Part shown: positions 1-64,000 of the stretch, in pieces
Layout: every line of letters begins with the position of its first letter
Position numbering within the stretch: position 1 is the first letter of the stretch
Assembly (NCBI RefSeq): GCF_010692725.1
Contig: NZ_JAAFZB010000087.1
Location: forward strand, 1-64,000
Length of the DNA stretch: 64,000 bases
From: Flavihumibacter soli
GTDB lineage: Bacteria; Bacteroidota; Bacteroidia; Sphingobacteriales; Sphingobacteriaceae
Reading direction: 5' to 3'
Notes under the pieces: model-generated
What the model saw: only the letters and a program-made list of their open reading frames with translations
Told to the model about the DNA's origin: nothing
Databases searched by the model: none
Translations under genes and position numbers: made by a program

Positions 1-61
1 AAGTTAAGCCCGCCAGAGCCAATGGTACTGCCGTAACAGGTGGGAGAGTAGGTCGGTGCCC
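1..61 (+). rRNA. rrf: 5S ribosomal RNA, 3' end (partial)
   Basis: The first bases read AAGCCCGCCAGAGCC, then GATGGTACTGC-like sequence, then GGGAGAGTAGGTCGGTGCC, which is the conserved 3' half of bacterial 5S rRNA in the form usual for Bacteroidota. The 5' half lies left of the window. It implies that a ribosomal RNA operon ends here; the exact 3' end is approximate. Confidence 0.93.
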
Positions 62-69
62 AATTTTAT

Positions 70-108
70 AAAACCCTTGTCCAGAAAATGGATGAGGGTT
101 TTTTTTTG
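70..108 (+). terminator. rRNA operon terminator
   Basis: Arms AAAACCC and AGGGTTTT enclose a loop that can pair further (TCCA with TGGA), followed by a run of nine T. It lies directly after the 5S rRNA end, as expected for an intrinsic terminator of the rRNA operon. Confidence 0.85.
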
Positions 109-188
109 AATAGAAATTTCCTTCTAAGTATTGACGTAGAAATTCCTCAGGTTTCATATCGCAATTCACAAAATAAAAAAACAGTTTA

Positions 189-210
189 ATAAGCTTTGCC
201 CAAAGCTTAT
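189..210. promoter_or_regulatory. Perfect 22-bp inverted repeat before the helicase gene
   Basis: Arms ATAAGCTTTG (189-198) and CAAAGCTTAT (201-210) are exact reverse complements separated by CC. The repeat ends 19 bases before the helicase ATG, so it is either an operator or a hairpin in the mRNA leader. No run of T follows, so it is not a classical terminator. Function is inferred only from position. Confidence 0.5.
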
Positions 211-229
211 ATTCAATGCAAATAAACCT

Positions 230-2746
230 ATGGAATCATTCACTTTACCCTTTCAACTGGCTGCCGACTTCATAAATGGCACTAACCGCGCAGTTTTCCT
301 TACAGGAAAAGCTGGGACGGGTAAAACAACATTTCTCAAACACATCAAACAGCATATTCCTAAACAGACTGCCGTCATCGCTCCAACAGGGGTGGCAGCA
401 ATCAATGCTGGTGGTTCTACGATACATTCTTTTTTTCAATTGCCCTTTAGCCCTTACCTGCCGGAAGCGAAAGGGACCACTCTAAGCAACGCAGTATGCG
501 GTAAAAATGATCTGATTGGCCGTATCAAGCTTAACACCAAGCGGCGTAAGGTACTTCAAGAGCTCGAGCTGCTGATCATTGATGAGATCAGTATGGTAAG
601 GTGTGACACCCTTGACGCTGTCGATGTGATCCTCAGGCATGTCAGGCATCGTCCGAATGAGCCCTTCGGCGGAGTTCAGATATTATTGATAGGTGATATA
701 TTCCAGCTGTCGCCGGTGGCGGTGCAGCATGAGTGGAATGAACTGCGTCAATATTATAACAGCCCTTATTTTTTCCACAGCAGGGTGATGATGCAAATAC
801 CACCTATTTACATAGAACTGGATAAGATATATCGACAAAAAAATGAAGACTTTATCAAAGTATTGAATGAGGTCCGAAACAATAATTTGTCGCCTGAAGG
901 ATATCTGCTTTTGCAGAAACGTTATGATCCCGAGTTTAGTCCCCCGGGTGATGAAAACTATATTACACTTTGTACTCATAACAGCATAGCTAATAGCATA
1001 AATATCCGGGAATTGGCGAATGTACCAGGGAAGGTGATCACTTTCAATGCGGCAATAAAAGGCGAATATCCCGAGAACAGCTACCCGATCGATAAGGAGC
1101 TTCAACTTAAGATAGGCGCAAAAGTGATGTTCATTAAAAATGACCTGGAGCAGGATAAACGTTTTTATAATGGAAAGATTGGCGTAATAGTATTTATGGA
1201 CAAGGATACCATCGGTGTACAATGCCCCAATGAGCCGGAGCCAATTATTGTAAGCCAATATGTATGGGAAAACATAAAGACCGAGGTTGATACCGTTACC
1301 CATCAACTTGATGAGAAGATCATCGGAACCTTTCAGCAATTTCCATTACGCTTGGCCTGGGCCATAACAATACACAAGAGCCAGGGATTGACATTCGAGA
1401 AAGCAATTATTGATGCGGGCAAGGCATTTGCTCCGGGACAGGTTTACGTGGCTCTAAGCAGATGTACTTCGTTGGAAGGCCTGGTGCTCAAAAGTCCCAT
1501 AAATTCCGGTAGCCTTTCAAATGACCAGCACATACTTCATTATAGTAGTAGCAAGCCCGCTGTAGAGGAAATCCAAGAGTTTCTGTCGAAAGAAAAGAAG
1601 CAATTTCACCAGCAGTTACTTTATCAACTCTTCGATTATGGTTTCTGTCAGAACTCTGTCGCGAATATTCTGACTTATATTCAGGCTAACAAAGAATCAT
1701 TTAACGCGGAAACAGAGGAGTTCATCCAGGGGCTGCAAGGGAAAATAAATGAACTCCAGCTTACTGCCCATAAGTTTCAGATCCAACTGCGGGGTCTTTA
1801 CACTGGAGTATCCCATATACGGGATGAGTTGCAGAGCCGTATCACAGCGGCTTCTAATTATTTTAAAGATAAGGTTGCTGAGTTAATTCTGTTAATTAAC
1901 CAGTCTGTCGCTGAAACGGATAGTAAGCTTCATGCACAAACATTTAATGACGCACTGAACGATCTATTCATTGTGTTTGCTCAGAAGCAGCATATTATGT
2001 TGAGAATTCACGAGTCTTATTCAGTTGAAGAATTTTATAAAGCACGGCGAAGCTTCATAGTTCCGAAGTTTAAAGTGAATGCCTATTCAGGAAAGAAAAA
2101 TGAAATAACTGGCCCTTCGGTCAGTGCTCACCCTCATCTGCTTATGGAATTGAAGTCGCTAAGAAATCAAATCTGTGAGGCAAAAGATCTGCCCGTATAC
2201 ATGGTAGCCAGCACCTCAACACTTGACGAGCTGGCGAATTATCTCCCTATAACCCTGGACGATCTTTCCCGGATATCAGGATTCGGTACCGCCAAGGTAG
2301 AATCCTATGGTCAACGGTTTCTCGACATTATTGCAGAATACTGCTCCCGGAATAATTTAACTACCCTGATGCACACCAAACCAGGCAAGGTGGCCAGAAA
2401 GCAAAAGAGCCTAAAAGAAAAAGTCTCTAAAGCCGATACAAAATCTATCTCTTTTCAATATTTCAAATCAGGGAAGAGTCTTACCGAGATAGCAGAAATG
2501 CGCAATTTGACAACTGGTACTATTCACGGGCATCTTGCATACTATGTTGTTTCCGGGAAGTTGGATCTGTATGAATTGATCAATGAGGAGAAAGTTGTCT
2601 TAATTGAGGATGCTCTGAAAAAATCCCGCGAGGATAATTTGAATAGCTTGAAACACAAATTGGGTGATAGGGTTAGCTATGACGAGATTCGTCTGGTCTC
2701 AATATTACATAAGGAGAAACAAAGCTTAGATTCCGAGCATGCGTGA
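230..2746 (+). CDS. PIF1/RecD2-like helicase with HRDC and C-terminal helix-turn-helix domains
   Basis: An 838-residue superfamily 1 helicase. Walker A GKAGTGKT is at about residues 26-33, Walker B with DEIS at 118-121, and the late motifs TIHKSQG (about 380) and YVALSRC (about 405) match PIF1/RecD-type helicases. A long middle region of charged helices follows. Residues of about 637-710 form an HRDC domain (nucleic-acid binding, as in RecQ), and about 737-783 form a helix-turn-helix of the type found at the end of some RecQ/PIF1 proteins. It probably unwinds DNA in repair or at replication barriers. The ATG at 230 is chosen because the P-loop begins soon after. It stands alone, downstream of the rRNA terminator and a 22-bp palindrome. 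Family assignment is firm; the exact role is not. Confidence 0.9.
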   Translation: MESFTLPFQLAADFINGTNRAVFLTGKAGTGKTTFLKHIKQHIPKQTAVIAPTGVAAINAGGSTIHSFFQLPFSPYLPEAKGTTLSNAVCGKNDLIGRIKLNTKRRKVLQELELLIIDEISMVRCDTLDAVDVILRHVRHRPNEPFGGVQILLIGDIFQLSPVAVQHEWNELRQYYNSPYFFHSRVMMQIPPIYIELDKIYRQKNEDFIKVLNEVRNNNLSPEGYLLLQKRYDPEFSPPGDENYITLCTHNSIANSINIRELANVPGKVITFNAAIKGEYPENSYPIDKELQLKIGAKVMFIKNDLEQDKRFYNGKIGVIVFMDKDTIGVQCPNEPEPIIVSQYVWENIKTEVDTVTHQLDEKIIGTFQQFPLRLAWAITIHKSQGLTFEKAIIDAGKAFAPGQVYVALSRCTSLEGLVLKSPINSGSLSNDQHILHYSSSKPAVEEIQEFLSKEKKQFHQQLLYQLFDYGFCQNSVANILTYIQANKESFNAETEEFIQGLQGKINELQLTAHKFQIQLRGLYTGVSHIRDELQSRITAASNYFKDKVAELILLINQSVAETDSKLHAQTFNDALNDLFIVFAQKQHIMLRIHESYSVEEFYKARRSFIVPKFKVNAYSGKKNEITGPSVSAHPHLLMELKSLRNQICEAKDLPVYMVASTSTLDELANYLPITLDDLSRISGFGTAKVESYGQRFLDIIAEYCSRNNLTTLMHTKPGKVARKQKSLKEKVSKADTKSISFQYFKSGKSLTEIAEMRNLTTGTIHGHLAYYVVSGKLDLYELINEEKVVLIEDALKKSREDNLNSLKHKLGDRVSYDEIRLVSILHKEKQSLDSEHA

Positions 2747-2844
2747 GCTACGATATAGTTGGTGCTATACCAGGTAACAGCCGCTTCGGTACCTTCTTCG
2801 TCGCAATCTACCCGATGGCTTTGCAAACACCTTTATTAAAAACC

Positions 2845-2877
2845 TTGATAGCATGCCAACGTTAATTCTTATATTTG
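2845..2877 (+). promoter_or_regulatory. Promoter of the desaturase gene
   Basis: A full match to the Bacteroidota -7 element (TAnnTTTG) is present as TATATTTG at 2870-2877, with TTG at 2845-2847 about 22 bases upstream as a possible -33 element. The ATG follows 15 bases later, so the untranslated leader would be only about 9 bases. Confidence 0.6.
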
Positions 2878-2892
2878 AACTTTTAAGATTTA

Positions 2893-3876
2893 ATGATGGA
2901 TATTAGTTTTGGCGCCCGTGGCGAAGTAATGAAGCATGTTGAAAAATTCATGCTTGATTCAATGGATGACTATTTAAAACCGATTGACACTAACTGGCAG
3001 CCCGCGGATTTTCTTCCGGACTCAACCCAAGACAATTTTTTTCAGGGAGTACGGGAACTTCAGGAAAATGCCCGCGATATTTCCTATGACCTGATGGCTG
3101 TTTTAATTGGCGATACCATCACCGAAGAGGCACTTCCTACGTATGAATCATGGCTCACAATGGTCGAAGGGATTTCCAAAGACGAAAACCAGGGCTGGAT
3201 GAAATGGGTAAGAATGTGGACCGCTGAAGAAAACAGACATGGTGATCTGCTGAATAAATATCTTTATTTGTCCGGACGTGTGAATATGCGTCAAATGGAA
3301 GTATCAACTCAATACCTCATTGCCGATGGCTTTGATATCGGTACAGGGCATGATCCATATCGTAACTTCATTTACACCAGTTTCCAGGAACTGGCCACTA
3401 ATATTTCTCACCGACGCGTTGCATCGCTGGCAAAGAAAGCGGGTGATACATTACTCTCGAAGATGTGCGGTGTGATCGCATCGGATGAAGCCCGTCATGC
3501 TAAAGCTTACAAGGATTTTATGAGCGAGATCTTCCGGGTTGATCCGAATGAAGCTATGATCGCTTTCGAAGATATGATGCGTCAAAAGATTGTGATGCCC
3601 GCTCATTTCCTACGGGAAGTAGGGCTGAAAATGGGACAAACCTTCGGTCATTTCACTGATGCTGCTCAACGTCTGGGTGTGTATACGGCGATAGACTATG
3701 TGGATATTATGAAACAGCTTATTATTGACTGGAACGTAGAAAGCCTGGGCGATCTGAATGAAAGCGGCGAAAAAGCGCGTGACTATGTTTTGCAATTGCC
3801 AAACCGCCTATTGCGTGTTGCCGAGCGAATGAAAAATCCTTCACTGGAATATAAATTCAGCTGGATAGCTGGATAA
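2893..3876 (+). CDS. Acyl-ACP desaturase (soluble diiron)
   Basis: A 327-residue protein of the stearoyl-ACP 9-desaturase family, which introduces a double bond into acyl chains bound to acyl carrier protein using a diiron centre, O2 and reduced ferredoxin. The two iron-binding motifs are visible: EENRHG at about residues 111-116 and DEARH at about 197-201. There is no membrane segment or signal peptide, as expected for the soluble family. The first ATG is kept because a TATATTTG promoter sits 15 bases upstream, although ATG codons at 2896 and 2929 are alternatives. It is monocistronic and ends at a perfect palindromic terminator. Likely role is membrane-lipid unsaturation. Confidence 0.9.
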   Translation: MMDISFGARGEVMKHVEKFMLDSMDDYLKPIDTNWQPADFLPDSTQDNFFQGVRELQENARDISYDLMAVLIGDTITEEALPTYESWLTMVEGISKDENQGWMKWVRMWTAEENRHGDLLNKYLYLSGRVNMRQMEVSTQYLIADGFDIGTGHDPYRNFIYTSFQELATNISHRRVASLAKKAGDTLLSKMCGVIASDEARHAKAYKDFMSEIFRVDPNEAMIAFEDMMRQKIVMPAHFLREVGLKMGQTFGHFTDAAQRLGVYTAIDYVDIMKQLIIDWNVESLGDLNESGEKARDYVLQLPNRLLRVAERMKNPSLEYKFSWIAG

Positions 3877-3880
3877 GAAT

Positions 3881-3910
3881 AAAAAAGGCGAGTCTAGACT
3901 CGCCTTTTTT
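3881..3910. terminator. Bidirectional terminator, perfect 30-bp palindrome
   Basis: The whole segment is self-complementary: six A, GGCGAGTCT, then AGACTCGCC and six T. The A-tract on one side and T-tract on the other make it work as an intrinsic terminator for both the desaturase (+) and the convergent Gfo/Idh gene (-). Confidence 0.92.
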
Positions 3911-3932
3911 ATTAAAGATTACATTCGTATTC

Positions 3933-5297
3933 TCAAACTAACTGCATTTTTTTAGGATTCCATAAAATAGGACCTTCCTTGCGATAGCTGTCATTACATA
4001 GAAGTGCAGGTGCAGCGGCCCGGTATCCGAAAACAGCATCCTCCGCAACCTTGTCTCCATTACGAATAGCATTATAGAAGTTCGCGAAATGATCATACGG
4101 CCCGCCCAGATAGCCTTTCTCCGCTGCAAATGTGTACTCCTCCGGAGGTAATATTCTTTTCCTTCCGATAATTGACGATCCGGCCTTTCGCATCTGTTCA
4201 ATATAGAAAGGATCGTCAGAATCAACACTTTTATTTCTTTTAAGGGTGACGCCATCCCAGGTTACATCCATTGAGCCTTCGGTGCCTACAAGTTTCAGAT
4301 ACGTTGTGCCGCTAGTACCATCAACAAAATTACATCTGAGCGACAGGTTGAATGCCGGGTGTTTATCTGTTTCAGGATAATCGAAGGTTCCCAATAATAC
4401 GTCAGGAACTTCTCTTCCGTCCTTCCAGTATCTCAGTCCTCCGGATGCATATATCTTATTCGGACCATATGAATCGGTTATAAAATGCAGACTCGAGAAA
4501 AGGTGAACAAACAGATCGCCCGCCATTCCGGTTCCATAATCTTTATAATTTCGCCATCTGAAGAATCTTGTTGCGTCGAAAGGCTGTTTGTTTGTATTGC
4601 TGACGAATGTTTCCCAGTCTACTGTTTGAGGTGACGCATCCGACGGAATAGGATATTGCCAGGCACCGATAGGTGAGTGACGGGCCCAGAAGCCCTCCGC
4701 GTAGATCAGTTTGCCAATAGCTCCCTCTGCAAGTAACTCTTTAGCTTTCTCATTACCTAAGGAAGAAACTCCCTGACTACCTACCTGGAAGACCTTACCT
4801 GTCTGTTTCTGAACTTTTATAATGTCCGGTCCTTCTTCTATCGAGTGAACCATTGGCTTCTCACAATAAACATGTTTACCAGCCCTCATTGCGTCAATTG
4901 AGATTTGCTGATGCCAATGGTCAGGGGTGGCTACAATTACTGCATCCACATCCGGCCGGGCGAGAATCTCTTTATAGCTTCGTGTGGTATATAATTCGGA
5001 TCCCCAGCGACCTTGAGCGTCTTTCAGTCGCCCATCATAGAGATCGCAAACTGCCACCAGTTTCGATCCTGGAACTTTTAATCCGGTTAATGTGTCCTGC
5101 ACACCCATGCCACCTGCTCCGATCAGGGCAATATTTATCTGATCATTGGCACTAAAACCTGCCTGCCTGCTGATTGACTGATAAAGGCCTGATTCGGTTT
5201 CTTCGGCAAAGACATTCGCTCCGACAGCCACCGCAGCAGTTGTAGTCGCCAGTTTTCTGATAAAGCCTCTTCTCGAGGCCTGGGAATTCTCTTTCAT
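3933..5297 (-). CDS. Secreted Gfo/Idh/MocA family oxidoreductase
   Basis: A 454-residue NAD(P)-dependent sugar oxidoreductase. The N-terminus has a twin-arginine signal (SRRGFIRK) followed by an Ala-rich stretch, so it should be exported folded, probably with its cofactor. The Rossmann motif IGAGGMG lies near residue 57, and the family motif EKP near residue 145. A start is expected at the ATG just before the twin-Arg signal. It is 34 bases downstream of a DUF1080 gene on the same strand, so the two are probably co-transcribed. Gfo/Idh enzymes paired with DUF1080 proteins are known to oxidise glycosides at C3 so that the partner can cleave them; substrate here is unknown. Confidence 0.88.
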   Translation of the reverse strand: MKENSQASRRGFIRKLATTTAAVAVGANVFAEETESGLYQSISRQAGFSANDQINIALIGAGGMGVQDTLTGLKVPGSKLVAVCDLYDGRLKDAQGRWGSELYTTRSYKEILARPDVDAVIVATPDHWHQQISIDAMRAGKHVYCEKPMVHSIEEGPDIIKVQKQTGKVFQVGSQGVSSLGNEKAKELLAEGAIGKLIYAEGFWARHSPIGAWQYPIPSDASPQTVDWETFVSNTNKQPFDATRFFRWRNYKDYGTGMAGDLFVHLFSSLHFITDSYGPNKIYASGGLRYWKDGREVPDVLLGTFDYPETDKHPAFNLSLRCNFVDGTSGTTYLKLVGTEGSMDVTWDGVTLKRNKSVDSDDPFYIEQMRKAGSSIIGRKRILPPEEYTFAAEKGYLGGPYDHFANFYNAIRNGDKVAEDAVFGYRAAAPALLCNDSYRKEGPILWNPKKMQLV

Positions 5298-5331
5298 GTA
5301 CTCTGTATCGTTGTTAAGTATTTGGGTTAGA

Positions 5332-5940
5332 TTAATTTTTCAGTTCTTTAATTAGAATGTCCTTCCACCTGACTTTTATCCCGCCACCATCATGTATCTG
5401 CAGGGCGATAAATCCGTCACCTTTTCCAATTTTTTCATCTTTTAATTGCACCATCTTCTTGTCATTGAGCCAGGTAGTCACTTCGTTATTTATCACACGG
5501 ATACGCATATGGTTCCAGTCAACTTCCTTTAGATGTTCCTCATCCTTTTGAGCCGGCTTTATCAGCCAGCCACGTCCGTATGATTCATAAATTCCCCCGG
5601 TGCTATGCCCTTTCGGAGCTACTTCAACCTGCCAGCCACTGATCTTTGTACCATCAATGCCTGACCGAATAAAGACGCCGCTATTCCCGTTCGCTTCCAG
5701 CTTGAACTTTAGATCAAGAATAAAATTTTTATATGATTTTACGGTCGAAAGGTAGCCATATTGTTTGTCAGGTCCGCTCTCACAAACCAATTCCCCATTT
5801 TCTACGAACCATTTCTCTGTACCGTGAATGGTCCAGCCCGTTAAATCTTTACTATTGAATAATGACTGGTAGGAGGAGTTTTTAGGGGTGCTGAATGAAA
5901 CGAGGCACAGTGAAATCAGAATGATAAAAAGGTTTTTCAT
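5332..5940 (-). CDS. DUF1080 protein (3-keto-disaccharide hydrolase family), secreted
   Basis: A 202-residue protein with a short signal peptide (hydrophobic from residue 4, ending near SFSTP) and one concanavalin-like beta-sandwich of the DUF1080 family: SLFNSKDLTGW at the start and GGIKVRWKDILIKEL at the end are characteristic. Family members hydrolyse or eliminate 3-keto-glycosides, and also occur as general sugar-binding domains. It is the first gene of a two-gene unit with the exported Gfo/Idh oxidoreductase, which fits an oxidise-then-cleave pathway in the periplasm. The substrate cannot be read from the sequence. Confidence 0.88.
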   Translation of the reverse strand: MKNLFIILISLCLVSFSTPKNSSYQSLFNSKDLTGWTIHGTEKWFVENGELVCESGPDKQYGYLSTVKSYKNFILDLKFKLEANGNSGVFIRSGIDGTKISGWQVEVAPKGHSTGGIYESYGRGWLIKPAQKDEEHLKEVDWNHMRIRVINNEVTTWLNDKKMVQLKDEKIGKGDGFIALQIHDGGGIKVRWKDILIKELKN

Positions 5941-6447
5941 TTATTGCCAATTAAAGTGTTTAGCTACTATATGCGTTTAACTGAGGGCATACTCTATTAA
6001 AAATAAATGTAACACCTTAAATAGCTTATTTCAACAGCATTTAATAATTTAATTTATTCGATGTGAAAGCCGGGGTTAGGCAAGGAGGGATTAAACGATC
6101 AAATCAAGGCAGTCACAAGTCATTCCTGCGTCGACCTGATAAGGGGTCAGTATTGCGGTGTCTCGGCTCCGGTTAAAAATGAGGGCATGCAATTCGTTAC
6201 CACGCATACGCAGAAAAACTCTTTAAGAGGAAGATCGGCGAAAGCTCGTAAATTATGACAGTAACGCCCGCGGAAATTGTTAAAGTTCCTGCCGTTCGTA
6301 AAATCATTGAATTACAGCGCGCAGGGATCCCAAATAAGCATGGAATCGCTAACTATAACATTATTTGAAATACAGGCCGTCTGCCGGTGTCAGGACATTT
6401 ATTTGTTTTAGATAACCTGCAGATAACGACTTTTTCTTTGCATTCCT
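5941..6447. other. Intergenic region, possible gene remnant
   Basis: About 500 bases between the DUF1080 gene and icmF with no convincing gene. A 37-codon frame from an ATG at 6255 (ending at a TGA near 6368) reads VRKIIELQRAGIPNKH, which looks protein-like, and the frame just before it also reads plausibly up to a stop at 6256. The two could be debris of a decayed gene, but I do not recognise the family. No promoter or terminator stands out. Confidence 0.3.
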
Positions 6448-9400
6448 TTACATATTCCTTCTATACTGACCCCCAACCTGGTAAAGGGCAGCGGATATTT
6501 GTCCCAGAGAACAAACCTTGCAGACTTCCATCAGACTGTCGAAGATGTTTTCGCCTCCTACAGCCTTTTGCTGCAACTCTTTCAATAAGGCGCCGGAAAC
6601 AGCGCTGTTCCGTTCCTGAAAAGCATTCAGAGCCGCAATCTGGAATTGCTTCTCTTCTTCGGTTGCACGGATCACTTCTGACGGCACTATCGTCGGCGAA
6701 CCATTTTTATTCAAAAAGGTGTTAACACCAATGATTGGATATTCGCCCGTGTGTTTCAAAGTTTCATAGTATAGCGACTCCTCCTGGATCTTTCCGCGTT
6801 GATACATCGTCTCCATCGCGCCCAAGACACCACCGCGATCATTGATACGCTTGAATTCCGCCAGTACCGCTTCTTCGACCAGGTCGGTAAGATCTTCAAT
6901 GATGAATGATCCCTGGAGCGGATTTTCGTTCTTAGCTAAACCCAGCTCCCTGTTGATGATCAGTTGTATAGCCATGGCCCTCCGCACTGATTCTTCGGTC
7001 GGAGTGGTGATCGCTTCGTCGTAGGCGTTCGTGTGAAGCGAATTGCAGTTATCATAAATAGCATAAAGGGCCTGCAGCGTTGTGCGAATATCATTAAAGT
7101 CGATCTCCTGAGCATGCAATGATCTGCCGGAGGTTTGAATATGATATTTCAGCTTTTGCGAGCGGTCATTTCCTTTATACTTATTCTTGATCGCCTTCGC
7201 CCAAATTCGGCGAGCTACCCTGCCGATCACCGAATATTCGGGATCAGTGCCGTTCGAGAAGAAGAACGACAGGTTAGGGGCAAAGTCATCGATATTCATT
7301 CCGCGGCTTAAATAATATTCCACGAAAGTGAAGCCATTACTTAATGTGAAGGCCAGTTGGGAGATTGGATTAGCTCCCGCCTCTGCGATATGGTAGCCCG
7401 AAATAGACACTGAATAAAAGTTGCGAACCTTATTGTCAATGAAATATTTCTGTATATCACCCATCATCCGCAAGGCAAACTCTGTCGAAAATATACAGGT
7501 ATTCTGTGCCTGGTCTTCTTTCAATATATCAGCCTGTACTGTTCCGCGAACGCTGGCAATGGCGTAGGCTTTTATCTTGTCATAAACATTTTTCGGCAAT
7601 ACCTGGTCGCCAGTAACTCCCAGGAGCATCAGGCCCAAGCCATCATTGCCCGCCGGTAACTCACCCTGGTATGCTGGGCGGGAAGCTCCCTTAGACGCGT
7701 AAATCTCGTTAATTTTATCATCTACCTCTTTTTCAAGGCCATTTTCCCGGATATACTTCTCACATTGCTGATCGGTAGCAGCGTTCATGAAAAAGCCGAG
7801 TAGCATAGGCGCCGGGCCGTTGATGGTCATGGATACCGAAGTCGAAGCATGGCAAAGGTCAAATCCCGAGTATAGTTTTTTAGCGTCGTCAAGGGTGGCT
7901 ATGCTTACACCTGAGTTGCCGATCTTTCCATAAATGTCAGGCCGGATATGCGGATCCTCTCCGTATAAAGTCACTGAGTCGAACGCAGTAGACAGACGGT
8001 GTGCAGGCTGTCCCAGCGATACGTAGTGGAAGCGCTTGTTAGTTCGCTCCGGTCCCCCTTCACCGGCAAACATCCTTGTCGGATCTTCACCTTCGCGCTT
8101 CAGCGGAAAAACTCCGGCCGCATATGGGAATTCGCCCGGAACATTCTCAGTCAGCAGCCAGCGCAGGATATCGCCCCAATCCTCGTAACGTGGCAGTGAG
8201 ATCTTCGGAATGCGTAATTTCGAGAGTGATTCATAATAAAGCGACTGGCGAATCTCTTTATCCCTAACCTTAAATATAAATTCATCTTCCTTGTATCGCT
8301 TCAGGGTTTCGGGCCATTCACGCAGCAAACGCCTGCATTCCCCGTCGAGGTTTTCTTCGAGATGCCGGTAAACCTCGGTCAAGCCCTCACCGATGGAAAG
8401 TGACTTATCGTCGGCGGCCATGTTCAGAACACCTCTAACCTGGTACATCTGCCGGGCGATCTTACATTGCTTATTTACCCAATTGTTATAATCCTGACTT
8501 GCTTCAGCGATCTCTGACAGGTAGCGCGTGCGGTCGGGAGGTATAATATAAATCTTTTCCGATTGATTAACAGACAACTCCGTATGTGCCGCAAAATCAA
8601 CACCGGTCTTGTCCCGAATTGTCTTCATGATCGCTGAGAACAGGTTATTCATCCCGGGATCATTAAACTGCGAAGCCATCGTACCAAAAACGGGGAGGTC
8701 TTCATCATTGGCGTTGAAGAGCTGGTGATTACGTTTGAACTGCTTACGTACGTCGCGGATGCCGTCCAAAGCACCACGCTTATCAAATTTATTGATGGCC
8801 ACCAGGTCTGCGAAATCCAGCATATCAATTTTTTCCAGCTGCGTAGCCGCCCCGAATTCCGGGGTCATAACATACAGGGAAACATCGCAGTGCTCCGTTA
8901 TTTCCGTGTCAGACTGTCCGATACCCGAGGTTTCAACAATCACAAGGTCAAATCCCCCGGCCTTACATATGTCGATGGACTCCTGCACATATTTCGAAAG
9001 TGCCAGATTAGCCTGCCTTGTTGCCAGCGAGCGCATGTAAACCCTCGGATTATTAATGGAGTTCATCCGGATACGATCACCGAGAAGAGCGCCGCCCGTT
9101 TTCCTTTTCGAGGGATCCACTGAAATGATTGCCAGTGACTTATCGGTTTCTATCAGAAAGCGTCGCACCAGTTCATCGACCAGCGATGATTTTCCTGCGC
9201 CCCCGGTCCCGGTAATTCCTAATACCGGTATATTCTTTTCACTTAACAGCTTTTTTATTTCCTTCAAAAACTGCTCTGCTTCTTTGGGGTGATTTTCAGC
9301 AACCGTAATTGCGGAGGCTATAGCCTTGGTCTCCTTATTCAGGATCTCTTTGAATTCCCCGTTCAGTTTTGTCCTGGTTAGGAAATCGCATTGCATCAGC

Positions 9401-9816
9401 ATGTCATTGATCATACCCTGCAATCCCATCTTTCGGCCGTCATCAGGAGAATAGATCTGGCTGATACCATATTCTTTCAGTTCCTGGATCTCATATGGAA
9501 GAATCACGCCGCCGCCACCGGCAAATATCTTAATGTGGCCGGCACCGCGCTCCTGAAGCAGGTCATACATATATTTAAAATATTCAATATGGCCCCCCTG
9601 GTAGGAGGTCATCGCGATACCCTGAACATCTTCCTGTATAGCGCAATTAACGACTTCATCCACAGAGCGGTTATGACCCAGGTGGATCACTTCAGCACCC
9701 GAAGACTGCAGAATGCGGCGCATTATATTGATGGTCGCGTCGTGCCCGTCGAACAGGGCTGCAGCCGTAACGAATCGTATTTTATTTTTAGGCTTATATA
9801 CCTCTATAATATCCAT
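6448..9816 (-). CDS. icmF: Fused isobutyryl-CoA mutase IcmF (B12-dependent) with MeaB-like GTPase domain
   Basis: An 1122-residue adenosylcobalamin enzyme that interconverts isobutyryl-CoA and n-butyryl-CoA (related branched acyl-CoAs are also used by some members). Order: B12-binding domain 1-145 with the cobalt-ligand His25 in DGHDAT, G-protein chaperone domain of about 195-410 (P-loop GTGGAGKS 203-210, ETSGIGQSD 295-303, NKFD 342-345), then the mutase barrel of about 545-1110. This order and length are those of IcmF, not of separate methylmalonyl-CoA mutase subunits. At the specificity positions it has Phe583 (RMFAG, where methylmalonyl-CoA mutases have RQYAG) and Gln771 (AQNT, where they have VRNT), which supports the isobutyryl type. 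The canonical DxHxxG motif ends in Thr instead of Gly. It stands alone between DUF1080 and corA. Confidence 0.93.
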
Positions 9817-9836
9817 AGTGTATTCAAAAGATTAGT

Positions 9837-9844
9837 CAAAGGTA
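9837..9844 (-). promoter_or_regulatory. -7 element of icmF
   Basis: On the minus strand this reads TACCTTTG, an exact match to TAnnTTTG, 20 bases before the icmF ATG. No clear -33 TTG is found at the right spacing. The leader would be about 13 bases long, too short for a cobalamin riboswitch. Confidence 0.5.
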
Positions 9845-9901
9845 ACCAAAAAATGCGTTTTAAAAGGTCCAACGCTGCCCTATACGGAAGACGATCAGCC
9901 T

Positions 9902-10855
9902 TTAAAGCCAGTTCTTCTTCTTGAAGTAAAGAAGGGTTGTTGCCGAGGAGAGTATCATCAGGAATATTGCGGTCGCATAGCCATAATCCCAGTAAAGCTC
10001 GGGCATAAAACGGAAGTTCATGCCATAGATACTGGCAATAAGTGTTGGGGGCATAAAGGCAACGGTTGCTACGGTAAAGATCTTAATTACCCGGTTCTGT
10101 TCTATATTCACCAGGCCCATGAAATTGTTCTGCAGGTATTCCAGCCTTTCAAAAGCGAATTTATTGTGTTCGATCAGGGAGCCGATATCTTTAACCATGA
10201 TCCGAAGTACGCTGGTATAATCTTCCGGAACCAAGCCGCTCTTTAAAAGCGATGAGATCAGACGCTGTTTGTCAATTATGTTTTCACGCATCAGCATGTT
10301 ATTGTTCTGATACAGCGAGATCAGGTGCAGAAACTCTTCATCCGCACGTTTCTGGTGAATTGTCAATTGCTGGTTCAGGTCAGCAATTTGCTTTGCGAGG
10401 CCTTCGATGATGTCTGCATCCTGGTCGATACCGGTTTCTAAAATAGTCAGTAATATATGGTAGCCGTTCTGGTATCCTGCCGGGTTCGCCCGGATCCTTT
10501 TTACAGCATCCCCGAAGGTTTTTAGATCATTATCCCGGTAAGTGAACAGGATCCCCTTTTCAAGTACAATTGACACCGGGTAGTAATTGAAACCTTCTTC
10601 CTTAAGTGACAGAAAGTTAGAGTTAATGATCAGCTCATCCTCAACCTCATTGAATCGTGATGAACTCTCTATCTCAACAGATTCTTCATGGGATGAATAC
10701 TTAATGTCGAAGTATGTTTCCACTTTAACCTTCTCTTCGATGGTTGGGTTCTGAAGATCTACCCATACCAGGCTCTCAAGCGGTATACTTCTTAATAGTT
10801 CAAGATCAGTTTCTTTGGCCAATCTTCTTTCCTTTTTATAGTATATCCGGAGCAT
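9902..10855 (-). CDS. corA: Magnesium/cobalt transporter CorA
   Basis: A 317-residue inner-membrane channel for Mg2+ (and Co2+, Ni2+). The long N-terminal cytoplasmic part is rich in charged helices, and two transmembrane helices at the C-terminus carry the signature YGMNF (about residue 278) between them, followed by the acidic loop MPELYW. Length matches the family. Translation starts at the ATG at 10855, behind a promoter that is shared back to back with the divergent radical SAM gene. It ends 85 bases before icmF on the same strand. Confidence 0.92.
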   Translation of the reverse strand: MLRIYYKKERRLAKETDLELLRSIPLESLVWVDLQNPTIEEKVKVETYFDIKYSSHEESVEIESSSRFNEVEDELIINSNFLSLKEEGFNYYPVSIVLEKGILFTYRDNDLKTFGDAVKRIRANPAGYQNGYHILLTILETGIDQDADIIEGLAKQIADLNQQLTIHQKRADEEFLHLISLYQNNNMLMRENIIDKQRLISSLLKSGLVPEDYTSVLRIMVKDIGSLIEHNKFAFERLEYLQNNFMGLVNIEQNRVIKIFTVATVAFMPPTLIASIYGMNFRFMPELYWDYGYATAIFLMILSSATTLLYFKKKNWL

Positions 10856-10886
10856 AGAAGCGGGTATGTGTTAAAAAATTGATTCG

Positions 10887-10902
10887 TATATTTGCAAAAA
10901 TA
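10887..10902. promoter_or_regulatory. Abutting divergent -7 elements (corA and radical SAM gene)
   Basis: TATATTTG (10887-10894, + strand) is immediately followed by CAAAAATA (10895-10902), which is TATTTTTG on the - strand. Both match TAnnTTTG exactly, so RNA polymerase sites for the two divergent genes touch each other. The + transcript would begin only about 8 bases before its TTG start codon. Confidence 0.6.
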
Positions 10903-10908
10903 TAAGAT

Positions 10909-11871
10909 TTGAGCACTCCATTAGATTTCGGGCATAAGAATTACAATCATTACGGCGCTTACCTGCGTAACAAGTACGACGGTAAGAAGGTGTATAAGAT
11001 TATCGCCGATGCCGGTTTCACCTGCCCGAATCGTGACGGTAGCAAAGGATATGGAGGGTGCACCTATTGCAACGTCGATTCCTTCACGCCGGAACTTTCC
11101 CGCAAGCTGCCCACTATTCGCGAGCAGATAGAGCAGGGCATGGAACGTGCCATAAAAAACTATAAGGCAGACAAGTTTATTATTTATTTTCAGCCTAATA
11201 CCAATACCTACGCACCGACACATTATTTAAAGATGCTTTATGATGAAGCTCTGAGCATCAATACCGAAAATGTCGTTGGTTTATCGGTAGGAACCCGCCC
11301 CGACTGTATCGATTTCGAGAAGGTGGCCCTGCTGGAGAGTTATTCAGATCGTTTTGATGTTGATCTCGAAATGGGAATGGAATCCATTTATGACGATACG
11401 CTTTTAAAAATTAACCGCGGCTGCACGCACCAGGAACTTGAGAACGCCCTGAACCTGGCGAACAGCAGTAAGATAGATATTTGTGTTCACACGATCTTTG
11501 GTTTTCCATGGGAAACCCATGAGATGATGCTCCGATACGCCGATGAGATCAACCGTTTCCCGCAGATTAAGTTCATTAAACTTCACCATCTTCATATCGT
11601 AAAGGGTTCCATCATGGGATCACGATTCAAAAAGGAACCGTTTAAACTATTTACAATTGATGAATACACCGACTTTCTTGCCGAATTTATTCCTCTTTTA
11701 AGGCCAGATATCGTTCTTCAGCGAATATTCGGACTTGCCGATTACGACCTGCTTATTGCACCGAACTGGGGCAAGAAGAAGTCGGAGATTCAAAGCTACA
11801 TCGATAAGAGACTAGAAAAAATGGGTGTGATGCAGGGAAGCCGCTATTCCCCAGCTATTCTCACTGTGTAA
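10909..11871 (+). CDS. TIGR01212 family radical SAM protein (YhcC-like)
   Basis: A 320-residue radical SAM enzyme. The cluster-binding cysteines occur as C-x9-C-x2-C in CPNRDGSKGYGGCTYC, near residues 39-52, the spacing typical of the YhcC/TIGR01212 family. Later blocks such as SVGTRPDC and LEMGMES belong to the SAM-binding barrel. The biochemical role of the family is not settled. The start is a TTG codon: there is no ATG between the promoter and the cluster motif, and the next Met lies beyond the cysteines. It is divergent from corA with touching promoters, and is followed by a long AT-rich gap. Confidence 0.9.
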   Translation: MSTPLDFGHKNYNHYGAYLRNKYDGKKVYKIIADAGFTCPNRDGSKGYGGCTYCNVDSFTPELSRKLPTIREQIEQGMERAIKNYKADKFIIYFQPNTNTYAPTHYLKMLYDEALSINTENVVGLSVGTRPDCIDFEKVALLESYSDRFDVDLEMGMESIYDDTLLKINRGCTHQELENALNLANSSKIDICVHTIFGFPWETHEMMLRYADEINRFPQIKFIKLHHLHIVKGSIMGSRFKKEPFKLFTIDEYTDFLAEFIPLLRPDIVLQRIFGLADYDLLIAPNWGKKKSEIQSYIDKRLEKMGVMQGSRYSPAILTV

Positions 11872-12311
11872 ACAGCTTTAACTATAATATTTATAGCATT
11901 TCCTTTATCAGCCGTTCTCATCGGCTTAATTTCAGTGCTTTTTTCTTCCCCTTGACGGATCGGATGTGTTGCGGCTAACATAAGCCCGATGTTGTATTCA
12001 ACCGGATCTTATTCAGATTCTCTGATATTTCACATTATTTTTTGCAATTTCCTGATTGTTTTTCCCAGTTATAGGCATTTTTTTTCTCAAAAAGGTAAAA
12101 AGTTATCGAGTAAAAGGTAATTTGATGCAATTATTTCAATTTATACATAGTTTTTCAACTGTGATTCTTTATAAATTGAAATTTCAGACTAATAATATTG
12201 TGATATTCGCAAAAGTTTGTCTGTTTATGTGATTTTTATAAAATAAATGTCCGTTTTTATTAAATTTGATATAACATAATCGTGATTATTATAAAATCAA
12301 TTAAACAAGCT
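11872..12311 (+). promoter_or_regulatory. AT-rich leader region of the ammonium transporter gene
   Basis: About 440 bases without a gene, strongly AT-rich. A TAAATTTG -7 element lies at 12261-12268, giving a leader of about 36 bases to the ATG at 12312. No clear -33 element, riboswitch or terminator hairpin was seen, and no obvious nitrogen-control palindrome could be identified by eye. Confidence 0.45.
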
Positions 12312-13721
12312 ATGGAAAAGAATTTGCTTACACTCAAACAGATTGCCCCGTTTACCATTTTAGCAGCCGTTGCGGTCGGAGCAATATTTATTCCCACACT
12401 TCCTGTCTTTGCAGACAACAGCAAGTATGTACCCGCCGACATCGCATGGGTACTGGTTGCAACGGCCCTGGTCTTTTTGATGACCCCAGGACTGGCCTTC
12501 TTTTACGGCGGAATGGTTAACCGTAAGAACGTGATCTCAACCATGATCAAAAGTGTTGTTGCCGCCGGTGTTACTACTATCCTTTGGGTAACGGTCGGAT
12601 TCAGCCTCGCCTTCGGAAATACAATAGGCGGATTTATCGGTGATCCGACAACCTTCCTGTTTTTCAAGGATGTTAGTTCGGGTGCGCCCTGGAGCCTGGC
12701 ACCAACAATTCCTCTGGCCCTCTTCGCGACCTTCCAGCTGATGTTCGCCATCATTACCCCGGGCCTTGTTGTCGGAGCGGTCGCCGAACGTATTCGTTTC
12801 ACCTCCTATATCCTGTTTATCGCCCTGTTCGGATTGCTCGTTTATTTTCCACTGGCACACTGGACCTGGCATCCGGAAGGATTCCTGTTTGCCATGGGTG
12901 TATTTGACTTTGCTGGTGGTACGGTTGTACATATTTCCGCCGGCTGCGCAGCCCTTGCAGGCGCTCTGGTATTGAAACGTCGTAAAGTGCACATGGAAAG
13001 AACCGAGATCCCACCTGCCAATATTCCCTATGTACTGATCGGAACAGGTCTGCTCTGGTTTGGCTGGTTCGGCTTTAACGCTGGTTCAGCGCTGGGCGCT
13101 AATTCCTTAGCAGTATCTGCCTTCGCCGCAACAAATGCTGCTGCAGCCTCCGCAGGATTAACCTGGATGTTCTTCGATGTTATCAGGGGGAAAAAACCAT
13201 CCGTCCTCGGTTTCTGTATTGGTGCCGTTGTCGGACTTGTTGCTATCACCCCTGGCGCAGGCTATGTGGCAATTCCGCAAAGTATCTTTATCGGGTTTGT
13301 AGCCTCTATTATTTCGAATCTCGCTATTTCGCTGAAATCCAAAACTGCACTTGATGATACCCTGGATGTATTTCCCTGCCATGGTGTTGGCGGTATTGTT
13401 GGGATGATCCTTACCGGAGTCTTTGCAACCAAGGCAGTCAATTCTGCCGGACCCGACGGCTTATTCTATGGTGATGCAGCCTTCTTCATCACCCAGCTAA
13501 AAGGCGTGGCGATCGTGGTGCTCTACAGCTTTGTCGTTTCCTATGGGATCTTCAAACTCATCAACTTCATACAACCTATCCGGGTATCTTCTGAGGATGA
13601 AGAACTGGGGCTGGACGAAAGTCAGCATAACGAAAAATACCTGCAAGGTACATTGCTGGTAACCCATAACGGGGTTAGCGTTCAAAAGGATTCCAGCGAC
13701 CTCGAAAAAGAACTGCATTAA
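12312..13721 (+). CDS. amt: Ammonium transporter Amt
   Basis: A 469-residue Amt/MEP/Rh channel that takes up ammonium across the inner membrane. A hydrophobic N-terminal segment is followed by eleven predicted membrane helices. The two pore histidines are present in FAGGTVVHISAG and in PCHGVGGIVGM, and FYGGMV and the GFIGDP block are also typical. The ATG at 12312 is preferred over a GTG at 12282 because the latter would follow the -7 element by only 13 bases and adds an unusual MIIIKS tail. The C-terminal cytoplasmic tail is long and acidic. No PII (GlnK) gene is adjacent; instead an outer-membrane porin follows after 38 bases, probably in the same transcript. Confidence 0.94.
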   Translation: MEKNLLTLKQIAPFTILAAVAVGAIFIPTLPVFADNSKYVPADIAWVLVATALVFLMTPGLAFFYGGMVNRKNVISTMIKSVVAAGVTTILWVTVGFSLAFGNTIGGFIGDPTTFLFFKDVSSGAPWSLAPTIPLALFATFQLMFAIITPGLVVGAVAERIRFTSYILFIALFGLLVYFPLAHWTWHPEGFLFAMGVFDFAGGTVVHISAGCAALAGALVLKRRKVHMERTEIPPANIPYVLIGTGLLWFGWFGFNAGSALGANSLAVSAFAATNAAAASAGLTWMFFDVIRGKKPSVLGFCIGAVVGLVAITPGAGYVAIPQSIFIGFVASIISNLAISLKSKTALDDTLDVFPCHGVGGIVGMILTGVFATKAVNSAGPDGLFYGDAAFFITQLKGVAIVVLYSFVVSYGIFKLINFIQPIRVSSEDEELGLDESQHNEKYLQGTLLVTHNGVSVQKDSSDLEKELH

Positions 13722-13759
13722 TATGTAATCATTTAAGTTTTCACCTAAAACGCTTTTTT

Positions 13760-14836
13760 ATGTTTAGTAAGAAGAATGCGGCTACTCTCGTAGTAGCCAT
13801 GGGGTCCTTATGTGCCTATGGGCAGGACTCGGTGACCGTAAATAAACCCCTTATATCGGGGTTTGCAGATGCCTATTACCGCTATAGTTTTCTTGAACCG
13901 ACACCTGCGGATAATACTTTTGATAACTACACCAGCTTCACCAATTCCCATAATTCTTTCGAACTGGGTATGCTTTCGGTGAAGGTGGAGCACAGCTTCG
14001 GTAAGGTCGCAGTAGTGGGTGACCTGGGGTTCGGTAAGAGAGCGCAGGATTTTTCCTACAATGATAATATGAGCATGCTTGCCATCAAGCAGCTTTACCT
14101 CAGTTACTCACCCTGGGAAAATGTGAAGTTTACCGCCGGGAGCTGGGCAACCCACATCGGCTATGAATTGGTTGATGCCCCTGCTAACCGTAACTACAGC
14201 ATGAGCTACATGTTTTCGTACGGGCCCTTCTTCCATACCGGGCTTAAGGTAGATGCAACGGTTGGCAAGAGTGGCTTCATGCTCGGAATAACAAATCCCT
14301 CAGATTATAAAACTGCCAACTTTGCCCGTAAATACGTGATCGGGCAATATAGCCTGGCTTTGGCTGAGGACCGGCTCAAATTCTACCTGAATGGACTGGC
14401 CGGCAAGATGAACTCCGACAGTCGCAATAACCAGTTCGACTTAGTGGCGACGGGAGTAGTGTCCGACAAGTTCAGCCTGGGTTACAATGGTACGATTGCG
14501 ACATCCCAGGGAAAGGACTCCATTTCCGGGCAATGGATGGATGCCGACCAATGGTGGGGGTCTGCTCTTTACTTCAATTACGACCCTTCTGTTGTTTTTG
14601 GACTGACCCTCAGGACGGAATATTTTTCAGACAATAACGGTGTTACCGCTCCTTTTTCTGGAACAACAGGAGGAAATGTCTTTGCCACCACACTTTCCGG
14701 AAATATCAGGCTGAATAACCTGGTGCTCATTCCTGAAGTCAGAGTTGATAACGCCAGCTCTGATATTTTCGTCAAGGATTCCGGCCCTTCAGGTCGCTCA
14801 CCGAGTTTCATCTTCGGCGCATACTATAAATTTTAA
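13760..14836 (+). CDS. Outer-membrane porin downstream of amt
   Basis: A 358-residue protein with a signal peptide cleaved after CAYG (about residue 21) and a chain of alternating amphipathic beta strands ending in a C-terminal aromatic residue (YYKF), as expected for a 14-16-stranded outer-membrane barrel. It resembles the porins that are often found beside ammonium transporters in Bacteroidota, so it may let ammonium or small amines across the outer membrane. It starts 38 bases after amt on the same strand with no terminator between. The transported substrate is inferred from this neighbour only. Confidence 0.78.
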   Translation: MFSKKNAATLVVAMGSLCAYGQDSVTVNKPLISGFADAYYRYSFLEPTPADNTFDNYTSFTNSHNSFELGMLSVKVEHSFGKVAVVGDLGFGKRAQDFSYNDNMSMLAIKQLYLSYSPWENVKFTAGSWATHIGYELVDAPANRNYSMSYMFSYGPFFHTGLKVDATVGKSGFMLGITNPSDYKTANFARKYVIGQYSLALAEDRLKFYLNGLAGKMNSDSRNNQFDLVATGVVSDKFSLGYNGTIATSQGKDSISGQWMDADQWWGSALYFNYDPSVVFGLTLRTEYFSDNNGVTAPFSGTTGGNVFATTLSGNIRLNNLVLIPEVRVDNASSDIFVKDSGPSGRSPSFIFGAYYKF

Positions 14837-14859
14837 TAAGGAGATCTGACCGGGTGGGT

Positions 14860-15333
14860 TTACTGCACCATTTTATTGGCGCATGCAGAACTGGCAAAAG
14901 CCTCAGGCTTGGCTTTAAATACAAAGCCCATGCTTAGAATATAACCCATAGCCTCATGGAGCGCCAGGTTAGACTTAAACATCGGGTTGGTATTAATGTC
15001 CGCGTGCACCTCCAGGTCCACGTCATACAGGTCGAGCAGGTCGCAGAGCGAATAGGCGCATTCAATGGACTTCTGCACTTCAGCGAGCATACGTTCTTTA
15101 ATGCTCATTTTCTGGACCTGCCGTTCCTGCTGGATAAACATAAAGCCGCCCTTCTGCTGGCGCAGGAAAACGATCACCGTGGCAAAATCAATGGTGTTCC
15201 CTTTCACCTGTGAATCGGTACCTATGCAAACTTTTAACTTGTTGCCCGCATAATATTCCCTTTCAATCGCAGTTTCTACTTCCTGAAGAATGGGTGCGTG
15301 AATGATTTCACCGCTAAATTTTTTCCACGACAT
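14860..15333 (-). CDS. RNase H-like YkuK family protein (DUF458)
   Basis: A 157-residue protein with the RNase H-like fold of the YkuK/DUF458 family. The first strand carries KVCIGTDSQVKG with the conserved Asp, and HADINTNP supplies a second conserved acidic block. Members lack a settled biochemical function, although they are thought to be nuclease-like. It converges with the porin gene and is divergent from the lipoprotein esterase. Confidence 0.8.
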   Translation of the reverse strand: MSWKKFSGEIIHAPILQEVETAIEREYYAGNKLKVCIGTDSQVKGNTIDFATVIVFLRQQKGGFMFIQQERQVQKMSIKERMLAEVQKSIECAYSLCDLLDLYDVDLEVHADINTNPMFKSNLALHEAMGYILSMGFVFKAKPEAFASSACANKMVQ

Positions 15334-15361
15334 AATTTAAAAATTAAGTAGGAACGAGCAG

Positions 15362-15383
15362 ATCACATTTTCTTTATTGTGAT
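15362..15383. promoter_or_regulatory. Inverted repeat in the divergent YkuK/esterase spacer
   Basis: ATCACA (15362-15367) and TGTGAT (15378-15383) are reverse complements 10 bases apart. The orientation is opposite to the Crp half-site order of E. coli, so it is not called a Crp site. It may be an operator for either gene; the evidence is position only. Confidence 0.25.
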
Positions 15384-15457
15384 TAATTAAAGATAGAATA
15401 TTGCGGATAAACTTTTTGTTATTTATTTGTTAACAAGTTAACATTCAGGGCATAAGT

Positions 15458-16297
15458 ATGACGAGAACAACATTCCCGGTTTTGTTTTTCCTGTTGATCC
15501 TCTTCACGGGCTGTAAGAAAGATCCGGTACGAACGGCTGTTAATTTAGGGAAGGAAGATCTGACGAATGTCCGGTACGGGCTTCATGCCAGTCAGACGCT
15601 GGATGTTTACCTGCCAGCCGACAGGAACACTGCGACGAAGACGATCATCTTTGTACACGGCGGTTTCTGGATAGGCGGCGACAAGGGCGACCTTGCCGGC
15701 ATTGCCAGGGAATTCCGCGACAGGGGTTACGTAGCCGTTTCCATGAATTACCGGCTGGCTAATACTGCCGAAAATAATGTGCATCCGGCACAGGTCACTG
15801 ACCTTGGTACTGCGATCAACCTTATAGAGGATAAGGCCGATGAATGGAAAATTTCTGCAGATAAGGTTGCTCTGGCGGGTGTCAGCGCAGGAGGGCATAT
15901 TGCTCTTTTGTATACTTATGCCTATGACACAGGCAACCACGTTAAAACAGTGATATCTTTTGCAGGGCCGGCCAACCTGGCCAATATGCAGAATGCCAGC
16001 CCGCAGCAAGCGCAGGTAGTACGCTGGTTCCTCGGTGCGGGTGCTCCGGCATCTGTTTATCAGCAGGCCAGTCCCCTGAGTCATGTTGATGCCGCAACAA
16101 AGCCAACGCTGCTGCTTCACGGCAAGCTGGATGCCATCGTTCCCTACCAGCAGTCCCTTGAGCTGAAAGCCCGTCTCGACCAGTTCGGTGTAAAAAGTAA
16201 GCTTGTAACTTATGAAAATTCCGGTCATGAAGCCGATCTGAATGCGGTGCCCGGTCTGATAGCCGAGATCGATAGCTGGCTCCGGGAGGTCAATTAG
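15458..16297 (+). CDS. Lipoprotein alpha/beta-hydrolase (carboxylesterase-like)
   Basis: A 279-residue hydrolase anchored by a lipid: the lipobox FTGC places the acylated Cys at residue 19. The fold is of the hormone-sensitive-lipase/BD-FAE type, with the oxyanion motif HGGFW (67-71), nucleophile Ser143 in GVSAGG, an Asp in GKLDAIVP and His in SGHEAD near the end. It most likely deacylates a small ester or a decorated sugar in the periplasm or on the cell surface. It lies upstream of the GH16 gene but is separated from it by its own promoter, so it may only be a neighbour. Confidence 0.85.
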   Translation: MTRTTFPVLFFLLILFTGCKKDPVRTAVNLGKEDLTNVRYGLHASQTLDVYLPADRNTATKTIIFVHGGFWIGGDKGDLAGIAREFRDRGYVAVSMNYRLANTAENNVHPAQVTDLGTAINLIEDKADEWKISADKVALAGVSAGGHIALLYTYAYDTGNHVKTVISFAGPANLANMQNASPQQAQVVRWFLGAGAPASVYQQASPLSHVDAATKPTLLLHGKLDAIVPYQQSLELKARLDQFGVKSKLVTYENSGHEADLNAVPGLIAEIDSWLREVN

Positions 16298-16346
16298 TCA
16301 ATTTGCTGATAATTTGCTGATGTGTTAATTTGTCAAAGAGTTAATG
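16290..16346. repeat. Degenerate octamer repeats of TAATTTGC type
   Basis: Several degenerate copies of AATTTGCT and TTAATTTG type follow the esterase stop codon. The reverse complement (GCAAATTA, ACAAATTA) matches units of the octamer array at 32914-32985, so this is a small dispersed member of the same low-complexity repeat family. Confidence 0.5.
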
Positions 16347-16443
16347 GACGGGGGAGGAATCTATGCAAATAGGACTGCGTGGGCGGTTGGCGTATATATT
16401 CCCCCTGGCTGGGGGCGCTTGGACTTTATATTTTCCCAAACCC

Positions 16444-16496
16444 TTGCTATTGCGGCTAATTACTTTTTACTTTGATAGTGCGTGTGCGCATACGCA
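16444..16496 (+). promoter_or_regulatory. Promoter and LacI-type operator of the GH16 gene
   Basis: TTG (16444-16446), a 20-bp spacer and TTACTTTG (16467-16474) fit the Bacteroidota promoter pattern with one mismatch. Four bases later an 18-bp palindrome TGCGTGTGCGCATACGCA (16479-16496, 8 of 9 pairs matching, central CG) covers the expected transcription start. The same arrangement, almost base for base, precedes susC at 58.9 kb. Confidence 0.8.
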
Positions 16497-16542
16497 AGTA
16501 TTTCGAAGACCAATTAATTCTTGCAAGAAGTTATAACCCAGG

Positions 16543-17412
16543 ATGATTAAAAATATTTTCACATTAGTTGTTACCTGTTCGCTGCTCGGCGTCAGTTTTT
16601 CAGAGGCCCAGGTGAAGCCGACCCAGGAAAAAACAGACCGTAGTGCTGCAACAGCAAGCCAGCCTGCCAGGCAAAATTGGACATTTGAAAAAAAGCCATC
16701 CTGGTTTGACGAGTTTAACGACTCGGGAAGGCCTGATTCCACTAAATGGGGCTATGACATTGGCGGTGACGGATGGGGCAACAACGAGCTGCAGTACTAT
16801 ACCAACAGCTTAAGTAATTCCAGTGTGAACAAGGGTGTTTTAACGATCACTGCCCGCAGTGAAAAACGGGAGGGGAAAGAGTACACATCGGCACGGCTTG
16901 TCTCCAAGAATAAGGGCGATTTCCTGTATGGCAGGTTCGAGATCAAAGCCCGGCTCCCGGTAGGCAAAGGTACCTGGCCGGCAATCTGGATGTTACCCAC
17001 CGACTGGTCATATGGCGGCTGGCCGGCATCAGGGGAGATCGACATTATGGAACATGTTGGTTACGACCAGGATAATGTTCATATGAGTGTTCATACCGAA
17101 ACCTATCATCATTCCATCGGCACTCAAAAAACAGCTACGAAGATAATACCGGGCGTTAGCAAGGACTTTCATGTCTACCGGGTTGACTGGACGCCTGATT
17201 CAATAACAGGTTTCATTGATGGAAAGGAGATGTTCCACTTCGTCAACGAGGGAACCGGATTCAAGGCCTGGCCTTTTGACAAACGCTTTCACCTGTTACT
17301 AAACGTTGCTTTCGGCGGAAACTGGGGTGCAGCCAAGGGAATTGATCCGCAGGTGCTGCCGCAGAATATGGAAGTCGACTATGTGAGGGTTTACAAAATG
17401 AACGAGAAGTAA
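16543..17412 (+). CDS. Secreted GH16 endo-beta-glucanase (laminarinase type)
   Basis: A 289-residue glycoside hydrolase of family 16. A signal peptide ends near SEAQ (residue 23); a short Ser/Thr/Gln-rich linker leads to the jelly-roll domain from about residue 52. The catalytic motif EIDIME (165-170) gives nucleophile Glu165, helper Asp167 and acid/base Glu170, and the bulge form ExDxxE is that of beta-1,3-glucanases (laminarinase) and lichenase relatives. WPAIWMLP is also diagnostic. It should cut beta-1,3- or mixed-linkage glucans outside the cytoplasm. Its promoter carries the same palindrome as the SusC/SusD locus at 59 kb, so it is probably controlled by the LacI-type protein there. A Gfo/Idh gene follows after 75 bases. 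Confidence 0.92.
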   Translation: MIKNIFTLVVTCSLLGVSFSEAQVKPTQEKTDRSAATASQPARQNWTFEKKPSWFDEFNDSGRPDSTKWGYDIGGDGWGNNELQYYTNSLSNSSVNKGVLTITARSEKREGKEYTSARLVSKNKGDFLYGRFEIKARLPVGKGTWPAIWMLPTDWSYGGWPASGEIDIMEHVGYDQDNVHMSVHTETYHHSIGTQKTATKIIPGVSKDFHVYRVDWTPDSITGFIDGKEMFHFVNEGTGFKAWPFDKRFHLLLNVAFGGNWGAAKGIDPQVLPQNMEVDYVRVYKMNEK

Positions 17413-17487
17413 TTTAAACACTAAAAAAACCGTATCATCATCCGGGGAATCTCAACAAACGAAAATAATCTTCAAAATCACACACAT

Positions 17488-18642
17488 ATGACCCGTCAGC
17501 AATTTTTACAGCAGTCCGCTATGGCGGGCGCCGCCGTATTGCTTTCTTCTCTTGAAGGATTTGCATTAAGCAGGGACAATAAAAAAATTAAGGTTGCCGT
17601 CATTGGCTGCGGCAGTGTGTCCGGCTCGTACCTGCCGCACTTATCTGCATCAAGCTTTGTCGAGATCGTTAGTGTCTGCGACATCATTCCGGAGCGGGCC
17701 GTTGCGCGCGCCAGGGAATTTAATGTAGCGCATTACTATCCGCATATCGACCAGATGCTTGCGGGCGTGCCATTTGATATGATGATCACGTTGACGGATA
17801 TGCAGGAGCACGGCCGCCTGAACAGGCAGGCTCTCGAGGCGGGTAAACATGTGTGGAGTGAAAAGCCGCTGGCCAATACCTATAAAGAAGGCCGGGCCCT
17901 GGTTGACTTTGCGCAGAGCAAAAAATTACGGATCTGGGGAGCACCCGCCGTGGTTAACAGTCCCCAGTTTGCTTTTATGTCAAAGGCCATTCGCGAGGGT
18001 AAACTGGGAAGAGTATCAAGTGCGCATGCTCATTACGGGCATACAGGTCCGACCTGGTCGTCTTTTTTCTACGAGGAACTCGGCGGCAGCCTGCCTGACC
18101 TGGGTGTCTATAACCTGGCGACCCTGACCGGTCTCCTCGGGCCCGCAAAGTCAGTAATGGCAATGACAACTATTGTGACCCCGGAGCGAAAAATCGATAA
18201 CAAGGGAACCATACAGGTGCGTGCCGAAGATAATTCGCAGGTAATTATGGAACATGCCGGGGGCGTGCTCTCGAATGTTCAATGCGGTTTCAACTTTTTC
18301 GATCCGCATGGCCACCAGGGAAAGAGCGAAGAAAATCAAACCATACAGATCTGGGGTACTCATGGAAATATGGCGTTGGCCGGTTATGACTGGGCACCGC
18401 ACGGAGTGGACATGGTTACCCACGATCATGAAGCGCCGCAACGTTTTGTTCCCGATCCCGGCGACTATGTCTGGCAGCAGGGAGCCTCTGTAATTTCGGA
18501 ATCACTCGTTACCGGCACCGAACCCCTGATCGCAGTGGAACACGCCCTTCATGTCCTTGAAATTATTGAGGCTGCAAGAAAGTCCGGTAAAACAGGTCGT
18601 AAGATCAACCTCAAGTCTAGCTTTAAATTCCCGGTAGTGTGA
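17488..18642 (+). CDS. Gfo/Idh/MocA family oxidoreductase, exported
   Basis: A 384-residue NAD(P)-dependent sugar oxidoreductase. The N-terminus (TRQQFLQQ followed by AMAGAAVLL) resembles a Tat signal with only one Arg of the pair, so export is likely but not certain. The dinucleotide motif VIGCGSVSG lies near residue 38, and the family motif EKP near residue 130 (WSEKPLAN). It is only 75 bases downstream of the GH16 glucanase, with no terminator seen, and may act on sugars released by it. It is a paralogue of the Gfo/Idh gene at 3.9 kb, but without a DUF1080 partner here. Confidence 0.85.
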   Translation: MTRQQFLQQSAMAGAAVLLSSLEGFALSRDNKKIKVAVIGCGSVSGSYLPHLSASSFVEIVSVCDIIPERAVARAREFNVAHYYPHIDQMLAGVPFDMMITLTDMQEHGRLNRQALEAGKHVWSEKPLANTYKEGRALVDFAQSKKLRIWGAPAVVNSPQFAFMSKAIREGKLGRVSSAHAHYGHTGPTWSSFFYEELGGSLPDLGVYNLATLTGLLGPAKSVMAMTTIVTPERKIDNKGTIQVRAEDNSQVIMEHAGGVLSNVQCGFNFFDPHGHQGKSEENQTIQIWGTHGNMALAGYDWAPHGVDMVTHDHEAPQRFVPDPGDYVWQQGASVISESLVTGTEPLIAVEHALHVLEIIEAARKSGKTGRKINLKSSFKFPVV

Positions 18643-18679
18643 GAGCAGTTTTTCCAGACGCTTTAAAGCATAGCGGGCG

Positions 18680-19201
18680 ATGATCCGACAGGAGATTGAG
18701 AAACTCGAATATTTGTCTGCAACCATGCCCGGCCTGCTGCGTCAGATCGATGAGCAATCTTTTTCCTATAAACCAGCGGAGAATATCCAGAGTAAGAAAG
18801 AGATAATCGGGCATTTAATAGACTGCGCAACGAATAATCATCAGAGCCTTGCGAGCTGTCAGCATCATCATGGTTTACCGATCTTCTATGACCTGCATAA
18901 CTGGAATAAGTTCGGTTACTACCGGCACTGCAGCCAGCCGCAGATCATTGCCTTATGGGAAAGGTCAAACCTGCAGCTGCTGGAGATAATAAGATCATTG
19001 CAGGAGGTGGATCTGAAAAGGAAATATCTTGTCGGAGCGAAATCATTGACCGTAAGATCCCTCATTCGAAAGTATATTAAAGATCTCGAAGCGCAGTTAG
19101 CAGATGTTCTGGCCAGCGGATTAGCGACTGAACCGGGGATTTTAACAAGCCCCTTAAATCTGGTCAGGAAGAGCGAGATGATGATGGCTGTAAAAGCCTG
19201 A
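18680..19201 (+). CDS. DinB superfamily protein
   Basis: A 173-residue four-helix protein of the DinB/YfiT type. KKEIIGHLIDCATNNHQ in helix 2 carries the first conserved His, and HNWNKFGYY is typical of the family. The usual C-terminal HxxHHxxQ metal-binding motif is replaced by KYIKDLEAQ, so two metal ligands are missing and the protein may be non-catalytic or bind metal differently. It starts 37 bases after the Gfo/Idh gene and may be co-transcribed. Function unknown; members are thiol-dependent transferases in other species. Confidence 0.72.
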   Translation: MIRQEIEKLEYLSATMPGLLRQIDEQSFSYKPAENIQSKKEIIGHLIDCATNNHQSLASCQHHHGLPIFYDLHNWNKFGYYRHCSQPQIIALWERSNLQLLEIIRSLQEVDLKRKYLVGAKSLTVRSLIRKYIKDLEAQLADVLASGLATEPGILTSPLNLVRKSEMMMAVKA

Positions 19202-19271
19202 TTTTATGGACATAACGTAACAATACCTGTTCTGCGACGTATGCATGATATAAATACTTAATAAACTTGAA

Positions 19272-19472
19272 ATGAACCTGCATTTTAATATGCCCGACAG
19301 GCATTGGGTAGTAGCCTATAATGAATTAACCGATGAGTGCCGGTTTATGTCTTTAACTGAAGAATGGTTGCCATTTAAATATGAAGACTCCATGGACATT
19401 CAGCCGCACTGGACCGGGATCGGTTTCTATGAGACGCTTTATGAGGCGTATGAAGCGATTATTACTGAGTAA
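19272..19472 (+). CDS. Small acidic protein of unknown function
   Basis: A 66-residue protein, rich in Trp, Tyr and Glu (HWVVAYNEL, WLPFKYED), with no signal peptide, membrane segment or Cys. I do not recognise a family. The frame is plausible because its composition is protein-like and it lies in a 310-base space between two clear genes. It is upstream of, and convergent with, the CheY-like gene. Confidence 0.55.
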   Translation: MNLHFNMPDRHWVVAYNELTDECRFMSLTEEWLPFKYEDSMDIQPHWTGIGFYETLYEAYEAIITE

Positions 19473-19508
19473 GGTACTGAGCTCTGAATAACTATTACTG
19501 CGTCATCA

Positions 19509-19871
19509 TCAGGCGGCCGCCAGCTGCTCTTTAACCACTTCCAGCAAAGCCGTAATGTCAAAAGGTTTTGTCACTACTTCATCGGCACAGACCTGCTTTA
19601 CAGCCGCGATTTTTGAATAGGTTGATAAGACGATCACCGGGATATGCCGGGTCGTCTCCGCGGCCTTTATGGCCCTGCATAACGCTGTTCCTTGTTCGCT
19701 GGGCTGGATAATATCAAGTAGGATGGCATCAGGCATGCTCATTTCGATTATATCGATGGCACCTTTTTCTGTATAACATAAGATCGTCTCATAACCTTCC
19801 TCACTAAGGATGTGAAATATGATCTCGCAAATATCCCTGTCGTTCTCGACCACTACTATCTTTTTTTTCAT
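19509..19871 (-). CDS. Single-domain response regulator (CheY-like)
   Basis: A 120-residue receiver domain with no output domain. The acidic pocket (Glu9, Asp11), the phosphorylation site Asp53 (ILLDIIQP), Ser83 and Lys102 (VTKPFD) are all in place, so it should accept phosphate from a histidine kinase. No kinase gene is adjacent. The ATG at 19871 is preferred to a start 60 bases upstream because the domain begins directly with KKKIVVVEND. Confidence 0.9.
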   Translation of the reverse strand: MKKKIVVVENDRDICEIIFHILSEEGYETILCYTEKGAIDIIEMSMPDAILLDIIQPSEQGTALCRAIKAAETTRHIPVIVLSTYSKIAAVKQVCADEVVTKPFDITALLEVVKEQLAAA

Positions 19872-20013
19872 GGTAGTCAAAGATACAGAAACAAAAGGGC
19901 TAATGACTGTAACGGTTTTAGGAGTCTCCACTAGCTCAGGCTTTTAGCGGTTGATGCGCTTTTGCGTTACAATTTTAATAGATAGATTGATTGTTCATTT
20001 ATATCTTGTAAAA

Positions 20014-20459
20014 ATGGTCACAGAATCCTTAAAAGAGATATTCAGCAGAGATCTTCAAAAACTGAAAAAAGAGATTGAATTGTATCGTAGTGAAGAAGTA
20101 ATCTGGCTTGTCGACGCGGGGATCAGTAATTCCGGCGGAAACCTTTGCTTACATCTAATCGGCAATCTGAATGCCTATATTGGGGTTGGTCTTGCCGGAA
20201 CAGGTTATGTCCGGAAACGCGATCTCGAGTTTTCTCTGAAAATATCCCGCGAACGGAATTGCTTAAAAGTCTGGAGGAAACTATTCAGATCGTTGAAAAG
20301 GGACTGGATAAACTAACGGATGAACAAATCATGAATGATTTCCCGATTGTGATCTGGGAGAAACCGAGCAGTATGGGATTTACGCTGATTCATCTCGCTA
20401 CCCACCTGAATTAGCATCTCGGTCAGATCAATTATCACCGGCGTTTACTGGATAAATAA
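20014..20459 (+). pseudogene. DinB-superfamily (DUF1572-like) gene, frameshifted with in-frame stop
   Basis: The frame from the ATG at 20014 reads a typical DUF1572 protein (GNLCLHLIGNLNAYIG, LEFSL) until about 20238, then continues in another frame (IPRTELLK ... FTLIHLATHLN). One A missing from the AAAA run at 20239-20242 would restore the frame. A TAG at 20412 then interrupts THLN-HLGQINYHRRLLDK, where family members usually have Tyr, and the natural stop follows at 20457. Two lesions in about 450 bases suggest a real pseudogene rather than one sequencing error. The C-terminal metal motif (HLxxH...HLGQINYH) is still recognisable. Confidence 0.82.
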
Positions 20460-20538
20460 TAAGCCAGCTATTCTACACAGATGCTAAGAATAGGGGTTTC
20501 AGCGTAACCGAACCGGAACTTTCGTTGTCTAAGGCTTT

Positions 20539-21582
20539 ATGAAAGGAAAGCTCATATTAGCATTTGCCCTGTTGTTGTCGGTGATGTTTAATTCCTCTTC
20601 CCAGGTAAATGGGAAACTTCCGGACGATCAAACAATCAGAAAATGGATGGCCGAGTATAAAACGCCAAGCGTCGCGATAGGAACCATCGAGGATGGCAGG
20701 GTTAAAGATCTGAAGATTGTATCAGATAAATCGGGTACCCAGCCCTTAAACACGGTCTTTAACGTAGCCTCCCTGACAAAACCTGTGACTGCCCTTACCG
20801 TTTTAAGACTGGTTACGCTCGGCAGCTGGGACCTGGATGAACCCCTTTATCATTACTGGACAGATCCGGATGTAAAGAATGATCCAAGGCATAAACTGCT
20901 CACGAGCCGCAATATTCTAAGTCAGAAGAGTGGTTTTCCCAACTGGAGATGGATGGATGAGTCGAAAGTGCTGAAATTTCAGTTCAGTCCCGGGGAAAGG
21001 TTCGGTTATTCCGGGGAGGGATATGAATATCTGCGGCATGCGCTGGAGACAAAGTTTAAGATGTCACTGGACCGCTTAGCAGACTCTGTGTTATTTCGGC
21101 CTTATAATCTGAAGGAAACTAAATTCTTCTGGGATCAAACGATCAGGCCCGAAAGGTTTGCCGTGGGCCACGACACCACCGGGAAGCCTTACGAGATTTA
21201 TAAAAACCGGGAAGCAAATGCGGCCAACTGGCTGATGACCACTATTGAAGACTATACCCGCTTTGCCGCAGAGGTGATCAATGGAGGACAGCTTTCACCC
21301 GGTGTATTCGAACAGATGGTAAGTCCGCAAACAACCCTTAATCAAAATAAACAAGTGTATTGGGGACTCGGATGGGCAGTTATTAAAGGCCTGAAAAACG
21401 AAGAATATGCATTGATGCATGGCGGGGGTGGGCAGGGTGTTGCCTGTAACGTTGTACTTTTACCCGGATCTAAACGAGGCTTGGTTGTGTTAACGAATGG
21501 TGATAGGGGTAGCGAGATCTGTAATAAAATCTTGATGGAATACTTGGGTTGTGGAGAAGAGATACTTTCGAGGGTGAGGTGA
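20539..21582 (+). CDS. Secreted serine hydrolase, beta-lactamase (class C-like) family
   Basis: A 347-residue protein of the serine beta-lactamase/penicillin-binding-protein-like superfamily with a signal peptide (hydrophobic 4-16, cleavage near NSSSQ). The SxxK motif is Ser78-Leu-Thr-Lys81, the second motif is YSG in FGYSGEGYEYL, and the third is HGG in MHGGGGQG instead of KTG. These variants are usual for esterase or peptidase members rather than true beta-lactamases. The substrate is unknown. It is 80 bases after the DinB-like pseudogene and starts at the ATG nearest the signal peptide. Confidence 0.87.
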   Translation: MKGKLILAFALLLSVMFNSSSQVNGKLPDDQTIRKWMAEYKTPSVAIGTIEDGRVKDLKIVSDKSGTQPLNTVFNVASLTKPVTALTVLRLVTLGSWDLDEPLYHYWTDPDVKNDPRHKLLTSRNILSQKSGFPNWRWMDESKVLKFQFSPGERFGYSGEGYEYLRHALETKFKMSLDRLADSVLFRPYNLKETKFFWDQTIRPERFAVGHDTTGKPYEIYKNREANAANWLMTTIEDYTRFAAEVINGGQLSPGVFEQMVSPQTTLNQNKQVYWGLGWAVIKGLKNEEYALMHGGGGQGVACNVVLLPGSKRGLVVLTNGDRGSEICNKILMEYLGCGEEILSRVR

Positions 21583-22075
21583 GTAGTTAGTATTTAGTAG
21601 GTAGTAATTAGTACTTCTTGCAATTCAAAATTTACTCAGGAATTCCTGAGGGGAATGCCTTTTTGATCGACAGTAAAACCAGCCATTACCAGCGCAAAAA
21701 GGGGCAAGTTACCCTTTAAGTCCTACCATACACTCAGGCATTCTTGAAGCTTCTTTTAAAGTTAAAAAGCCCTGAGCAGTGCCCTAACCGGATATCCCAT
21801 CGGGATATCGCCTGCAACAAGCAAATATCGAATTGCAGAGTTTAATAGGCACCATAAAATCTGCTATTATTGCCAACCAAATAGTACATGTCCAAAATCT
21901 AATTTTTTAATATGTTTTATAGAATTGAGAACTCAACGGACAGTAAATAACAGGTAATTGTAGTTCTCAGGCAGAACGCCCGGTCGAATTTATAAGTTCG
22001 GATAACCCTGATTCATATCATAATTATTTTTTAAAAAGAGCTCCGGATAAAGTTATAACAGCAACCCCGATATTA
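21583..22075. other. Non-coding stretch with short palindromes
   Basis: It starts with a TAGTTAGTATTTAGTAGG-like low-complexity stretch, then holds a perfect 16-bp palindrome CTCAGGAATTCCTGAG (21635-21650) and a hairpin with arms GATATCCC and GGGATATC (21791-21809). From 21947 a reading frame is open into the next gene without an ATG, GTG or TTG, which suggests that the following gene has lost its 5' end. No promoter or transposase is visible. The stretch looks like an old insertion or deletion scar. Confidence 0.4.
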
Positions 22076-22504
22076 GTGGAGCGAGCGATACTTACAGATC
22101 TTATTGGTGGCTCGGCTATGGGAAATAGCATTCAGAAAATGATCAGTAATCAATTGAAAGAAATTCTACAGGCCGAAACCAATGATGGGCTCCAGTTTTT
22201 CAAAATGTCTGTTTTGTATAAAAACATAGAACTTGACAATTATTGGTTAGCTAACCCCTTTAAATTTGACTATGAGTATGTTGACTATGAAAAATCCCAT
22301 ATAGAATTAGCCGCAGTGGGGAACCAAAAAATTCGTGATATCCAAGTCAGCAACAGTGCTGAGTTTGAAGAAATTAATCTAAAAATAAAACCTCCGGAGA
22401 GATTGTATTTTTCAAAAATTGTCTTTAAGCCGAGTATCAGTAAAAGGCTGTTGTTGATAAGAGGGGTCACAGGTGGAGTAGGATTTATGTTTCGGGTTCT
22501 TTAA
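22076..22504 (+). CDS. Imm11/Imm43-like protein, probably 5'-truncated
   Basis: A 142-residue frame with GTG start. It reads like small Bacteroidota immunity proteins of polymorphic toxin systems: DGLQFFKMSV, then LDNYWLANPFKFDYEYVDYEKS, then a C-terminal SKRLLLIRGVTGGVGF block. This is my recognition of a pattern, not a verified match. The open frame continues upstream to 21947 with protein-like content (RPVEFISSDNPDSYHNYF) but has no start codon there, so the gene may be a fragment. AT-rich relative to neighbours, and followed by other small orphan genes, which fits a leftover immunity cluster. Confidence 0.5.
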   Translation: MERAILTDLIGGSAMGNSIQKMISNQLKEILQAETNDGLQFFKMSVLYKNIELDNYWLANPFKFDYEYVDYEKSHIELAAVGNQKIRDIQVSNSAEFEEINLKIKPPERLYFSKIVFKPSISKRLLLIRGVTGGVGFMFRVL

Positions 22505-22647
22505 TGAATGAAATTGAAGATGCGGGTTGTATGGGGATAAACTTTATCCCTGAGGGCAATTAGTTCAGAACCTTGGTTTATCGTTCAAATATTGGGACAT
22601 TTAAGGGGCTTAACAACGACCTTACCCTTAAAATAACAAGCATCGGG

Positions 22648-23088
22648 ATGAATGAAACACTGCTAAACAAGCTATCTGAAGTCGAAGAGCTTGAATGTAT
22701 CTTAAAGCTACACGATCAGGCAAAAAAGTATTTAAGGAGTTTTGATTGGTGCGTTGAGATAAAGAAGAGCTGGTATGACCACGAGTATGGGATCTTTGAA
22801 AAAGTTGGTGTCTTTCTGTTCGAAATACAACCAATAGATGAAGGCGTAGATGATTTCATTTGGGTCATCGTTGGAGACCTTCCGTCGGTTTATCTTGACA
22901 AAAGTATAACGACTGCCCGGAGAGCATTAGAGACTTATTGTGAGCTGATGGAGGATTGGGTGGAAAATGTAGTTGAAGGAAGATCCGTATTAGAAAGTTA
23001 TCCTGTGCCGGTAGATCCGAATATTGAGAATGCTGAGCTGCTAAGCAGCAGAATTAGATTCATACGACGAGAGCTATTACTGACATAG
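22648..23088 (+). CDS. Small acidic cytoplasmic protein, immunity-like
   Basis: A 146-residue protein without signal peptide or membrane segments. Features are FDWCVEIKKSWYD, IWVIVGDLPSVYLD, YCELMEDWVENV and a C-terminal SRIRFIRREL. Small acidic orphan proteins of this shape are common among immunity genes of contact-dependent toxins, but I cannot name the family. The ATG at 22648 is preferred; an earlier TTG at 22573 would add an unconvincing N-terminus. It stands in the AT-rich patch between two other orphan genes. Confidence 0.6.
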   Translation: MNETLLNKLSEVEELECILKLHDQAKKYLRSFDWCVEIKKSWYDHEYGIFEKVGVFLFEIQPIDEGVDDFIWVIVGDLPSVYLDKSITTARRALETYCELMEDWVENVVEGRSVLESYPVPVDPNIENAELLSSRIRFIRRELLLT

Positions 23089-23143
23089 CCCGCATAAGAA
23101 CCGTCTCCCAGGTAATTTTCGACATCAAGGTTTTAAGTTAGAT

Positions 23144-23683
23144 ATGGAAAAAAATAATGAAGATATCCCCACATCCGTAATCAAAGGGAGCGGATTTGTG
23201 AACGTAAACTGGGGAGAAGAAAAGAATGGCAGCGTTATGCTTGTTAAACCTGATTGCGTTCTTTTAGGCGTTAACAACTTGCCCTGCATACTTTATGCAA
23301 CTCCAGGTACTAACTTTCAGCAATATCAAATTGGTGATGAGATTTATAAAATAAGGAAGCTTGTTCTAAGGTCATCTTTTAAATCAAAATCCTATTCTAA
23401 AGATCTGAATATTGAGATTCCTGAATGGATAACTGATTTTCGGGAACTTGAAAAGATCTACCTCGACAATCTTGTGATAGATAACTTAAATCTCATCAAA
23501 AACTTGCCGCTTACACATTTAGGTTTTCGTAATGTGCGGCTGGCCAATGAGGGGGAAATTGTCAATTTAGTTAACCAGATGGACAGATTGAAAGAGATAT
23601 CATTTGACCTTTCGTTCCACCATATCATTCCATTTTTAAATCAGGATATTGAATTCGTCTTTCTGGAGACAGCTGGGTATTAA
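23144..23683 (+). CDS. Orphan protein with leucine-rich-repeat-like C-terminus
   Basis: A 179-residue protein with no signal peptide. The N-terminal half is unrecognised. From about residue 95, IPEWITDFRELEKIYLDN and LNLIKNLPLTHLGFRN read like two leucine-rich repeats. It starts 55 bases after the previous orphan gene and is transcribed in the same direction. Function unknown; grouping with the immunity-like genes is inferred from position and composition. Confidence 0.55.
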   Translation: MEKNNEDIPTSVIKGSGFVNVNWGEEKNGSVMLVKPDCVLLGVNNLPCILYATPGTNFQQYQIGDEIYKIRKLVLRSSFKSKSYSKDLNIEIPEWITDFRELEKIYLDNLVIDNLNLIKNLPLTHLGFRNVRLANEGEIVNLVNQMDRLKEISFDLSFHHIIPFLNQDIEFVFLETAGY

Positions 23684-23742
23684 GTTCTGCCATGAACGCT
23701 AGTAACTATTATATCTTTATTAGTACAATTAACCGGTAAACC

Positions 23743-24252
23743 GTGCTTAAAATCTTGAAGATCCTGATGCTTTTAGTGTCTCTTGTTCAGATGGCTGCTG
23801 TTGTCGTGGCGCAGGATGTTCCAGGCAAAGAGATAATGACGGACTCGCACTTGAGAAATCTGGTTTTGGCTAGAAATATAAGGGACAGTGTTTTTGTTTT
23901 CGACTTCTCGGAACCGGGATTCCACAACGAAACACAACTGAGATATCTGGGAACGCTTGAGTCAACGGGTGGCCGGATCTTTAGGGTACTTTCCTCCTCT
24001 TGGATATGGGGACAATCTCGAAGAGCAACAAATCGGGTTTTGATTTACAGCGAAGACAACCAATATTTGGGAGAATACCATGTTGCAATTAAAGATGAAT
24101 TACCGAAAGGCATAGAAAATAATGAGCTGCTGTTCATAGTGCCAGGTGACGACCAAATAAATTCGATGGAAACCCGAATAAGTTTTGCAAATGGCGTACC
24201 TAAGCAAATTTCTATTGAAGGTGGAGGTACTTATCGTTTTGAAACCGACTAA
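23743..24252 (+). CDS. Secreted protein of unknown function
   Basis: A 169-residue protein with a clear signal peptide (LKILKILMLLVSL, cleavage near VVAQD, residue 24). The GTG start is preferred over the ATG at 23767 because it supplies the positively charged N-region. The mature part is rich in beta-strand-like stretches (RIFRVLSSSWIW, TRISFANGVPKQISIEGGG) and has no Cys. I do not recognise the family. The next small frame begins one base after its stop. Confidence 0.5.
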   Translation: MLKILKILMLLVSLVQMAAVVVAQDVPGKEIMTDSHLRNLVLARNIRDSVFVFDFSEPGFHNETQLRYLGTLESTGGRIFRVLSSSWIWGQSRRATNRVLIYSEDNQYLGEYHVAIKDELPKGIENNELLFIVPGDDQINSMETRISFANGVPKQISIEGGGTYRFETD

Positions 24253-24253
24253 T

Positions 24254-24343
24254 ATGATATACCAAAGATGGGGGACTGTAATCCCTATTTGCATTCTAGT
24301 TCTCGTATTTAGTTCATGCACAAATGATTCGAAGTCGGGCTGA
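24254..24343 (+). CDS. Very short lipoprotein frame (possible truncated gene)
   Basis: A 29-codon frame starting one base after the previous stop. It encodes a complete lipoprotein signal: basic residue, hydrophobic core ICILVLVF and lipobox SSC at residues 20-22, then CTNDSKSG and a stop. It is either a small lipopeptide or the front end of a lipoprotein gene whose body has been lost. The tight spacing suggests translational coupling to the upstream secreted protein. Confidence 0.35.
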   Translation: MIYQRWGTVIPICILVLVFSSCTNDSKSG

Positions 24344-24396
24344 ACTAACAGAGATACTGCAATCCAGCGAAAATCCTTAGACAATAACACAATTTT

Positions 24397-25182
24397 ATGA
24401 CGACAGCTCTCCGAAGTACAGCAATACTCATTTTAACAATTTTACCGTTCACAAATGCCTATGCTCAGGACACGACAACAACTAATTTTTTCGACCAGAT
24501 TAAAGCCTATGATCTCTCCACAATTTTGACGGCAGACAGTATTTTAACTGAGGACAGAGAAGGCGACAAAGAAAAAATTAAAAGAAGTGAAATATTAGGC
24601 TTTATAGGTGACGACTATCAAAGATTTTTTATTCATCTAGTTTCGGTTATCCAAAATCCGGTAAACCCGTACGAATATTTAGTTTACGGTAAGACTAGAG
24701 TGAAAGAAACAATTTCTACATTTCAAGGAACAATAACAGTTAGGAAAGCAGGGATTTATAAGAGTGGAGACATTCCGACCTATAAACAAGGGTTTGTGAC
24801 TTGTGATGTTATTTTATATGAAGACAAAAAGCATCCTTCAACTGGTTTCATAAAGGGGAAATTGAAAACCGCATTAATAATTGACAACAAGGGGCGCTTT
24901 AGATATGATGCCTTAATGTTGATTGCAGATGGTTTTTCAAATAATCAGTTTGTTGGTAGCTGGACAAGCTATAAAACGAACCTTTCAAAAAAATGTAATT
25001 GGGGCGACTTTAGAATTCCGGGTTGTGGCGACCTTGACATTGGAGCAGGTGAATTTAGTGTTGACGACAAATATGTAAAAAGCGGCTGGAGTAATTACCG
25101 ACAAGCATATAGTCATGAAGACACCAATAGTATGGCTTCAAAACAAGCAAGGCAAAAGGAGGACGAGCAATGGTGGAAATAA
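24397..25182 (+). CDS. Secreted protein of unknown function
   Basis: A 261-residue protein with a signal peptide ending near TNAYAQ (residue 24). The mature protein has a beta-rich middle (FVTCDVILYE, KTALIIDNKGRFRYDALMLIADG) and a C-terminal block RIPGCGDLDIGAGEFSVDDKY with two Cys. Similar C-terminal blocks occur in uncharacterised Bacteroidota proteins, but I cannot give a function. It lies at the right end of the orphan-gene patch and is convergent with the next gene. Confidence 0.55.
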   Translation: MTTALRSTAILILTILPFTNAYAQDTTTTNFFDQIKAYDLSTILTADSILTEDREGDKEKIKRSEILGFIGDDYQRFFIHLVSVIQNPVNPYEYLVYGKTRVKETISTFQGTITVRKAGIYKSGDIPTYKQGFVTCDVILYEDKKHPSTGFIKGKLKTALIIDNKGRFRYDALMLIADGFSNNQFVGSWTSYKTNLSKKCNWGDFRIPGCGDLDIGAGEFSVDDKYVKSGWSNYRQAYSHEDTNSMASKQARQKEDEQWWK

Positions 25183-25259
25183 AAGCGGGTGCTAGATGCA
25201 GTTTTTTATATCCGTTAGAGGATTATGAGTACAAAGTAAGCGATAACATAAAATCATCA

Positions 25260-25601
25260 TTACTCTTTTAGTTTAAGAGCCCTTAAGACCTCCTGAAGTT
25301 TTTCTTCCTTCAGGGATAATAATATCACCCCATTCTTTCCCTTTTCTCCATATTTAGCTATTTCGACAGAGTCTTTTAAGATCTTTAATGATGCAATCCA
25401 ATCTGGTTTAATCTCATTTATTGCACCGTTAGGTATTGGGATTTCTCTTTCCGAAGTAACAATAATAAAAAGGGGTGGATTATGAGTTATATCAACACAA
25501 TACATTGCAATGCTGTCTGCCCTGGCCGACGATTGAGCTTTAACGGAGTTTAGACCTGCAATGATTACAGCAAATGCAGAAAGGATAAGTTTTATGCTCA
25601 T
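25260..25601 (-). CDS. Small secreted protein with TonB-plug-like C-terminus
   Basis: A 113-residue protein with a signal peptide (cleavage near VKAQS, residue 23). The C-terminal segment SLKILKDSVEIAKYGEKGKNGVILLSLKE, read in two parts, closely mimics the SusC plug motif VLKDASA...YG..G.NGVILI. No barrel or SusD partner is present, so it is a free-standing mini-plug. Such proteins occur elsewhere in Bacteroidota without assigned function. It is transcribed towards the previous gene and away from none. Confidence 0.6.
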   Translation of the reverse strand: MSIKLILSAFAVIIAGLNSVKAQSSARADSIAMYCVDITHNPPLFIIVTSEREIPIPNGAINEIKPDWIASLKILKDSVEIAKYGEKGKNGVILLSLKEEKLQEVLRALKLKE

Positions 25602-25655
25602 GACTAAAAGTAATCAATGCGCGGCAAAGTGGAAGATCTTTTATTGAAAGGCAGC

Positions 25656-26342
25656 TTAAATACTCACTCCAAACAAATTATCTATTTCCCGGCGTCCTTT
25701 TGAAGTAATAACCAGTTCTCTTGAAAACTGAACTTTTTTAAACCAGTTTCTTTCCAGCATCTTTATTAATAGCAGTGCACCCAGTTGACCCGCTAAGTGA
25801 GGCCGGCGCTCACTCCAGTCAAGGCATTGCCGTGTAACCGGGCGCCGGTTACCTGCCAGATCAGCTTCCTGTATACCAAAATTGGAAAGCCAGTCCCATC
25901 CATCGCTTGTCACAAGATAGCTAGTTCCAGATTTTTCAATCAGGGCTTTTTCTTCAAGGGCCTCTGTGATCTTTACCCCGACAAAGCCCGCCAAATGATC
26001 GTAGCAGGTTCTGCAGAATTTATCTCCCTTAACTAGTTCAGGCCTTTTAGTGATGCTTTTTGAGTCACTTAAAGCTAAATTAGCTAAAGACTCAATTACA
26101 TAAGCAACTTCCGGTTTTGAGAATGAAAAATACCGATGCCTGCCTTGTATTTCGACTTTAACTAATTCGCCGTCAAGCAATTTTGACAGATGGTTACTCG
26201 CAGATGTTGGCGAAATACCGGCTTCATTTGCTAATTCACTTGCTGTGTAAGCTCTTCCATCAAGTAATTTCCATAACATTCTTGCCCTGGCCGGTTCGCA
26301 TATAAGAGCTGAGATGATAACGAAGTGTTCGTTTACTTCCAT
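25656..26342 (-). CDS. ArsR-type winged-helix transcriptional regulator
   Basis: A 228-residue regulator. Residues 1-95 form an ArsR-type winged helix (YTASELANEAGISPTSASNHLSKLL, split here from QGRHRYFSF). The C-terminal domain starts with CRTCYDHLAG and is typical of a Gram-negative ArsR subgroup with a long effector region. It is divergent from an ABM-domain monooxygenase gene with a short 68-base spacer that holds a 16-bp palindrome next to its own ATG, so it probably represses both genes. The inducer is unknown. Confidence 0.82.
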   Translation of the reverse strand: MEVNEHFVIISALICEPARARMLWKLLDGRAYTASELANEAGISPTSASNHLSKLLDGELVKVEIQGRHRYFSFSKPEVAYVIESLANLALSDSKSITKRPELVKGDKFCRTCYDHLAGFVGVKITEALEEKALIEKSGTSYLVTSDGWDWLSNFGIQEADLAGNRRPVTRQCLDWSERRPHLAGQLGALLLIKMLERNWFKKVQFSRELVITSKGRREIDNLFGVSI

Positions 26343-26344
26343 TG

Positions 26345-26360
26345 TTCATTATTGAATGAA
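26345..26360. promoter_or_regulatory. Candidate ArsR operator
   Basis: TTCATT (26345-26350) and AATGAA (26355-26360) are reverse complements with four bases between. The palindrome touches the ATG of the ArsR-type gene and lies about 50 bases before the divergent ABM gene, a usual place for an operator of a self-repressing ArsR-family protein. Confidence 0.4.
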
Positions 26361-26410
26361 GTATAACCGTAATAATACCTCTTTATTTGCGGAAACAAAA
26401 CAGATAAATC

Positions 26411-26755
26411 ATGGTAGCAGTAATTTTTGAAGCTCTTCCCGCAGAGGGGAAATGGGATGAATATTTTGATATGGCATCCATGCTGAAACCCGAGTTAATG
26501 AAGATCGAGGGTTTTATTTCAATTGAAAGGTTTCAGAGCGTCTCAAACTCTCAAAAAGTCTTGTCGCTCTCTTTTTGGCAGACCGAAGAAAGTATAACTC
26601 AATGGCGTAATCTTGAGATACACAGAAATGCACAACGTGAAGGCCGAAACGCTATTTTCAGTAATTACCGGATACGAATTGCTGATGTGGTTAGAGACTA
26701 TGGGATGGACGACAGGGAACAGGCACCGGTTGACAGTAAATTTATTCACCGATAA
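26411..26755 (+). CDS. Antibiotic biosynthesis monooxygenase (ABM) domain protein
   Basis: A 114-residue ferredoxin-like protein of the ABM/heme-degrading dimeric barrel family: VAVIFEALP at the start, GFISIERFQS and SLSFWQTEESITQWRN are the characteristic blocks. Members include small oxygenases and heme oxygenase-like enzymes, but many have no known activity. It is the first gene of a two-gene unit (the next starts 10 bases on) and is divergent from an ArsR-type repressor, so it is probably an inducible detoxification gene. Confidence 0.8.
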   Translation: MVAVIFEALPAEGKWDEYFDMASMLKPELMKIEGFISIERFQSVSNSQKVLSLSFWQTEESITQWRNLEIHRNAQREGRNAIFSNYRIRIADVVRDYGMDDREQAPVDSKFIHR

Positions 26756-26765
26756 AACGAAACAT

Positions 26766-27161
26766 ATGATGAAGGATTTAGAAATTATTTTAGAAAACAA
26801 AATCGGAAGATTGGCACTATTAGGCCAAACTCTTGGGAAAAATAAGATAAGCCTGGAAGGGGGAGGTGTCTTTCAAAACGGAGATCATTCAATTGCTCAT
26901 TTTTTAGTGGATGACGCAGAAAGAGCATCTTTCGTATTGGAAGAAGCCGGGATTACAGTTGCCAGAATAAACGATGTGATCATACAAAAGCTAAGACAGG
27001 ATGTGCCGGGGCAGTTAGGTCTGTTTTGCATGAGACTAGCAGATGCGAATGTTAACATTTTAACCCAATACAGTGACCATGCTAATCGGTTGGTTATGGT
27101 GGTTGATAATTATGAAGCTGGAGCCAAAGTTTCAAAAGCCTGGATGGAAGAATGGTGGTAG
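26766..27161 (+). CDS. Small ACT-like domain protein
   Basis: A 131-residue protein, with LEIILENKIGRLALLGQTLGKNKISLEGGG followed by a second half LGLFCMRLADANVNILTQYSDH; both resemble ACT-type ligand-binding folds (segments described in parts). No enzyme or DNA-binding domain is attached. The double ATG at 26766 is the likely start, 10 bases after the ABM gene, so translation is probably coupled. It may sense an amino acid or small ligand, but nothing in the sequence names it. Confidence 0.65.
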   Translation: MMKDLEIILENKIGRLALLGQTLGKNKISLEGGGVFQNGDHSIAHFLVDDAERASFVLEEAGITVARINDVIIQKLRQDVPGQLGLFCMRLADANVNILTQYSDHANRLVMVVDNYEAGAKVSKAWMEEWW

Positions 27162-27351
27162 AATATTGAGAAGATACTGGTGCAAGTAATTGTCTTGCAA
27201 TGACAGACAGGTTTTTGAGGGGTAACGATTATTTCATTGTCCCCATCATTTGATCATTTCAATCAAAGTTCCGGACAATAATTATAGTTTTATAAGTATG
27301 TCGCGCTTCAACCCTGCTTGTCGTACTGACATAAATCACTAAAAAAAACTT

Positions 27352-27777
27352 ATGAAGAAGATCCTGACCCTTATTTTATTCTCCGTTATTACACTGTCCA
27401 TCGGCTGCAAGAAATCTGAAACACCTGAATTAAAAACTGAAGTATCGCTGCGAGGTACCTGGGAACTCCGCAGGATCAATGGCGTACAGATTGCGGGCGC
27501 ACCAAGCGTATTCGTTGCGGGTAACGGAAGAATTCTTCAATTTACGGATAAGGAGTTCACACAGGTGAATGCTGGTACTGTTGTCAAGTCCGGAACTTAT
27601 ATGCTGACTAAAGAAAGCTCCTGGGCCGATACAGATGACCGCCTCGTCTACGACTCTGATGATCTCAAACGTTTTGTGACCGTTCAGAATAACATGCTGA
27701 CGATCTATGTGGGTTCTCCAATCGCTTCCGACGGCTGGGAGGAGGTCTACGAACTAATGCCGGCCCATCTCCAATAG
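27352..27777 (+). CDS. Lipoprotein of unknown function (lipocalin-like)
   Basis: A 141-residue lipoprotein with lipobox SIGC (Cys19). The mature part begins LRGTWELRRINGVQ, resembles the small lipocalin-like barrel of Bacteroidota lipoproteins, and ends with EEVYEL. It is monocistronic with an intrinsic terminator 32 bases after the stop. Function unknown. Confidence 0.72.
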   Translation: MKKILTLILFSVITLSIGCKKSETPELKTEVSLRGTWELRRINGVQIAGAPSVFVAGNGRILQFTDKEFTQVNAGTVVKSGTYMLTKESSWADTDDRLVYDSDDLKRFVTVQNNMLTIYVGSPIASDGWEEVYELMPAHLQ

Positions 27778-27808
27778 ATGATTTACGTTGTTTTGAGCCT
27801 AATTATTT

Positions 27809-27838
27809 AATAAGCCTGAAGAGATTCAGGCTTATTTT
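27809..27838 (+). terminator. Intrinsic terminator
   Basis: A perfect 12-bp stem (AATAAGCCTGAA and TTCAGGCTTATT) with loop GAGA, followed by TT. It lies 32 bases after the lipoprotein stop codon. Confidence 0.82.
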
Positions 27839-27941
27839 GTGTTAAGCCCAGGACGTTTGTCTTAGTTGTTTAGGCTGCGTGGAAATTGGAAGATGTAATT
27901 ATATTTATCCTAGCCAACGAAATTTATTGCCAATTAATCAT

Positions 27942-28244
27942 ATGCTTGAATTTTTATTTTCAGCTCTAGCAATAGGCATTTTTCTCTTGCTTTCTTATAC
28001 AATACATAAGCACATTGGTAGGATTCGGCCACTGGTATGGTTTGTTATTGTCGAATTTATTTATGCAGTCGGTACCTACTATTATATCACTATACTGATT
28101 GTGTCGGAAAAGTACTTGATAAATAAGGGCATTGATCTGGGAATGGGGCATGGTAAGCCCATGTTGTTTGCTTCATGGATTATTTGTATGATCTTAGGAA
28201 TCTTTTACATCGGTGGGGCAGCTGGAATTAGAAGAAAATCTTAA
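27942..28244 (+). CDS. Small membrane protein
   Basis: A 100-residue protein with three hydrophobic helices (about residues 2-20, 31-53 and 75-94) and a basic C-terminus. The ATG at 27942 is preferred because the hydrophobic N-terminus begins right there; the frame extends back to a GTG at 27879 with unlikely content. No family recognised. Confidence 0.6.
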   Translation: MLEFLFSALAIGIFLLLSYTIHKHIGRIRPLVWFVIVEFIYAVGTYYYITILIVSEKYLINKGIDLGMGHGKPMLFASWIICMILGIFYIGGAAGIRRKS

Positions 28245-28334
28245 AGTAGTGACCGCTGGCTTTATATCCTGATTGATGATCACCTAAATAAAAAAGCTCA
28301 TTACTTATTGTGTTTTAAGCTCCACCAATAAGTC

Positions 28335-29501
28335 TCAATATCCGCCGCTCGCGCCTCCGCCTCCGAATCGTCCTCCACCAAATGATGTACCTTCTTCAGC
28401 AACGGGCTCTACGGCTGCAGAAAAGGTATCAGCTATTGCCAGCGACTCCAGATTTAGCAGTTCGAATTCCCTTTGTGTCTTAACTTCTGCTGCGGTAAAT
28501 CCTTTCCGGGGTGTGTGAAGATATTTAGTTACCCAAACGGAAAGGCCCAGGAGTATTATTCCCCCGAGGCTTAAAGCTTGCTCGAGGGGCATTAAATGAT
28601 AATAGTAACGGAAAGTAAGGACAGCGGCTACAAGCAGTAATAACCCGCTGCGTAATAAAACCCGGTTCCTGTTCCTGATACCAAGTCCGATATAGATGAA
28701 GGGCAGAAAGATTGTCCAGAGCCAAAAAAACCAGGCTAAGGGAATTGTTTCGCTGACAGTACCATTAAGCATATCGTTGAGCTCTTTTACAGCGTAGTAA
28801 TTGCCGCTGATATAAAAGGTTATCAAGCTAATGACCTGAAGTATCAGGAAATTGTTGGTGTAGAAACGTGTGATGTCCTTGTTTTCGTAGCGTTTTGCAA
28901 TCACGTAACTAAGCCCTGAAAAGGTCATTAGCAAGAAGGGCATGGTGGCTAAGCCAAAGGCACCTGTTTTTTGCCAGGCAAAGAAGACAAATGCCAGGGC
29001 AGACAAATACGCCACGAGGCTCATCAGGATATCGCTGAAGCGAATGGTTAAAAAGAGGCATAACAGGAAAACGAATCCTGACGCAAGCAGATACTGTTCA
29101 CTGCTGCTTTCAACAGCCCAATAGAAGGAGCCCGCAAATAGCCCGGCGAATATCCACAACAGCGCATCGTCAACCCCCGAGCGGTAATGGTGATTGACTC
29201 GTACCATCTTTTCGAGTATTACATAATGAATAATTCCAAGGAATATGAACCAGCCGTAATACTCAACGATCCGCGCTTCAGCAAATACCAGGCTTAAAAA
29301 GCTGCTTGAAAACACAGATATAACCACCGTTAGCAGGAACATTCCCACCCGGGCGAGGAATCCGGGTGTGTAAAATCCTATCGGATAGGCACGCTTAATA
29401 TTCCTTAACTCGTCGTCTGAAACAAGTCCCGCATGGTACTGCTTCTCAACCTCTCGGATCAGTAATAAATTTGACAGCCAGGTTTTATTGTAAATGATCA
29501 T
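28335..29501 (-). CDS. Multi-pass membrane protein (DUF2157/DUF4401-like partner)
   Basis: A 388-residue inner-membrane protein with about nine to ten hydrophobic helices after a cytoplasmic N-terminal segment (residues 1-38 contain a VEKQYHAGLVSDDELRNI-like SHOCT-type helix). The C-terminus is a Gly-rich tail ending GGGASGGY. It overlaps the preceding gene by 17 bases on the same strand, so the two are certainly co-transcribed and probably form a complex. The family has no known function. Confidence 0.75.
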   Translation of the reverse strand: MIIYNKTWLSNLLLIREVEKQYHAGLVSDDELRNIKRAYPIGFYTPGFLARVGMFLLTVVISVFSSSFLSLVFAEARIVEYYGWFIFLGIIHYVILEKMVRVNHHYRSGVDDALLWIFAGLFAGSFYWAVESSSEQYLLASGFVFLLCLFLTIRFSDILMSLVAYLSALAFVFFAWQKTGAFGLATMPFLLMTFSGLSYVIAKRYENKDITRFYTNNFLILQVISLITFYISGNYYAVKELNDMLNGTVSETIPLAWFFWLWTIFLPFIYIGLGIRNRNRVLLRSGLLLLVAAVLTFRYYYHLMPLEQALSLGGIILLGLSVWVTKYLHTPRKGFTAAEVKTQREFELLNLESLAIADTFSAAVEPVAEEGTSFGGGRFGGGGASGGY

Positions 29502-30474
29502 TACTCTTGAGTTTGCGGTTAAGGTTTGTAAGAAAAATGATTAGTCCGAAGCCTGAGGAAACGAAATATAAACTGATCAGGTAAAAACCTTCAGACTCAG
29601 CGACCTTAATAACTGATCTGATAATCAGTCCGCTAAAGGCTATATAATTGTACAGCACACACAGCAATAGAAAATAAAATGACCTCTTTCTGTAGGCATC
29701 TTTGAAAATAAACCAGGTCAAGACTGCCAAACAGCTTAACCAGATGAAGGAGAGGCCGTAATCGTAAAAAAAGTATCCGGATAATAAAGCAATAAATGTT
29801 ACATGCACCCCATAATGGTGATAGCTGAAAGCGAAGTGTTTCTTGATGCCGTAATAATTTGTCGCCCAACCTGCCACCAGCAGTAAGCATCCAAGAAGGA
29901 GATAGGTGTAAATGAATTTTTCATTATTAAAATTGGCATGCTCCAGTAAATCTTTCGGGGTGACTGTAACTCCCATCCATATGGCAAGGTTTGTAATAGC
30001 TAATGTCAGCACGCCGATATGATCGAAATAGTAGGCAAAAAAGAACAAGACGACCATCGGTAAGAAGGTAGCTAAACCGTATTTGTCGCCAAAAACTCCA
30101 TACTGAACCTGCAGGTAGCCAATCAAGCTGAGAAAACTCAATACGCCAAGTAAAAGAACATAATCAAAAAGTGAATTCGGAGATTCTACCTTTGCGAAGC
30201 TAAAAGGCTTTTTATTTTTATTGCACCACCCTAAACATCCCGCACAAAGTACAGCGATAAAAGCAAGCACAACCTGGTGCCCGATGCTATCAATATTCTT
30301 ATAAACCAGAATTCCTAAACCTGTACTCAGTAATAATACCCCTGTATATAATGCCGTTTTTAATTCCCAGTGAACAGAGAATAAAGGTGAAGATTGCCGC
30401 TGCTTAATTTTCTTAAAACTCTCGTCACTTAACAAACCCTCTGAATGCAGGTGGTCAAAAACGGTATTGTTCAT
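29485..30474 (-). CDS. DUF2157 domain membrane protein
   Basis: A 329-residue protein with an N-terminal helix HLHSEGLLSDESFKKI typical of DUF2157 proteins and about nine transmembrane helices. The start codon overlaps nothing upstream; its end overlaps the next membrane gene by 17 bases. Both are single-function unknowns that are often paired in Bacteroidota. A 19-bp inverted repeat lies about 200 bases upstream. Confidence 0.75.
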   Translation of the reverse strand: MNNTVFDHLHSEGLLSDESFKKIKQRQSSPLFSVHWELKTALYTGVLLLSTGLGILVYKNIDSIGHQVVLAFIAVLCAGCLGWCNKNKKPFSFAKVESPNSLFDYVLLLGVLSFLSLIGYLQVQYGVFGDKYGLATFLPMVVLFFFAYYFDHIGVLTLAITNLAIWMGVTVTPKDLLEHANFNNEKFIYTYLLLGCLLLVAGWATNYYGIKKHFAFSYHHYGVHVTFIALLSGYFFYDYGLSFIWLSCLAVLTWFIFKDAYRKRSFYFLLLCVLYNYIAFSGLIIRSVIKVAESEGFYLISLYFVSSGFGLIIFLTNLNRKLKSNDHLQ

Positions 30475-30665
30475 TGATTGAGTTGTGAAAGATTAAAAGA
30501 TAATATCGGAATAATAATAACAATAATCTGCTTACTATCAGCCGCTTTGTGAATCATTCCTTAAAATTAAAAGCAAACAAGAGTCTTGAAATGAAGTAAG
30601 TGATTTTTATGATATCAGTGACCCCTTGGAGGCAAACCGCTTAGGTCAGGGAGGGGTCTGCTAGT

Positions 30666-30694
30666 GGTTAGTCCGCTAATTTAGTGGACTAACC
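30666..30694. repeat. 29-bp near-perfect inverted repeat
   Basis: GGTTAGTCC at the left and GGACTAACC at the right form a hairpin; the inner part continues pairing with a single G-T wobble. It lies downstream of the map stop and upstream of the DUF2157 gene. No T-run follows on either strand, so it is not a normal terminator. Its 19-base core (30671-30689, minus strand) differs from the repeat before the 51.7-kb TonB receptor only by transitions (14 of 19 identical). Confidence 0.5.
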
Positions 30695-30730
30695 TTTACC
30701 TGAGTGCTACATGACCTATCCGGGATGTAT

Positions 30731-31495
30731 TTAATTCCAAATACCGTTTGCAGCGGTAAAAATTAACGGCTCAGCATTTGTCACCATGATCGTATGCTCA
30801 TGCTGTGCAACATATCCGCCCTTGTTACCGACTAATGTCCAGCCATCTGCCTGCGTTTCGGCGATAGTCGATTTGGTAGAAATGAAGGTTTCTATTGCCA
30901 CAACAGAGTTTTTCCTGAAACGGGTTGTATTATACCTGTCCGGATAATTAGCAATCTCATGCGGTTCTTCATGCAGGCTGCGACCTATGCCATGCCCGGT
31001 TAGATTCTTGATAACGGTATACCCGGTCTTTTTGGCTTCAGTTTCTATCAGTCGGCCAATATCTGCTACTCTAACGCCTCCGCGTATACTGCTGATGGCT
31101 TTATACAATATATTTTTTGAAGTATTAACCAAATGCTTGTGGTTATAAATGTCATCGCCCAGTACAAAGGAACCACCGTTATCTGACCAGTAGCCTTTTA
31201 ATTCCGCCGACACATCAACATTTATCAAATCGCCGTCCTGCAATATTTTTTTTGCTGTGGGAATACCATGTGCGACTTCATTGTTAACACTTATGCAGGT
31301 CCATCCCGGGAAGCCGTAACTCAATGCAGGAGCCGAATTTGCACCAAGCTTTTTTAAGATTGCACCACCAAAATCATCGAGTTGTTTAGCAGTGATCCCT
31401 GGCCTGGCATAGTCACGCATTTCCTTTAAAGTAATTGCAACAGCGTCGCTGGCCTTCTGCATTCCAATGAGTTCTGCTTCTGATGATATAGACAT
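30731..31495 (-). CDS. map: Type I methionine aminopeptidase
   Basis: A 254-residue enzyme that removes the initiator methionine from new proteins. The metal ligands are visible in order: Asp in NVDVSAEL, Asp in YWSDNGG, His in GHGIGRSLHEEP, Glu in AIETF and Glu in AQHEHT. The ATG at 31495 is chosen over one at 31543 because an exact TAAATTTG promoter element lies between them (31513-31520 on the minus strand), so the longer form would start before the transcript. It has none of the long N-terminal extension of some family members. It is not next to ribosomal protein genes, so this may be a second copy. Confidence 0.9.
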   Translation of the reverse strand: MSISSEAELIGMQKASDAVAITLKEMRDYARPGITAKQLDDFGGAILKKLGANSAPALSYGFPGWTCISVNNEVAHGIPTAKKILQDGDLINVDVSAELKGYWSDNGGSFVLGDDIYNHKHLVNTSKNILYKAISSIRGGVRVADIGRLIETEAKKTGYTVIKNLTGHGIGRSLHEEPHEIANYPDRYNTTRFRKNSVVAIETFISTKSTIAETQADGWTLVGNKGGYVAQHEHTIMVTNAEPLIFTAANGIWN

Positions 31496-31512
31496 GGAGG
31501 TGATGTTTTTTG

Positions 31513-31520
31513 CAAATTTA
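31513..31520 (-). promoter_or_regulatory. -7 element of map
   Basis: The minus strand reads TAAATTTG, an exact TAnnTTTG match, 17 bases before the ATG at 31495. No TTG was found at the expected upstream spacing. It decides the choice of start codon for map. Confidence 0.45.
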
Positions 31521-31725
31521 AAAGGTTTACACGGATCATTCATCTACCTTCTTATCTCATGTCACATTTGCTTGGTTAATTTGCTTTTAAAGTAAAAAAT
31601 AATAGCTTTAGAACTATATAATGATCCGATTGAGTTTATGCAGACTTGAACAAAGAGCCTCGATAGACCCACCACCGCCGAGCGTAAAATATTAGGCGTA
31701 ATCATTCCCCATTAAAAGCGATTTT

Positions 31726-32681
31726 ATGAAGCAAGCAAGACACAGTTTTTATTCATTAATTATTCTTTGCTTCTTTTCCTTCTGTCTTTACGGACAGGCA
31801 AACCATAAGCTAACAAGTATTGCCGGAAGCACAGGTAACCAGCTGGAAGTCATAGACTGGGGCGGCAAGGGGCAGGTTATCCTGTTTTTAACCGGGCTTG
31901 GCAATACGGGCCATGTATATGATGGTTTTGCACCAAAATTTACCGATAAGTTTCATGTGTATGGGATGAGCCGCAGAGGCTATGGGGCTTCTGAACAAAC
32001 CAATACAGGCTATGGCATTGATACGCTGACGAAAGATATTCTTTCCGTTGTGATGGTATAGGCGTCAGGAAGGTTATTTTGATTGGACACTCCATTGCCG
32101 GTGATGAAATATCTCTTTTTGCCACCCAGTATCCCGACAGGGTTTTGAAGGTTATTTATCTTGACGCAGCGTATGACCACAGCAATTTAGAAGATCTCCC
32201 TTTTCCCGACTTTCCTGCGGCGACTGCGAAAGACAGCCTTTCCGTTCAGGATTTGAATAATGACCTCAAAAGGATCAGAGGATTTGTTTTCCCCGAAGAT
32301 GAGCTTAGACACCAGTATATCTTTTCTGCCCAAAATTTCCGTGTCGGATCAGTGACACCCTATAGCGTCTCAGGCGCTATTGTGCAAGGGGTACGAATGC
32401 AGAATTATACAGCTGTGAAATGCCCTGCCTTAGCAATTTACGGTCAGCGGAACACTGCGCAGCAATGGTTTCCATCCTACACTTACATGGACCCGGCTAA
32501 CCAGCAAAGGGCAGCGAACGACTTCATGCCTGCATGGAAGATTTATTACGCTGCGGAGATCAACCGCTTTAAAAGTGAAAAGCCGGATGGCATAGTGAAA
32601 GAAATACCAGGAGCAGATCATTATGTTTTCTTAACAAGTCCTGGAGAAACGGAAAGATTGATCCGGGAGTTTCTGGATTAG
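31726..32681 (+). pseudogene. Secreted alpha/beta-hydrolase with single-base frameshift
   Basis: The frame from the ATG at 31726 encodes a signal peptide (cleavage near LYGQA) and the first strands of an alpha/beta-hydrolase (IDWGGKGQVILFLTGLGNTG, RRGYGAS) and stops at 32061. The rest continues in another frame with the nucleophile Ser in GHSIAGDE and the catalytic His in GADHYVF. At 32047-32052 GTTGTGAT should read GTTTGTGAT to give the expected VCDGIGVRKV, so one T is missing. All other features of a serine hydrolase are intact, so this is a recent mutation or a sequencing error. Confidence 0.8.
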
Positions 32682-32690
32682 GGTGGTAGA

Positions 32691-32907
32691 AGGTAACAGG
32701 TGGCAGGTAACAGGTGTCAGGTGCCGGGTATGGCGTAACAGGTGTCAGGTGTGAGGTAACAGGTATTAGGTAACGGGTATCAGGGATCAGGTATCAGGTA
32801 ACGGGTATCAGGTATCAGGTAACAGGTATCAGGTAACGGGTATCAGGTAACAGGTATCAGGTAACGGGTATCAGGTAACAGGTATCAGGTAACAGGCTTC
32901 AGGGAAT
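32691..32907. repeat. 31-copy tandem heptamer array (AGGTAAC/AGGTATC)
   Basis: The segment divides without remainder into 31 heptamers. The commonest are AGGTAAC, AGGTATC and GGGTATC, with AGGTGTC and similar variants at the left end. Order in the right half alternates AGGTAAC and AGGTATC in a period of 14. It starts 10 bases after the hydrolase stop codon. A four-unit copy occurs at 42907-42934. No gene or known function is attached. Confidence 0.9.
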
Positions 32908-32913
32908 AAGTTC

Positions 32914-32985
32914 GCACATTATCACATTTGCACATTATCTCATTATCACATTAGCAAATTACCACATTAGCAAATTGTCTCATTT
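32914..32985. repeat. Nine-copy tandem octamer array (NCACATTA)
   Basis: It divides into nine octamers, such as GCACATTA, TCACATTT, TCTCATTA, TCACATTA and GCAAATTA, immediately after the heptamer array. The related TAATTTGC-type sequence occurs at 16290-16346. It forms the region between the hydrolase pseudogene and the next TPR gene. Confidence 0.8.
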
Positions 32986-33013
32986 TCATTAAATTTAATA
33001 TGGTCAAAATCAT

Positions 33014-34762
33014 ATGTATATGAAGAGGAATACCCTTTTTGCTGTAGCACTGCCCGTACTGGCGCTCTTATTATTTGAAGATCATTCTTCAAAGGTTAGG
33101 GAGGTTTATTCAGCTTATAGAAATTCGATCAAAAGCCCAATGTGTACTGGCAATTTAAAAGCTTCGGACCTTGTCACCATTGTGGATACTGCTAAAGCCC
33201 GGCCTGTCATTTTTAGCGGTTTAGGGGATCATCACTTTAAAGTGAGTACCAGCAACGCGTCTGCTCAGAAGTTTTTTGACCAAGGATTAGCCTTGTATTA
33301 TGCATTTAACCATGCCGAGGCTTACCGCTCATTTAACGAGGCTTCGCGACTTGATCCGGCTTGTGCAATGGCTTTTTGGGGCCAGGCCCTTTGTCTGGGA
33401 CCGAATATCAATGCGCCGATGGATGCAGCCGATGCAACTGTGGTGTTTAATGCTATTCAGAAAGCGGTATTTTTAGCCCCCAAGTCAACGGAAAAGGAAC
33501 AGGCATATATCATGGCTTTGTCCAAAAGATATGTAGCCAACCCGCCTGAAAATCGGGCCCATCTGGACAGCGCTTATGCCAATGCCATGAAAAAGGTGGT
33601 GGCCAAATATCCTTCCGACCTGGATGCTGCCAGTTTATACGCAGAAGCATTAATGGATCTAAGTCCCTGGAACTTTTGGCTGAAGGACGGCAGTGCGCAG
33701 CCCTGGACGGCGGAAATAACGGAGCTTCTGGAGTCGGTTTTAAAGAGAGACCCTGATCATGTGGGGGCTAACCATTTTTATATTCATACTGTGGAAGCAT
33801 CGCAGACCGCTGAACGCGGCATGCCCAGCGCGAAACGTTTAGAAACATTATTGCCTGCTGCCGGTCACCTGGTACACATGCCCTCGCATATTTATATCCG
33901 TACGGGGCGGTATCACGAAGGTTCTGTTACCAATGAGGCTTCGGTCAAAGCCGACCAGGCCTATCTGAACCAATGCAATTCGCAGGGCCTGTATGCCCTG
34001 GTTTACCATCCGCATAATTATCATTTCCTTTGGGCTTGTACCACCCTGGAAGGTCGGGGGAAATATGCTGTTGAAGTTGCTCAGACGCTTGGTTCAAAAC
34101 AGGATGCTGCTATGATGGTAAGTCCGTTCGGATTCCAGGTGCAGCATTTCTCCGTGACCCCCATTTTTGCGATGGTTCGCTTTGGGAAATGGGACGACCT
34201 GTTAAAAATTCCGGAACCTGATAAAAAGACTGTATATGCAAGGGCGATGTGGCACTACGGCCGCGGCGTAGCTTATGCCAGGCAGGGAATGATTGATAAG
34301 GCAGAACGTGAACGATCAGCTTTGCTTCCGCTGATGAAAGACTCCACCTTAAATAGTATTTCTGTCGGTGCTTTAAATACACCGTATGCCTTGATGGAGA
34401 TTGCCGAAAAGATAATAAGTGCCGAAATTTATGCAGCAAAGAGAAATTACGATAAAGCTATTCCGCTTTTCAAGGAAGCAGTGGATCTGGAGGATAAGTT
34501 GAATTATAATGAGCCTGCAGATTGGCATCAACCGGTGCGCCAGATTCTGGGCGCTGTTTTGCTCGAAAAAGGGTCTGCTAAGGAGGCAGAGAAGGTCTAT
34601 CTTGAAGACCTGAGGATCTATCCTCAGAATGGCTGGTCCTTATTTGGCTTGCAGCAGAGTTTACTGAAACAAGGCCGGAAGAAAGAGGCCATGAAGGTTA
34701 AAAAACGTTTTGATAAAGCGTTCGCTTACGCTGACGTTAAATTGGCCAGTTCAAGGTTTTGA
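33014..34762 (+). CDS. Secreted TPR protein
   Basis: A 582-residue protein with an N-terminal signal or anchor (residues 3-20) and tetratricopeptide repeats: FFDQGLALYYAFNHAEAYRSF near residue 87, given in parts, and others in the C-terminal third. The middle contains HFYIHTVEAS and HMPSHIYIRTGRY, whose His-rich motifs are typical of this uncharacterised family and suggest metal binding. It begins 28 bases after the octamer array and uses the first ATG (an alternative ATG is at 33020). Function unknown. Confidence 0.75.
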   Translation: MYMKRNTLFAVALPVLALLLFEDHSSKVREVYSAYRNSIKSPMCTGNLKASDLVTIVDTAKARPVIFSGLGDHHFKVSTSNASAQKFFDQGLALYYAFNHAEAYRSFNEASRLDPACAMAFWGQALCLGPNINAPMDAADATVVFNAIQKAVFLAPKSTEKEQAYIMALSKRYVANPPENRAHLDSAYANAMKKVVAKYPSDLDAASLYAEALMDLSPWNFWLKDGSAQPWTAEITELLESVLKRDPDHVGANHFYIHTVEASQTAERGMPSAKRLETLLPAAGHLVHMPSHIYIRTGRYHEGSVTNEASVKADQAYLNQCNSQGLYALVYHPHNYHFLWACTTLEGRGKYAVEVAQTLGSKQDAAMMVSPFGFQVQHFSVTPIFAMVRFGKWDDLLKIPEPDKKTVYARAMWHYGRGVAYARQGMIDKAERERSALLPLMKDSTLNSISVGALNTPYALMEIAEKIISAEIYAAKRNYDKAIPLFKEAVDLEDKLNYNEPADWHQPVRQILGAVLLEKGSAKEAEKVYLEDLRIYPQNGWSLFGLQQSLLKQGRKKEAMKVKKRFDKAFAYADVKLASSRF

Positions 34763-34957
34763 TGATTTGGGCTTGGGAGGTAGTACGAGTGGTGGAGATC
34801 AATCCGCTGATTTACTCAACTATGCACTGCATTCCGGTATTAATTATATATAAATTTTTTTTCCTAGTTATCCTCATTTTCCTGTAACTCGACTACCGGA
34901 TTATACGTATTGAAATTAAAATTTAATTATTTATACATACCATACGTATTGTCGACC

Positions 34958-35551
34958 ATGAATTTTCTTTACAGATTAATTTTCGTTTTATTTATTGTCA
35001 CGACTGCCCTGCACAGTTCCACTGCACAGGAGGTGACAACCAAACCCTCGCCGTTCCGTTTTTTAATTAGTGTCGCGGGGGAATTCGGCGGTGACAAAAT
35101 CGCCGTCACCCACTTTACTGACGGTCAGACCCAATCGATGCCGGCCGGGCAAGGCGTATCGATAGCAGTGGGTGGCCAGTACCAGATTCCAAAAGCGGAA
35201 AAATTCTTATTGCGCGGGACAGTCGGCTTCAAGTATATAACCACCATGGCGTCGAACGCAAACATCCGCTTAACAAGGGTGCCTGTCATTTTTTCCGCCA
35301 ATTATATGGCCGCAAAAAAGTTACGCCTGAGCGCAGGCCTGACCAGTCACCAGGGCATTCAATTCAATGCTGACGGATTGGGCGAGGACGCTAAATTTAA
35401 AAGTGCTGCCGGACCGATCTTCGAGATCGCCTATCATGGTATTGGCCTTACCTATACGGCCATGACCTATAAAGACAGCCAAAATGCAAGTTATTCGGCA
35501 AATTCAATAGGGGTGTCGTTAAGTACAACGATCGGAAAAAAGGGTAAATAA
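34958..35551 (+). CDS. Small outer-membrane beta-barrel-like protein
   Basis: A 197-residue protein with a signal peptide (cleavage near SSTAQE, residue 24) and a mature part of alternating amphipathic strands (RFLISVAGEFGG, GVSIAVGGQYQI, GVSLSTTIGKK), like eight-stranded OmpA-type barrels. The ATG at 34958 is preferred to a TTG at 34910 because the signal peptide starts there. No family name is certain. Confidence 0.6.
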   Translation: MNFLYRLIFVLFIVTTALHSSTAQEVTTKPSPFRFLISVAGEFGGDKIAVTHFTDGQTQSMPAGQGVSIAVGGQYQIPKAEKFLLRGTVGFKYITTMASNANIRLTRVPVIFSANYMAAKKLRLSAGLTSHQGIQFNADGLGEDAKFKSAAGPIFEIAYHGIGLTYTAMTYKDSQNASYSANSIGVSLSTTIGKKGK

Positions 35552-35666
35552 CTTTTCAGGTAACGGTAAAAAACAGGAGGATATAAGGCATTGCTGACAG
35601 TACCTGTCGGCAGTGCTTTTTCCCATTTGCCAAGCCCGAGGGGGTAAATGAATAAAAAGACCTTTT

Positions 35667-36416
35667 TCAATCTCCACGGTACTCATTTTTCAAAAAATAC
35701 TCCAGATAGAACCGGGGATCAGAATGTGAGGTTGTGTTATTTCCTGTTCTGGGTGCGATAGTAAATAAACCCTGGTTAAAGGGCTCAAAAAAGGATCGGG
35801 ATTCCTCTGTTAGCAGCATTTGCCGGGCTCCTTTCCCTGTCAGTGCGCTAAAATCGTTCATGGAATAATCAGCCGGGCCGAGAAGTTCCTCAATAGAATG
35901 ACCAGAGAAGTTCCGTCTTACTAGGTATCCCGAAGCTACAAAAGCGATCTCATGAGTAGAAATATAAGGGAGCTTCAAATCTCCATGATAACCGTTATTC
36001 AATCCCCAGCTAAGATTGTCAAAAAAATTAGCACAGCGCAGGTGTTTTATGTTCAAAGCCGATAGCAAATTGAGCTCTTTTTCAAAAGAATGCAACAGAG
36101 AAGGACTGCCATTCTTTTCGGTTACAGCGTTACTGATGTTTACAATATGGCTTACCTGACTTTCTTCAAGCACGCTTCTTAACAATGCGGCATAGTCATG
36201 CCATACCGGGTAAAGAGAACCCGGAAGTATGGTGAGAAGGCTTGTAGCTCCCGACAGTATTTGTTCAAGGAAATTGCGGTCCATCAGATCGCCTCTTCGG
36301 AATCCCTGTATCTCTGAGTTTGCCAACCCAATTCCAAGGAAAGGGGTATTTGTTTCCTGAAGTTTAGCGGTTATTTTTGATCCTACATTTCCCGTGGCTC
36401 CTAATACAACGATCAT
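35667..36416 (-). CDS. NAD(P)-binding NmrA/SDR-type protein
   Basis: A 249-residue Rossmann protein with the NAD(P) motif VLGATGNVGSK at the N-terminus. The overall sequence is of the NmrA-like/atypical SDR group. The catalytic Tyr-Lys pair of true SDR enzymes is not evident, so it may be a quinone or sugar reductase or a sensor. It is divergent from an HxlR-type regulator with a 70-base spacer, the usual arrangement for an HxlR-controlled reductase. Confidence 0.8.
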   Translation of the reverse strand: MIVVLGATGNVGSKITAKLQETNTPFLGIGLANSEIQGFRRGDLMDRNFLEQILSGATSLLTILPGSLYPVWHDYAALLRSVLEESQVSHIVNISNAVTEKNGSPSLLHSFEKELNLLSALNIKHLRCANFFDNLSWGLNNGYHGDLKLPYISTHEIAFVASGYLVRRNFSGHSIEELLGPADYSMNDFSALTGKGARQMLLTEESRSFFEPFNQGLFTIAPRTGNNTTSHSDPRFYLEYFLKNEYRGD

Positions 36417-36486
36417 AGTGTTTGAATTATTTTTATATCCCTTGATTTCGGAGACAAGTCTAACTGAACCTTAAAATATATCCTAT

Positions 36487-36870
36487 ATGGGACAAATTAA
36501 TCCCCCTAAAAAATCTGTAAAAACATACAGCCGGAAACTGGAGATTAAGGCCGATTGTCCGATGGAAGTTTCGCTTCATGTACTAACGGGTAAATGGAAA
36601 CCGGCAATTATCAGCGCCTTGTTCAGGGGGCCACAACGGCCTCGGGATTTTGCAGCAGGTTTACCGGAAGCATCCCGGCGGGTATTAGCCAGGCAATTGA
36701 ATGAATTGGAAGATCATGGGCTTATCGCCAAAAAAGTTTTTGAGGTATTGCCGCCCAAAGTGGAATTCCATTTGACCCCATTAGGTTTAAGTATGAAGCC
36801 TCTTATGGAGGCTTTAAACAAATGGGGGTTACATTTTGAAAAGGTAAACGGCGAGATCAACCCCAAATAA
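36487..36870 (+). CDS. HxlR-family transcriptional regulator
   Basis: A 127-residue winged-helix regulator. CPMEVSLHVLTGKWKPAII is the conserved first part of the HxlR domain, with the redox-sensitive Cys at its start, and RVLARQLNELEDHGLI is the recognition helix region. HxlR proteins often respond to aldehydes, quinones or disulfide stress. Its divergent partner is the NmrA-type oxidoreductase, which it probably controls. The N-terminal 20 residues are basic and may help DNA binding. Confidence 0.88.
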   Translation: MGQINPPKKSVKTYSRKLEIKADCPMEVSLHVLTGKWKPAIISALFRGPQRPRDFAAGLPEASRRVLARQLNELEDHGLIAKKVFEVLPPKVEFHLTPLGLSMKPLMEALNKWGLHFEKVNGEINPK

Positions 36871-36920
36871 TAGCCTGATTCTTATTTGCTTTCTTTGATA
36901 AATAGAAAGCGATGAAATAA

Positions 36921-37409
36921 ATGTTAATGAAAAAGACGATTCAGCTTGATCTGACGCCAGCAGAAAAGAAGACGCTTAAACTGAAGAAAGTTGCCATTAA
37001 GGATCTGGTTAATTACGCTCCTGACGAACTTGTCCAATTAGTTGGCGCCGGGGGAGTCAGGAAGAAGGAGATTCGGGCACTAATGGAGTTTCAAAGTATT
37101 CCTTCGCTGGGATATAATTTTGCACGTGAACTGATTGAGCAGGGTTATTATTCTTTGGAACAGCTCCGTGGAAAAGACGCTGTTGCATTGTTTGATGCTT
37201 ATGAAAAGCATTGTAACGCCTGGGCTGATCCTTGTGTCGAAGATTCTTACAGGTTACTGGTGCACTTTATCGAACACCGTGACGAGTCTAAAAGATGGTG
37301 GCACTTTACCAGGGAAAGAAAGGACTACCGCCTGGTTCACGGATTCGCTGCTGACCGCCCCAAAAAAGCATGGCATGAATTAACACAGTATAAAAAATCT
37401 GCACCGTGA
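36921..37409 (+). CDS. Helix-hairpin-helix protein of the Cdd1 (pathogenicity-locus) family
   Basis: A 162-residue protein. SIPSLGYNFARELIEQG is a helix-hairpin-helix like that of the Cdd1 family, followed by DPCVEDSYRLLVHFIEH and the characteristic KRWWHFTRERKDYR. Such domains bind DNA without sequence specificity in other proteins. No enzyme domain is attached. It begins 50 bases after the HxlR gene and may be read through from it. Function unknown. Confidence 0.75.
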   Translation: MLMKKTIQLDLTPAEKKTLKLKKVAIKDLVNYAPDELVQLVGAGGVRKKEIRALMEFQSIPSLGYNFARELIEQGYYSLEQLRGKDAVALFDAYEKHCNAWADPCVEDSYRLLVHFIEHRDESKRWWHFTRERKDYRLVHGFAADRPKKAWHELTQYKKSAP

Positions 37410-37821
37410 AAAAACGATGCTTATTGTTTCAATCACTTTGCACTAGCAGGTCCTGGATACATAAGAGAATAAAAAGTAGAGACTAAACAGGAGAAGGCTG
37501 CAGCCTGTCGTCATCGTAACGGACAAGCGACATGAACTTTTTTGATTGGCTAAAATCCAGTAGACTAATGATTACAAGATTTTAGATGTTGGAATACTTA
37601 TTTCTAATGCCCTTAAACTTTCCGTGACTCACTCTCTCTAACCATTTATTAACCCTTGTTAATCTAAAACTTTCCAGAATTTAACCGGAAAGCATACGAT
37701 TTATAAAATTAGAAATGCCATGGTTATAATAAAGCAATAATATATACCTTAGGCTTAATAATTTGACAAAATCAGGTTGCGATCAGCAAATCGGACTTCA
37801 CTCTACCTCACGAAAAATAAC
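37410..37821. other. Intergenic region before the TPR gene
   Basis: About 410 bases without a supported gene. It contains a short palindrome GGCTGCAGCC and AT-rich sequence near the next gene. No exact TAnnTTTG element, terminator or repeat family member was seen, and the frames are closed. Confidence 0.4.
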
Positions 37822-39483
37822 ATGGAAATCAAAAACAAGTTCATTAATGCCATCTTCGGAGTTCTTTTGATTGGCTCACCAGGCTTCGCCCAAAATTTAG
37901 GAGATGCTAAAAAAGCCATTGATGCAGAACAGTACCAAAAGAGCAAAACGCTGCTTAAAGCATTAACACTATCTCAGCCAACAAATGCTGAAAACTTCTT
38001 TTACCTGGGCAATGTTTATTTAGGCACGGATTATATTGATTCCGCTAAAGCGGCCTATAAGAATGGTATCAATGCCAATGCAAACTTTCCTTTAAATTAT
38101 GTGGGCCTGGGTGCAGCTGACCTTGCTTTAAATTTATCAAATCCTAAAAGTCACTTTGATAAAGCACTTTCGCTAACCGGCAAGAAAGATCATCATACAT
38201 TGCTTTTTATTGGTAAAGCTTATTCGGGTGCGCCAAAGCCTGATGCCTCGGCCGCTGTGGCGGCTTTGGAAAAAGCTAAAGCAATTAATTCTAAAGATGC
38301 TGAAGTATATCTCGCCCTCGGGGATGCCTATCGCGCACAGCAGAAAAACAGTGAGGCTTTCAGCAATTACCGAACTGCTTTTGACTTGAACAAGAACTTA
38401 TTGCGTGCTAAAGTGGAGATGGGCGTTTTGAATAAATTATCCAAAGCATATCCGGAGGCCGTTACAGAACTTAACGAGGTTGTTGCATTAGATCCAAATT
38501 ACGGCCCTGCATACCGGGAATTAGCTGAGGCCTATTATTGGTGGGGTAATGCCGAGTCGAGTAAATGGGATGAGCGGATTACTCAGGCATTAAAGTCTTA
38601 TGAAAAATACATGGATCTGACAGACCGTTCTTTGGAATCCCGGGAACGCCATGCGACCTTTTTGATCCTCGCTAAAAAGTATAAGGAACTGGAAGCTGAA
38701 GCAAATGCGATGGCTCAAATGGATAAAACCAATCCGCGTATTTTTAGGTATTTGGGATATTCTGCGTATGAAAACGGGAATTACCCGGCAAGTGTTAAAG
38801 CTTTAAATGATTTCCTTTCCAAAATAGATACCAGCCGGATCATTCCCCGGGATTACGTTTATTTAGGAAGAGCATTGATCAAAATTTCAGGATCAGAAGC
38901 GGAGGGTATTAAAAATTTGAAAAAAGCAATTGATCTGGATTCTACTAACGTTCAGATAACAGGTGAGATAGGGAAAACTTTATATGCCGCCAGGAAGTTT
39001 GCTGATGCGGCTACGATCTTTGAAATTGCCGTTACTAATCCAACTTCAAAAACCAGGGCATATGATAGTTTTTATTTGGGGATGTCTCACTATTTTAACT
39101 ATGCTGGCCAGGTAAAGGAAAAACAGTCACCTGACAAAACCCTATTAGCCAGGGCTGATTCAGCATTTAGTTATGTTATTAAAGCTGTACCGGCAAACCC
39201 TGATTCCTATTTGTACAGGGCAAGAATTAAAAACATTGTCGATACCCAGGAACCTAAGCTCGGTTTAATGGTTCCGGACTATACAAAATACGTTGAGGTT
39301 GTACTGGCGAAACCTGATGCTGGATCTGATAGTCGTAAAAATTCGCTGATTGAGGCATATAACGTTTTGGGTGCATTTCATTCAAGGTCTAATTCAGAAA
39401 AAGCAAAAGACTATTTTAAAAGCACCCTACAGCTAAACCCATCAGATGAATATGCATTAAGTGCCTTGAAATCACTAAATTAA
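37822..39483 (+). CDS. Periplasmic TPR protein
   Basis: A 553-residue protein with a signal peptide (cleavage near PGFAQ, residue 25) and at least eight tetratricopeptide repeats along its length, for example AKKAIDAEQYQKSKTLLKAL, then NFFYLGNVYLGTDYIDSAKA, and DAEVYLALGDAYRAQQKNSE (all short pieces). It is probably a periplasmic scaffold. The ATG at 37822 is preferred; the frame reaches back to a TTG at 37777 without a signal-like N-terminus. A small secreted protein follows after 17 bases. Confidence 0.82.
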   Translation: MEIKNKFINAIFGVLLIGSPGFAQNLGDAKKAIDAEQYQKSKTLLKALTLSQPTNAENFFYLGNVYLGTDYIDSAKAAYKNGINANANFPLNYVGLGAADLALNLSNPKSHFDKALSLTGKKDHHTLLFIGKAYSGAPKPDASAAVAALEKAKAINSKDAEVYLALGDAYRAQQKNSEAFSNYRTAFDLNKNLLRAKVEMGVLNKLSKAYPEAVTELNEVVALDPNYGPAYRELAEAYYWWGNAESSKWDERITQALKSYEKYMDLTDRSLESRERHATFLILAKKYKELEAEANAMAQMDKTNPRIFRYLGYSAYENGNYPASVKALNDFLSKIDTSRIIPRDYVYLGRALIKISGSEAEGIKNLKKAIDLDSTNVQITGEIGKTLYAARKFADAATIFEIAVTNPTSKTRAYDSFYLGMSHYFNYAGQVKEKQSPDKTLLARADSAFSYVIKAVPANPDSYLYRARIKNIVDTQEPKLGLMVPDYTKYVEVVLAKPDAGSDSRKNSLIEAYNVLGAFHSRSNSEKAKDYFKSTLQLNPSDEYALSALKSLN

Positions 39484-39500
39484 CCTATGATAATCATCTC

Positions 39501-39851
39501 ATGAAAACTAACAACTCCTTCTTCATCATTGCATTTATTGCTTTGATGGCCACAATCAGCAACGCAAATGCCCAGTCTCCGTTGAAGGCTACTTATAAAC
39601 TTGACAGGGTAAGCTACCGGGTAGCAGACGAAGACATGCGGCTGGTACTCGAGAGCGAAAAGGCGAATACGGAATTCAAAAGCGGACAGATATTCGATAA
39701 GCAGACCTTTGAAAAAGAAAGGGAGCGAATAGCCAAAGTAATTAAGGAAAGGGTGGATCCCGGTTTTGATAAAAAGCAAATAAGGTTTCTCGTCGACACT
39801 ACCCAGGTAAAGAACCTGTTTTCTATTGAGACCGTTATTGCCAGGAAGTAA
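39501..39851 (+). CDS. Small secreted protein with POTRA-like domain
   Basis: A 116-residue protein with a signal peptide (cleavage near NANAQS, residue 25). The mature part is about one POTRA domain: FKSGQIFDKQTFEKERERI is the helix-loop typical of BamA/TamA POTRA repeats (usually FD...LE.ER.RI), followed by KKQIRFLVDTT, the last strand. A POTRA repeat with no barrel is unusual. It is 17 bases after the TPR gene and shares a terminator after it, so the two form an operon, and the partner may be an outer-membrane assembly complex. Confidence 0.55.
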   Translation: MKTNNSFFIIAFIALMATISNANAQSPLKATYKLDRVSYRVADEDMRLVLESEKANTEFKSGQIFDKQTFEKERERIAKVIKERVDPGFDKKQIRFLVDTTQVKNLFSIETVIARK

Positions 39852-39870
39852 CAAAGTGCAATAAAAAAGC

Positions 39871-39906
39871 GAAACCGCCGGAATCCAGTCCCGGCGGTTT
39901 CTTTTG
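39871..39906 (+). terminator. Intrinsic terminator
   Basis: Stem GAAACCGCCGG (39871-39881) and CCGGCGGTTTC (39891-39901), nine-base loop, then TTTTG. It ends the TPR/POTRA-like operon. Confidence 0.9.
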
Positions 39907-40067
39907 TTATTTGATTGGATCGGCTAAAGTCCAATAATAAGAAAATTAATGATTCGTTAACTTTATTTTAATAAATTTTTATTGCGGGGGAGAATAATTT
40001 CACCTATCCACTAATAATCGCTGCTTTTTGCACTGAAAATATCTTCCATTCAATCGTGGTAAACCAT

Positions 40068-40388
40068 TCACCCGAAGATCTTTATCTTATGGAAGATATA
40101 ATGAAGAATTAAGGCAAGGATCGTCCAGTAGATGGCAAACCCGGCAAGAAAAAATGGAGGTGGTGTGTCAGGGTCCTGATGCAAAAATTTAATAAAAGGC
40201 AGCAGGGGTCCTATCAGAATAATTTTAAAAGGAGATAGAATGGTGGATAGGACAGATTTCCACGTTCCCTGTGATTCCGATCCAACGAAAGACTCCGGTG
40301 GCTGATCCAAAAGCAGGGTGGTGCCAAAAACAAAGGCGAATGCAAAAATAAGGAAGAGGAAAACAAATCTTATCGTTGTGACATTCAT
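40068..40388 (-). CDS. Small membrane protein of unknown function
   Basis: A 106-residue protein with three hydrophobic helices (residues 6-25, about 48-66 and 80-99) and a basic end HKIKIFG. It has no recognised motif. Its strand is opposite to its flanking genes and its start is a single ATG, so gene prediction is fair but not certain. Confidence 0.5.
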   Translation of the reverse strand: MNVTTIRFVFLFLIFAFAFVFGTTLLLDQPPESFVGSESQGTWKSVLSTILSPFKIILIGPLLPFIKFLHQDPDTPPPFFLAGFAIYWTILALILHYIFHKIKIFG

Positions 40389-40590
40389 ACACTATAAATA
40401 TACTGAATTTAAATCCCGTAATGACAGGAACTTTTAAGACTTGCCCGGCGGGAATAAGCTTAAAAAACAAAGCCTCGTTCGGCGAAGCGTGTTCTTTACG
40501 TTGAAAAAGACAGCATCCCTCAGGATCGATTTTTTAGTCTAAAAAAAAATTCATAACTTATTAGGTAAAAGTATCGTAGCAAGTGAGGCA

Positions 40591-40857
40591 ATGGAAGTAT
40601 TTGAAATTTTTGTAGATGAGCAGCGGTACAGTGTTTATCCGGATGAGTGGGAGTTCGGCATTCACCAGGTTAAGATAGCGGGTGGGAATTGTAAGTTTCT
40701 CCGGATGAAAGAAGACTCTGTCTGGGAGGAGCTGGCTCATGATACACTGACTCCGCTGAATGTATCCGACGATATACAGGTGCAGCTTTTAGGCAGACAG
40801 ATACAAAAGAACCTACCTTTACTGTTTCCGCAGGCTTTGCTTGTAAGCACGGTGTAA
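40591..40857 (+). CDS. Small cytoplasmic protein of unknown function
   Basis: An 88-residue protein beginning MEVFEIFVDEQRYSVYPDE with acidic beta-strand-like content and ending ALLVSTV. No signal, membrane segment or Cys motif except one. I do not recognise it, but the start and even codon composition look real. No Shine-Dalgarno sequence, as usual here. Confidence 0.5.
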   Translation: MEVFEIFVDEQRYSVYPDEWEFGIHQVKIAGGNCKFLRMKEDSVWEELAHDTLTPLNVSDDIQVQLLGRQIQKNLPLLFPQALLVSTV

Positions 40858-41036
40858 AAGTACCGTTGTACTTTTTTAATTTTCACAAAATACCTTATCA
40901 GGGGAAGGGAGTTGTTGAGAATTGCAATTATAATGCAATCTTAATTTTTGGAGAAGCATAATCTAAAACACCGGCACTATCTTTAAGTTACATTGATTGG
41001 TTAGAGCAATTAAAAACCTAAAACTCTTTAATTACT

Positions 41037-41237
41037 ATGTTGGAATATGTGAAAATGATTTTGCTGAAGGTTAGCTTCGACAAGATGATATTTGAGAAAG
41101 AGCTGAGAAAAGGCATGAAGATACTGCAGGCAGAAGAGCGTATGAAACTTAAACAATGGTGTTACGAGAATTTTTTGGATAAACACCTGATGATTCTTGA
41201 AAGATTATTTTCGCGTAATCCCGGACTCTCTTTTTAG
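41037..41237 (+). CDS. Small conserved Sphingobacteria-type protein
   Basis: A 66-residue basic helical protein (LEYVKMILLKVSFD, FEKELRKGMKILQAEERMKL, WCYENFLDK). I know similar short proteins from Pedobacter-like genomes, all without function. It starts at the ATG and is followed by an intrinsic terminator, so it is probably a single-gene unit. Confidence 0.65.
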   Translation: MLEYVKMILLKVSFDKMIFEKELRKGMKILQAEERMKLKQWCYENFLDKHLMILERLFSRNPGLSF

Positions 41238-41291
41238 AAGTATTATGCATATTCCGCACGTTTAATATGCGTGGCTTATTTATTTTAGCTG

Positions 41292-41326
41292 AAGGGTTCC
41301 ATGCAGATGCATGGAACCCTTTTTTA
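41292..41326 (+). terminator. Intrinsic terminator
   Basis: A perfect 13-bp stem (AAGGGTTCCATGC and its complement) with loop AGAT and six to seven T at the end. It ends the small-protein gene at 41237. Confidence 0.93.
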
Positions 41327-41379
41327 TAACAGTATTTCCTAGCTAGTGGGTTGTTGTACCGGGCTTGTACGGACAGGCA

Positions 41380-42075
41380 TCAGTCTACATAGCTAAGAAA
41401 TTCCTGTTTTCTTTCTGCATCTAAAAATTCGCCGCTGTATTCTGCGGTGACCGTACTGCTGTTAACATCCTTTATGCCCCGGGAGGCCACGCATAAATGT
41501 ACGGCATCGATCACAACAGCCACACTATCCGTTTCCAGGACAGACCTAAGTTCATTTGCTATCTGCATCGTGAGGCGTTCCTGCACCTGCGGACGTTCGG
41601 AGTAGTATCGAACGATCCGGTTAAGCTTCGACAGTCCGATCACTTTTCCGGAAGAAATGTAAGCAATGTGTGCTTTCCCGATGATCGGCACGAAATGATG
41701 CTCGCAATTGGAGTAAAGCGTAATATTCTTTTCGACCAGCATCTGTTTGTACCGGTATTTATTTTCAAACAGCGAAACCTTCGGCTTATTCAAGGGATTT
41801 AATCCCGCAAAGATCTCATTCACATACATCCTTGCAACCCTGCCCGGTGTTCCTTTCAGACTATCGTCTGCCAGGTCGAGGCCAAGCGTATTCATGATCT
41901 CCCTGAAATGACCGGCAATTATCCTGATCTTCTCATTATCAGGCATTTCAAAAGCATCACCTCTTAAAGGCGTATCCGCAGAAGTTCCTATGTGTTGTTC
42001 GCCAATTAATTCTTCTAATTCCAGTACTGAGCTGCCTGTGACCTCGGCGGTCAAAGTGGTTTCTTTCTCTTCCAT
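41380..42075 (-). CDS. folE: GTP cyclohydrolase I
   Basis: A 231-residue enzyme that makes 7,8-dihydroneopterin triphosphate, the first step of folate (and other pterin) synthesis. The zinc and catalytic motifs are visible: NCEHHFVP (Cys plus His-His), and HLCVASRG with the second Cys; GKVIGLSKLNRIV and YSERPQVQERLT are also typical. The N-terminal 35 residues are an acidic extension. It is second in a two-gene unit with a flavin reductase (14-base gap), which is unusual for folE, and suggests a link to a pterin or BH4-like redox process. Confidence 0.93.
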   Translation of the reverse strand: MEEKETTLTAEVTGSSVLELEELIGEQHIGTSADTPLRGDAFEMPDNEKIRIIAGHFREIMNTLGLDLADDSLKGTPGRVARMYVNEIFAGLNPLNKPKVSLFENKYRYKQMLVEKNITLYSNCEHHFVPIIGKAHIAYISSGKVIGLSKLNRIVRYYSERPQVQERLTMQIANELRSVLETDSVAVVIDAVHLCVASRGIKDVNSSTVTAEYSGEFLDAERKQEFLSYVD

Positions 42076-42089
42076 AAAGCTTGCGTAGA

Positions 42090-42809
42090 TTATTCTTCGA
42101 TGATGATCCTGGATTTGGCTATTCCCAGGTTTTTCAGGTGATCCACCATAATGGCGGTGAATGTTTCAGGACCACAGACATAGTAAAATTCATTGCCTCT
42201 GTTGACATGTTCCGAAAGCAGTTTCCGGTCTATAAGTCTTCCGGGGATGGAAGAATCATCAGACTTCTCCAAAATATCCCAATAGTTGTAGCCCAGCATA
42301 CCTTTTAATTCCTGGTGCAGGAAAAGGTCAGCGACTGTACGGTTGCCAAATAGTAAGCTATTGCCTGCCAGCTTTCGTTCCGATCTGAGCTGACGTAATA
42401 TGGATATGAATGGAGTGATTCCGGCGCCACCCGCAATAAACAGGCCCGGCCCTTTGTAGGTAATTGTTCCAAAGACTTCATGAAGAACAAGTTCATCACC
42501 CGGATTGATCTGTTCAAGCAATTCAGTTATTCCCTGGTGTCCTTTATAGATCTTTATAATGAATTCAAGGAATGCTGAGCTGTTGATCGAGGTAAAAGTA
42601 AATGGCCTTAGCTCATTTCGAAGACTGGCGGTATTGATGGAAACATCTGTAGCCTGACCGGAAACGAATGTATAACCTGCAGGCTTTTCCACGGTAAAGT
42701 GCTTTACATTATGAGTGAGCATTTCAGTTTTTAGCACTTTAACAATGTGTCCATTCGTCGGCTGCAGGTCTTCAGCAGTCTGTTCCAACCCTCTATCTGA
42801 TTTATTCAT
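42090..42809 (-). CDS. Flavin/ferredoxin reductase (FAD-binding oxidoreductase)
   Basis: A 239-residue flavoprotein of the ferredoxin-NADP reductase family: RPFTFTS binds FAD, GGAGITPFISILRQL binds the pyridine nucleotide (LFGNRT next to it), and YYVCGPETF is the terminal motif. No ferredoxin domain is attached, so it transfers electrons to a separate partner. It is first in a unit with folE, 14 bases apart. No Cys cluster for iron-sulfur is present. Confidence 0.87.
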   Translation of the reverse strand: MNKSDRGLEQTAEDLQPTNGHIVKVLKTEMLTHNVKHFTVEKPAGYTFVSGQATDVSINTASLRNELRPFTFTSINSSAFLEFIIKIYKGHQGITELLEQINPGDELVLHEVFGTITYKGPGLFIAGGAGITPFISILRQLRSERKLAGNSLLFGNRTVADLFLHQELKGMLGYNYWDILEKSDDSSIPGRLIDRKLLSEHVNRGNEFYYVCGPETFTAIMVDHLKNLGIAKSRIIIEE

Positions 42810-42906
42810 CCTGATTCAATCTGTTTAAGTATTAGAGAGAGGAGTTGGAAAAAGGGTTACAAATCTTTTAGCTTTAGTCATCAGCTGTCAGCCTTCCAGG
42901 CTTATG

Positions 42907-42934
42907 AGGTATCAGGTAACAGGTATGAGGTGTC
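42907..42934. repeat. Short copy of the AGGTAAC/AGGTATC heptamer repeat
   Basis: Four consecutive heptamers, AGGTATC, AGGTAAC, AGGTATG and AGGTGTC, lie between the flavin reductase and chrA. They belong to the same family as the 31-copy array at 32.7 kb, so the repeat is dispersed. Confidence 0.7.
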
Positions 42935-43024
42935 TGGCAAGCTTTCAGCTTTTAGTTTTCGGTTTCCACCCTCAATCTCCCTGCTTCGACCTTCCAGGTT
43001 CAGGTCCGGGGAATTTGAAAGGCG

Positions 43025-44236
43025 CTACACTAACTTAATCATAGCGCCTATGACAGCGGCAATCGCAATAATTGCGGGTTCCGGAAGCTTCTTCACATAG
43101 ATCAGTGCCAGAACACTGGCAATGGCAATTAGTGCGGTCGGGATATCAATAATTGTACGCAGGGCAATTACAATAACAGCCCCCACCAAAGCACCGATTA
43201 CGGAAGCGGTTATGCCATCTACGAATGCTTTTATGCTCGTATTTTTTGCAATCTTTTTGAATGACGGGGCTAACAAAACGGTAAAGAGGTAGCAGGGTAT
43301 AAAGACTGCCAGCGCAGCAACACTGGCTCCCGGAAAACCCGCAACCAGGTAGCCAATAAAGCCCACGGTGATCACCACAGGACCCGGTGTTACCATGGCC
43401 ACGGCCACGGCATCCAGGAATTGATTTTCTGTCAGCCAACCAAACTCCTTAACCACACCTCCATGAAGAAAGGGCACGATCGCTAAGCCGCTTCCGAATA
43501 CGAAGGCTCCGGCTTTTGTGAAGAACAGGGCAATTTCCCAAAGCTTGCCGGTCTCAAATTGCCAGAAGCCGGTTCCTGCAAAAACAACAGGCAGCAGGGC
43601 CGGTTTCTTAATCCATTTTGGCGGGGCTTTAATGATCATATATAGAAGGCCTGCGGCCAGGAAGAGCAGAACTTCTTCACGCTCGATGGCTACGGTCACG
43701 ATCACTCCCACAAGGTAGAGCGTCCAGAGCATCCATTTAGATTTGATCAGTGTAAGTTCCGGCTTGCTGATCGATTTGATGGTCAGCTTATAGGCACTCA
43801 TCGCGATGATGCCGATCACCGAAGCGCCGATGCCGTAAAATACCGCTTGTAACCAGGCCATGCCGCTGAAAGCCTTGTAGAGCATCCCGAGTGCCACGAC
43901 CATGATAAAAGAAGGAATAACAAATGCCAGTCCGCATAGCGTGGCGCCAAGGAGTCCGTAGTGAACAAAGCCGATATAGATCCCTAACTGGGCTGCCAGC
44001 GGACCGGGTGCCAGCTGGGCTAACGCCAGGCCTTCTTTGTACTCCTCATCGGTGATCCATTGTTTCTTTTCAACAAGATCACGGTGCATATATCCGACCA
44101 GGGCTACCGGACCGCCGAATCCCCAGGTGCCCAGCTTCAGGAAGTATATTATAAGATCCCTGAGCGTATACGCGTGCCTGACTGAACTGATATTTTCAGT
44201 CTTTGCTGCGGTCGATCGATTTTCGTAATCAGGCAT
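43025..44236 (-). CDS. chrA: Chromate transporter ChrA
   Basis: A 403-residue permease of the CHR family, long (two-domain) form. The signature LGTWGFGGPVALVGYM opens the N-terminal half, LAQLAPGPLAAQLGIY follows, and the homologous C-terminal half has FVFGSGLAIVPFL and MVTPGPVVIT. About ten to twelve membrane helices. It expels chromate or imports sulfate-like oxyanions; CHR members without resistance context may do either. It is alone on the minus strand. A ChrB-domain regulator lies 6 kb to the right, not adjacent. Confidence 0.92.
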   Translation of the reverse strand: MPDYENRSTAAKTENISSVRHAYTLRDLIIYFLKLGTWGFGGPVALVGYMHRDLVEKKQWITDEEYKEGLALAQLAPGPLAAQLGIYIGFVHYGLLGATLCGLAFVIPSFIMVVALGMLYKAFSGMAWLQAVFYGIGASVIGIIAMSAYKLTIKSISKPELTLIKSKWMLWTLYLVGVIVTVAIEREEVLLFLAAGLLYMIIKAPPKWIKKPALLPVVFAGTGFWQFETGKLWEIALFFTKAGAFVFGSGLAIVPFLHGGVVKEFGWLTENQFLDAVAVAMVTPGPVVITVGFIGYLVAGFPGASVAALAVFIPCYLFTVLLAPSFKKIAKNTSIKAFVDGITASVIGALVGAVIVIALRTIIDIPTALIAIASVLALIYVKKLPEPAIIAIAAVIGAMIKLV

Positions 44237-44369
44237 ATTCTATGAAAACACAATATTATACCAGGAACCAGCAAATTAATAGAACAGATTTAACCTTTGG
44301 AATACAATTTACCATTAAATAGCTGCCCTTAAAAACGCAGGACAGCTATTTGAAATGAAATTTAAGAAT

Positions 44370-46550
44370 TTAGCGGAGTCGGATCTTTAAACCTCCGTTG
44401 ACAACAAAACCGTCTAGAGGCGCATATATATCGCGAAAGACGGGGTTGGAAATGTCTCCCGTATAGATCGTATCGAAACGCGTTTGGCGGGTGTCTGTGT
44501 AGTTTTCAAAATTTACATACAATGAAAAGCTTTCCCAGAGCTTTTCTGCCATGAAACCAAAGATCCAGTATGGTTTTCCGGTAGCACCGTCGTTAAGGAT
44601 TTGCTCGCTATAGTAATAGGCTTCTGCTCCTAATTTCCACTTTTCTTCCACCTCGTACATCAGTACATTATTCAGGCGGTGTCTTGCGGTTAAGGGATTC
44701 GGGCTTAAAGTGCCGCTTGTATGGATCTTTGCATCTGTCAGGCTATAACCGATAAACAGCTTGAAATCCTGGTAGGCAAGCTTCAGGTTTGTCTCCATCC
44801 CCTTGCTGTCCATATGGCCCGGCAGGTTTATGAAACGATACTGGTTCCCCGCTTCCGGGTTCAATGTTAAAGGATTGTTCAGAAAAGTATAAAACAAGAG
44901 GTTGTTGATACTAAACGAGACCCGGTCATTGAATAAGGTTGTCCGGTAGTTGACATCCCAGTTGACACCATAGCTTTTTTCCAGCTTGTTCGTTGTTGAA
45001 GAAATGGGCAGCACGTTTTGATACTGGATGCGCTCGCTTTCTTCGGTAAAGATTGTCGGCGTTTTATAGCCGAGACCGCCGCCGATCCTCGAATTAAACT
45101 TTTCAGATACTTTAACTAATGCCGAAACCCGCGGAAGCAGGACAAAACCATAGTCGACTATCTGATCTCCCCGTAACCCGGCTTCTATCTCCAGCCAATC
45201 GCTTGCATGCACATTGTTTTGAATGAAGGCGCCAAAGGTCGTTTGTGTATAGTCTCGTAATGGTACTTCAGTTTGGTGATTTTCTTTAAACTGATCTGTC
45301 CAGAGATTGAGGCCTGCTACCCATTCTGTTTTCTCCCCACGGGTGGAAATGCTTGCCTCAGTAAACGTTCCATGCTGGGTTCCGTCAAACAGGTAATCGG
45401 GTATGGTTAATTTACGGTCGAAGTAGCTCAGGCTGTTCCGGACGCTTAGCTCCGTATTTTCATTAATTTTATGATTCAATGAAAACTGGGTGGAGACACG
45501 CTCTGACTTATTTTGTTCAAAAAAGCTATGCGTGGCATCTCCGTCTCCTTCAATGTAAAGGGGGTCACCGCCCGTTCGGTCTTCGATGCTGCTGTTAATT
45601 CCGAAGATAAGGGAGGTTTTATCGTTGAAATTGAGGAAGAGCTTCGGATTCAAGGTGTACCGTGTAAATTCAGGAATTGCGGTGAAGTCGGTTTTACCTG
45701 GTGCGTAGGCTTTATTGCTGTTACGGGAAGCAAATAAAGTAAGGCCTGCCTTACCAAATTGTTCAGAATAAAATCCATTGAGGTCCAGGCCACCGGCAGA
45801 GGTTCCGTTTAAATGAAAGTTCAGTTCTCTCTGGTCCGCCGGCGTTTTACTGATCAGGTTGACCAAGCCTGCTATTGCGCCGCCACCGTAAAGTGTGGAT
45901 GCCGACCCTTTGATCACTTCCACCTGTTTCAGGTCTAAAGGCGGTGTTTGCAGTAATCCAAGGCCGCTTGCCGCTCCTGAAAACAGGGGGAATCCATCTT
46001 TCAGTATTTGCGTGTAACGACCATCTAAACCCTGGATACGGATCGATGCATTGGCACTAGTCGCAGAAGTCTGCTGTGTTTGAATACCCGTACTTTCATT
46101 CAGGATCATCCGGATATCGCCTGGTTTCATGTTCCCTTTCTCGTCCAGTTCTTCGCCGGCAATTACTTCTATCCGGGTCGGTATATCGGCGATAGTTCGA
46201 CTGCTGCGGGTTGAGGAAACCATTACTTCTTCCAGTTCTTCACCTTCAGATGGAACCAGGTTATATATGAAAGCCCTGCTGGAATCCAGAGGGAAGGTAA
46301 CAGAATCCTGGCGGGCTTCATATCCTAAGAACCGGATCTCGAGCAGGTACCGTCCATCAGGCATATTTAAAAAGATTGCCCGGCCCTGAGCATTTGAGGA
46401 AGCCGATCGTTGCAGATCAGGGAATGTTAGGATTGCGCCCGGCAGGGGTTGTGCTGATCGGGAATCGTTAATTGTTGCTGTAAAAGTATTTTGAGCAAGG
46501 GCCGGTAATGAAATGATCCATGCAGCAAAAAACACTATAATTCTTTTCAT
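44370..46550 (-). CDS. TonB-dependent receptor with N-terminal carboxypeptidase-like domain
   Basis: A 726-residue outer-membrane receptor. A signal peptide (cleavage near PALAQN) is followed by a beta-sandwich (residues 20-105), a plug with SIRIQGLDGRY and IKGSASTLYGGGAIAGLVNLISK, and a 22-strand barrel ending in KIRLR. There is no SusD or siderophore gene nearby. The start at 46550 is chosen because the signal begins there. It lies 67 bases downstream of a small Cys-rich gene that has its own near-leaderless promoter; such pairs are often linked to metal uptake. The substrate is not known. Confidence 0.85.
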   Translation of the reverse strand: MKRIIVFFAAWIISLPALAQNTFTATINDSRSAQPLPGAILTFPDLQRSASSNAQGRAIFLNMPDGRYLLEIRFLGYEARQDSVTFPLDSSRAFIYNLVPSEGEELEEVMVSSTRSSRTIADIPTRIEVIAGEELDEKGNMKPGDIRMILNESTGIQTQQTSATSANASIRIQGLDGRYTQILKDGFPLFSGAASGLGLLQTPPLDLKQVEVIKGSASTLYGGGAIAGLVNLISKTPADQRELNFHLNGTSAGGLDLNGFYSEQFGKAGLTLFASRNSNKAYAPGKTDFTAIPEFTRYTLNPKLFLNFNDKTSLIFGINSSIEDRTGGDPLYIEGDGDATHSFFEQNKSERVSTQFSLNHKINENTELSVRNSLSYFDRKLTIPDYLFDGTQHGTFTEASISTRGEKTEWVAGLNLWTDQFKENHQTEVPLRDYTQTTFGAFIQNNVHASDWLEIEAGLRGDQIVDYGFVLLPRVSALVKVSEKFNSRIGGGLGYKTPTIFTEESERIQYQNVLPISSTTNKLEKSYGVNWDVNYRTTLFNDRVSFSINNLLFYTFLNNPLTLNPEAGNQYRFINLPGHMDSKGMETNLKLAYQDFKLFIGYSLTDAKIHTSGTLSPNPLTARHRLNNVLMYEVEEKWKLGAEAYYYSEQILNDGATGKPYWIFGFMAEKLWESFSLYVNFENYTDTRQTRFDTIYTGDISNPVFRDIYAPLDGFVVNGGLKIRLR

Positions 46551-46617
46551 TGAATTGTAATATAGTATGACCATTCGCCGGGAATGATCGGTGGATAAAA
46601 TTTGGATTAAGAAGAAT

Positions 46618-46929
46618 TTACTGAATTAAACCAGCTTTAGGTGGCTGCCAGATAGAGCAACTTACCTTAACGGGAGTGCCCAATGAAGAATATGGAAAAT
46701 TGCGGTGAGCACAAAATAATTGTTCTGTTGCCTTTATTGCTTTGGGCATAAGGATCGAGAAGGGGCACCGGGCACATTGGCAGAAAGGACTGCAAAGTTC
46801 CGGTTCGGCTTGCTTCCCGTCCTTGCTGATTTCTGTCGCACCGCTGCTGTCGCAGGAGTCGAGATCAGCACAGAGGTCAAAGCCTGAACCCAGTATTAAG
46901 AAGGCCATGAAAATTGCGAAAAATTTCAT
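46618..46929 (-). CDS. Small Cys-rich protein (DUF6660-like)
   Basis: A 103-residue secreted protein with a hydrophobic N-terminus (FFAIFMAFLILGSG) and Cys-rich mature part, including CSPFCQCARC and CADLDSCDSS, close to the DUF6660 type found before TonB receptors. The Cys pattern suggests a metal-binding or disulfide-linked protein. The exact TATCTTTG promoter lies only 4 bases upstream of the ATG at 46929, implying a leaderless transcript. It precedes the TonB receptor on the same strand. Confidence 0.65.
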   Translation of the reverse strand: MKFFAIFMAFLILGSGFDLCADLDSCDSSGATEISKDGKQAEPELCSPFCQCARCPFSILMPKAIKATEQLFCAHRNFPYSSLGTPVKVSCSIWQPPKAGLIQ

Positions 46930-46933
46930 CGGG

Positions 46934-46941
46934 CAAAGATA
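46934..46941 (-). promoter_or_regulatory. -7 element of the Cys-rich gene (near leaderless)
   Basis: On the minus strand the element reads TATCTTTG, an exact TAnnTTTG match, only 4 bases before the ATG at 46929. The predicted transcript therefore starts at or very near the A of the ATG. Confidence 0.45.
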
Positions 46942-47124
46942 ATAGATTGGAATTAACAGTGTGTTAATCAACTAAAGAGTAAGAACTTATTTGATTAAAT
47001 AATAGAAATTTCGATCGGACAGGAAATTTAATGAAGCTGATAACAATTTGATAAAAAGCCTGTTACCTATTATGGCTTCTTTTAACTGCCTAAATGAGCC
47101 GTCTTAATTTAAAATCCGAAAGCG

Positions 47125-48123
47125 ATGAGTAATTTCAGGTTAATTGCATTGCTGGCACTGGTGCTAGTCCTGGCAACATGCAAAGACGATGATAAGGTTG
47201 TCAATGTCCCAAACACCCTTAAAGTAACCTCTGAAGAATTTAAGGATGAACTGTTGTTGGTGAATAGCAATGACTATCAGATTAAAACAAGTGAGCCTGC
47301 CACCTTTTCTTCAGCTGATACTTTTATCGAGATTTCTTCCACAGGCCTGATTAAACGACTTACTTCGGCTGAAGTAGTAGCAATAGATGTTGTTTCGACC
47401 GCAGATCCAAATAACAAGATCAAGGTATATGCACTGGGCGTCAATGATGAGAATTACGATCCTTCAAACGTTTTTTACAATGGCCCGCCGGGATCTGATC
47501 CTTACGGCTCGTATTTAAAAGGCTGGGAGACTCTTCATAAATTACCAACCTCTTCGGAAACCTATGCACTCATTTTACGACATGCAGATGCTGACCAGGG
47601 AAAGGACTATAACTTGTTGAACCAGGGTGAAGGGCCACCCAACTGGTGGAAATCTAAGGAGACTGCTTTAGCAAGACAACTTAGTGAAAAGGGCAGACAG
47701 CGTGCGAGGGACTTAGGTACAGTCTTCAAAGACCTCAAATACCCGATCACAAGAGTAGTAAGCAGCGAATTTTACCGGGCGGTTGAGACTGCTGAGCTGA
47801 TAAACGCAGGCCCTTCGATAGTTACCGATGGCCGTCTGAATCATCCCGATTATAACGTTGCGAGGGTAGGCGGCTTGTTTCCGGGAATGCTTTTACTAAT
47901 GGATGAACTGCCTGTTGATAACAAAATGACTTTAGTGACAACCCATCATCCGATTAATGAATTAAGAAACAGAGTCGTTCCAACGTTTCCGAATGTCATC
48001 CCTTTCCCATGGACCGGTGGCTACTTTGTAAAAATTGCGCCGGATAAAACCATAACCTTTGAAGGCGTAATATCTTATCCAATGATCAAATATTATCGCG
48101 ACCTGAAGTTGAAAAGACTATAA
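47125..48123 (+). CDS. Histidine phosphatase family lipoprotein
   Basis: A 332-residue lipoprotein (lipobox LATC, Cys19) whose N-terminal region to about residue 145 is a separate beta-rich domain. From about residue 148 the histidine phosphatase core begins: LILRHAD (phospho-histidine in RHA), RVVSSEFYRAVETA and TTHHP (second catalytic His). The enzyme probably removes phosphate groups from an extracytoplasmic substrate. The RHG/RHA core is a truncated histidine phosphatase type. Between the Cys-rich gene and a TonB receptor. Confidence 0.82.
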   Translation: MSNFRLIALLALVLVLATCKDDDKVVNVPNTLKVTSEEFKDELLLVNSNDYQIKTSEPATFSSADTFIEISSTGLIKRLTSAEVVAIDVVSTADPNNKIKVYALGVNDENYDPSNVFYNGPPGSDPYGSYLKGWETLHKLPTSSETYALILRHADADQGKDYNLLNQGEGPPNWWKSKETALARQLSEKGRQRARDLGTVFKDLKYPITRVVSSEFYRAVETAELINAGPSIVTDGRLNHPDYNVARVGGLFPGMLLLMDELPVDNKMTLVTTHHPINELRNRVVPTFPNVIPFPWTGGYFVKIAPDKTITFEGVISYPMIKYYRDLKLKRL

Positions 48124-48155
48124 GGGAATAAAATAATGATTTGTTATCGGCCTTG

Positions 48156-50333
48156 TTAAAGTTTAATTGCTAATGTTGCTGAATATGTACGGTCGTCTGA
48201 AGGCCATATGCCCGGACCGGGGTAGAACTGGGGCCTTTTGGTAAAGTATTGTTTATCGAAGGCATTACTGACATTCAGCCGGGCCTGTATCCTGCGTGAA
48301 AGGCTGATGCTGCCGTTAAAATCAAAAAGATGATAAGCGGGGACCAAACCCGTTGAGCCGGTAACCGATGGCTGAACGGAATTAAATGCATCGGCAAATG
48401 TTTCCGCCGTATAACTATGCAGGACACCCAAACTAATCTTGTCAAACTTCAAGGTTAAGCCATTTCTGCTTTGCCAACCGGGTACACTTTCTACTTTGTT
48501 ACCGTCGATAGAGACATTTTGGGTGCCCGAGCGTAAGGTGGCATTTTTATAAACAGCATTCATATATGCCGTAGCAGTAAAAAGACTGAGACTGCTTCTT
48601 CTTCCCAGGTAAAAATCGCCTTGTACAAATACTTCAAGCCCTTTATTTACTGAGTTGCCAATGTTTGTTTTCAAAATTGTCTCATCTCCTGCACCGTTAG
48701 TTTGAGCCAGCGTTCCCATGCGGTTATTGTACAACAATTGAAAGTAGCTTACATCCCAGGTTAAAAATTTCCAGTCACCCCTTATGCCAGCTTCCATGTT
48801 ATAACCTTTTGCATCCTTCAGATCTTTATCAGATTCCTCAAAGACAGAGGCTGGTATGATATCTTTAAATATTACCGGTCTGTATGCCTGGGACCATCCG
48901 GCGTAGGCGTTGATTCTACGAGAAATATTATATTGGGTGTTTATGCCAAACAACGGAAAGTGATGTTTAATACTGTTTGGAATAGCATTCGCAGGATAGT
49001 TTTTGATGGTTCCCGTCATTTGGGTTTCGCCAAACTCGAAACGTAACCCCGTATTTATAGAAAGCCGTGGTAACAGCAACCATTTGTTTTCCGCAAACAA
49101 AGCAATATTATTCGTTTTAAAATGGAGATCTCTTCCCCATCCCGGGCTTACGAGGGATAAATCATAATCAGAACCGGTAGTTCCTATACCCTGTTGTTGC
49201 CGGTGGAGATCATTATTCATGTACTGTACTCCTGCGAGTAAATTGTTTTTTAAGTTAAACAATGAATAAGGTTGAAGGAACCTCAGTTCGGAGGTGAAGC
49301 TGTTATAGTGATCGATATCTACTTGTCTGTTTGCATATTCATTTGTGACAGGGTCAATGATATCCGGGGTGGTGGCAGGTTTGTCAAATAAAACGCTGTT
49401 ACGGGCCCCTAAGATAGCCGATGTCGTAAATGTGAGCTGGGATTCTCGTCCTGGTTTCCAATCGACGGTAAGTGACGGTACATTGATTTCCGGGTTATAA
49501 TAATTTCTCGAGCGGGTTGCTGCCTGAGGGTTCGCTAAGAACATGGCATCGGTTAAAGCCCCGGGTAAATGGGTTGTATAGTTGGAACGCGTCCATTCTG
49601 CTTTAAGTAGAAGGCCGGGATTTAAGCGATAAAACAAGGATATGTTTTGTGCGTCAAAATTTGAATCGCTGTCTTTGCGATAACCGTCCGTAGTCTTGTT
49701 ATTGAACCATGCATAATAACTGAATTTTCCTTTCGTGCCGCTTATAGCGTTGAATGTGCTTAGCAGGCCATAGGAACCTGCGGTGTTTATTGATTCAAAA
49801 GAGAATGCTTTAGTCGAATCAGGCTGCTTGCTAACATAGTTTAGCATGCCACCGAATTGTGCGCCGTATTGAAGAGAGCCGGTTCCTCTGACCATTTCGA
49901 TTCTTTCAACCGCTTCAAGAGGGATATTGTAATGACTTGCAGGATAGCCGTACATGTCGGAGTTGGTTATGATGCCGTCTTTACGGATATTAAATTCCCA
50001 GCCACGGTGAGGATCTAAACCTCGTGTCGAAATATTAACCTGGTTCCCGGTGCCATCCATGTCATATACAAACACCCCTGGTATTTTGGCAAAGATCTGC
50101 CTTCCATATTTCTCTGAAATTGCTGCGTCACGGGAGGCAACATTAATAACCTCGTTCTTCTTTCCGGAATAAATATATGTTCCTTTTACAGAATCTAACC
50201 TGTAAATACCCTTTTGTTGCCGCACTGCTTCAATTATTACCTGTTTCAATATCTTGGAAGAATCAGATTGAGTCGTTTGAGAAAATCCTGTGGTAACTAT
50301 AAGTGTTATAAGAAGCGTAAAAATTGTTTTCAT
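48156..50333 (-). CDS. TonB-dependent receptor, FecA-like
   Basis: A 725-residue outer-membrane receptor with a signal peptide (cleavage near TGFSQ), TonB box region, plug with NISTRGLDPHRGWEFNIRKDG and MVRGTGSLQYGAQFGGMLNYV (cut to shorter pieces: RGTGSLQYGAQFGGM), and a C-terminal barrel. This pattern is that of FecA-type ferric citrate receptors and related siderophore receptors. The sigma/anti-sigma pair of FecIR is not present, so it is a stand-alone receptor. It lies convergent with the histidine phosphatase and 141 bases from the ChrB-AraC gene. Confidence 0.86.
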   Translation of the reverse strand: MKTIFTLLITLIVTTGFSQTTQSDSSKILKQVIIEAVRQQKGIYRLDSVKGTYIYSGKKNEVINVASRDAAISEKYGRQIFAKIPGVFVYDMDGTGNQVNISTRGLDPHRGWEFNIRKDGIITNSDMYGYPASHYNIPLEAVERIEMVRGTGSLQYGAQFGGMLNYVSKQPDSTKAFSFESINTAGSYGLLSTFNAISGTKGKFSYYAWFNNKTTDGYRKDSDSNFDAQNISLFYRLNPGLLLKAEWTRSNYTTHLPGALTDAMFLANPQAATRSRNYYNPEINVPSLTVDWKPGRESQLTFTTSAILGARNSVLFDKPATTPDIIDPVTNEYANRQVDIDHYNSFTSELRFLQPYSLFNLKNNLLAGVQYMNNDLHRQQQGIGTTGSDYDLSLVSPGWGRDLHFKTNNIALFAENKWLLLPRLSINTGLRFEFGETQMTGTIKNYPANAIPNSIKHHFPLFGINTQYNISRRINAYAGWSQAYRPVIFKDIIPASVFEESDKDLKDAKGYNMEAGIRGDWKFLTWDVSYFQLLYNNRMGTLAQTNGAGDETILKTNIGNSVNKGLEVFVQGDFYLGRRSSLSLFTATAYMNAVYKNATLRSGTQNVSIDGNKVESVPGWQSRNGLTLKFDKISLGVLHSYTAETFADAFNSVQPSVTGSTGLVPAYHLFDFNGSISLSRRIQARLNVSNAFDKQYFTKRPQFYPGPGIWPSDDRTYSATLAIKL

Positions 50334-50474
50334 ATAAATTTAACGATGTTTATACATGCATACCTGTCGCTAATAAAGGTAAAAATAATCATAAATGCGA
50401 TTATGTATCGGCAGCGCGTTCCAAATATGGAAAAAGCAAGAATGACCTGAAGTACCTGGATTCTTATAGGGAAT

Positions 50475-51338
50475 TTAACAATTAGGATCAGCTTTCCATT
50501 TCAGCCGTTCTTTTTTGTAAACAGCGGGGCTTCGGCCCGTATACCTTTTAAATATCCGTGTAAAATGGCTCTGGTCTGAGAAGCCTGTGAGGAAGGCGAT
50601 CTCCGATAAAGTATGGTTCCCGGATCCTATCAGTTTGATTGCCTTCTCGATCCGGAGTTTGCGGATATAATCACCGAAAGAAAGGTTGTCAAAATGCTTC
50701 GAGAAAGTCCGGGAAATATAAGCGGGGTGTACATTCACTTCTTCAGAAACATCTTTGAGGCTCAGTGTCATGTTTATATCAATCTGGTCCTGTATAATGT
50801 TTTTAAGCTCTTTGGCCCATGGAGGCATGGTCTTACGGGAGTCTCTCTTTTCCTGCACATACTGGTTGTAAATATTCAGGAACTGGTTCTCAACGGGGTT
50901 TTGCGTATGTTTTTCATTCTGCAGGTGCCTGGCCCAGGTGTAAAGCGCATCGTAGATCACGCAGGCCTTCTCCAGCAGTTCATGATCGTCTTTATAGTTG
51001 AAAGCCATCCCGGCCGAAATAGCCCAAAGTCCGGAGGCCTGGCTTGCCAGGTGGTGTGCATCGGTATCGGCGCCGCGGACGATCAAAGCCATGGTTGCCA
51101 GGCCAGGGTCGTCAAGCTTATACTTTTCCAAAAAATAATCAAATGTGCAGCGGTCCTCATAGTGCGTAAATTCCACGCCGGGAATGTCAAATGGGATGGC
51201 GCCCAGTTCTGCGGCTTTTCGGCTTACTTCCCGAAGGGGCAGGTAAATGAATTCAGCTTCCGGATCAATAAATCTTTTGATAAGCCAGGGACATGCCAGG
51301 CGGTCAATCTTCGGGCGTTCACGGGTTATCCATTTCAT
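50475..51338 (-). CDS. ChrB-domain/AraC-type fusion transcription regulator
   Basis: A 287-residue fusion. Residues 1-140 match the chromate-resistance ChrB C-terminal domain: ITRERPKIDRLACPWLIKRF, GVEFTHYEDRCTFDYFL, IVRGADTDAHHLASQASGLW and IYDALYTWARH (given in parts). Residues 175-277 form an AraC double helix-turn-helix (TLSLKDVSEEVNVHPAYISR, then LSEIAFLTGFSDQSHFTRIFKRYTG). The Cys residues Cys16 and Cys64, with His59, could bind a metal or oxyanion. It is divergent from the large TonB receptor at 51.7 kb, which it probably controls. Both domains are complete, so the fusion is not a sequencing artefact. Confidence 0.88.
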   Translation of the reverse strand: MKWITRERPKIDRLACPWLIKRFIDPEAEFIYLPLREVSRKAAELGAIPFDIPGVEFTHYEDRCTFDYFLEKYKLDDPGLATMALIVRGADTDAHHLASQASGLWAISAGMAFNYKDDHELLEKACVIYDALYTWARHLQNEKHTQNPVENQFLNIYNQYVQEKRDSRKTMPPWAKELKNIIQDQIDINMTLSLKDVSEEVNVHPAYISRTFSKHFDNLSFGDYIRKLRIEKAIKLIGSGNHTLSEIAFLTGFSDQSHFTRIFKRYTGRSPAVYKKERLKWKADPNC

Positions 51339-51708
51339 GTCAGGTGAATGTTCGTTCGGGTAATAATGTCGTCTTCGACGGATTAGTAATCTATGTATTT
51401 AATAGATAATTAATGATTGACCAGTTTATTATAATTGGCAGACACCTCTAAAAATAGTAAATATTTTGGCCTTGTGGCCAATTCATTAACAAAAATGTAA
51501 TGATAGGCGCAATATTTTTTTTACAGTCATGTTTGGACATTTGAGAAACTTATCCTATAATTGTCTACTAAATCGGTAGACTTTAATGTATGAATAAGAA
51601 TTTACTCTTGCTTTTCAATGGCTGCGGCTTACTCGGGGATAGTTTATGTTGTGCATTTGGTATGCAACGATCAGTCCGAATCCCATAAACTTCTCTTAAA
51701 AAAATCTT
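51339..51708 (+). promoter_or_regulatory. Divergent regulatory region of the ChrB-AraC and TonB-receptor genes
   Basis: 370 bases, AT-rich. The outstanding feature is the 19-bp inverted repeat GTCTACTAAATCGGTAGAC (51563-51581, six-base arms GTCTAC/GTAGAC), 128 bases before the receptor ATG. It is a candidate operator for the ChrB-AraC protein or for the Rrf2 protein at 55.8 kb. No exact TAnnTTTG box was found, so the promoter is probably activator-dependent. Confidence 0.55.
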
Positions 51709-54672
51709 ATGAAGCCAGCATCAATCTTAAAAAATACAGGAGTACGTTCAGTTCAGGCACTCGCCCTGACCATTCTCTTTTTTGTCACACAGCAGCGCGT
51801 GCATGCACAGGGCAATAATTTCATTGTCATTTCCGGTACCATCGTAGAAGATGGTACCAAAACTCCAATTCCCGGGGTGAGTATCGTAGTGAAAAACACC
51901 GTCAACGGATCCTCGACAGGTAATGATGGTACGTTCAATCTTAAAACAAAAGCGAACTTCCCGCTTACACTCGTCGTGTCTAGCCTGGGCTTTAAAACGC
52001 AGGAATTTGAAGTAAAAGGAGCGGACTCCCGACTGAATATCGCCCTGGTCACTCAGACCCAGTTGGGGATGGAGGTCGTGGTCACCGCTTCAAGGGTGGA
52101 GGAAAGCATCCTCAGATCGCCGGTTGCCATCGAAAAACTCGATATCAAGGCTATCAGGGAATCGCCGGCTCCAAGTTTTTATGATGCTCTTGAAAATGTG
52201 AAGGGTGTGCAGATGACCACCTCGAGTATCACCTTCAAGGTACCTAATACCCGGGGATTCAATATTCCGAATAACTTTCGTTTTGTGCAGTTGGTTGACG
52301 GGGTGGATATGCAGGCAGGGACTCTGGGGGTTCCGCTGGGTAATTCTATCGGGCCTACTGAGCTGGATATCGCCAGCGTGGAGATCACTCCCGGGGCAGC
52401 CTCGGCATTATACGGGATGAACGCGATCAACGGGATGGCTAACCTGCTGACGAAAAGCCCTTTCTACTACCAGGGCTTGAGTGTGTACCAGAAGGGCGGG
52501 CTCAATTCAAACGGAGGAACCGGAAGCGAGGTAAATGCGCTGACGGAAACAGCTCTGCGCTACGCGAAAGCATTCGATAACAGGTTTGCATTTAAGGTCA
52601 ACCTGAGTTACATAAGGGGTACTGACTGGGTATCGGATACGCGAATCAACCAGAACCCGAATAATTTAAACACGGCAAATCCGGCTTTCCCGGAATTGGA
52701 TGCGGACTATGATAACCCGGCTTATGATGCCTGGAACAAGTACGGGGATGACGGCGGAAGTAATGCTGTCACGATCAGTGGTCTGACCATCCCGGGCCGG
52801 ACGGGCAATCAGAGTATCATCGTCAGGCGGACGGGTTATTACGAAAAGGACCTTGTTAGTCCGGATGTCGATAACCTCAAGTTCGACGCATCGCTTCACT
52901 ACCGCCTGAACAACAAAGCGGAACTTTCATATGGTTACCGGACTGGTAAGATGGACGGTGTTTTTCAGCGGGGGAATAAGATACAGCTGGATAACGTACA
53001 TGTTCAGAATCATAAGCTTGAATTAAAAGGCCCGACTTATTTCGTCAGGAGCTATGTATCGATCGAAAATACCGGCGATTCGTATAACCTGAAGCCGCTG
53101 GTAGATAACCTTGACATTACCAGCGGAGGAACGAATTCTGCCTGGGGCGCAAAATTTAAAACGGCTCTCCAGACCTCGCTGAATGCCAACGTTCCATTGG
53201 ACGACGCCCTAAGGACCGCCCGTGTAGCCGCTGATGCGGGTAGGGCAGAACCGGGTACTCCTTATTTCGATGAGCTGAAAAATACGATTGTAGCGATCAA
53301 CAACTGGGATCATGCTGCCGTACTCCCGGGTACGGGTGCGAGCACAACAGGTGGTGCTTGGTTAACCCAAAAAAGCAGAACCTATCATACGGACGCTCAG
53401 TGGGATCTTTCGAAGCAGGTTAAACTCTTTGATCTGCTGGTCGGCGCTGATGCCCGCATATATGAAGTTATTCCGGATGGTAACAACTTTGTCGACTTCA
53501 AGAGGCCGGTGGCTGACAGGAACAAACCGCTTGCAGACGGAAGCTTCGGCGACAATGTTTATTATAAAAAGTTCGGTGCCTTTGCCCAGCTAACCAAGAC
53601 ATTTTTCCAGGAAAAGCTGAAGCTTTTCGGATCCTTAAGGCTGGATTATAATCCCGAGTTCGAAGCTAAGCTGAATCCGAGGATTGCCGCTGTTTACACC
53701 CTGGCAGAAAGACATAACTTTAGGGCATCCTTTCAGAATGGCTTCCGGTTTCCTGCAATCTTTGAAGCCATCTCGTTTGTTAATAATGGTAATATCAGGC
53801 GGGTTGGCGGACTGCCCTATATCAACGAAGGCTTAAACTATCTGGATAACTCCTATACACTGGCCTCCATCAATACCTTCAATGCCGCAGTGAATAAGGA
53901 TGTAGCTGCCGGCCTCGCCAGCGCCGATGCGGCGCTGAAGAACCGGGACCTGCTGCTGGTGACCAATTTAGGTGAGACGCGACCGGAGCGCATCAATTCC
54001 TTTGAAGCGGGCTACAAAAGCGTGCTTCTTGAGAACAAACTTGTGGTAGATATTGACTTTTACGCGAACCAATATGAAGGATTTTTAGGCCAGGTGGAAG
54101 TCTCAGTTCCTTATGCATCAACAACTACTGCGCCTGATGCCGCACAGGTGCCGGTTGGATCGAATGACGCTGTTATAGCAATGCTTGCGGCAAACAGAGC
54201 GCGACAAACCCGATACCGGGTTTATACAAATGCGAAGAATAAGTATAATAACTTCGGATCATCACTTGGACTTACCTATAATTTCTTCAAGAAATATACA
54301 TTGTCAGGAAGCGTGAGCTATAATGATATTACTGAAAATAAGCAAAGCGATTATTTCGTCACCGGCTTCAATACACCGAAGTTTTCGACGAATGTGTCGG
54401 TAGGCAACCGTGAGATAGCAAAGAACCTGGGATTTAATGCAGTGTGGAGGTGGCAGGATTCCTTTATGTGGGAAAGCCCGCTGGTAAATGGCGGAGTTCC
54501 AGCGTTTAATACCTTTGATGCACAATTTACTTATCGCTTACCTCAGCTGAAAGCCTTTGTAAAAGCAGGTGGAACCAACATTTTTAATAAGAAATATGTT
54601 CAGTATGCCGGCGGCCCAACTCTTGGAGGCCTGTACTATGTGGCGCTGACATTTGACGGGCTCTTGAATTAA
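51709..54672 (+). CDS. Large TonB-dependent receptor with carboxypeptidase-like domain
   Basis: A 987-residue receptor. A signal peptide (cleavage near VHAQG, residue 34), a CarboxypepD-like beta-sandwich (40-115), TonB-box region, plug (about 120-240, with SALYGMNAINGMANLLTKSP) and a barrel follow. Compared with the SusC protein of this window it is shorter and has no SusD partner, so it is a plain TonB receptor for a soluble ligand. It is followed by a TauE/SafE permease after 28 bases, which suggests an organosulfur compound or oxyanion ligand. The ATG at 51709 fits the signal peptide. Confidence 0.86.
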   Translation: MKPASILKNTGVRSVQALALTILFFVTQQRVHAQGNNFIVISGTIVEDGTKTPIPGVSIVVKNTVNGSSTGNDGTFNLKTKANFPLTLVVSSLGFKTQEFEVKGADSRLNIALVTQTQLGMEVVVTASRVEESILRSPVAIEKLDIKAIRESPAPSFYDALENVKGVQMTTSSITFKVPNTRGFNIPNNFRFVQLVDGVDMQAGTLGVPLGNSIGPTELDIASVEITPGAASALYGMNAINGMANLLTKSPFYYQGLSVYQKGGLNSNGGTGSEVNALTETALRYAKAFDNRFAFKVNLSYIRGTDWVSDTRINQNPNNLNTANPAFPELDADYDNPAYDAWNKYGDDGGSNAVTISGLTIPGRTGNQSIIVRRTGYYEKDLVSPDVDNLKFDASLHYRLNNKAELSYGYRTGKMDGVFQRGNKIQLDNVHVQNHKLELKGPTYFVRSYVSIENTGDSYNLKPLVDNLDITSGGTNSAWGAKFKTALQTSLNANVPLDDALRTARVAADAGRAEPGTPYFDELKNTIVAINNWDHAAVLPGTGASTTGGAWLTQKSRTYHTDAQWDLSKQVKLFDLLVGADARIYEVIPDGNNFVDFKRPVADRNKPLADGSFGDNVYYKKFGAFAQLTKTFFQEKLKLFGSLRLDYNPEFEAKLNPRIAAVYTLAERHNFRASFQNGFRFPAIFEAISFVNNGNIRRVGGLPYINEGLNYLDNSYTLASINTFNAAVNKDVAAGLASADAALKNRDLLLVTNLGETRPERINSFEAGYKSVLLENKLVVDIDFYANQYEGFLGQVEVSVPYASTTTAPDAAQVPVGSNDAVIAMLAANRARQTRYRVYTNAKNKYNNFGSSLGLTYNFFKKYTLSGSVSYNDITENKQSDYFVTGFNTPKFSTNVSVGNREIAKNLGFNAVWRWQDSFMWESPLVNGGVPAFNTFDAQFTYRLPQLKAFVKAGGTNIFNKKYVQYAGGPTLGGLYYVALTFDGLLN

Positions 54673-54700
54673 AAGCAGAAGCAGGATTAAAGAATACAAA

Positions 54701-55633
54701 ATGACAATCAGAAGAGCGGAATATGTGAATGCAGCGGTCGGTAGCAATGACGAGCGTAAGTGGAAGAATATAGCTTTTTTAAGCCTTCTCCTGTTGGTCC
54801 TGGTGATTACCGGGATAGCAATGGCCGAGTACATGACATTCGAAGAAATGGAAAGCTTAGCGGCCACCCATCTTGATCGGGCATTCTTTTTCATGGTACT
54901 GGTGGGTTTTCTTGCCCAGCTGGTCGATGGCGCGCTGGGCATGGGATATGGCGTTATTTCTACTACCCTTCTATTATCCGGAGGGTTAAATCCGGCAGTC
55001 ATCTCGGGAAGTATTCATACGGCCGAGATGTTTTCCAGTGGTGCTTCAGGATTCAGTCATTACAGGTTCGGGAATGTAAATAAGAAGCTTTTCAAAACTT
55101 TGCTCATTCCCGGGATATTGGGGGCGATTGCCGGCGCTGTATTACTGGGGACATTGGGTGCGAAATATTCCGACTGGATCAGGCCGGTATTGTCTGTATA
55201 TACATTCTTTTTGGGAACAAAAATTCTGCTTAACGCATTTAAAAAAGATTTGAAGCCTAAAAAAGTTAAGCGTGCGGGCTGGCTTGCCGGGGCCGGCGGC
55301 TTTTTAGATTCCTTCGGCGGTGGCGGCTGGGGCCCCCTTGTAACCAGTACGCTAATCTCGAAAGGCCGGAGTCCGAAGTATGTGATCGGTTCCGTTAGCC
55401 TCACTGAATTCTTTGTTACGATGGCAAGTGCCTTAACATTTTTTGTTATCCTGGGAGTGAGTCATCTCGGTACTATCGTCGGCCTGATTGCCGGCGGTAT
55501 TATTGCTGCACCACTGGCTGCCAGGTTAGCCGGTAAGTTGCCTGTCCGTAAAATGTTTATCGGCGTTGGGATCATCGTACTTATCTCCAGCATACGGATC
55601 ATTTGGAACTCTTTAGACAGGCTGGTGTTTTAA
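54701..55633 (+). CDS. TauE/SafE-family membrane permease
   Basis: A 310-residue permease of the TauE/SafE (DUF81) family, with about eight membrane helices in two homologous halves. LAQLVDGALGMGYGVISTTLLL and the second half GGFLDSFGGGGWGPLVTSTLIS (short pieces) are the characteristic family motifs. Family members move sulfite, sulfoacetate or other small organosulfur anions. It starts 28 bases after the TonB receptor and has no terminator between, so the two are probably one unit. An Rrf2 regulator gene follows after 139 bases. Confidence 0.88.
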   Translation: MTIRRAEYVNAAVGSNDERKWKNIAFLSLLLLVLVITGIAMAEYMTFEEMESLAATHLDRAFFFMVLVGFLAQLVDGALGMGYGVISTTLLLSGGLNPAVISGSIHTAEMFSSGASGFSHYRFGNVNKKLFKTLLIPGILGAIAGAVLLGTLGAKYSDWIRPVLSVYTFFLGTKILLNAFKKDLKPKKVKRAGWLAGAGGFLDSFGGGGWGPLVTSTLISKGRSPKYVIGSVSLTEFFVTMASALTFFVILGVSHLGTIVGLIAGGIIAAPLAARLAGKLPVRKMFIGVGIIVLISSIRIIWNSLDRLVF

Positions 55634-55729
55634 CCCTTGCTTCCAAAGACACACCGAATCTCTCTTTAATGCTGTTTCCTCTTGAACGATGTATCGGATG
55701 ATTCAATTTTTATTAAGGTTGTGATGTTC

Positions 55730-55749
55730 TAAATTTGTACTATCGTACA
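55730..55749 (+). promoter_or_regulatory. Promoter and overlapping palindrome of the Rrf2 gene
   Basis: TAAATTTG (55730-55737) is an exact -7 element. It overlaps the 14-bp palindrome TGTACTATCGTACA (55736-55749), so a bound dimer would block RNA polymerase. This is the expected arrangement for autoregulation by the Rrf2 protein encoded just downstream. Confidence 0.6.
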
Positions 55750-55772
55750 TTAATATCAAAGAACTCGCACTC

Positions 55773-56204
55773 TTGCTTACTAAAAAAACAAAATATGCTA
55801 TCAGGGCACTGATCGTACTGGTAAAGGCGAAGGACAATAAGCCCATGCTGATCTCAGAGATTGCTGCCGCGGGTAATTTGCCAAAAAGGTTTTTGGAGGG
55901 AATTCTACTGGAGATGAAGAGAAAACAGCTTTTGGGAAGTAAAATGGGCCTGGGCGGTGGGTACTATCTATTACAGCCCCCCTCTGAGATCATGGTGAGT
56001 ACGATCATCAGGATTCTGGAAGGTCCGATTGCCTTGCTTCCCTGTGTCAGTATAAACTTTTACCAGCGGTGTGAAGAGTGTCTGAACGAACGTACCTGTA
56101 GTATTCGGGAGATGATGGAAAAAGTACGTGACGCTACCCTGAAGATCATGGGCAATACAAGCATTGCCGACCTGGCTTCAAGGGAAAAGGAACTCTCCCT
56201 GTAG
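55773..56204 (+). CDS. Rrf2-family transcriptional regulator
   Basis: A 143-residue winged-helix regulator: LTKKTKYAIRALIVL at the N-terminus, KRFLEGILLEMKRKQLL as recognition helix and the wing GLGGGYYLLQP. Four Cys in the C-terminal part (Cys91, Cys100, Cys103, Cys109) could hold an iron-sulfur cluster or a disulfide, as in IscR, NsrR and CysR-like Rrf2 proteins. The TTG start is the only one that gives the conserved N-terminus. Given its neighbours it probably responds to sulfur, iron or oxidative status. It is convergent with the CNNM/CorC-type gene 15 bases away. Confidence 0.9.
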   Translation: MLTKKTKYAIRALIVLVKAKDNKPMLISEIAAAGNLPKRFLEGILLEMKRKQLLGSKMGLGGGYYLLQPPSEIMVSTIIRILEGPIALLPCVSINFYQRCEECLNERTCSIREMMEKVRDATLKIMGNTSIADLASREKELSL

Positions 56205-56218
56205 AGCGATGCTGCTGC

Positions 56219-57496
56219 TTATTGATCGCCCTTACGCGTTATAAGCACTTTGTCAATACGCTGGTCATCCATATCTACCACTTCCAGCTCTAAATTGTGC
56301 CATTTAATCTTTTCGCCGGCAACTGGGATGTGCTGAAGTTCATTAAGTATCAGCCCGCCTACTGTAGTGAAATTTCCTTCGTCTGCATCTTCTATCTTGA
56401 AATAATTGAGAAGTTCATAATATGAATACTGGCCATCAGCTAACCAGGAATCTTCATTTCGCTTGATGATCTGATAATCTTCCTGGTTAAAGTCAGCCTG
56501 GTCTCCCACCAGTGCATCTACAATGTCATCCATTGCCAGCATGCCTTCTATTGCGCCATATTCATCGACTATTATCGCGTGGTGCATCTTCGTGACTTTA
56601 AACTGCCTCAGGACGTTATAAGCCGGCGTACCTTCATGGATAAACAGTGGCTTTCTGATAAAATCCCCAAGGTTAAAACTTACCTGGCTGAAATCCTTAG
56701 GGAACAATTCCTTCAGGTATACCACACCTGTAAGCTTTTCCTGGTCTTTGTCTCTGACGGGATAAACGGAATGGATCTCGTTCTGAATTTTGCTCTTGAC
56801 TGTTTGAAGGTCATCTGCGATATTCAACCAGACCAGTTCTGAGCGATGGGTCATTAGTTCGGATACTTTCCGGTCACCCAAAGCAAATACCCGCTTGACA
56901 ATATCATGCTCAATCTCGTCAATTTCACCATGCAGGGTACTCTCACGTATGATCGATGTGATCTCCGCTTCCGACACAGGTCCGTCCCCTTTGTCTTCAA
57001 TACCCAGGATACTCAACATGAAATCATTTGTCTTCGCCAGCAGCCAGATGAATGGCCTGGTTATTTTTGATACCAGCTCCATCGGGGCAGCAACTAAGGA
57101 GGCTACTTTTTCGGGAAAGGCCAGGCCGATCCTTTTGGGTAAAAGTTCGCCGAAAACGATGGAGAAATAGGTTAGTATTATCACTACTAGGGCAACGGCA
57201 ATAGAATCTGCATGCGGCTGAAGCAGTGTTACGGAACCGACCAGTCTTCCCAAGTCATCCGTAATCTTATCACCGCTGTAAATGCCAGTCAGAATCCCTA
57301 TAAGGGTAATTCCGATCTGTACAGTTGATAAAAAAGTGTTCGGATTATCAGCCAGTATCAGCGCCTTACGTGCGCCTTTATTACCATTCTTGGCGGCTGA
57401 TTCAAGTTTAAACTTTCTTGATGAGACAAGTGAAATTTCACTCATTGAAAACACACCATTTAAAAGTATCAACAGGGCTATGATCAATATTTCCAT
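56219..57496 (-). CDS. CNNM/CorC-HlyC family transporter (hemolysin-type)
   Basis: A 425-residue protein: an N-terminal DUF21/CNNM membrane domain (about residues 1-185, four helices, GVFSMSEISLVSSRK), two CBS domains (about 205-330, MTHRSELVW and KMHHAIIVDEYGAIEGML) and a C-terminal transporter-associated domain (FTTVGGLILNEL). CNNM proteins in bacteria are Mg2+ or other cation exporters; the name hemolysin is historical. It is convergent with the Rrf2 gene (15-base gap). It belongs with CorA as a second cation-related membrane protein of the window. Confidence 0.9.
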   Translation of the reverse strand: MEILIIALLILLNGVFSMSEISLVSSRKFKLESAAKNGNKGARKALILADNPNTFLSTVQIGITLIGILTGIYSGDKITDDLGRLVGSVTLLQPHADSIAVALVVIILTYFSIVFGELLPKRIGLAFPEKVASLVAAPMELVSKITRPFIWLLAKTNDFMLSILGIEDKGDGPVSEAEITSIIRESTLHGEIDEIEHDIVKRVFALGDRKVSELMTHRSELVWLNIADDLQTVKSKIQNEIHSVYPVRDKDQEKLTGVVYLKELFPKDFSQVSFNLGDFIRKPLFIHEGTPAYNVLRQFKVTKMHHAIIVDEYGAIEGMLAMDDIVDALVGDQADFNQEDYQIIKRNEDSWLADGQYSYYELLNYFKIEDADEGNFTTVGGLILNELQHIPVAGEKIKWHNLELEVVDMDDQRIDKVLITRKGDQ

Positions 57497-57728
57497 TTCG
57501 AATTGTGCTTTTGCCTACCTTGAATTTCGGCAGATGTACAAAGATGATTTATTTGGCTGATATTCCCGGAAACTTGGTATGGCCAAGGTTCAATGATTCA
57601 CGATGGGGAGAATTCTACAGAACCTGGTTATATATTTATAGAAATACTGCATTACCCGCTATTTATTCCTGCTTACTATTTCTGAAATAAATTATTCAAT
57701 TACATTTGCTGCTGATGATCTGATCTGA

Positions 57729-58814
57729 ATGAAGAGTACAGCAATTCGTATTAAAGATATAGCGATAAAGGCGGGGGTTTCGACGGGAACGGTCGACAGG
57801 GTCATACATAACCGTGGCAGGGTTGCTGAAGACGTAAAGGAGAAAGTTCTTAAGATTATTGAAGAACTGAACTATGAACCTAACCTGATGGCCCGGGCAT
57901 TAGGCTCCAATAAAGTTTATCACCTGGCGGTATTGATCCCCGATCATAAAGTCGACTCTTACTGGGAAGCTCCTAAGTTGGGTATTGAAAAAGCTGAACG
58001 GGAACTAAAGCAATACGGAATAGTAATTCATCAGTACATCTTTAACCCATATGATGCCGACTCCTTTGTTCGAAAGGCAGAGCAGTTGACACAAAGTAAG
58101 CCGAACGGCGTTTTTTTGTCACCCATCTTTTACCGGGAAGTGCAACCTTTTTTCCAGAAGTGGCGCAAGCGCAACATCCCGTTTGTTCTGTTTAACACAC
58201 AGATCCCTGAGTCAAACCCCCTGAGTTATATTGGCCAGGATTCTTACCAGAGCGGCTATGTGGCAGCCAGGCTTACACACTACGGAAATCCGGAACCCTG
58301 TTCAATCTTAATTGCGCACATCGACGAAGAGCCCTCTAATGCGGCTCACCTGCTTAAAAAGGAGCAGGGCTTCCATGATTATTTTCGCAAAAAAGATCCT
58401 GATGGAAAATACACCATTTGCAGGTCTGATCTGAACCGGCAGTCTATGCCTGCTTTTAGAAAACAGTTGGACAAGGATATAGCGCAAAATTCATCGCTGC
58501 GGAGCATCTTCGTTACAACATCCAAGGCATATGAGATCGCAAAATATCTTGAAGAGAAAGGTCTGAGCCACATCAGGATTATAGGATATGACCTGCTGGA
58601 AAAGAATCTGTACTACCTCAATAATGATGTCATCAGTTTCCTGATAAATCAAAACCCAATGGGGCAGGGCTACTGGGGCATTTCCATACTTACAGACTTC
58701 CTGGTCTTTAAAAAACCAGTCCCCCTGATCAAATATCTGCCGCTGGATATCGTAAGTGCTGAGAATGTTTCTTATTTCACAGAAGCTTCTATGCTCTCTT
58801 TTCAAGCGGTTTAG
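57729..58814 (+). CDS. LacI-type transcriptional regulator
   Basis: A 361-residue regulator: a LacI helix-turn-helix and hinge (residues 6-60, IRIKDIAIKAGVSTGTVDRVI then RGRVAEDVKEKVLKII) and a periplasmic-binding-protein type effector domain (about 62-355). The STGTVDRVIHNRGRV form of the helix is a recurrent LacI variant in Bacteroidota. It is 174 bases upstream of susC on the same strand. Two TGCGTGTGCGCA-type palindromes with central CG in that gap, and one before the GH16 gene, are its probable operators. A sugar or oligosaccharide inducer is expected. Confidence 0.88.
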   Translation: MKSTAIRIKDIAIKAGVSTGTVDRVIHNRGRVAEDVKEKVLKIIEELNYEPNLMARALGSNKVYHLAVLIPDHKVDSYWEAPKLGIEKAERELKQYGIVIHQYIFNPYDADSFVRKAEQLTQSKPNGVFLSPIFYREVQPFFQKWRKRNIPFVLFNTQIPESNPLSYIGQDSYQSGYVAARLTHYGNPEPCSILIAHIDEEPSNAAHLLKKEQGFHDYFRKKDPDGKYTICRSDLNRQSMPAFRKQLDKDIAQNSSLRSIFVTTSKAYEIAKYLEEKGLSHIRIIGYDLLEKNLYYLNNDVISFLINQNPMGQGYWGISILTDFLVFKKPVPLIKYLPLDIVSAENVSYFTEASMLSFQAV

Positions 58815-58862
58815 CCCCTTGTTCATGCAAAACATGACCTTTTAATTATTTTTTCGAAAGTC

Positions 58863-58947
58863 TTGCTATTTCCGATTATTACAATTTACTTTGGATAATG
58901 CGTGTGCGCAAACGCACGCCAGCAAATAAAGTGTGTGCGCAAACGCA
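58863..58947 (+). promoter_or_regulatory. susC promoter with two LacI-type operators
   Basis: TTG (58863-58865), a 20-bp spacer and TTACTTTG (58886-58893) form the promoter. Five bases on comes TGCGTGTGCGCAAACGCA (58899-58916, 8 of 9 pairs matching, central CG), and 31 bases centre to centre further the weaker AGTGTGTGCGCAAACGCA (58930-58947). The promoter and first operator match those of the GH16 gene. Confidence 0.85.
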
Positions 58948-58988
58948 TACGGACATTTGGAAATAACCAACCCCAAAACCAACACATT

Positions 58989-61900
58989 ATGAAAGTCAAA
59001 CTTACTAATCATGCAAAGGAGGTGCGCCGTTATAGCGCCATCATCCTGGGAATTGGTCTGCTCGCAGGAAATCCTGTTAATGAAGCATTCGCTGTTCCTT
59101 TAAGGAGTAAAAAGATGCTCCTGCTAGAAGACATTGCTGTCAGGGGAACGATCAGAGACAAAACCGGTCCTCTGCCGGGAGTAACTGTAACACTGAAAGC
59201 TGACCCTTCAAAGAAGGCGGTGAGTAACGCAGAAGGAAATTATTCGATAACCGTTCCTAAAGACGGAATACTGGTATTCTCTTTCGTAGGATACGAAACT
59301 GTAGAACAGCCTGTGAACGGGAAGGCGACACTTAATATCCTGATGGGTGAATCATCGACTTCCCTGAACGAGGTGGTTGTAATTGGTTACGGATCGAAGC
59401 AAAGACAATTTCTTACCGGTGCGGTGGCTACGGTAGGATCAGAGATCATCGAATCTAAGCCAGTCACCAATGCTATCTCAGCTCTGCAGGGCGAGGTGCC
59501 CGGATTGACCATCCAACGTTCTTCCGGACAGCCCGGAACAGAAGGGTTTGAGCTGAATGTGCGTGGTTACTCCTCGACTAACGGCGGTAACTCACCAATG
59601 GTCTTAATTGACGGAGTTTCCGGCAGCATAGACCTCCTTAATCCAAATGACATTGAGTCAATAAGTGTTTTAAAGGATGCATCGGCTTCCATATATGGTG
59701 CCCGCGCCGCAAATGGTGTGATCATCGTTACTACCAAAAAAGGAAAATCAGGCGCTCCGAAAATAACGTACAATACCAATTTTGCGAGCAGCAAAATGAC
59801 CGGTATGATGGAAAGCCCCACTAACCTGGAAATGGCCTTAATGGATAATGAAGCGAATATGCATAACGGTGCAGCGCCAATGTATACGGAAGACTATCTG
59901 AACAGGATCCGCAACAATGATCCTAACCCGGTAGATCATCCCTTATATGGGGGATGGAAACTCTTCTTTACAAATACCAACTGGACGGAAGCGATCATGG
60001 AAAAAGGTTTCCAACAACAGCATAATATTAATGTTTCCGGGGGCGGTGAAAACTCTTCATACTACCTGTCCGGTGGGTTTTCTGACCAGCAGGGCGTAAT
60101 AAAATATGCCGATGACGGAAATCAGCGGTACAACCTGCGCCTTAATTATGACTATGATTTTTCCAAAAAGATAAGGCTGGAAACGAAGGTTTCCCTGGAA
60201 AACCAGCGCCGTACTGATCTTGGCGGTTTAGGCAGTTGGGTACTCACTGAAGCGACTTTCGGCATGCCTAATCATCCGGTCTACAACGCTGATGGCCAAT
60301 ACTTCGCACAGGGTGGCTGGGGTAATGCGCTGGCACAAGCGCAGGGTGCTGAAACCGCAGTTTACAATAAGAGAAATCTGAACACAAATTTCAAGCTAAG
60401 CGCGGAATTATTGAAGGATCTGAAACTCAACCTGCAAACCGGTATCAACTTTACTTCCGACGACAATAAGGATATTGCTAAATCCGTACCTCTTTACAAC
60501 TGGGATGGCGATCTGGCATATTATACGATTGCAAACCCGGGTGAGAGTTCTGTAGCTCCTTTCAGTGCGGAGAAGACCTACAGGAACTTCACAGGTTATT
60601 TCCAATACAACAAATCTTTCGGTAAGCATGATCTCGACATTATGGGCGGCGCATCCCATGAAGAAAATGATTATGAATGGTTCAGCGCCCGAAGAGACAA
60701 TTTCCCAAGTGAAGATGTCTGGTCGATCAATCTGGGCAGTTCCGATAACTGGTCAAACGGCGGGGGTGGTGATCAATGGGCGATCAGTTCACTCTTTTCC
60801 AGGATCGGCTACGTATTCGATAACAAGTACATGCTGGAAGGTAATCTAAGATACGACGGATCCTCAAAATTCGCGGCTAACAGTCGTTGGGGATTGTTTC
60901 CTTCCATTTCAGCGGGATGGAGAATATCTCAGGAGAACTTTTTTCAGGGCGTTGACTTTGTAAATGACCTGAAGTTGAGGGCCTCCTACGGTCAGACCGG
61001 TAATCAGGAGGAAGGCGTTGTCGGCAATTACGATTATATTCAACTTATAAATATTGGCCGAGTGTGGCCTGACCAATCTTATTATCCTTTCGGTGCAGGT
61101 AGACCGGTCCAGTCAGCCTATTTAAATGGAATGAAGGTATCTGATGACAGGACCTGGGAGACATTAATTAACAGGAATATTGGTATTGATGCCAGTATGT
61201 TCAACTCGAAACTTAGCTTTTCTTTCGATTACTTCGTTAAAACGAACAGGAATATGCTGATTCCGGTTACTTATCCTAGCGTAATTGGAGCGACACCCCC
61301 ATTCTCGAACTCAGGAGAGTTAAAGACCTGGGGTTTCGAGAGCTCACTTGGGTACAGGAACAAGTCCGGGATTTTTGACTATTCCGTCCGCTTGCTTATG
61401 AGTGATTCGCAGAACAAGATTGTAGACTACGGGGGAGGAGATACTTACGTGCCTGGTTTGAATAAGGTAAGGGAAGGTTATCCGGTGAACACTTATTTCG
61501 CTTACGAATTCGACGGCCTGATCAGGAGCCAGCAGGAGCTGGATGCCTATAAGCAACTGGGAGGTGTTCCTGAGGATATCGGTATTGGTGATGCCCGATT
61601 CAAAGACCTGAATGGCGACGGTGTTATCAGCGCATACGGTGATAACAATGATGGCGATGTTCGCAACGTGGGGAGTATCACGCCGCGCTATACCTATGGA
61701 CTGAACCTGGATACCAAAGTGAAGAATTTCGACTTCGGTATCTTCTTACAGGGAGTAGGCAAGAGAACCATGTTCCGTGAAGGCGAGTACTCAATGCCAT
61801 GGAGTGATTGGTGGAGACAACCGGCCCGCTTTTACTTTGGTCAGACCTGGAACGAGGATCGCCCGAATGCGGAAATGCCAAAATTAAGCCATGGAAATAT

Positions 61901-62162
61901 CCGCTATTGGAATTATCAGCCTTCTACATTGCAAAAGATCGACGGCGCTTATGTGAGGCTCAAGAATATCCAGGTTGGGTATACTTTACCTACCAGCCTG
62001 ATGAACAAGGTGTCGGTTTCAAGAGCACGTATCTATTTCAGCGGCCAGGATCTGTGGGAAAAGCACAATGTGAAAGGCGGATGGGATCCTGAATCTAACC
62101 AGTGGGGCTTTAATTACCCGTTCCAGCGTATATATTCATTCGGTTTAGATGTAACATTTTAA
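58989..62162 (+). CDS. SusC/RagA-type TonB-linked outer-membrane protein
   Basis: A 1057-residue glycan-import receptor. The ATG at 58989 is preferred over one at 58902 because the latter lies inside the operator and gives no signal peptide, while the former leads into a long signal ([10 protein letters not shown], cleavage near NEAFAV). A CarboxypepD-like domain ([17 protein letters not shown]), plug with the SusC motif [25 protein letters not shown] (in short parts) and barrel follow. SusD follows after 10 bases. The operator match with the GH16 beta-glucanase suggests beta-glucan oligosaccharides as the ligand. Confidence 0.94.
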   Translation: [1057 protein letters not shown]

Positions 62163-62172
62163 CTCAGTTGTC

Positions 62173-63825
62173 ATGAAAAGATTTATTAATATACACACTT
62201 TCCTATGCCTGGTGCTGATCGTAGCAGCCGGGTGTAAAAAAGATTTGGACCTGGCTCCGAAGGATAAGCTTTCAGATGCGTCTTTCTGGAAAACCCCCGA
62301 GCATTTTGAGCTGGCGGCCAATGATTTTTATTTCGGTCTGAAGGAGGTGTCTCAAAACACCGACAATAATTCAGATATCGCTTTCGGTACCGGCGCAAAC
62401 GCGGTGAGTAACGGCTCGTTCCTTGCTCCTGCAAACTCAGATTTATGGGATGACTCCTACGAACAGATCCGGGCAACTAACTATCTGCTGCAAAAAGCGG
62501 AAGAGTCCGGCCTCGAAGCAGCAATCGATCCTTCTGTAGGAGCGGCACTATTTTTCCGTGCTTATAGCTACTGGAACCTGGCAAGCAGATTTGGCGGTGT
62601 TCCTAAGATTGAAACGGTCCTGGAAGTCACTTCCCCGGAACTCTATTCTCCCAAATCAACCCAGGTGGAAATATTTGATTTCATCCTGGCTGACCTGAAG
62701 GAAGCGGCAACTAAATTGCCCCTTGAAAGTGAGCTGTCTGCAGATGATATGGGGAAAGTAACTCGTGGCGCTGCGTTGGCGCTTAGAGCACGGGCTGCTT
62801 TATATATGGGAACCTGGGCGAAATACCACGGCACCGGAGACGCGGCCAAATATCTTGCGGCTGCAGTGGAATCGGCAAATGAAGTAGTTAACTCAAATGA
62901 ATATCGGCTATACACAGACAAAGGTGCCGATAGTTACAAGCATCTTTTCATCCTTGGCGGCGACGACAGCAAAGAGGTTATCCTGGCACGTCGCTATTAT
63001 GCTAACCAGGCAACACACAACTGGACGCGTGAACTCTGGTTCAATGCGATGACGCCGACTAAGAACCTGGCAGACATGTACCTTGCAACCGACGGGCGGC
63101 CTATATCTCAGTCACCATTATTTGCCGGTTATAATACACTAACCAGCGAATTTGCAAACCGGGATCCACGCCTGGCTATGACTTTCGTTGTACCGGGTAG
63201 CACAATTTTCTTCGAAGGTGGAATATTGCAGCCAAAATTCCCTGGTTTCTCAGGATCTGATGCAACACACACGGGATATATGCTTCGTAAATTTCTGGAT
63301 GAAACCGAAGATGCTGCCTCTTTCCGTGGCGAGTATGACTTCAAAGAATTCAGATATGGCGAAGTTCTGCTGATCCTGGCCGAAGCTTTATATGAGACCA
63401 ACGGACAGATCTCTGATGCAGATCTGAACCGTACGATCAATGTGTTAAGAAGCCGTGTGAACATGCCTGCGCTGACTAACGGCCACGTAGGAACCTACGG
63501 ATTAAATATGCTGGATGAGATCAGACGCGAGCGTACAGTAGAACTTGCTTTCGAAGGCTTCCGAAGGGATGACCTGAAAAGGTGGAAAGCCGGAGAAACT
63601 GTTATGAAACAGTCATTGCGGGGTGTTAAATTTGTAGGTACCGAGTACCAGCAAAGATATCCGGATCTTAAAGTAGGAACCGACATACAAGTTGACGCCC
63701 AGGGCTTTGTTGTGGCTGAACAGGCTTCATCCAGACAGTTCCTGCCAAAGCATTATTTCGACCCTATACCATTACAGCAGATCCAGCTATCTAACGGCAG
63801 CCTTGTTCAAAATACCGGCTGGTAA
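62173..63825 (+). CDS. SusD/RagB-type surface lipoprotein
   Basis: A 550-residue lipoprotein (Cys21 in VAAGC) and the partner of SusC. The SusD fold is shown by the conserved N-terminal LAPKDKLSDASFWKTPEHF, TPR-like helices of the middle (YEQIRATNYLLQKAEE, AALFFRAYSYWNLASRFGGVP) and the C-terminal block NMLDEIRRERTVELAFEGFRRDDLKRW (cut: RRERTVELAFEG). It binds oligosaccharides and closes the SusC barrel. It is 10 bases after susC, so translation is coupled. Confidence 0.94.
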   Translation: MKRFINIHTFLCLVLIVAAGCKKDLDLAPKDKLSDASFWKTPEHFELAANDFYFGLKEVSQNTDNNSDIAFGTGANAVSNGSFLAPANSDLWDDSYEQIRATNYLLQKAEESGLEAAIDPSVGAALFFRAYSYWNLASRFGGVPKIETVLEVTSPELYSPKSTQVEIFDFILADLKEAATKLPLESELSADDMGKVTRGAALALRARAALYMGTWAKYHGTGDAAKYLAAAVESANEVVNSNEYRLYTDKGADSYKHLFILGGDDSKEVILARRYYANQATHNWTRELWFNAMTPTKNLADMYLATDGRPISQSPLFAGYNTLTSEFANRDPRLAMTFVVPGSTIFFEGGILQPKFPGFSGSDATHTGYMLRKFLDETEDAASFRGEYDFKEFRYGEVLLILAEALYETNGQISDADLNRTINVLRSRVNMPALTNGHVGTYGLNMLDEIRRERTVELAFEGFRRDDLKRWKAGETVMKQSLRGVKFVGTEYQQRYPDLKVGTDIQVDAQGFVVAEQASSRQFLPKHYFDPIPLQQIQLSNGSLVQNTGW

Positions 63826-63856
63826 ACAGGATTATAAATAGTAATATTACTTTATA

Positions 63857-63881
63857 AAATGGGCCCTCCCCGGGCCCATTT
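63857..63881 (+). terminator. Hairpin after susD (terminator or attenuator)
   Basis: A perfect 10-bp stem AAATGGGCCC/GGGCCCATTT with five-base loop TCCCC. Only a short T-poor tail follows, so it may be a weak terminator or an mRNA stabiliser that sets susCD above the next gene. Confidence 0.65.
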
Positions 63882-63899
63882 ATACTTAAATCATAGTAC

Positions 63900-64000
63900 A
63901 TGAAAGTTTCAAAAATCATTGCAGATGGCCAGCACGGGCTTTTAAGCTCGTCGCTAAAAAGAGGGAGTTTCTCCCTGCTGAAGAAAGGTGCTTTCATCCT
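63900..64000 (+). CDS. Start of a further PUL gene (cut by the window edge)
   Basis: An ATG at 63900 opens a frame of 33 codons that runs off the right edge: MKVSKIIADGQHG, basic and serine-rich, then hydrophobic near the edge. It could be the next gene of the utilisation locus (surface glycan-binding protein or enzyme), but nothing in it identifies the family. It is 74 bases after susD and on the same strand. Confidence 0.4.
   Translation, partial: MKVSKIIADGQHGLLSSSLKRGSFSLLKKGAFI

Follow-up and report, generated by a model that had tools for sequence, protein, structure and literature searches.

A predicted LacI-type operator common to the promoters of a laminarinase-like GH16 gene and a distant susC gene in Flavihumibacter soli

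Introduction

The stretch of Flavihumibacter soli DNA analysed here (contig NZ_JAAFZB010000087.1, positions 1 to 64,000; these 64,000 nucleotides are referred to as the window) contains a gene for a laminarinase-like GH16 enzyme and, 42 kb away, a susC gene with a closely similar promoter. A LacI-family gene adjoins the second promoter, and the original prediction was of a split beta-glucan regulon, in which a glucanase and its own SusCD importer are under one repressor. The locus raises the questions of which protein would act at both promoters, to what sugar it would respond, and how a glucanase gene so far from the importer came to have the same control region. The features concerned are as follows.

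16426..16496, plus strand: GH16 promoter-operator module, aligning to 58846-58916 with identity in 58 of 72 columns
16444..16474, plus strand: GH16 promoter boxes TTGCTATT-N14-TTTACTTTG, of the -33 and -7 type
16479..16496, plus strand: putative LacI-type operator of GH16, TGCGTGTGCGCATACGCA, covering the expected transcription start; matrix score 18.2 bits
16543..17412, plus strand: GH16 laminarinase-like enzyme, 289 residues, with a signal peptide recognised by eye and EIDIME at 165
17488..18642, plus strand: Gfo/Idh/MocA oxidoreductase, 75 bp behind GH16
57729..58814, plus strand: LacI-family regulator, 361 residues (PF00356, E 2.6e-17; Peripla_BP_4, PF13407, E 1.1e-38)
58846..58916, plus strand: susC promoter-operator module, partner of 16426-16496
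58863..58893, plus strand: susC promoter boxes TTGCTATT-N14-TTTACTTTG
58899..58916, plus strand: predicted susC operator 1, TGCGTGTGCGCAAACGCA; matrix score 21.5 bits, matched by profile model R1
58930..58947, plus strand: predicted susC operator 2, AGTGTGTGCGCAAACGCA; matrix score 24.3 bits, the top match of R1

Three predicted operators and their rarity in the genome

Sequence searches place the common boxes and the 18-bp palindrome at 16444-16496 and 58863-58916, as had been described, and the palindrome with its central CG lies over the expected transcription start at 16479-16496. Local alignment shows that the shared module begins further upstream than previously recognised, so that 16426-16496 corresponds to 58846-58916. 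By eye, TTACTTTG matches the specified letters of TAnnTTTG at five of six positions. There are three 18-bp even palindromes with a central CG near the starts of the putative target genes, at 16479, 58899 and 58930; the last of these, a second susC operator 31 bp past the first, was absent from the original prediction.

A search of the whole genome (4,438,325 bases in 96 contigs) for TGCGTRTGCGCAYACGCA with up to three mismatches finds only four places, namely 16479 (no mismatch), 58899 (one), 58930 (three) and a weak one at C92:292315, where 0.01 would be expected in the window; the palindrome, for which such a search had been proposed, is therefore not scattered at random through the genome. 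The looser TGYGTNTGCGCANACRCA occurs at 35 places compared to 14 for its reversed control, and the best of those other than the three window sites has two mismatches. The core GTGTNCGNACAC with up to one mismatch is found at 35 places and its reversed control at 54; the exact core is absent from this genome, each of the three window sites having one mismatch. The core alone is thus not enriched, and it is the full 18-mer and its promoter context that stand out. The promoter pair TTGCTATT-N11-15-TTTACTTTG occurs at three places in the genome, the third of which (C94:110611-110642, minus strand) sits within a 391-residue open frame on the opposite strand.

A weight matrix built from 45 sites near lacI in related genomes, none of them from this genome, ranks the 20-mers at 58929 (24.3 bits), 58898 (21.5) and 16478 (18.2) first, such that the top-scoring site found in the genome is susC operator 2, at 58930-58947; the next score is 13.9. 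All 35 places with the core were scored with the matrix, and all 35 places with TGYGTNTGCGCANACRCA by their 18 letters; the value of 13.9 is the highest after the window sites among the stretches scored. Three candidates for further regulon members, at C92:235333 (13.9), on contig C95 (12.6, in L234) and at C90:71456 (11.2), were rejected as each lies within an open frame; we note that the first is 76 bases into its frame and hence near a possible start. Among the places scored there is no other convincing operator in this genome. The profile model R1, made from 33 relatives' sites and too short for its result to be decisive, matches both susC sites at E values up to 10, and does not list the GH16 site at that threshold, with 150 of its 656 candidates scored.

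Probable assignment of the operator to the LacI-family protein

Three genes with a LacI-type helix-turn-helix (PF00356) are found in the genome, including the one at 57729-58814, and its PF00356 and PF13407 matches bear out the description of a LacI-type gene next to one of the two promoters. The protein combines the helix-turn-helix with a periplasmic-binding-type effector domain, as do LacI-family local regulators. Orthologues with at least 55% identity are present at 42 places in 39 of 300 further genomes sampled from the family; only one of 19 congeners searched has one (G139), and the best match (68%) is in another genus, so that the distribution is patchy. The stretch VSTGTVDRV, which we take to hold the recognition helix, is identical in 39 of the 42 orthologues.

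We have examined 40 loci carrying these orthologues. The core GTGTNCGNACAC with up to one mismatch has 86 matches in them, 35 exact and 51 with one mismatch, compared to 0–6 exact and 1–33 one-mismatch matches for each of 11 control palindromes. Forty-five of these sites, in 28 of the 40 loci, lie no more than 500 bp from lacI, a zone that makes up 5.8% of the sequence, and 38 of the 45 are downstream and seven upstream of the gene; the controls have 0–2 sites each in this zone, in 0–2 loci. The remaining 12 loci have no core within one mismatch in the zone. The core is near lacI in all three of the named orthologue loci L024–L026 (two Dyadobacter and one Pontibacter), and in one of 11 loci whose LacI proteins are more distant. 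Across the family, the exact pattern TGNGTGTNCGNACAC is present in 30 of 301 genomes, 19 of the 39 with a LacI orthologue and 11 of the 261 without (Fisher p 3e-12); the test omits the F. soli genome, which is negative for the exact pattern, and its cases are not independent, as LacI-bearing relatives cluster in some genera. Because the core is near orthologous lacI genes in 28 of 40 loci, against 0–2 for the controls, it is very probably the adjacent LacI protein to which the operator belongs. Two of the loci (L145 and L148) have a pair of orthologous LacI genes, about 7.6 kb from each other, that flank DUF5107-like, MFS and other genes.

The form of the sites is usual for such proteins: in the excerpts of PMC4052901, 1251 of 1303 LacI regulators have even palindromes, and 1173 a central CG. 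No matrix match precedes lacI itself (57729) among the best 25, and the sites thus give no sign of autoregulation, which the same excerpts report for 72% of LacI regulators, making it frequent and not universal.

Gene content of the operon and the expected effector

The window stops within the polysaccharide utilization locus (PUL) behind susC, and its gene content was therefore read past the window end:

58989..62162, plus strand: SusC/RagA-type TonB-dependent transporter
62173..63825, plus strand: SusD-type lipoprotein
63900..64000, plus strand: start of a GH123 gene, which continues past the window
Past the window (L019), same strand: DUF5107/BDI_1685 protein, GMC oxidoreductase, NahK-like APH kinase, CBM9 protein, MFS transporter
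Past the window (L019), after the MFS gene, same strand: GH3, Gfo/Idh/MocA protein, NagB-like isomerase, Khk-like kinase

The GH123 protein matches solved GH123 enzymes (5l7r, E 1.5e-121), and the kinase (L019:5654-6775) matches the N-acetylhexosamine kinase structure 4ocu (E 5.4e-75, homology only), such that the operon appears to encode a NahK-type N-acetylhexosamine kinase. The NagB-like isomerase (L019:12229-12963) matches NagB 2bkv (E 4e-43) and stays under all NCBIfam cut-offs. The MFS transporter scores 312.4 bits against gluP (glucose/galactose), above the cut-off of 202.55, and 389.7 bits against NagP, below the cut-off of 625, and the GH3 exceeds the cut-off of BglX, a beta-glucosidase; with both over these cut-offs, a glucose-type sugar fits as well. 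None of the 10 operon proteins is a deacetylase of a phosphorylated sugar; elsewhere in the genome there is a NagA above its cut-off (C95:303965, 323.5 bits), and PIG-L matches occur at three places. The DUF5107/BDI_1685 protein (L019:2012-3808) closely matches a solved structure, the TPR-domain protein 5cd6 (E 3e-250).

Comparison of the 40 orthologue loci with the F. soli proteins by blastp finds a NahK-like gene in 18, a NagB-like gene in 19 and one or the other in 24, leaving 16 with neither; MFS and CBM9 genes are each present in 21, SusC in 14, GH3 in five, GH123 in four and GH16 in none, and one locus has a phosphoglucomutase and an epimerase in addition. An operator is near lacI in 21 of the 24 loci with a NahK-like or NagB-like gene, and in seven of the 16 others. 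Five further operators, in four relatives, lie on a different contig from lacI, and members in trans therefore occur for this regulator group, with the proviso that separate contigs in the relatives' assemblies may adjoin in the real genomes. These operators precede a CBM9-MFS pair, a NagB-PIG-L gene, a GH31 gene (where the site adjoins another LacI gene), a beta-helix gene, and a pair of genes with the lengths of the kinase and of NagB, near which MFS and CBM9 genes are also found. The NagB-PIG-L gene (L282:5193-7115) encodes a single protein in which a PIG-L-type deacetylase domain comes after a NagB domain.

The NahK-like and NagB-like genes, the members on other contigs and the likeness to the BT4240 system discussed below lead us to expect an effector of the N-acetylhexosamine type. 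We therefore think it fairly probable that the LacI protein represses both susC and GH16 through the three predicted operators, in an amino-sugar-type regulon into which the glucanase has been recruited; the transporter result and the count of 24 in 40 weaken the amino-sugar part of this reading. The relatives of this LacI protein are often encoded beside amino-sugar genes, so that GH16 may take part in an amino-sugar programme instead of one for beta-glucan alone.

The principal alternative is that GH16, SusCD and GH3 handle one beta-1,3-glucan, and that the LacI protein senses a glucan oligosaccharide or a glucose-type sugar. The GH16 enzyme is indeed like laminarinases (3iln, E 1.3e-84) and retains 98 of 101 conserved columns, the BglX-type GH3 and the gluP-type transporter are above their cut-offs, GH3 recurs in five of the orthologue loci, and known 1,3-glucan loci contain GH16, GH3 and SusCD in the excerpts of PMC7157763. 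All of these genes are present here, but GH16 is 42 kb away from the others, the operon also carries GH123, NahK-like and NagB-like genes, the relatives' loci have one or the other of the latter two in 24 cases and GH16 in none, and the regulator adjoining the susC PUL is a LacI protein, not a hybrid two-component or SusR-like one. Furthermore, the genome has a GH16 paralogue with 71% identity at C96:299795, in a locus (L289, C96:290001-310000) with a Y_Y_Y/propeller/GerE regulator, SusC, SusD, a PKD protein, GH16, GH30 and GH5-CBM6; this appears to be a separate glucan-type PUL, and there is no matrix match above 9 in its 20 kb. The genes past the window, with one GH3 beside GH123, NahK-like, MFS and NagB-like genes, speak against the susC importer as part of a beta-glucan regulon, and together with the separate C96 locus and its lack of an operator they weaken the reading of the operon as a beta-glucan PUL, which we regard as unlikely. 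What is supported of the split regulon is two promoters 42 kb apart with a common LacI-type operator; what finds no support is the beta-glucan label and the notion that GH16 has its own importer here. Of the two, a regulon of the amino-sugar type that has recruited a glucanase is thus the more likely, and a glucan part in its programme is possible because GH16 is laminarinase-like and a BglX-type GH3 is in the operon.

The GH16 operator in its lineage

GH16 matches are present in 187 of 301 genomes, and we examined 40 loci, comprising the window gene, the C96 paralogue and 38 others. The window gene groups in a tree with the C96 copy and two congeners (support 96/92), in an inner order that the tree leaves unresolved; L212 forms a long branch. 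Upstream of these genes the operator is found only at the window gene, with a score of 18.2 compared to at most 8.4 in the 39 others, one of whose upstream regions (L204) is 241 bases long. Within this sample, the link between GH16 and the operator thus looks private to the F. soli genome.

This restriction could also be expected if the GH16 operator were a remnant or too weakly bound, the promoter being common by descent and only susC being regulated. GH16 has one operator compared to two at susC, its score is lower (18.2 versus 24.3 and 21.5), and it is the site not listed by R1. Against this, the site has no mismatch to the palindrome as first described, and it has been kept while the module diverged at 14 of 72 columns, and we consider a non-functional site quite improbable.

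Origin of the promoter-operator module

The likeness of the two promoters extends beyond the operators. In the 17 columns that precede the -33 box, 12 are identical, and the spacer between the boxes is identical at eight of 14 positions. With the operators left out, the pair aligns with a score of 52; in a comparison set of 122 loci from related genomes (2,270,290 bases) together with the window in masked form, on both strands, the best other score is 42 for the susC promoter and 38 for the GH16 promoter. That two ordinary promoters came to look alike by chance or by independent convergence, for which one might cite the partly phylum-generic character of the matching boxes (in the excerpts of PMC7366714) and a spacer that taken alone is identical at only eight of 14 positions, is very improbable in view of an expectation of 0.01 operator matches for the window and of a promoter score outside the operators that nothing in the 2.27 Mb of related DNA reaches.

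Identity in 58 of 72 columns, and a score above the other related DNA examined, suggest common descent of the two regions through copying of the module, with selection on the common boxes contributing to the likeness. The donor was probably the susC promoter, judging from the relatives and not from a tree. As a more speculative and rather doubtful extension, a module of about 72 bp may have been copied from the promoter of susC to that of a duplicated laminarinase gene at a distance of 42 kb, placing an extracellular beta-1,3-glucanase under an amino-sugar-sensing repressor for which the amino sugar is the cue for a mixed material, for example the fungal cell wall. Were this so, a bacterium sensing the amino sugar would open the glucan layer of such a material.

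Proposed regulation and comparison with known systems

In the amino-sugar-type regulon that we favor, the LacI protein would bind the three operators, palindromes with the core GTGTNCGNACAC and a CG at the center, and would repress susC and GH16 by covering the transcription start at each promoter. At susC, the pair of operators, spaced 31 bp or about three helical turns apart, may provide tighter control of the long PUL operon presumed to lie behind them, while GH16 would respond to the same signal through one operator, perhaps together with the Gfo/Idh/MocA gene behind it, with which it is possibly co-transcribed. The repressor would be released by a sugar signal in the cytoplasm, for which an N-acetylhexosamine or its phosphate is the most likely candidate, and we infer that the two promoters are then co-induced. 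The laminarinase-like paralogue would have joined the regulon in its own lineage, probably by way of the copied susC module.

The local LacI-family sugar regulons in the excerpts of PMC4052901 are similar in having an even palindrome with a central CG, a sugar-binding effector domain, a local sugar-pathway regulon and operators about 50–81 bp before start codons (our own count); they differ in that here the predicted members include a distal endo-glucanase gene, seen in this genome alone, and no operator is seen before lacI. The closest studied case is the GalNAc PUL BT4240-50 of Bacteroides thetaiotaomicron, in which BT4240 is an APH-type GalNAc kinase (excerpts of PMC11992087). The two have in common a NahK-type APH kinase, an inner-membrane sugar transporter and SusC/SusD; however, the presumed regulator there is an ECF sigma/anti-sigma pair and here a LacI protein, and BT4240-50 has GH109, GH2 and an M60-like peptidase where the F. 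soli operon has GH123 and GH3, as far as the excerpts describe it.

We found no fitting description in the open-access literature of a LacI regulator of laminarin or N-acetylhexosamine in Bacteroidota, nor of the link between this LacI group and its operator. The comparisons link a group of LacI orthologues within one Bacteroidota family to an operator and to amino-sugar-type genes, and provide a candidate case in which an enzyme gene located outside a PUL has joined the regulon of that PUL by acquiring its promoter-operator. They also warn that a PUL substrate guessed from a single co-regulated enzyme can mislead.

The 1,3-beta-glucan loci of Bacteroides (1,3GUL) share with the F. soli genes a GH16 of the laminarinase kind, GH3 and SusCD, and are described in the excerpts of PMC7157763 as single clusters controlled by a hybrid two-component sensor, whereas here GH16 is 42 kb away, the predicted operator is of the LacI type and amino-sugar-type genes are present. 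The C96 locus, with its GH16, GH30 and GH5, is closer to such a glucan locus than the susC PUL is; a cytochrome-c-like protein of 406 residues is encoded after it on the same strand.
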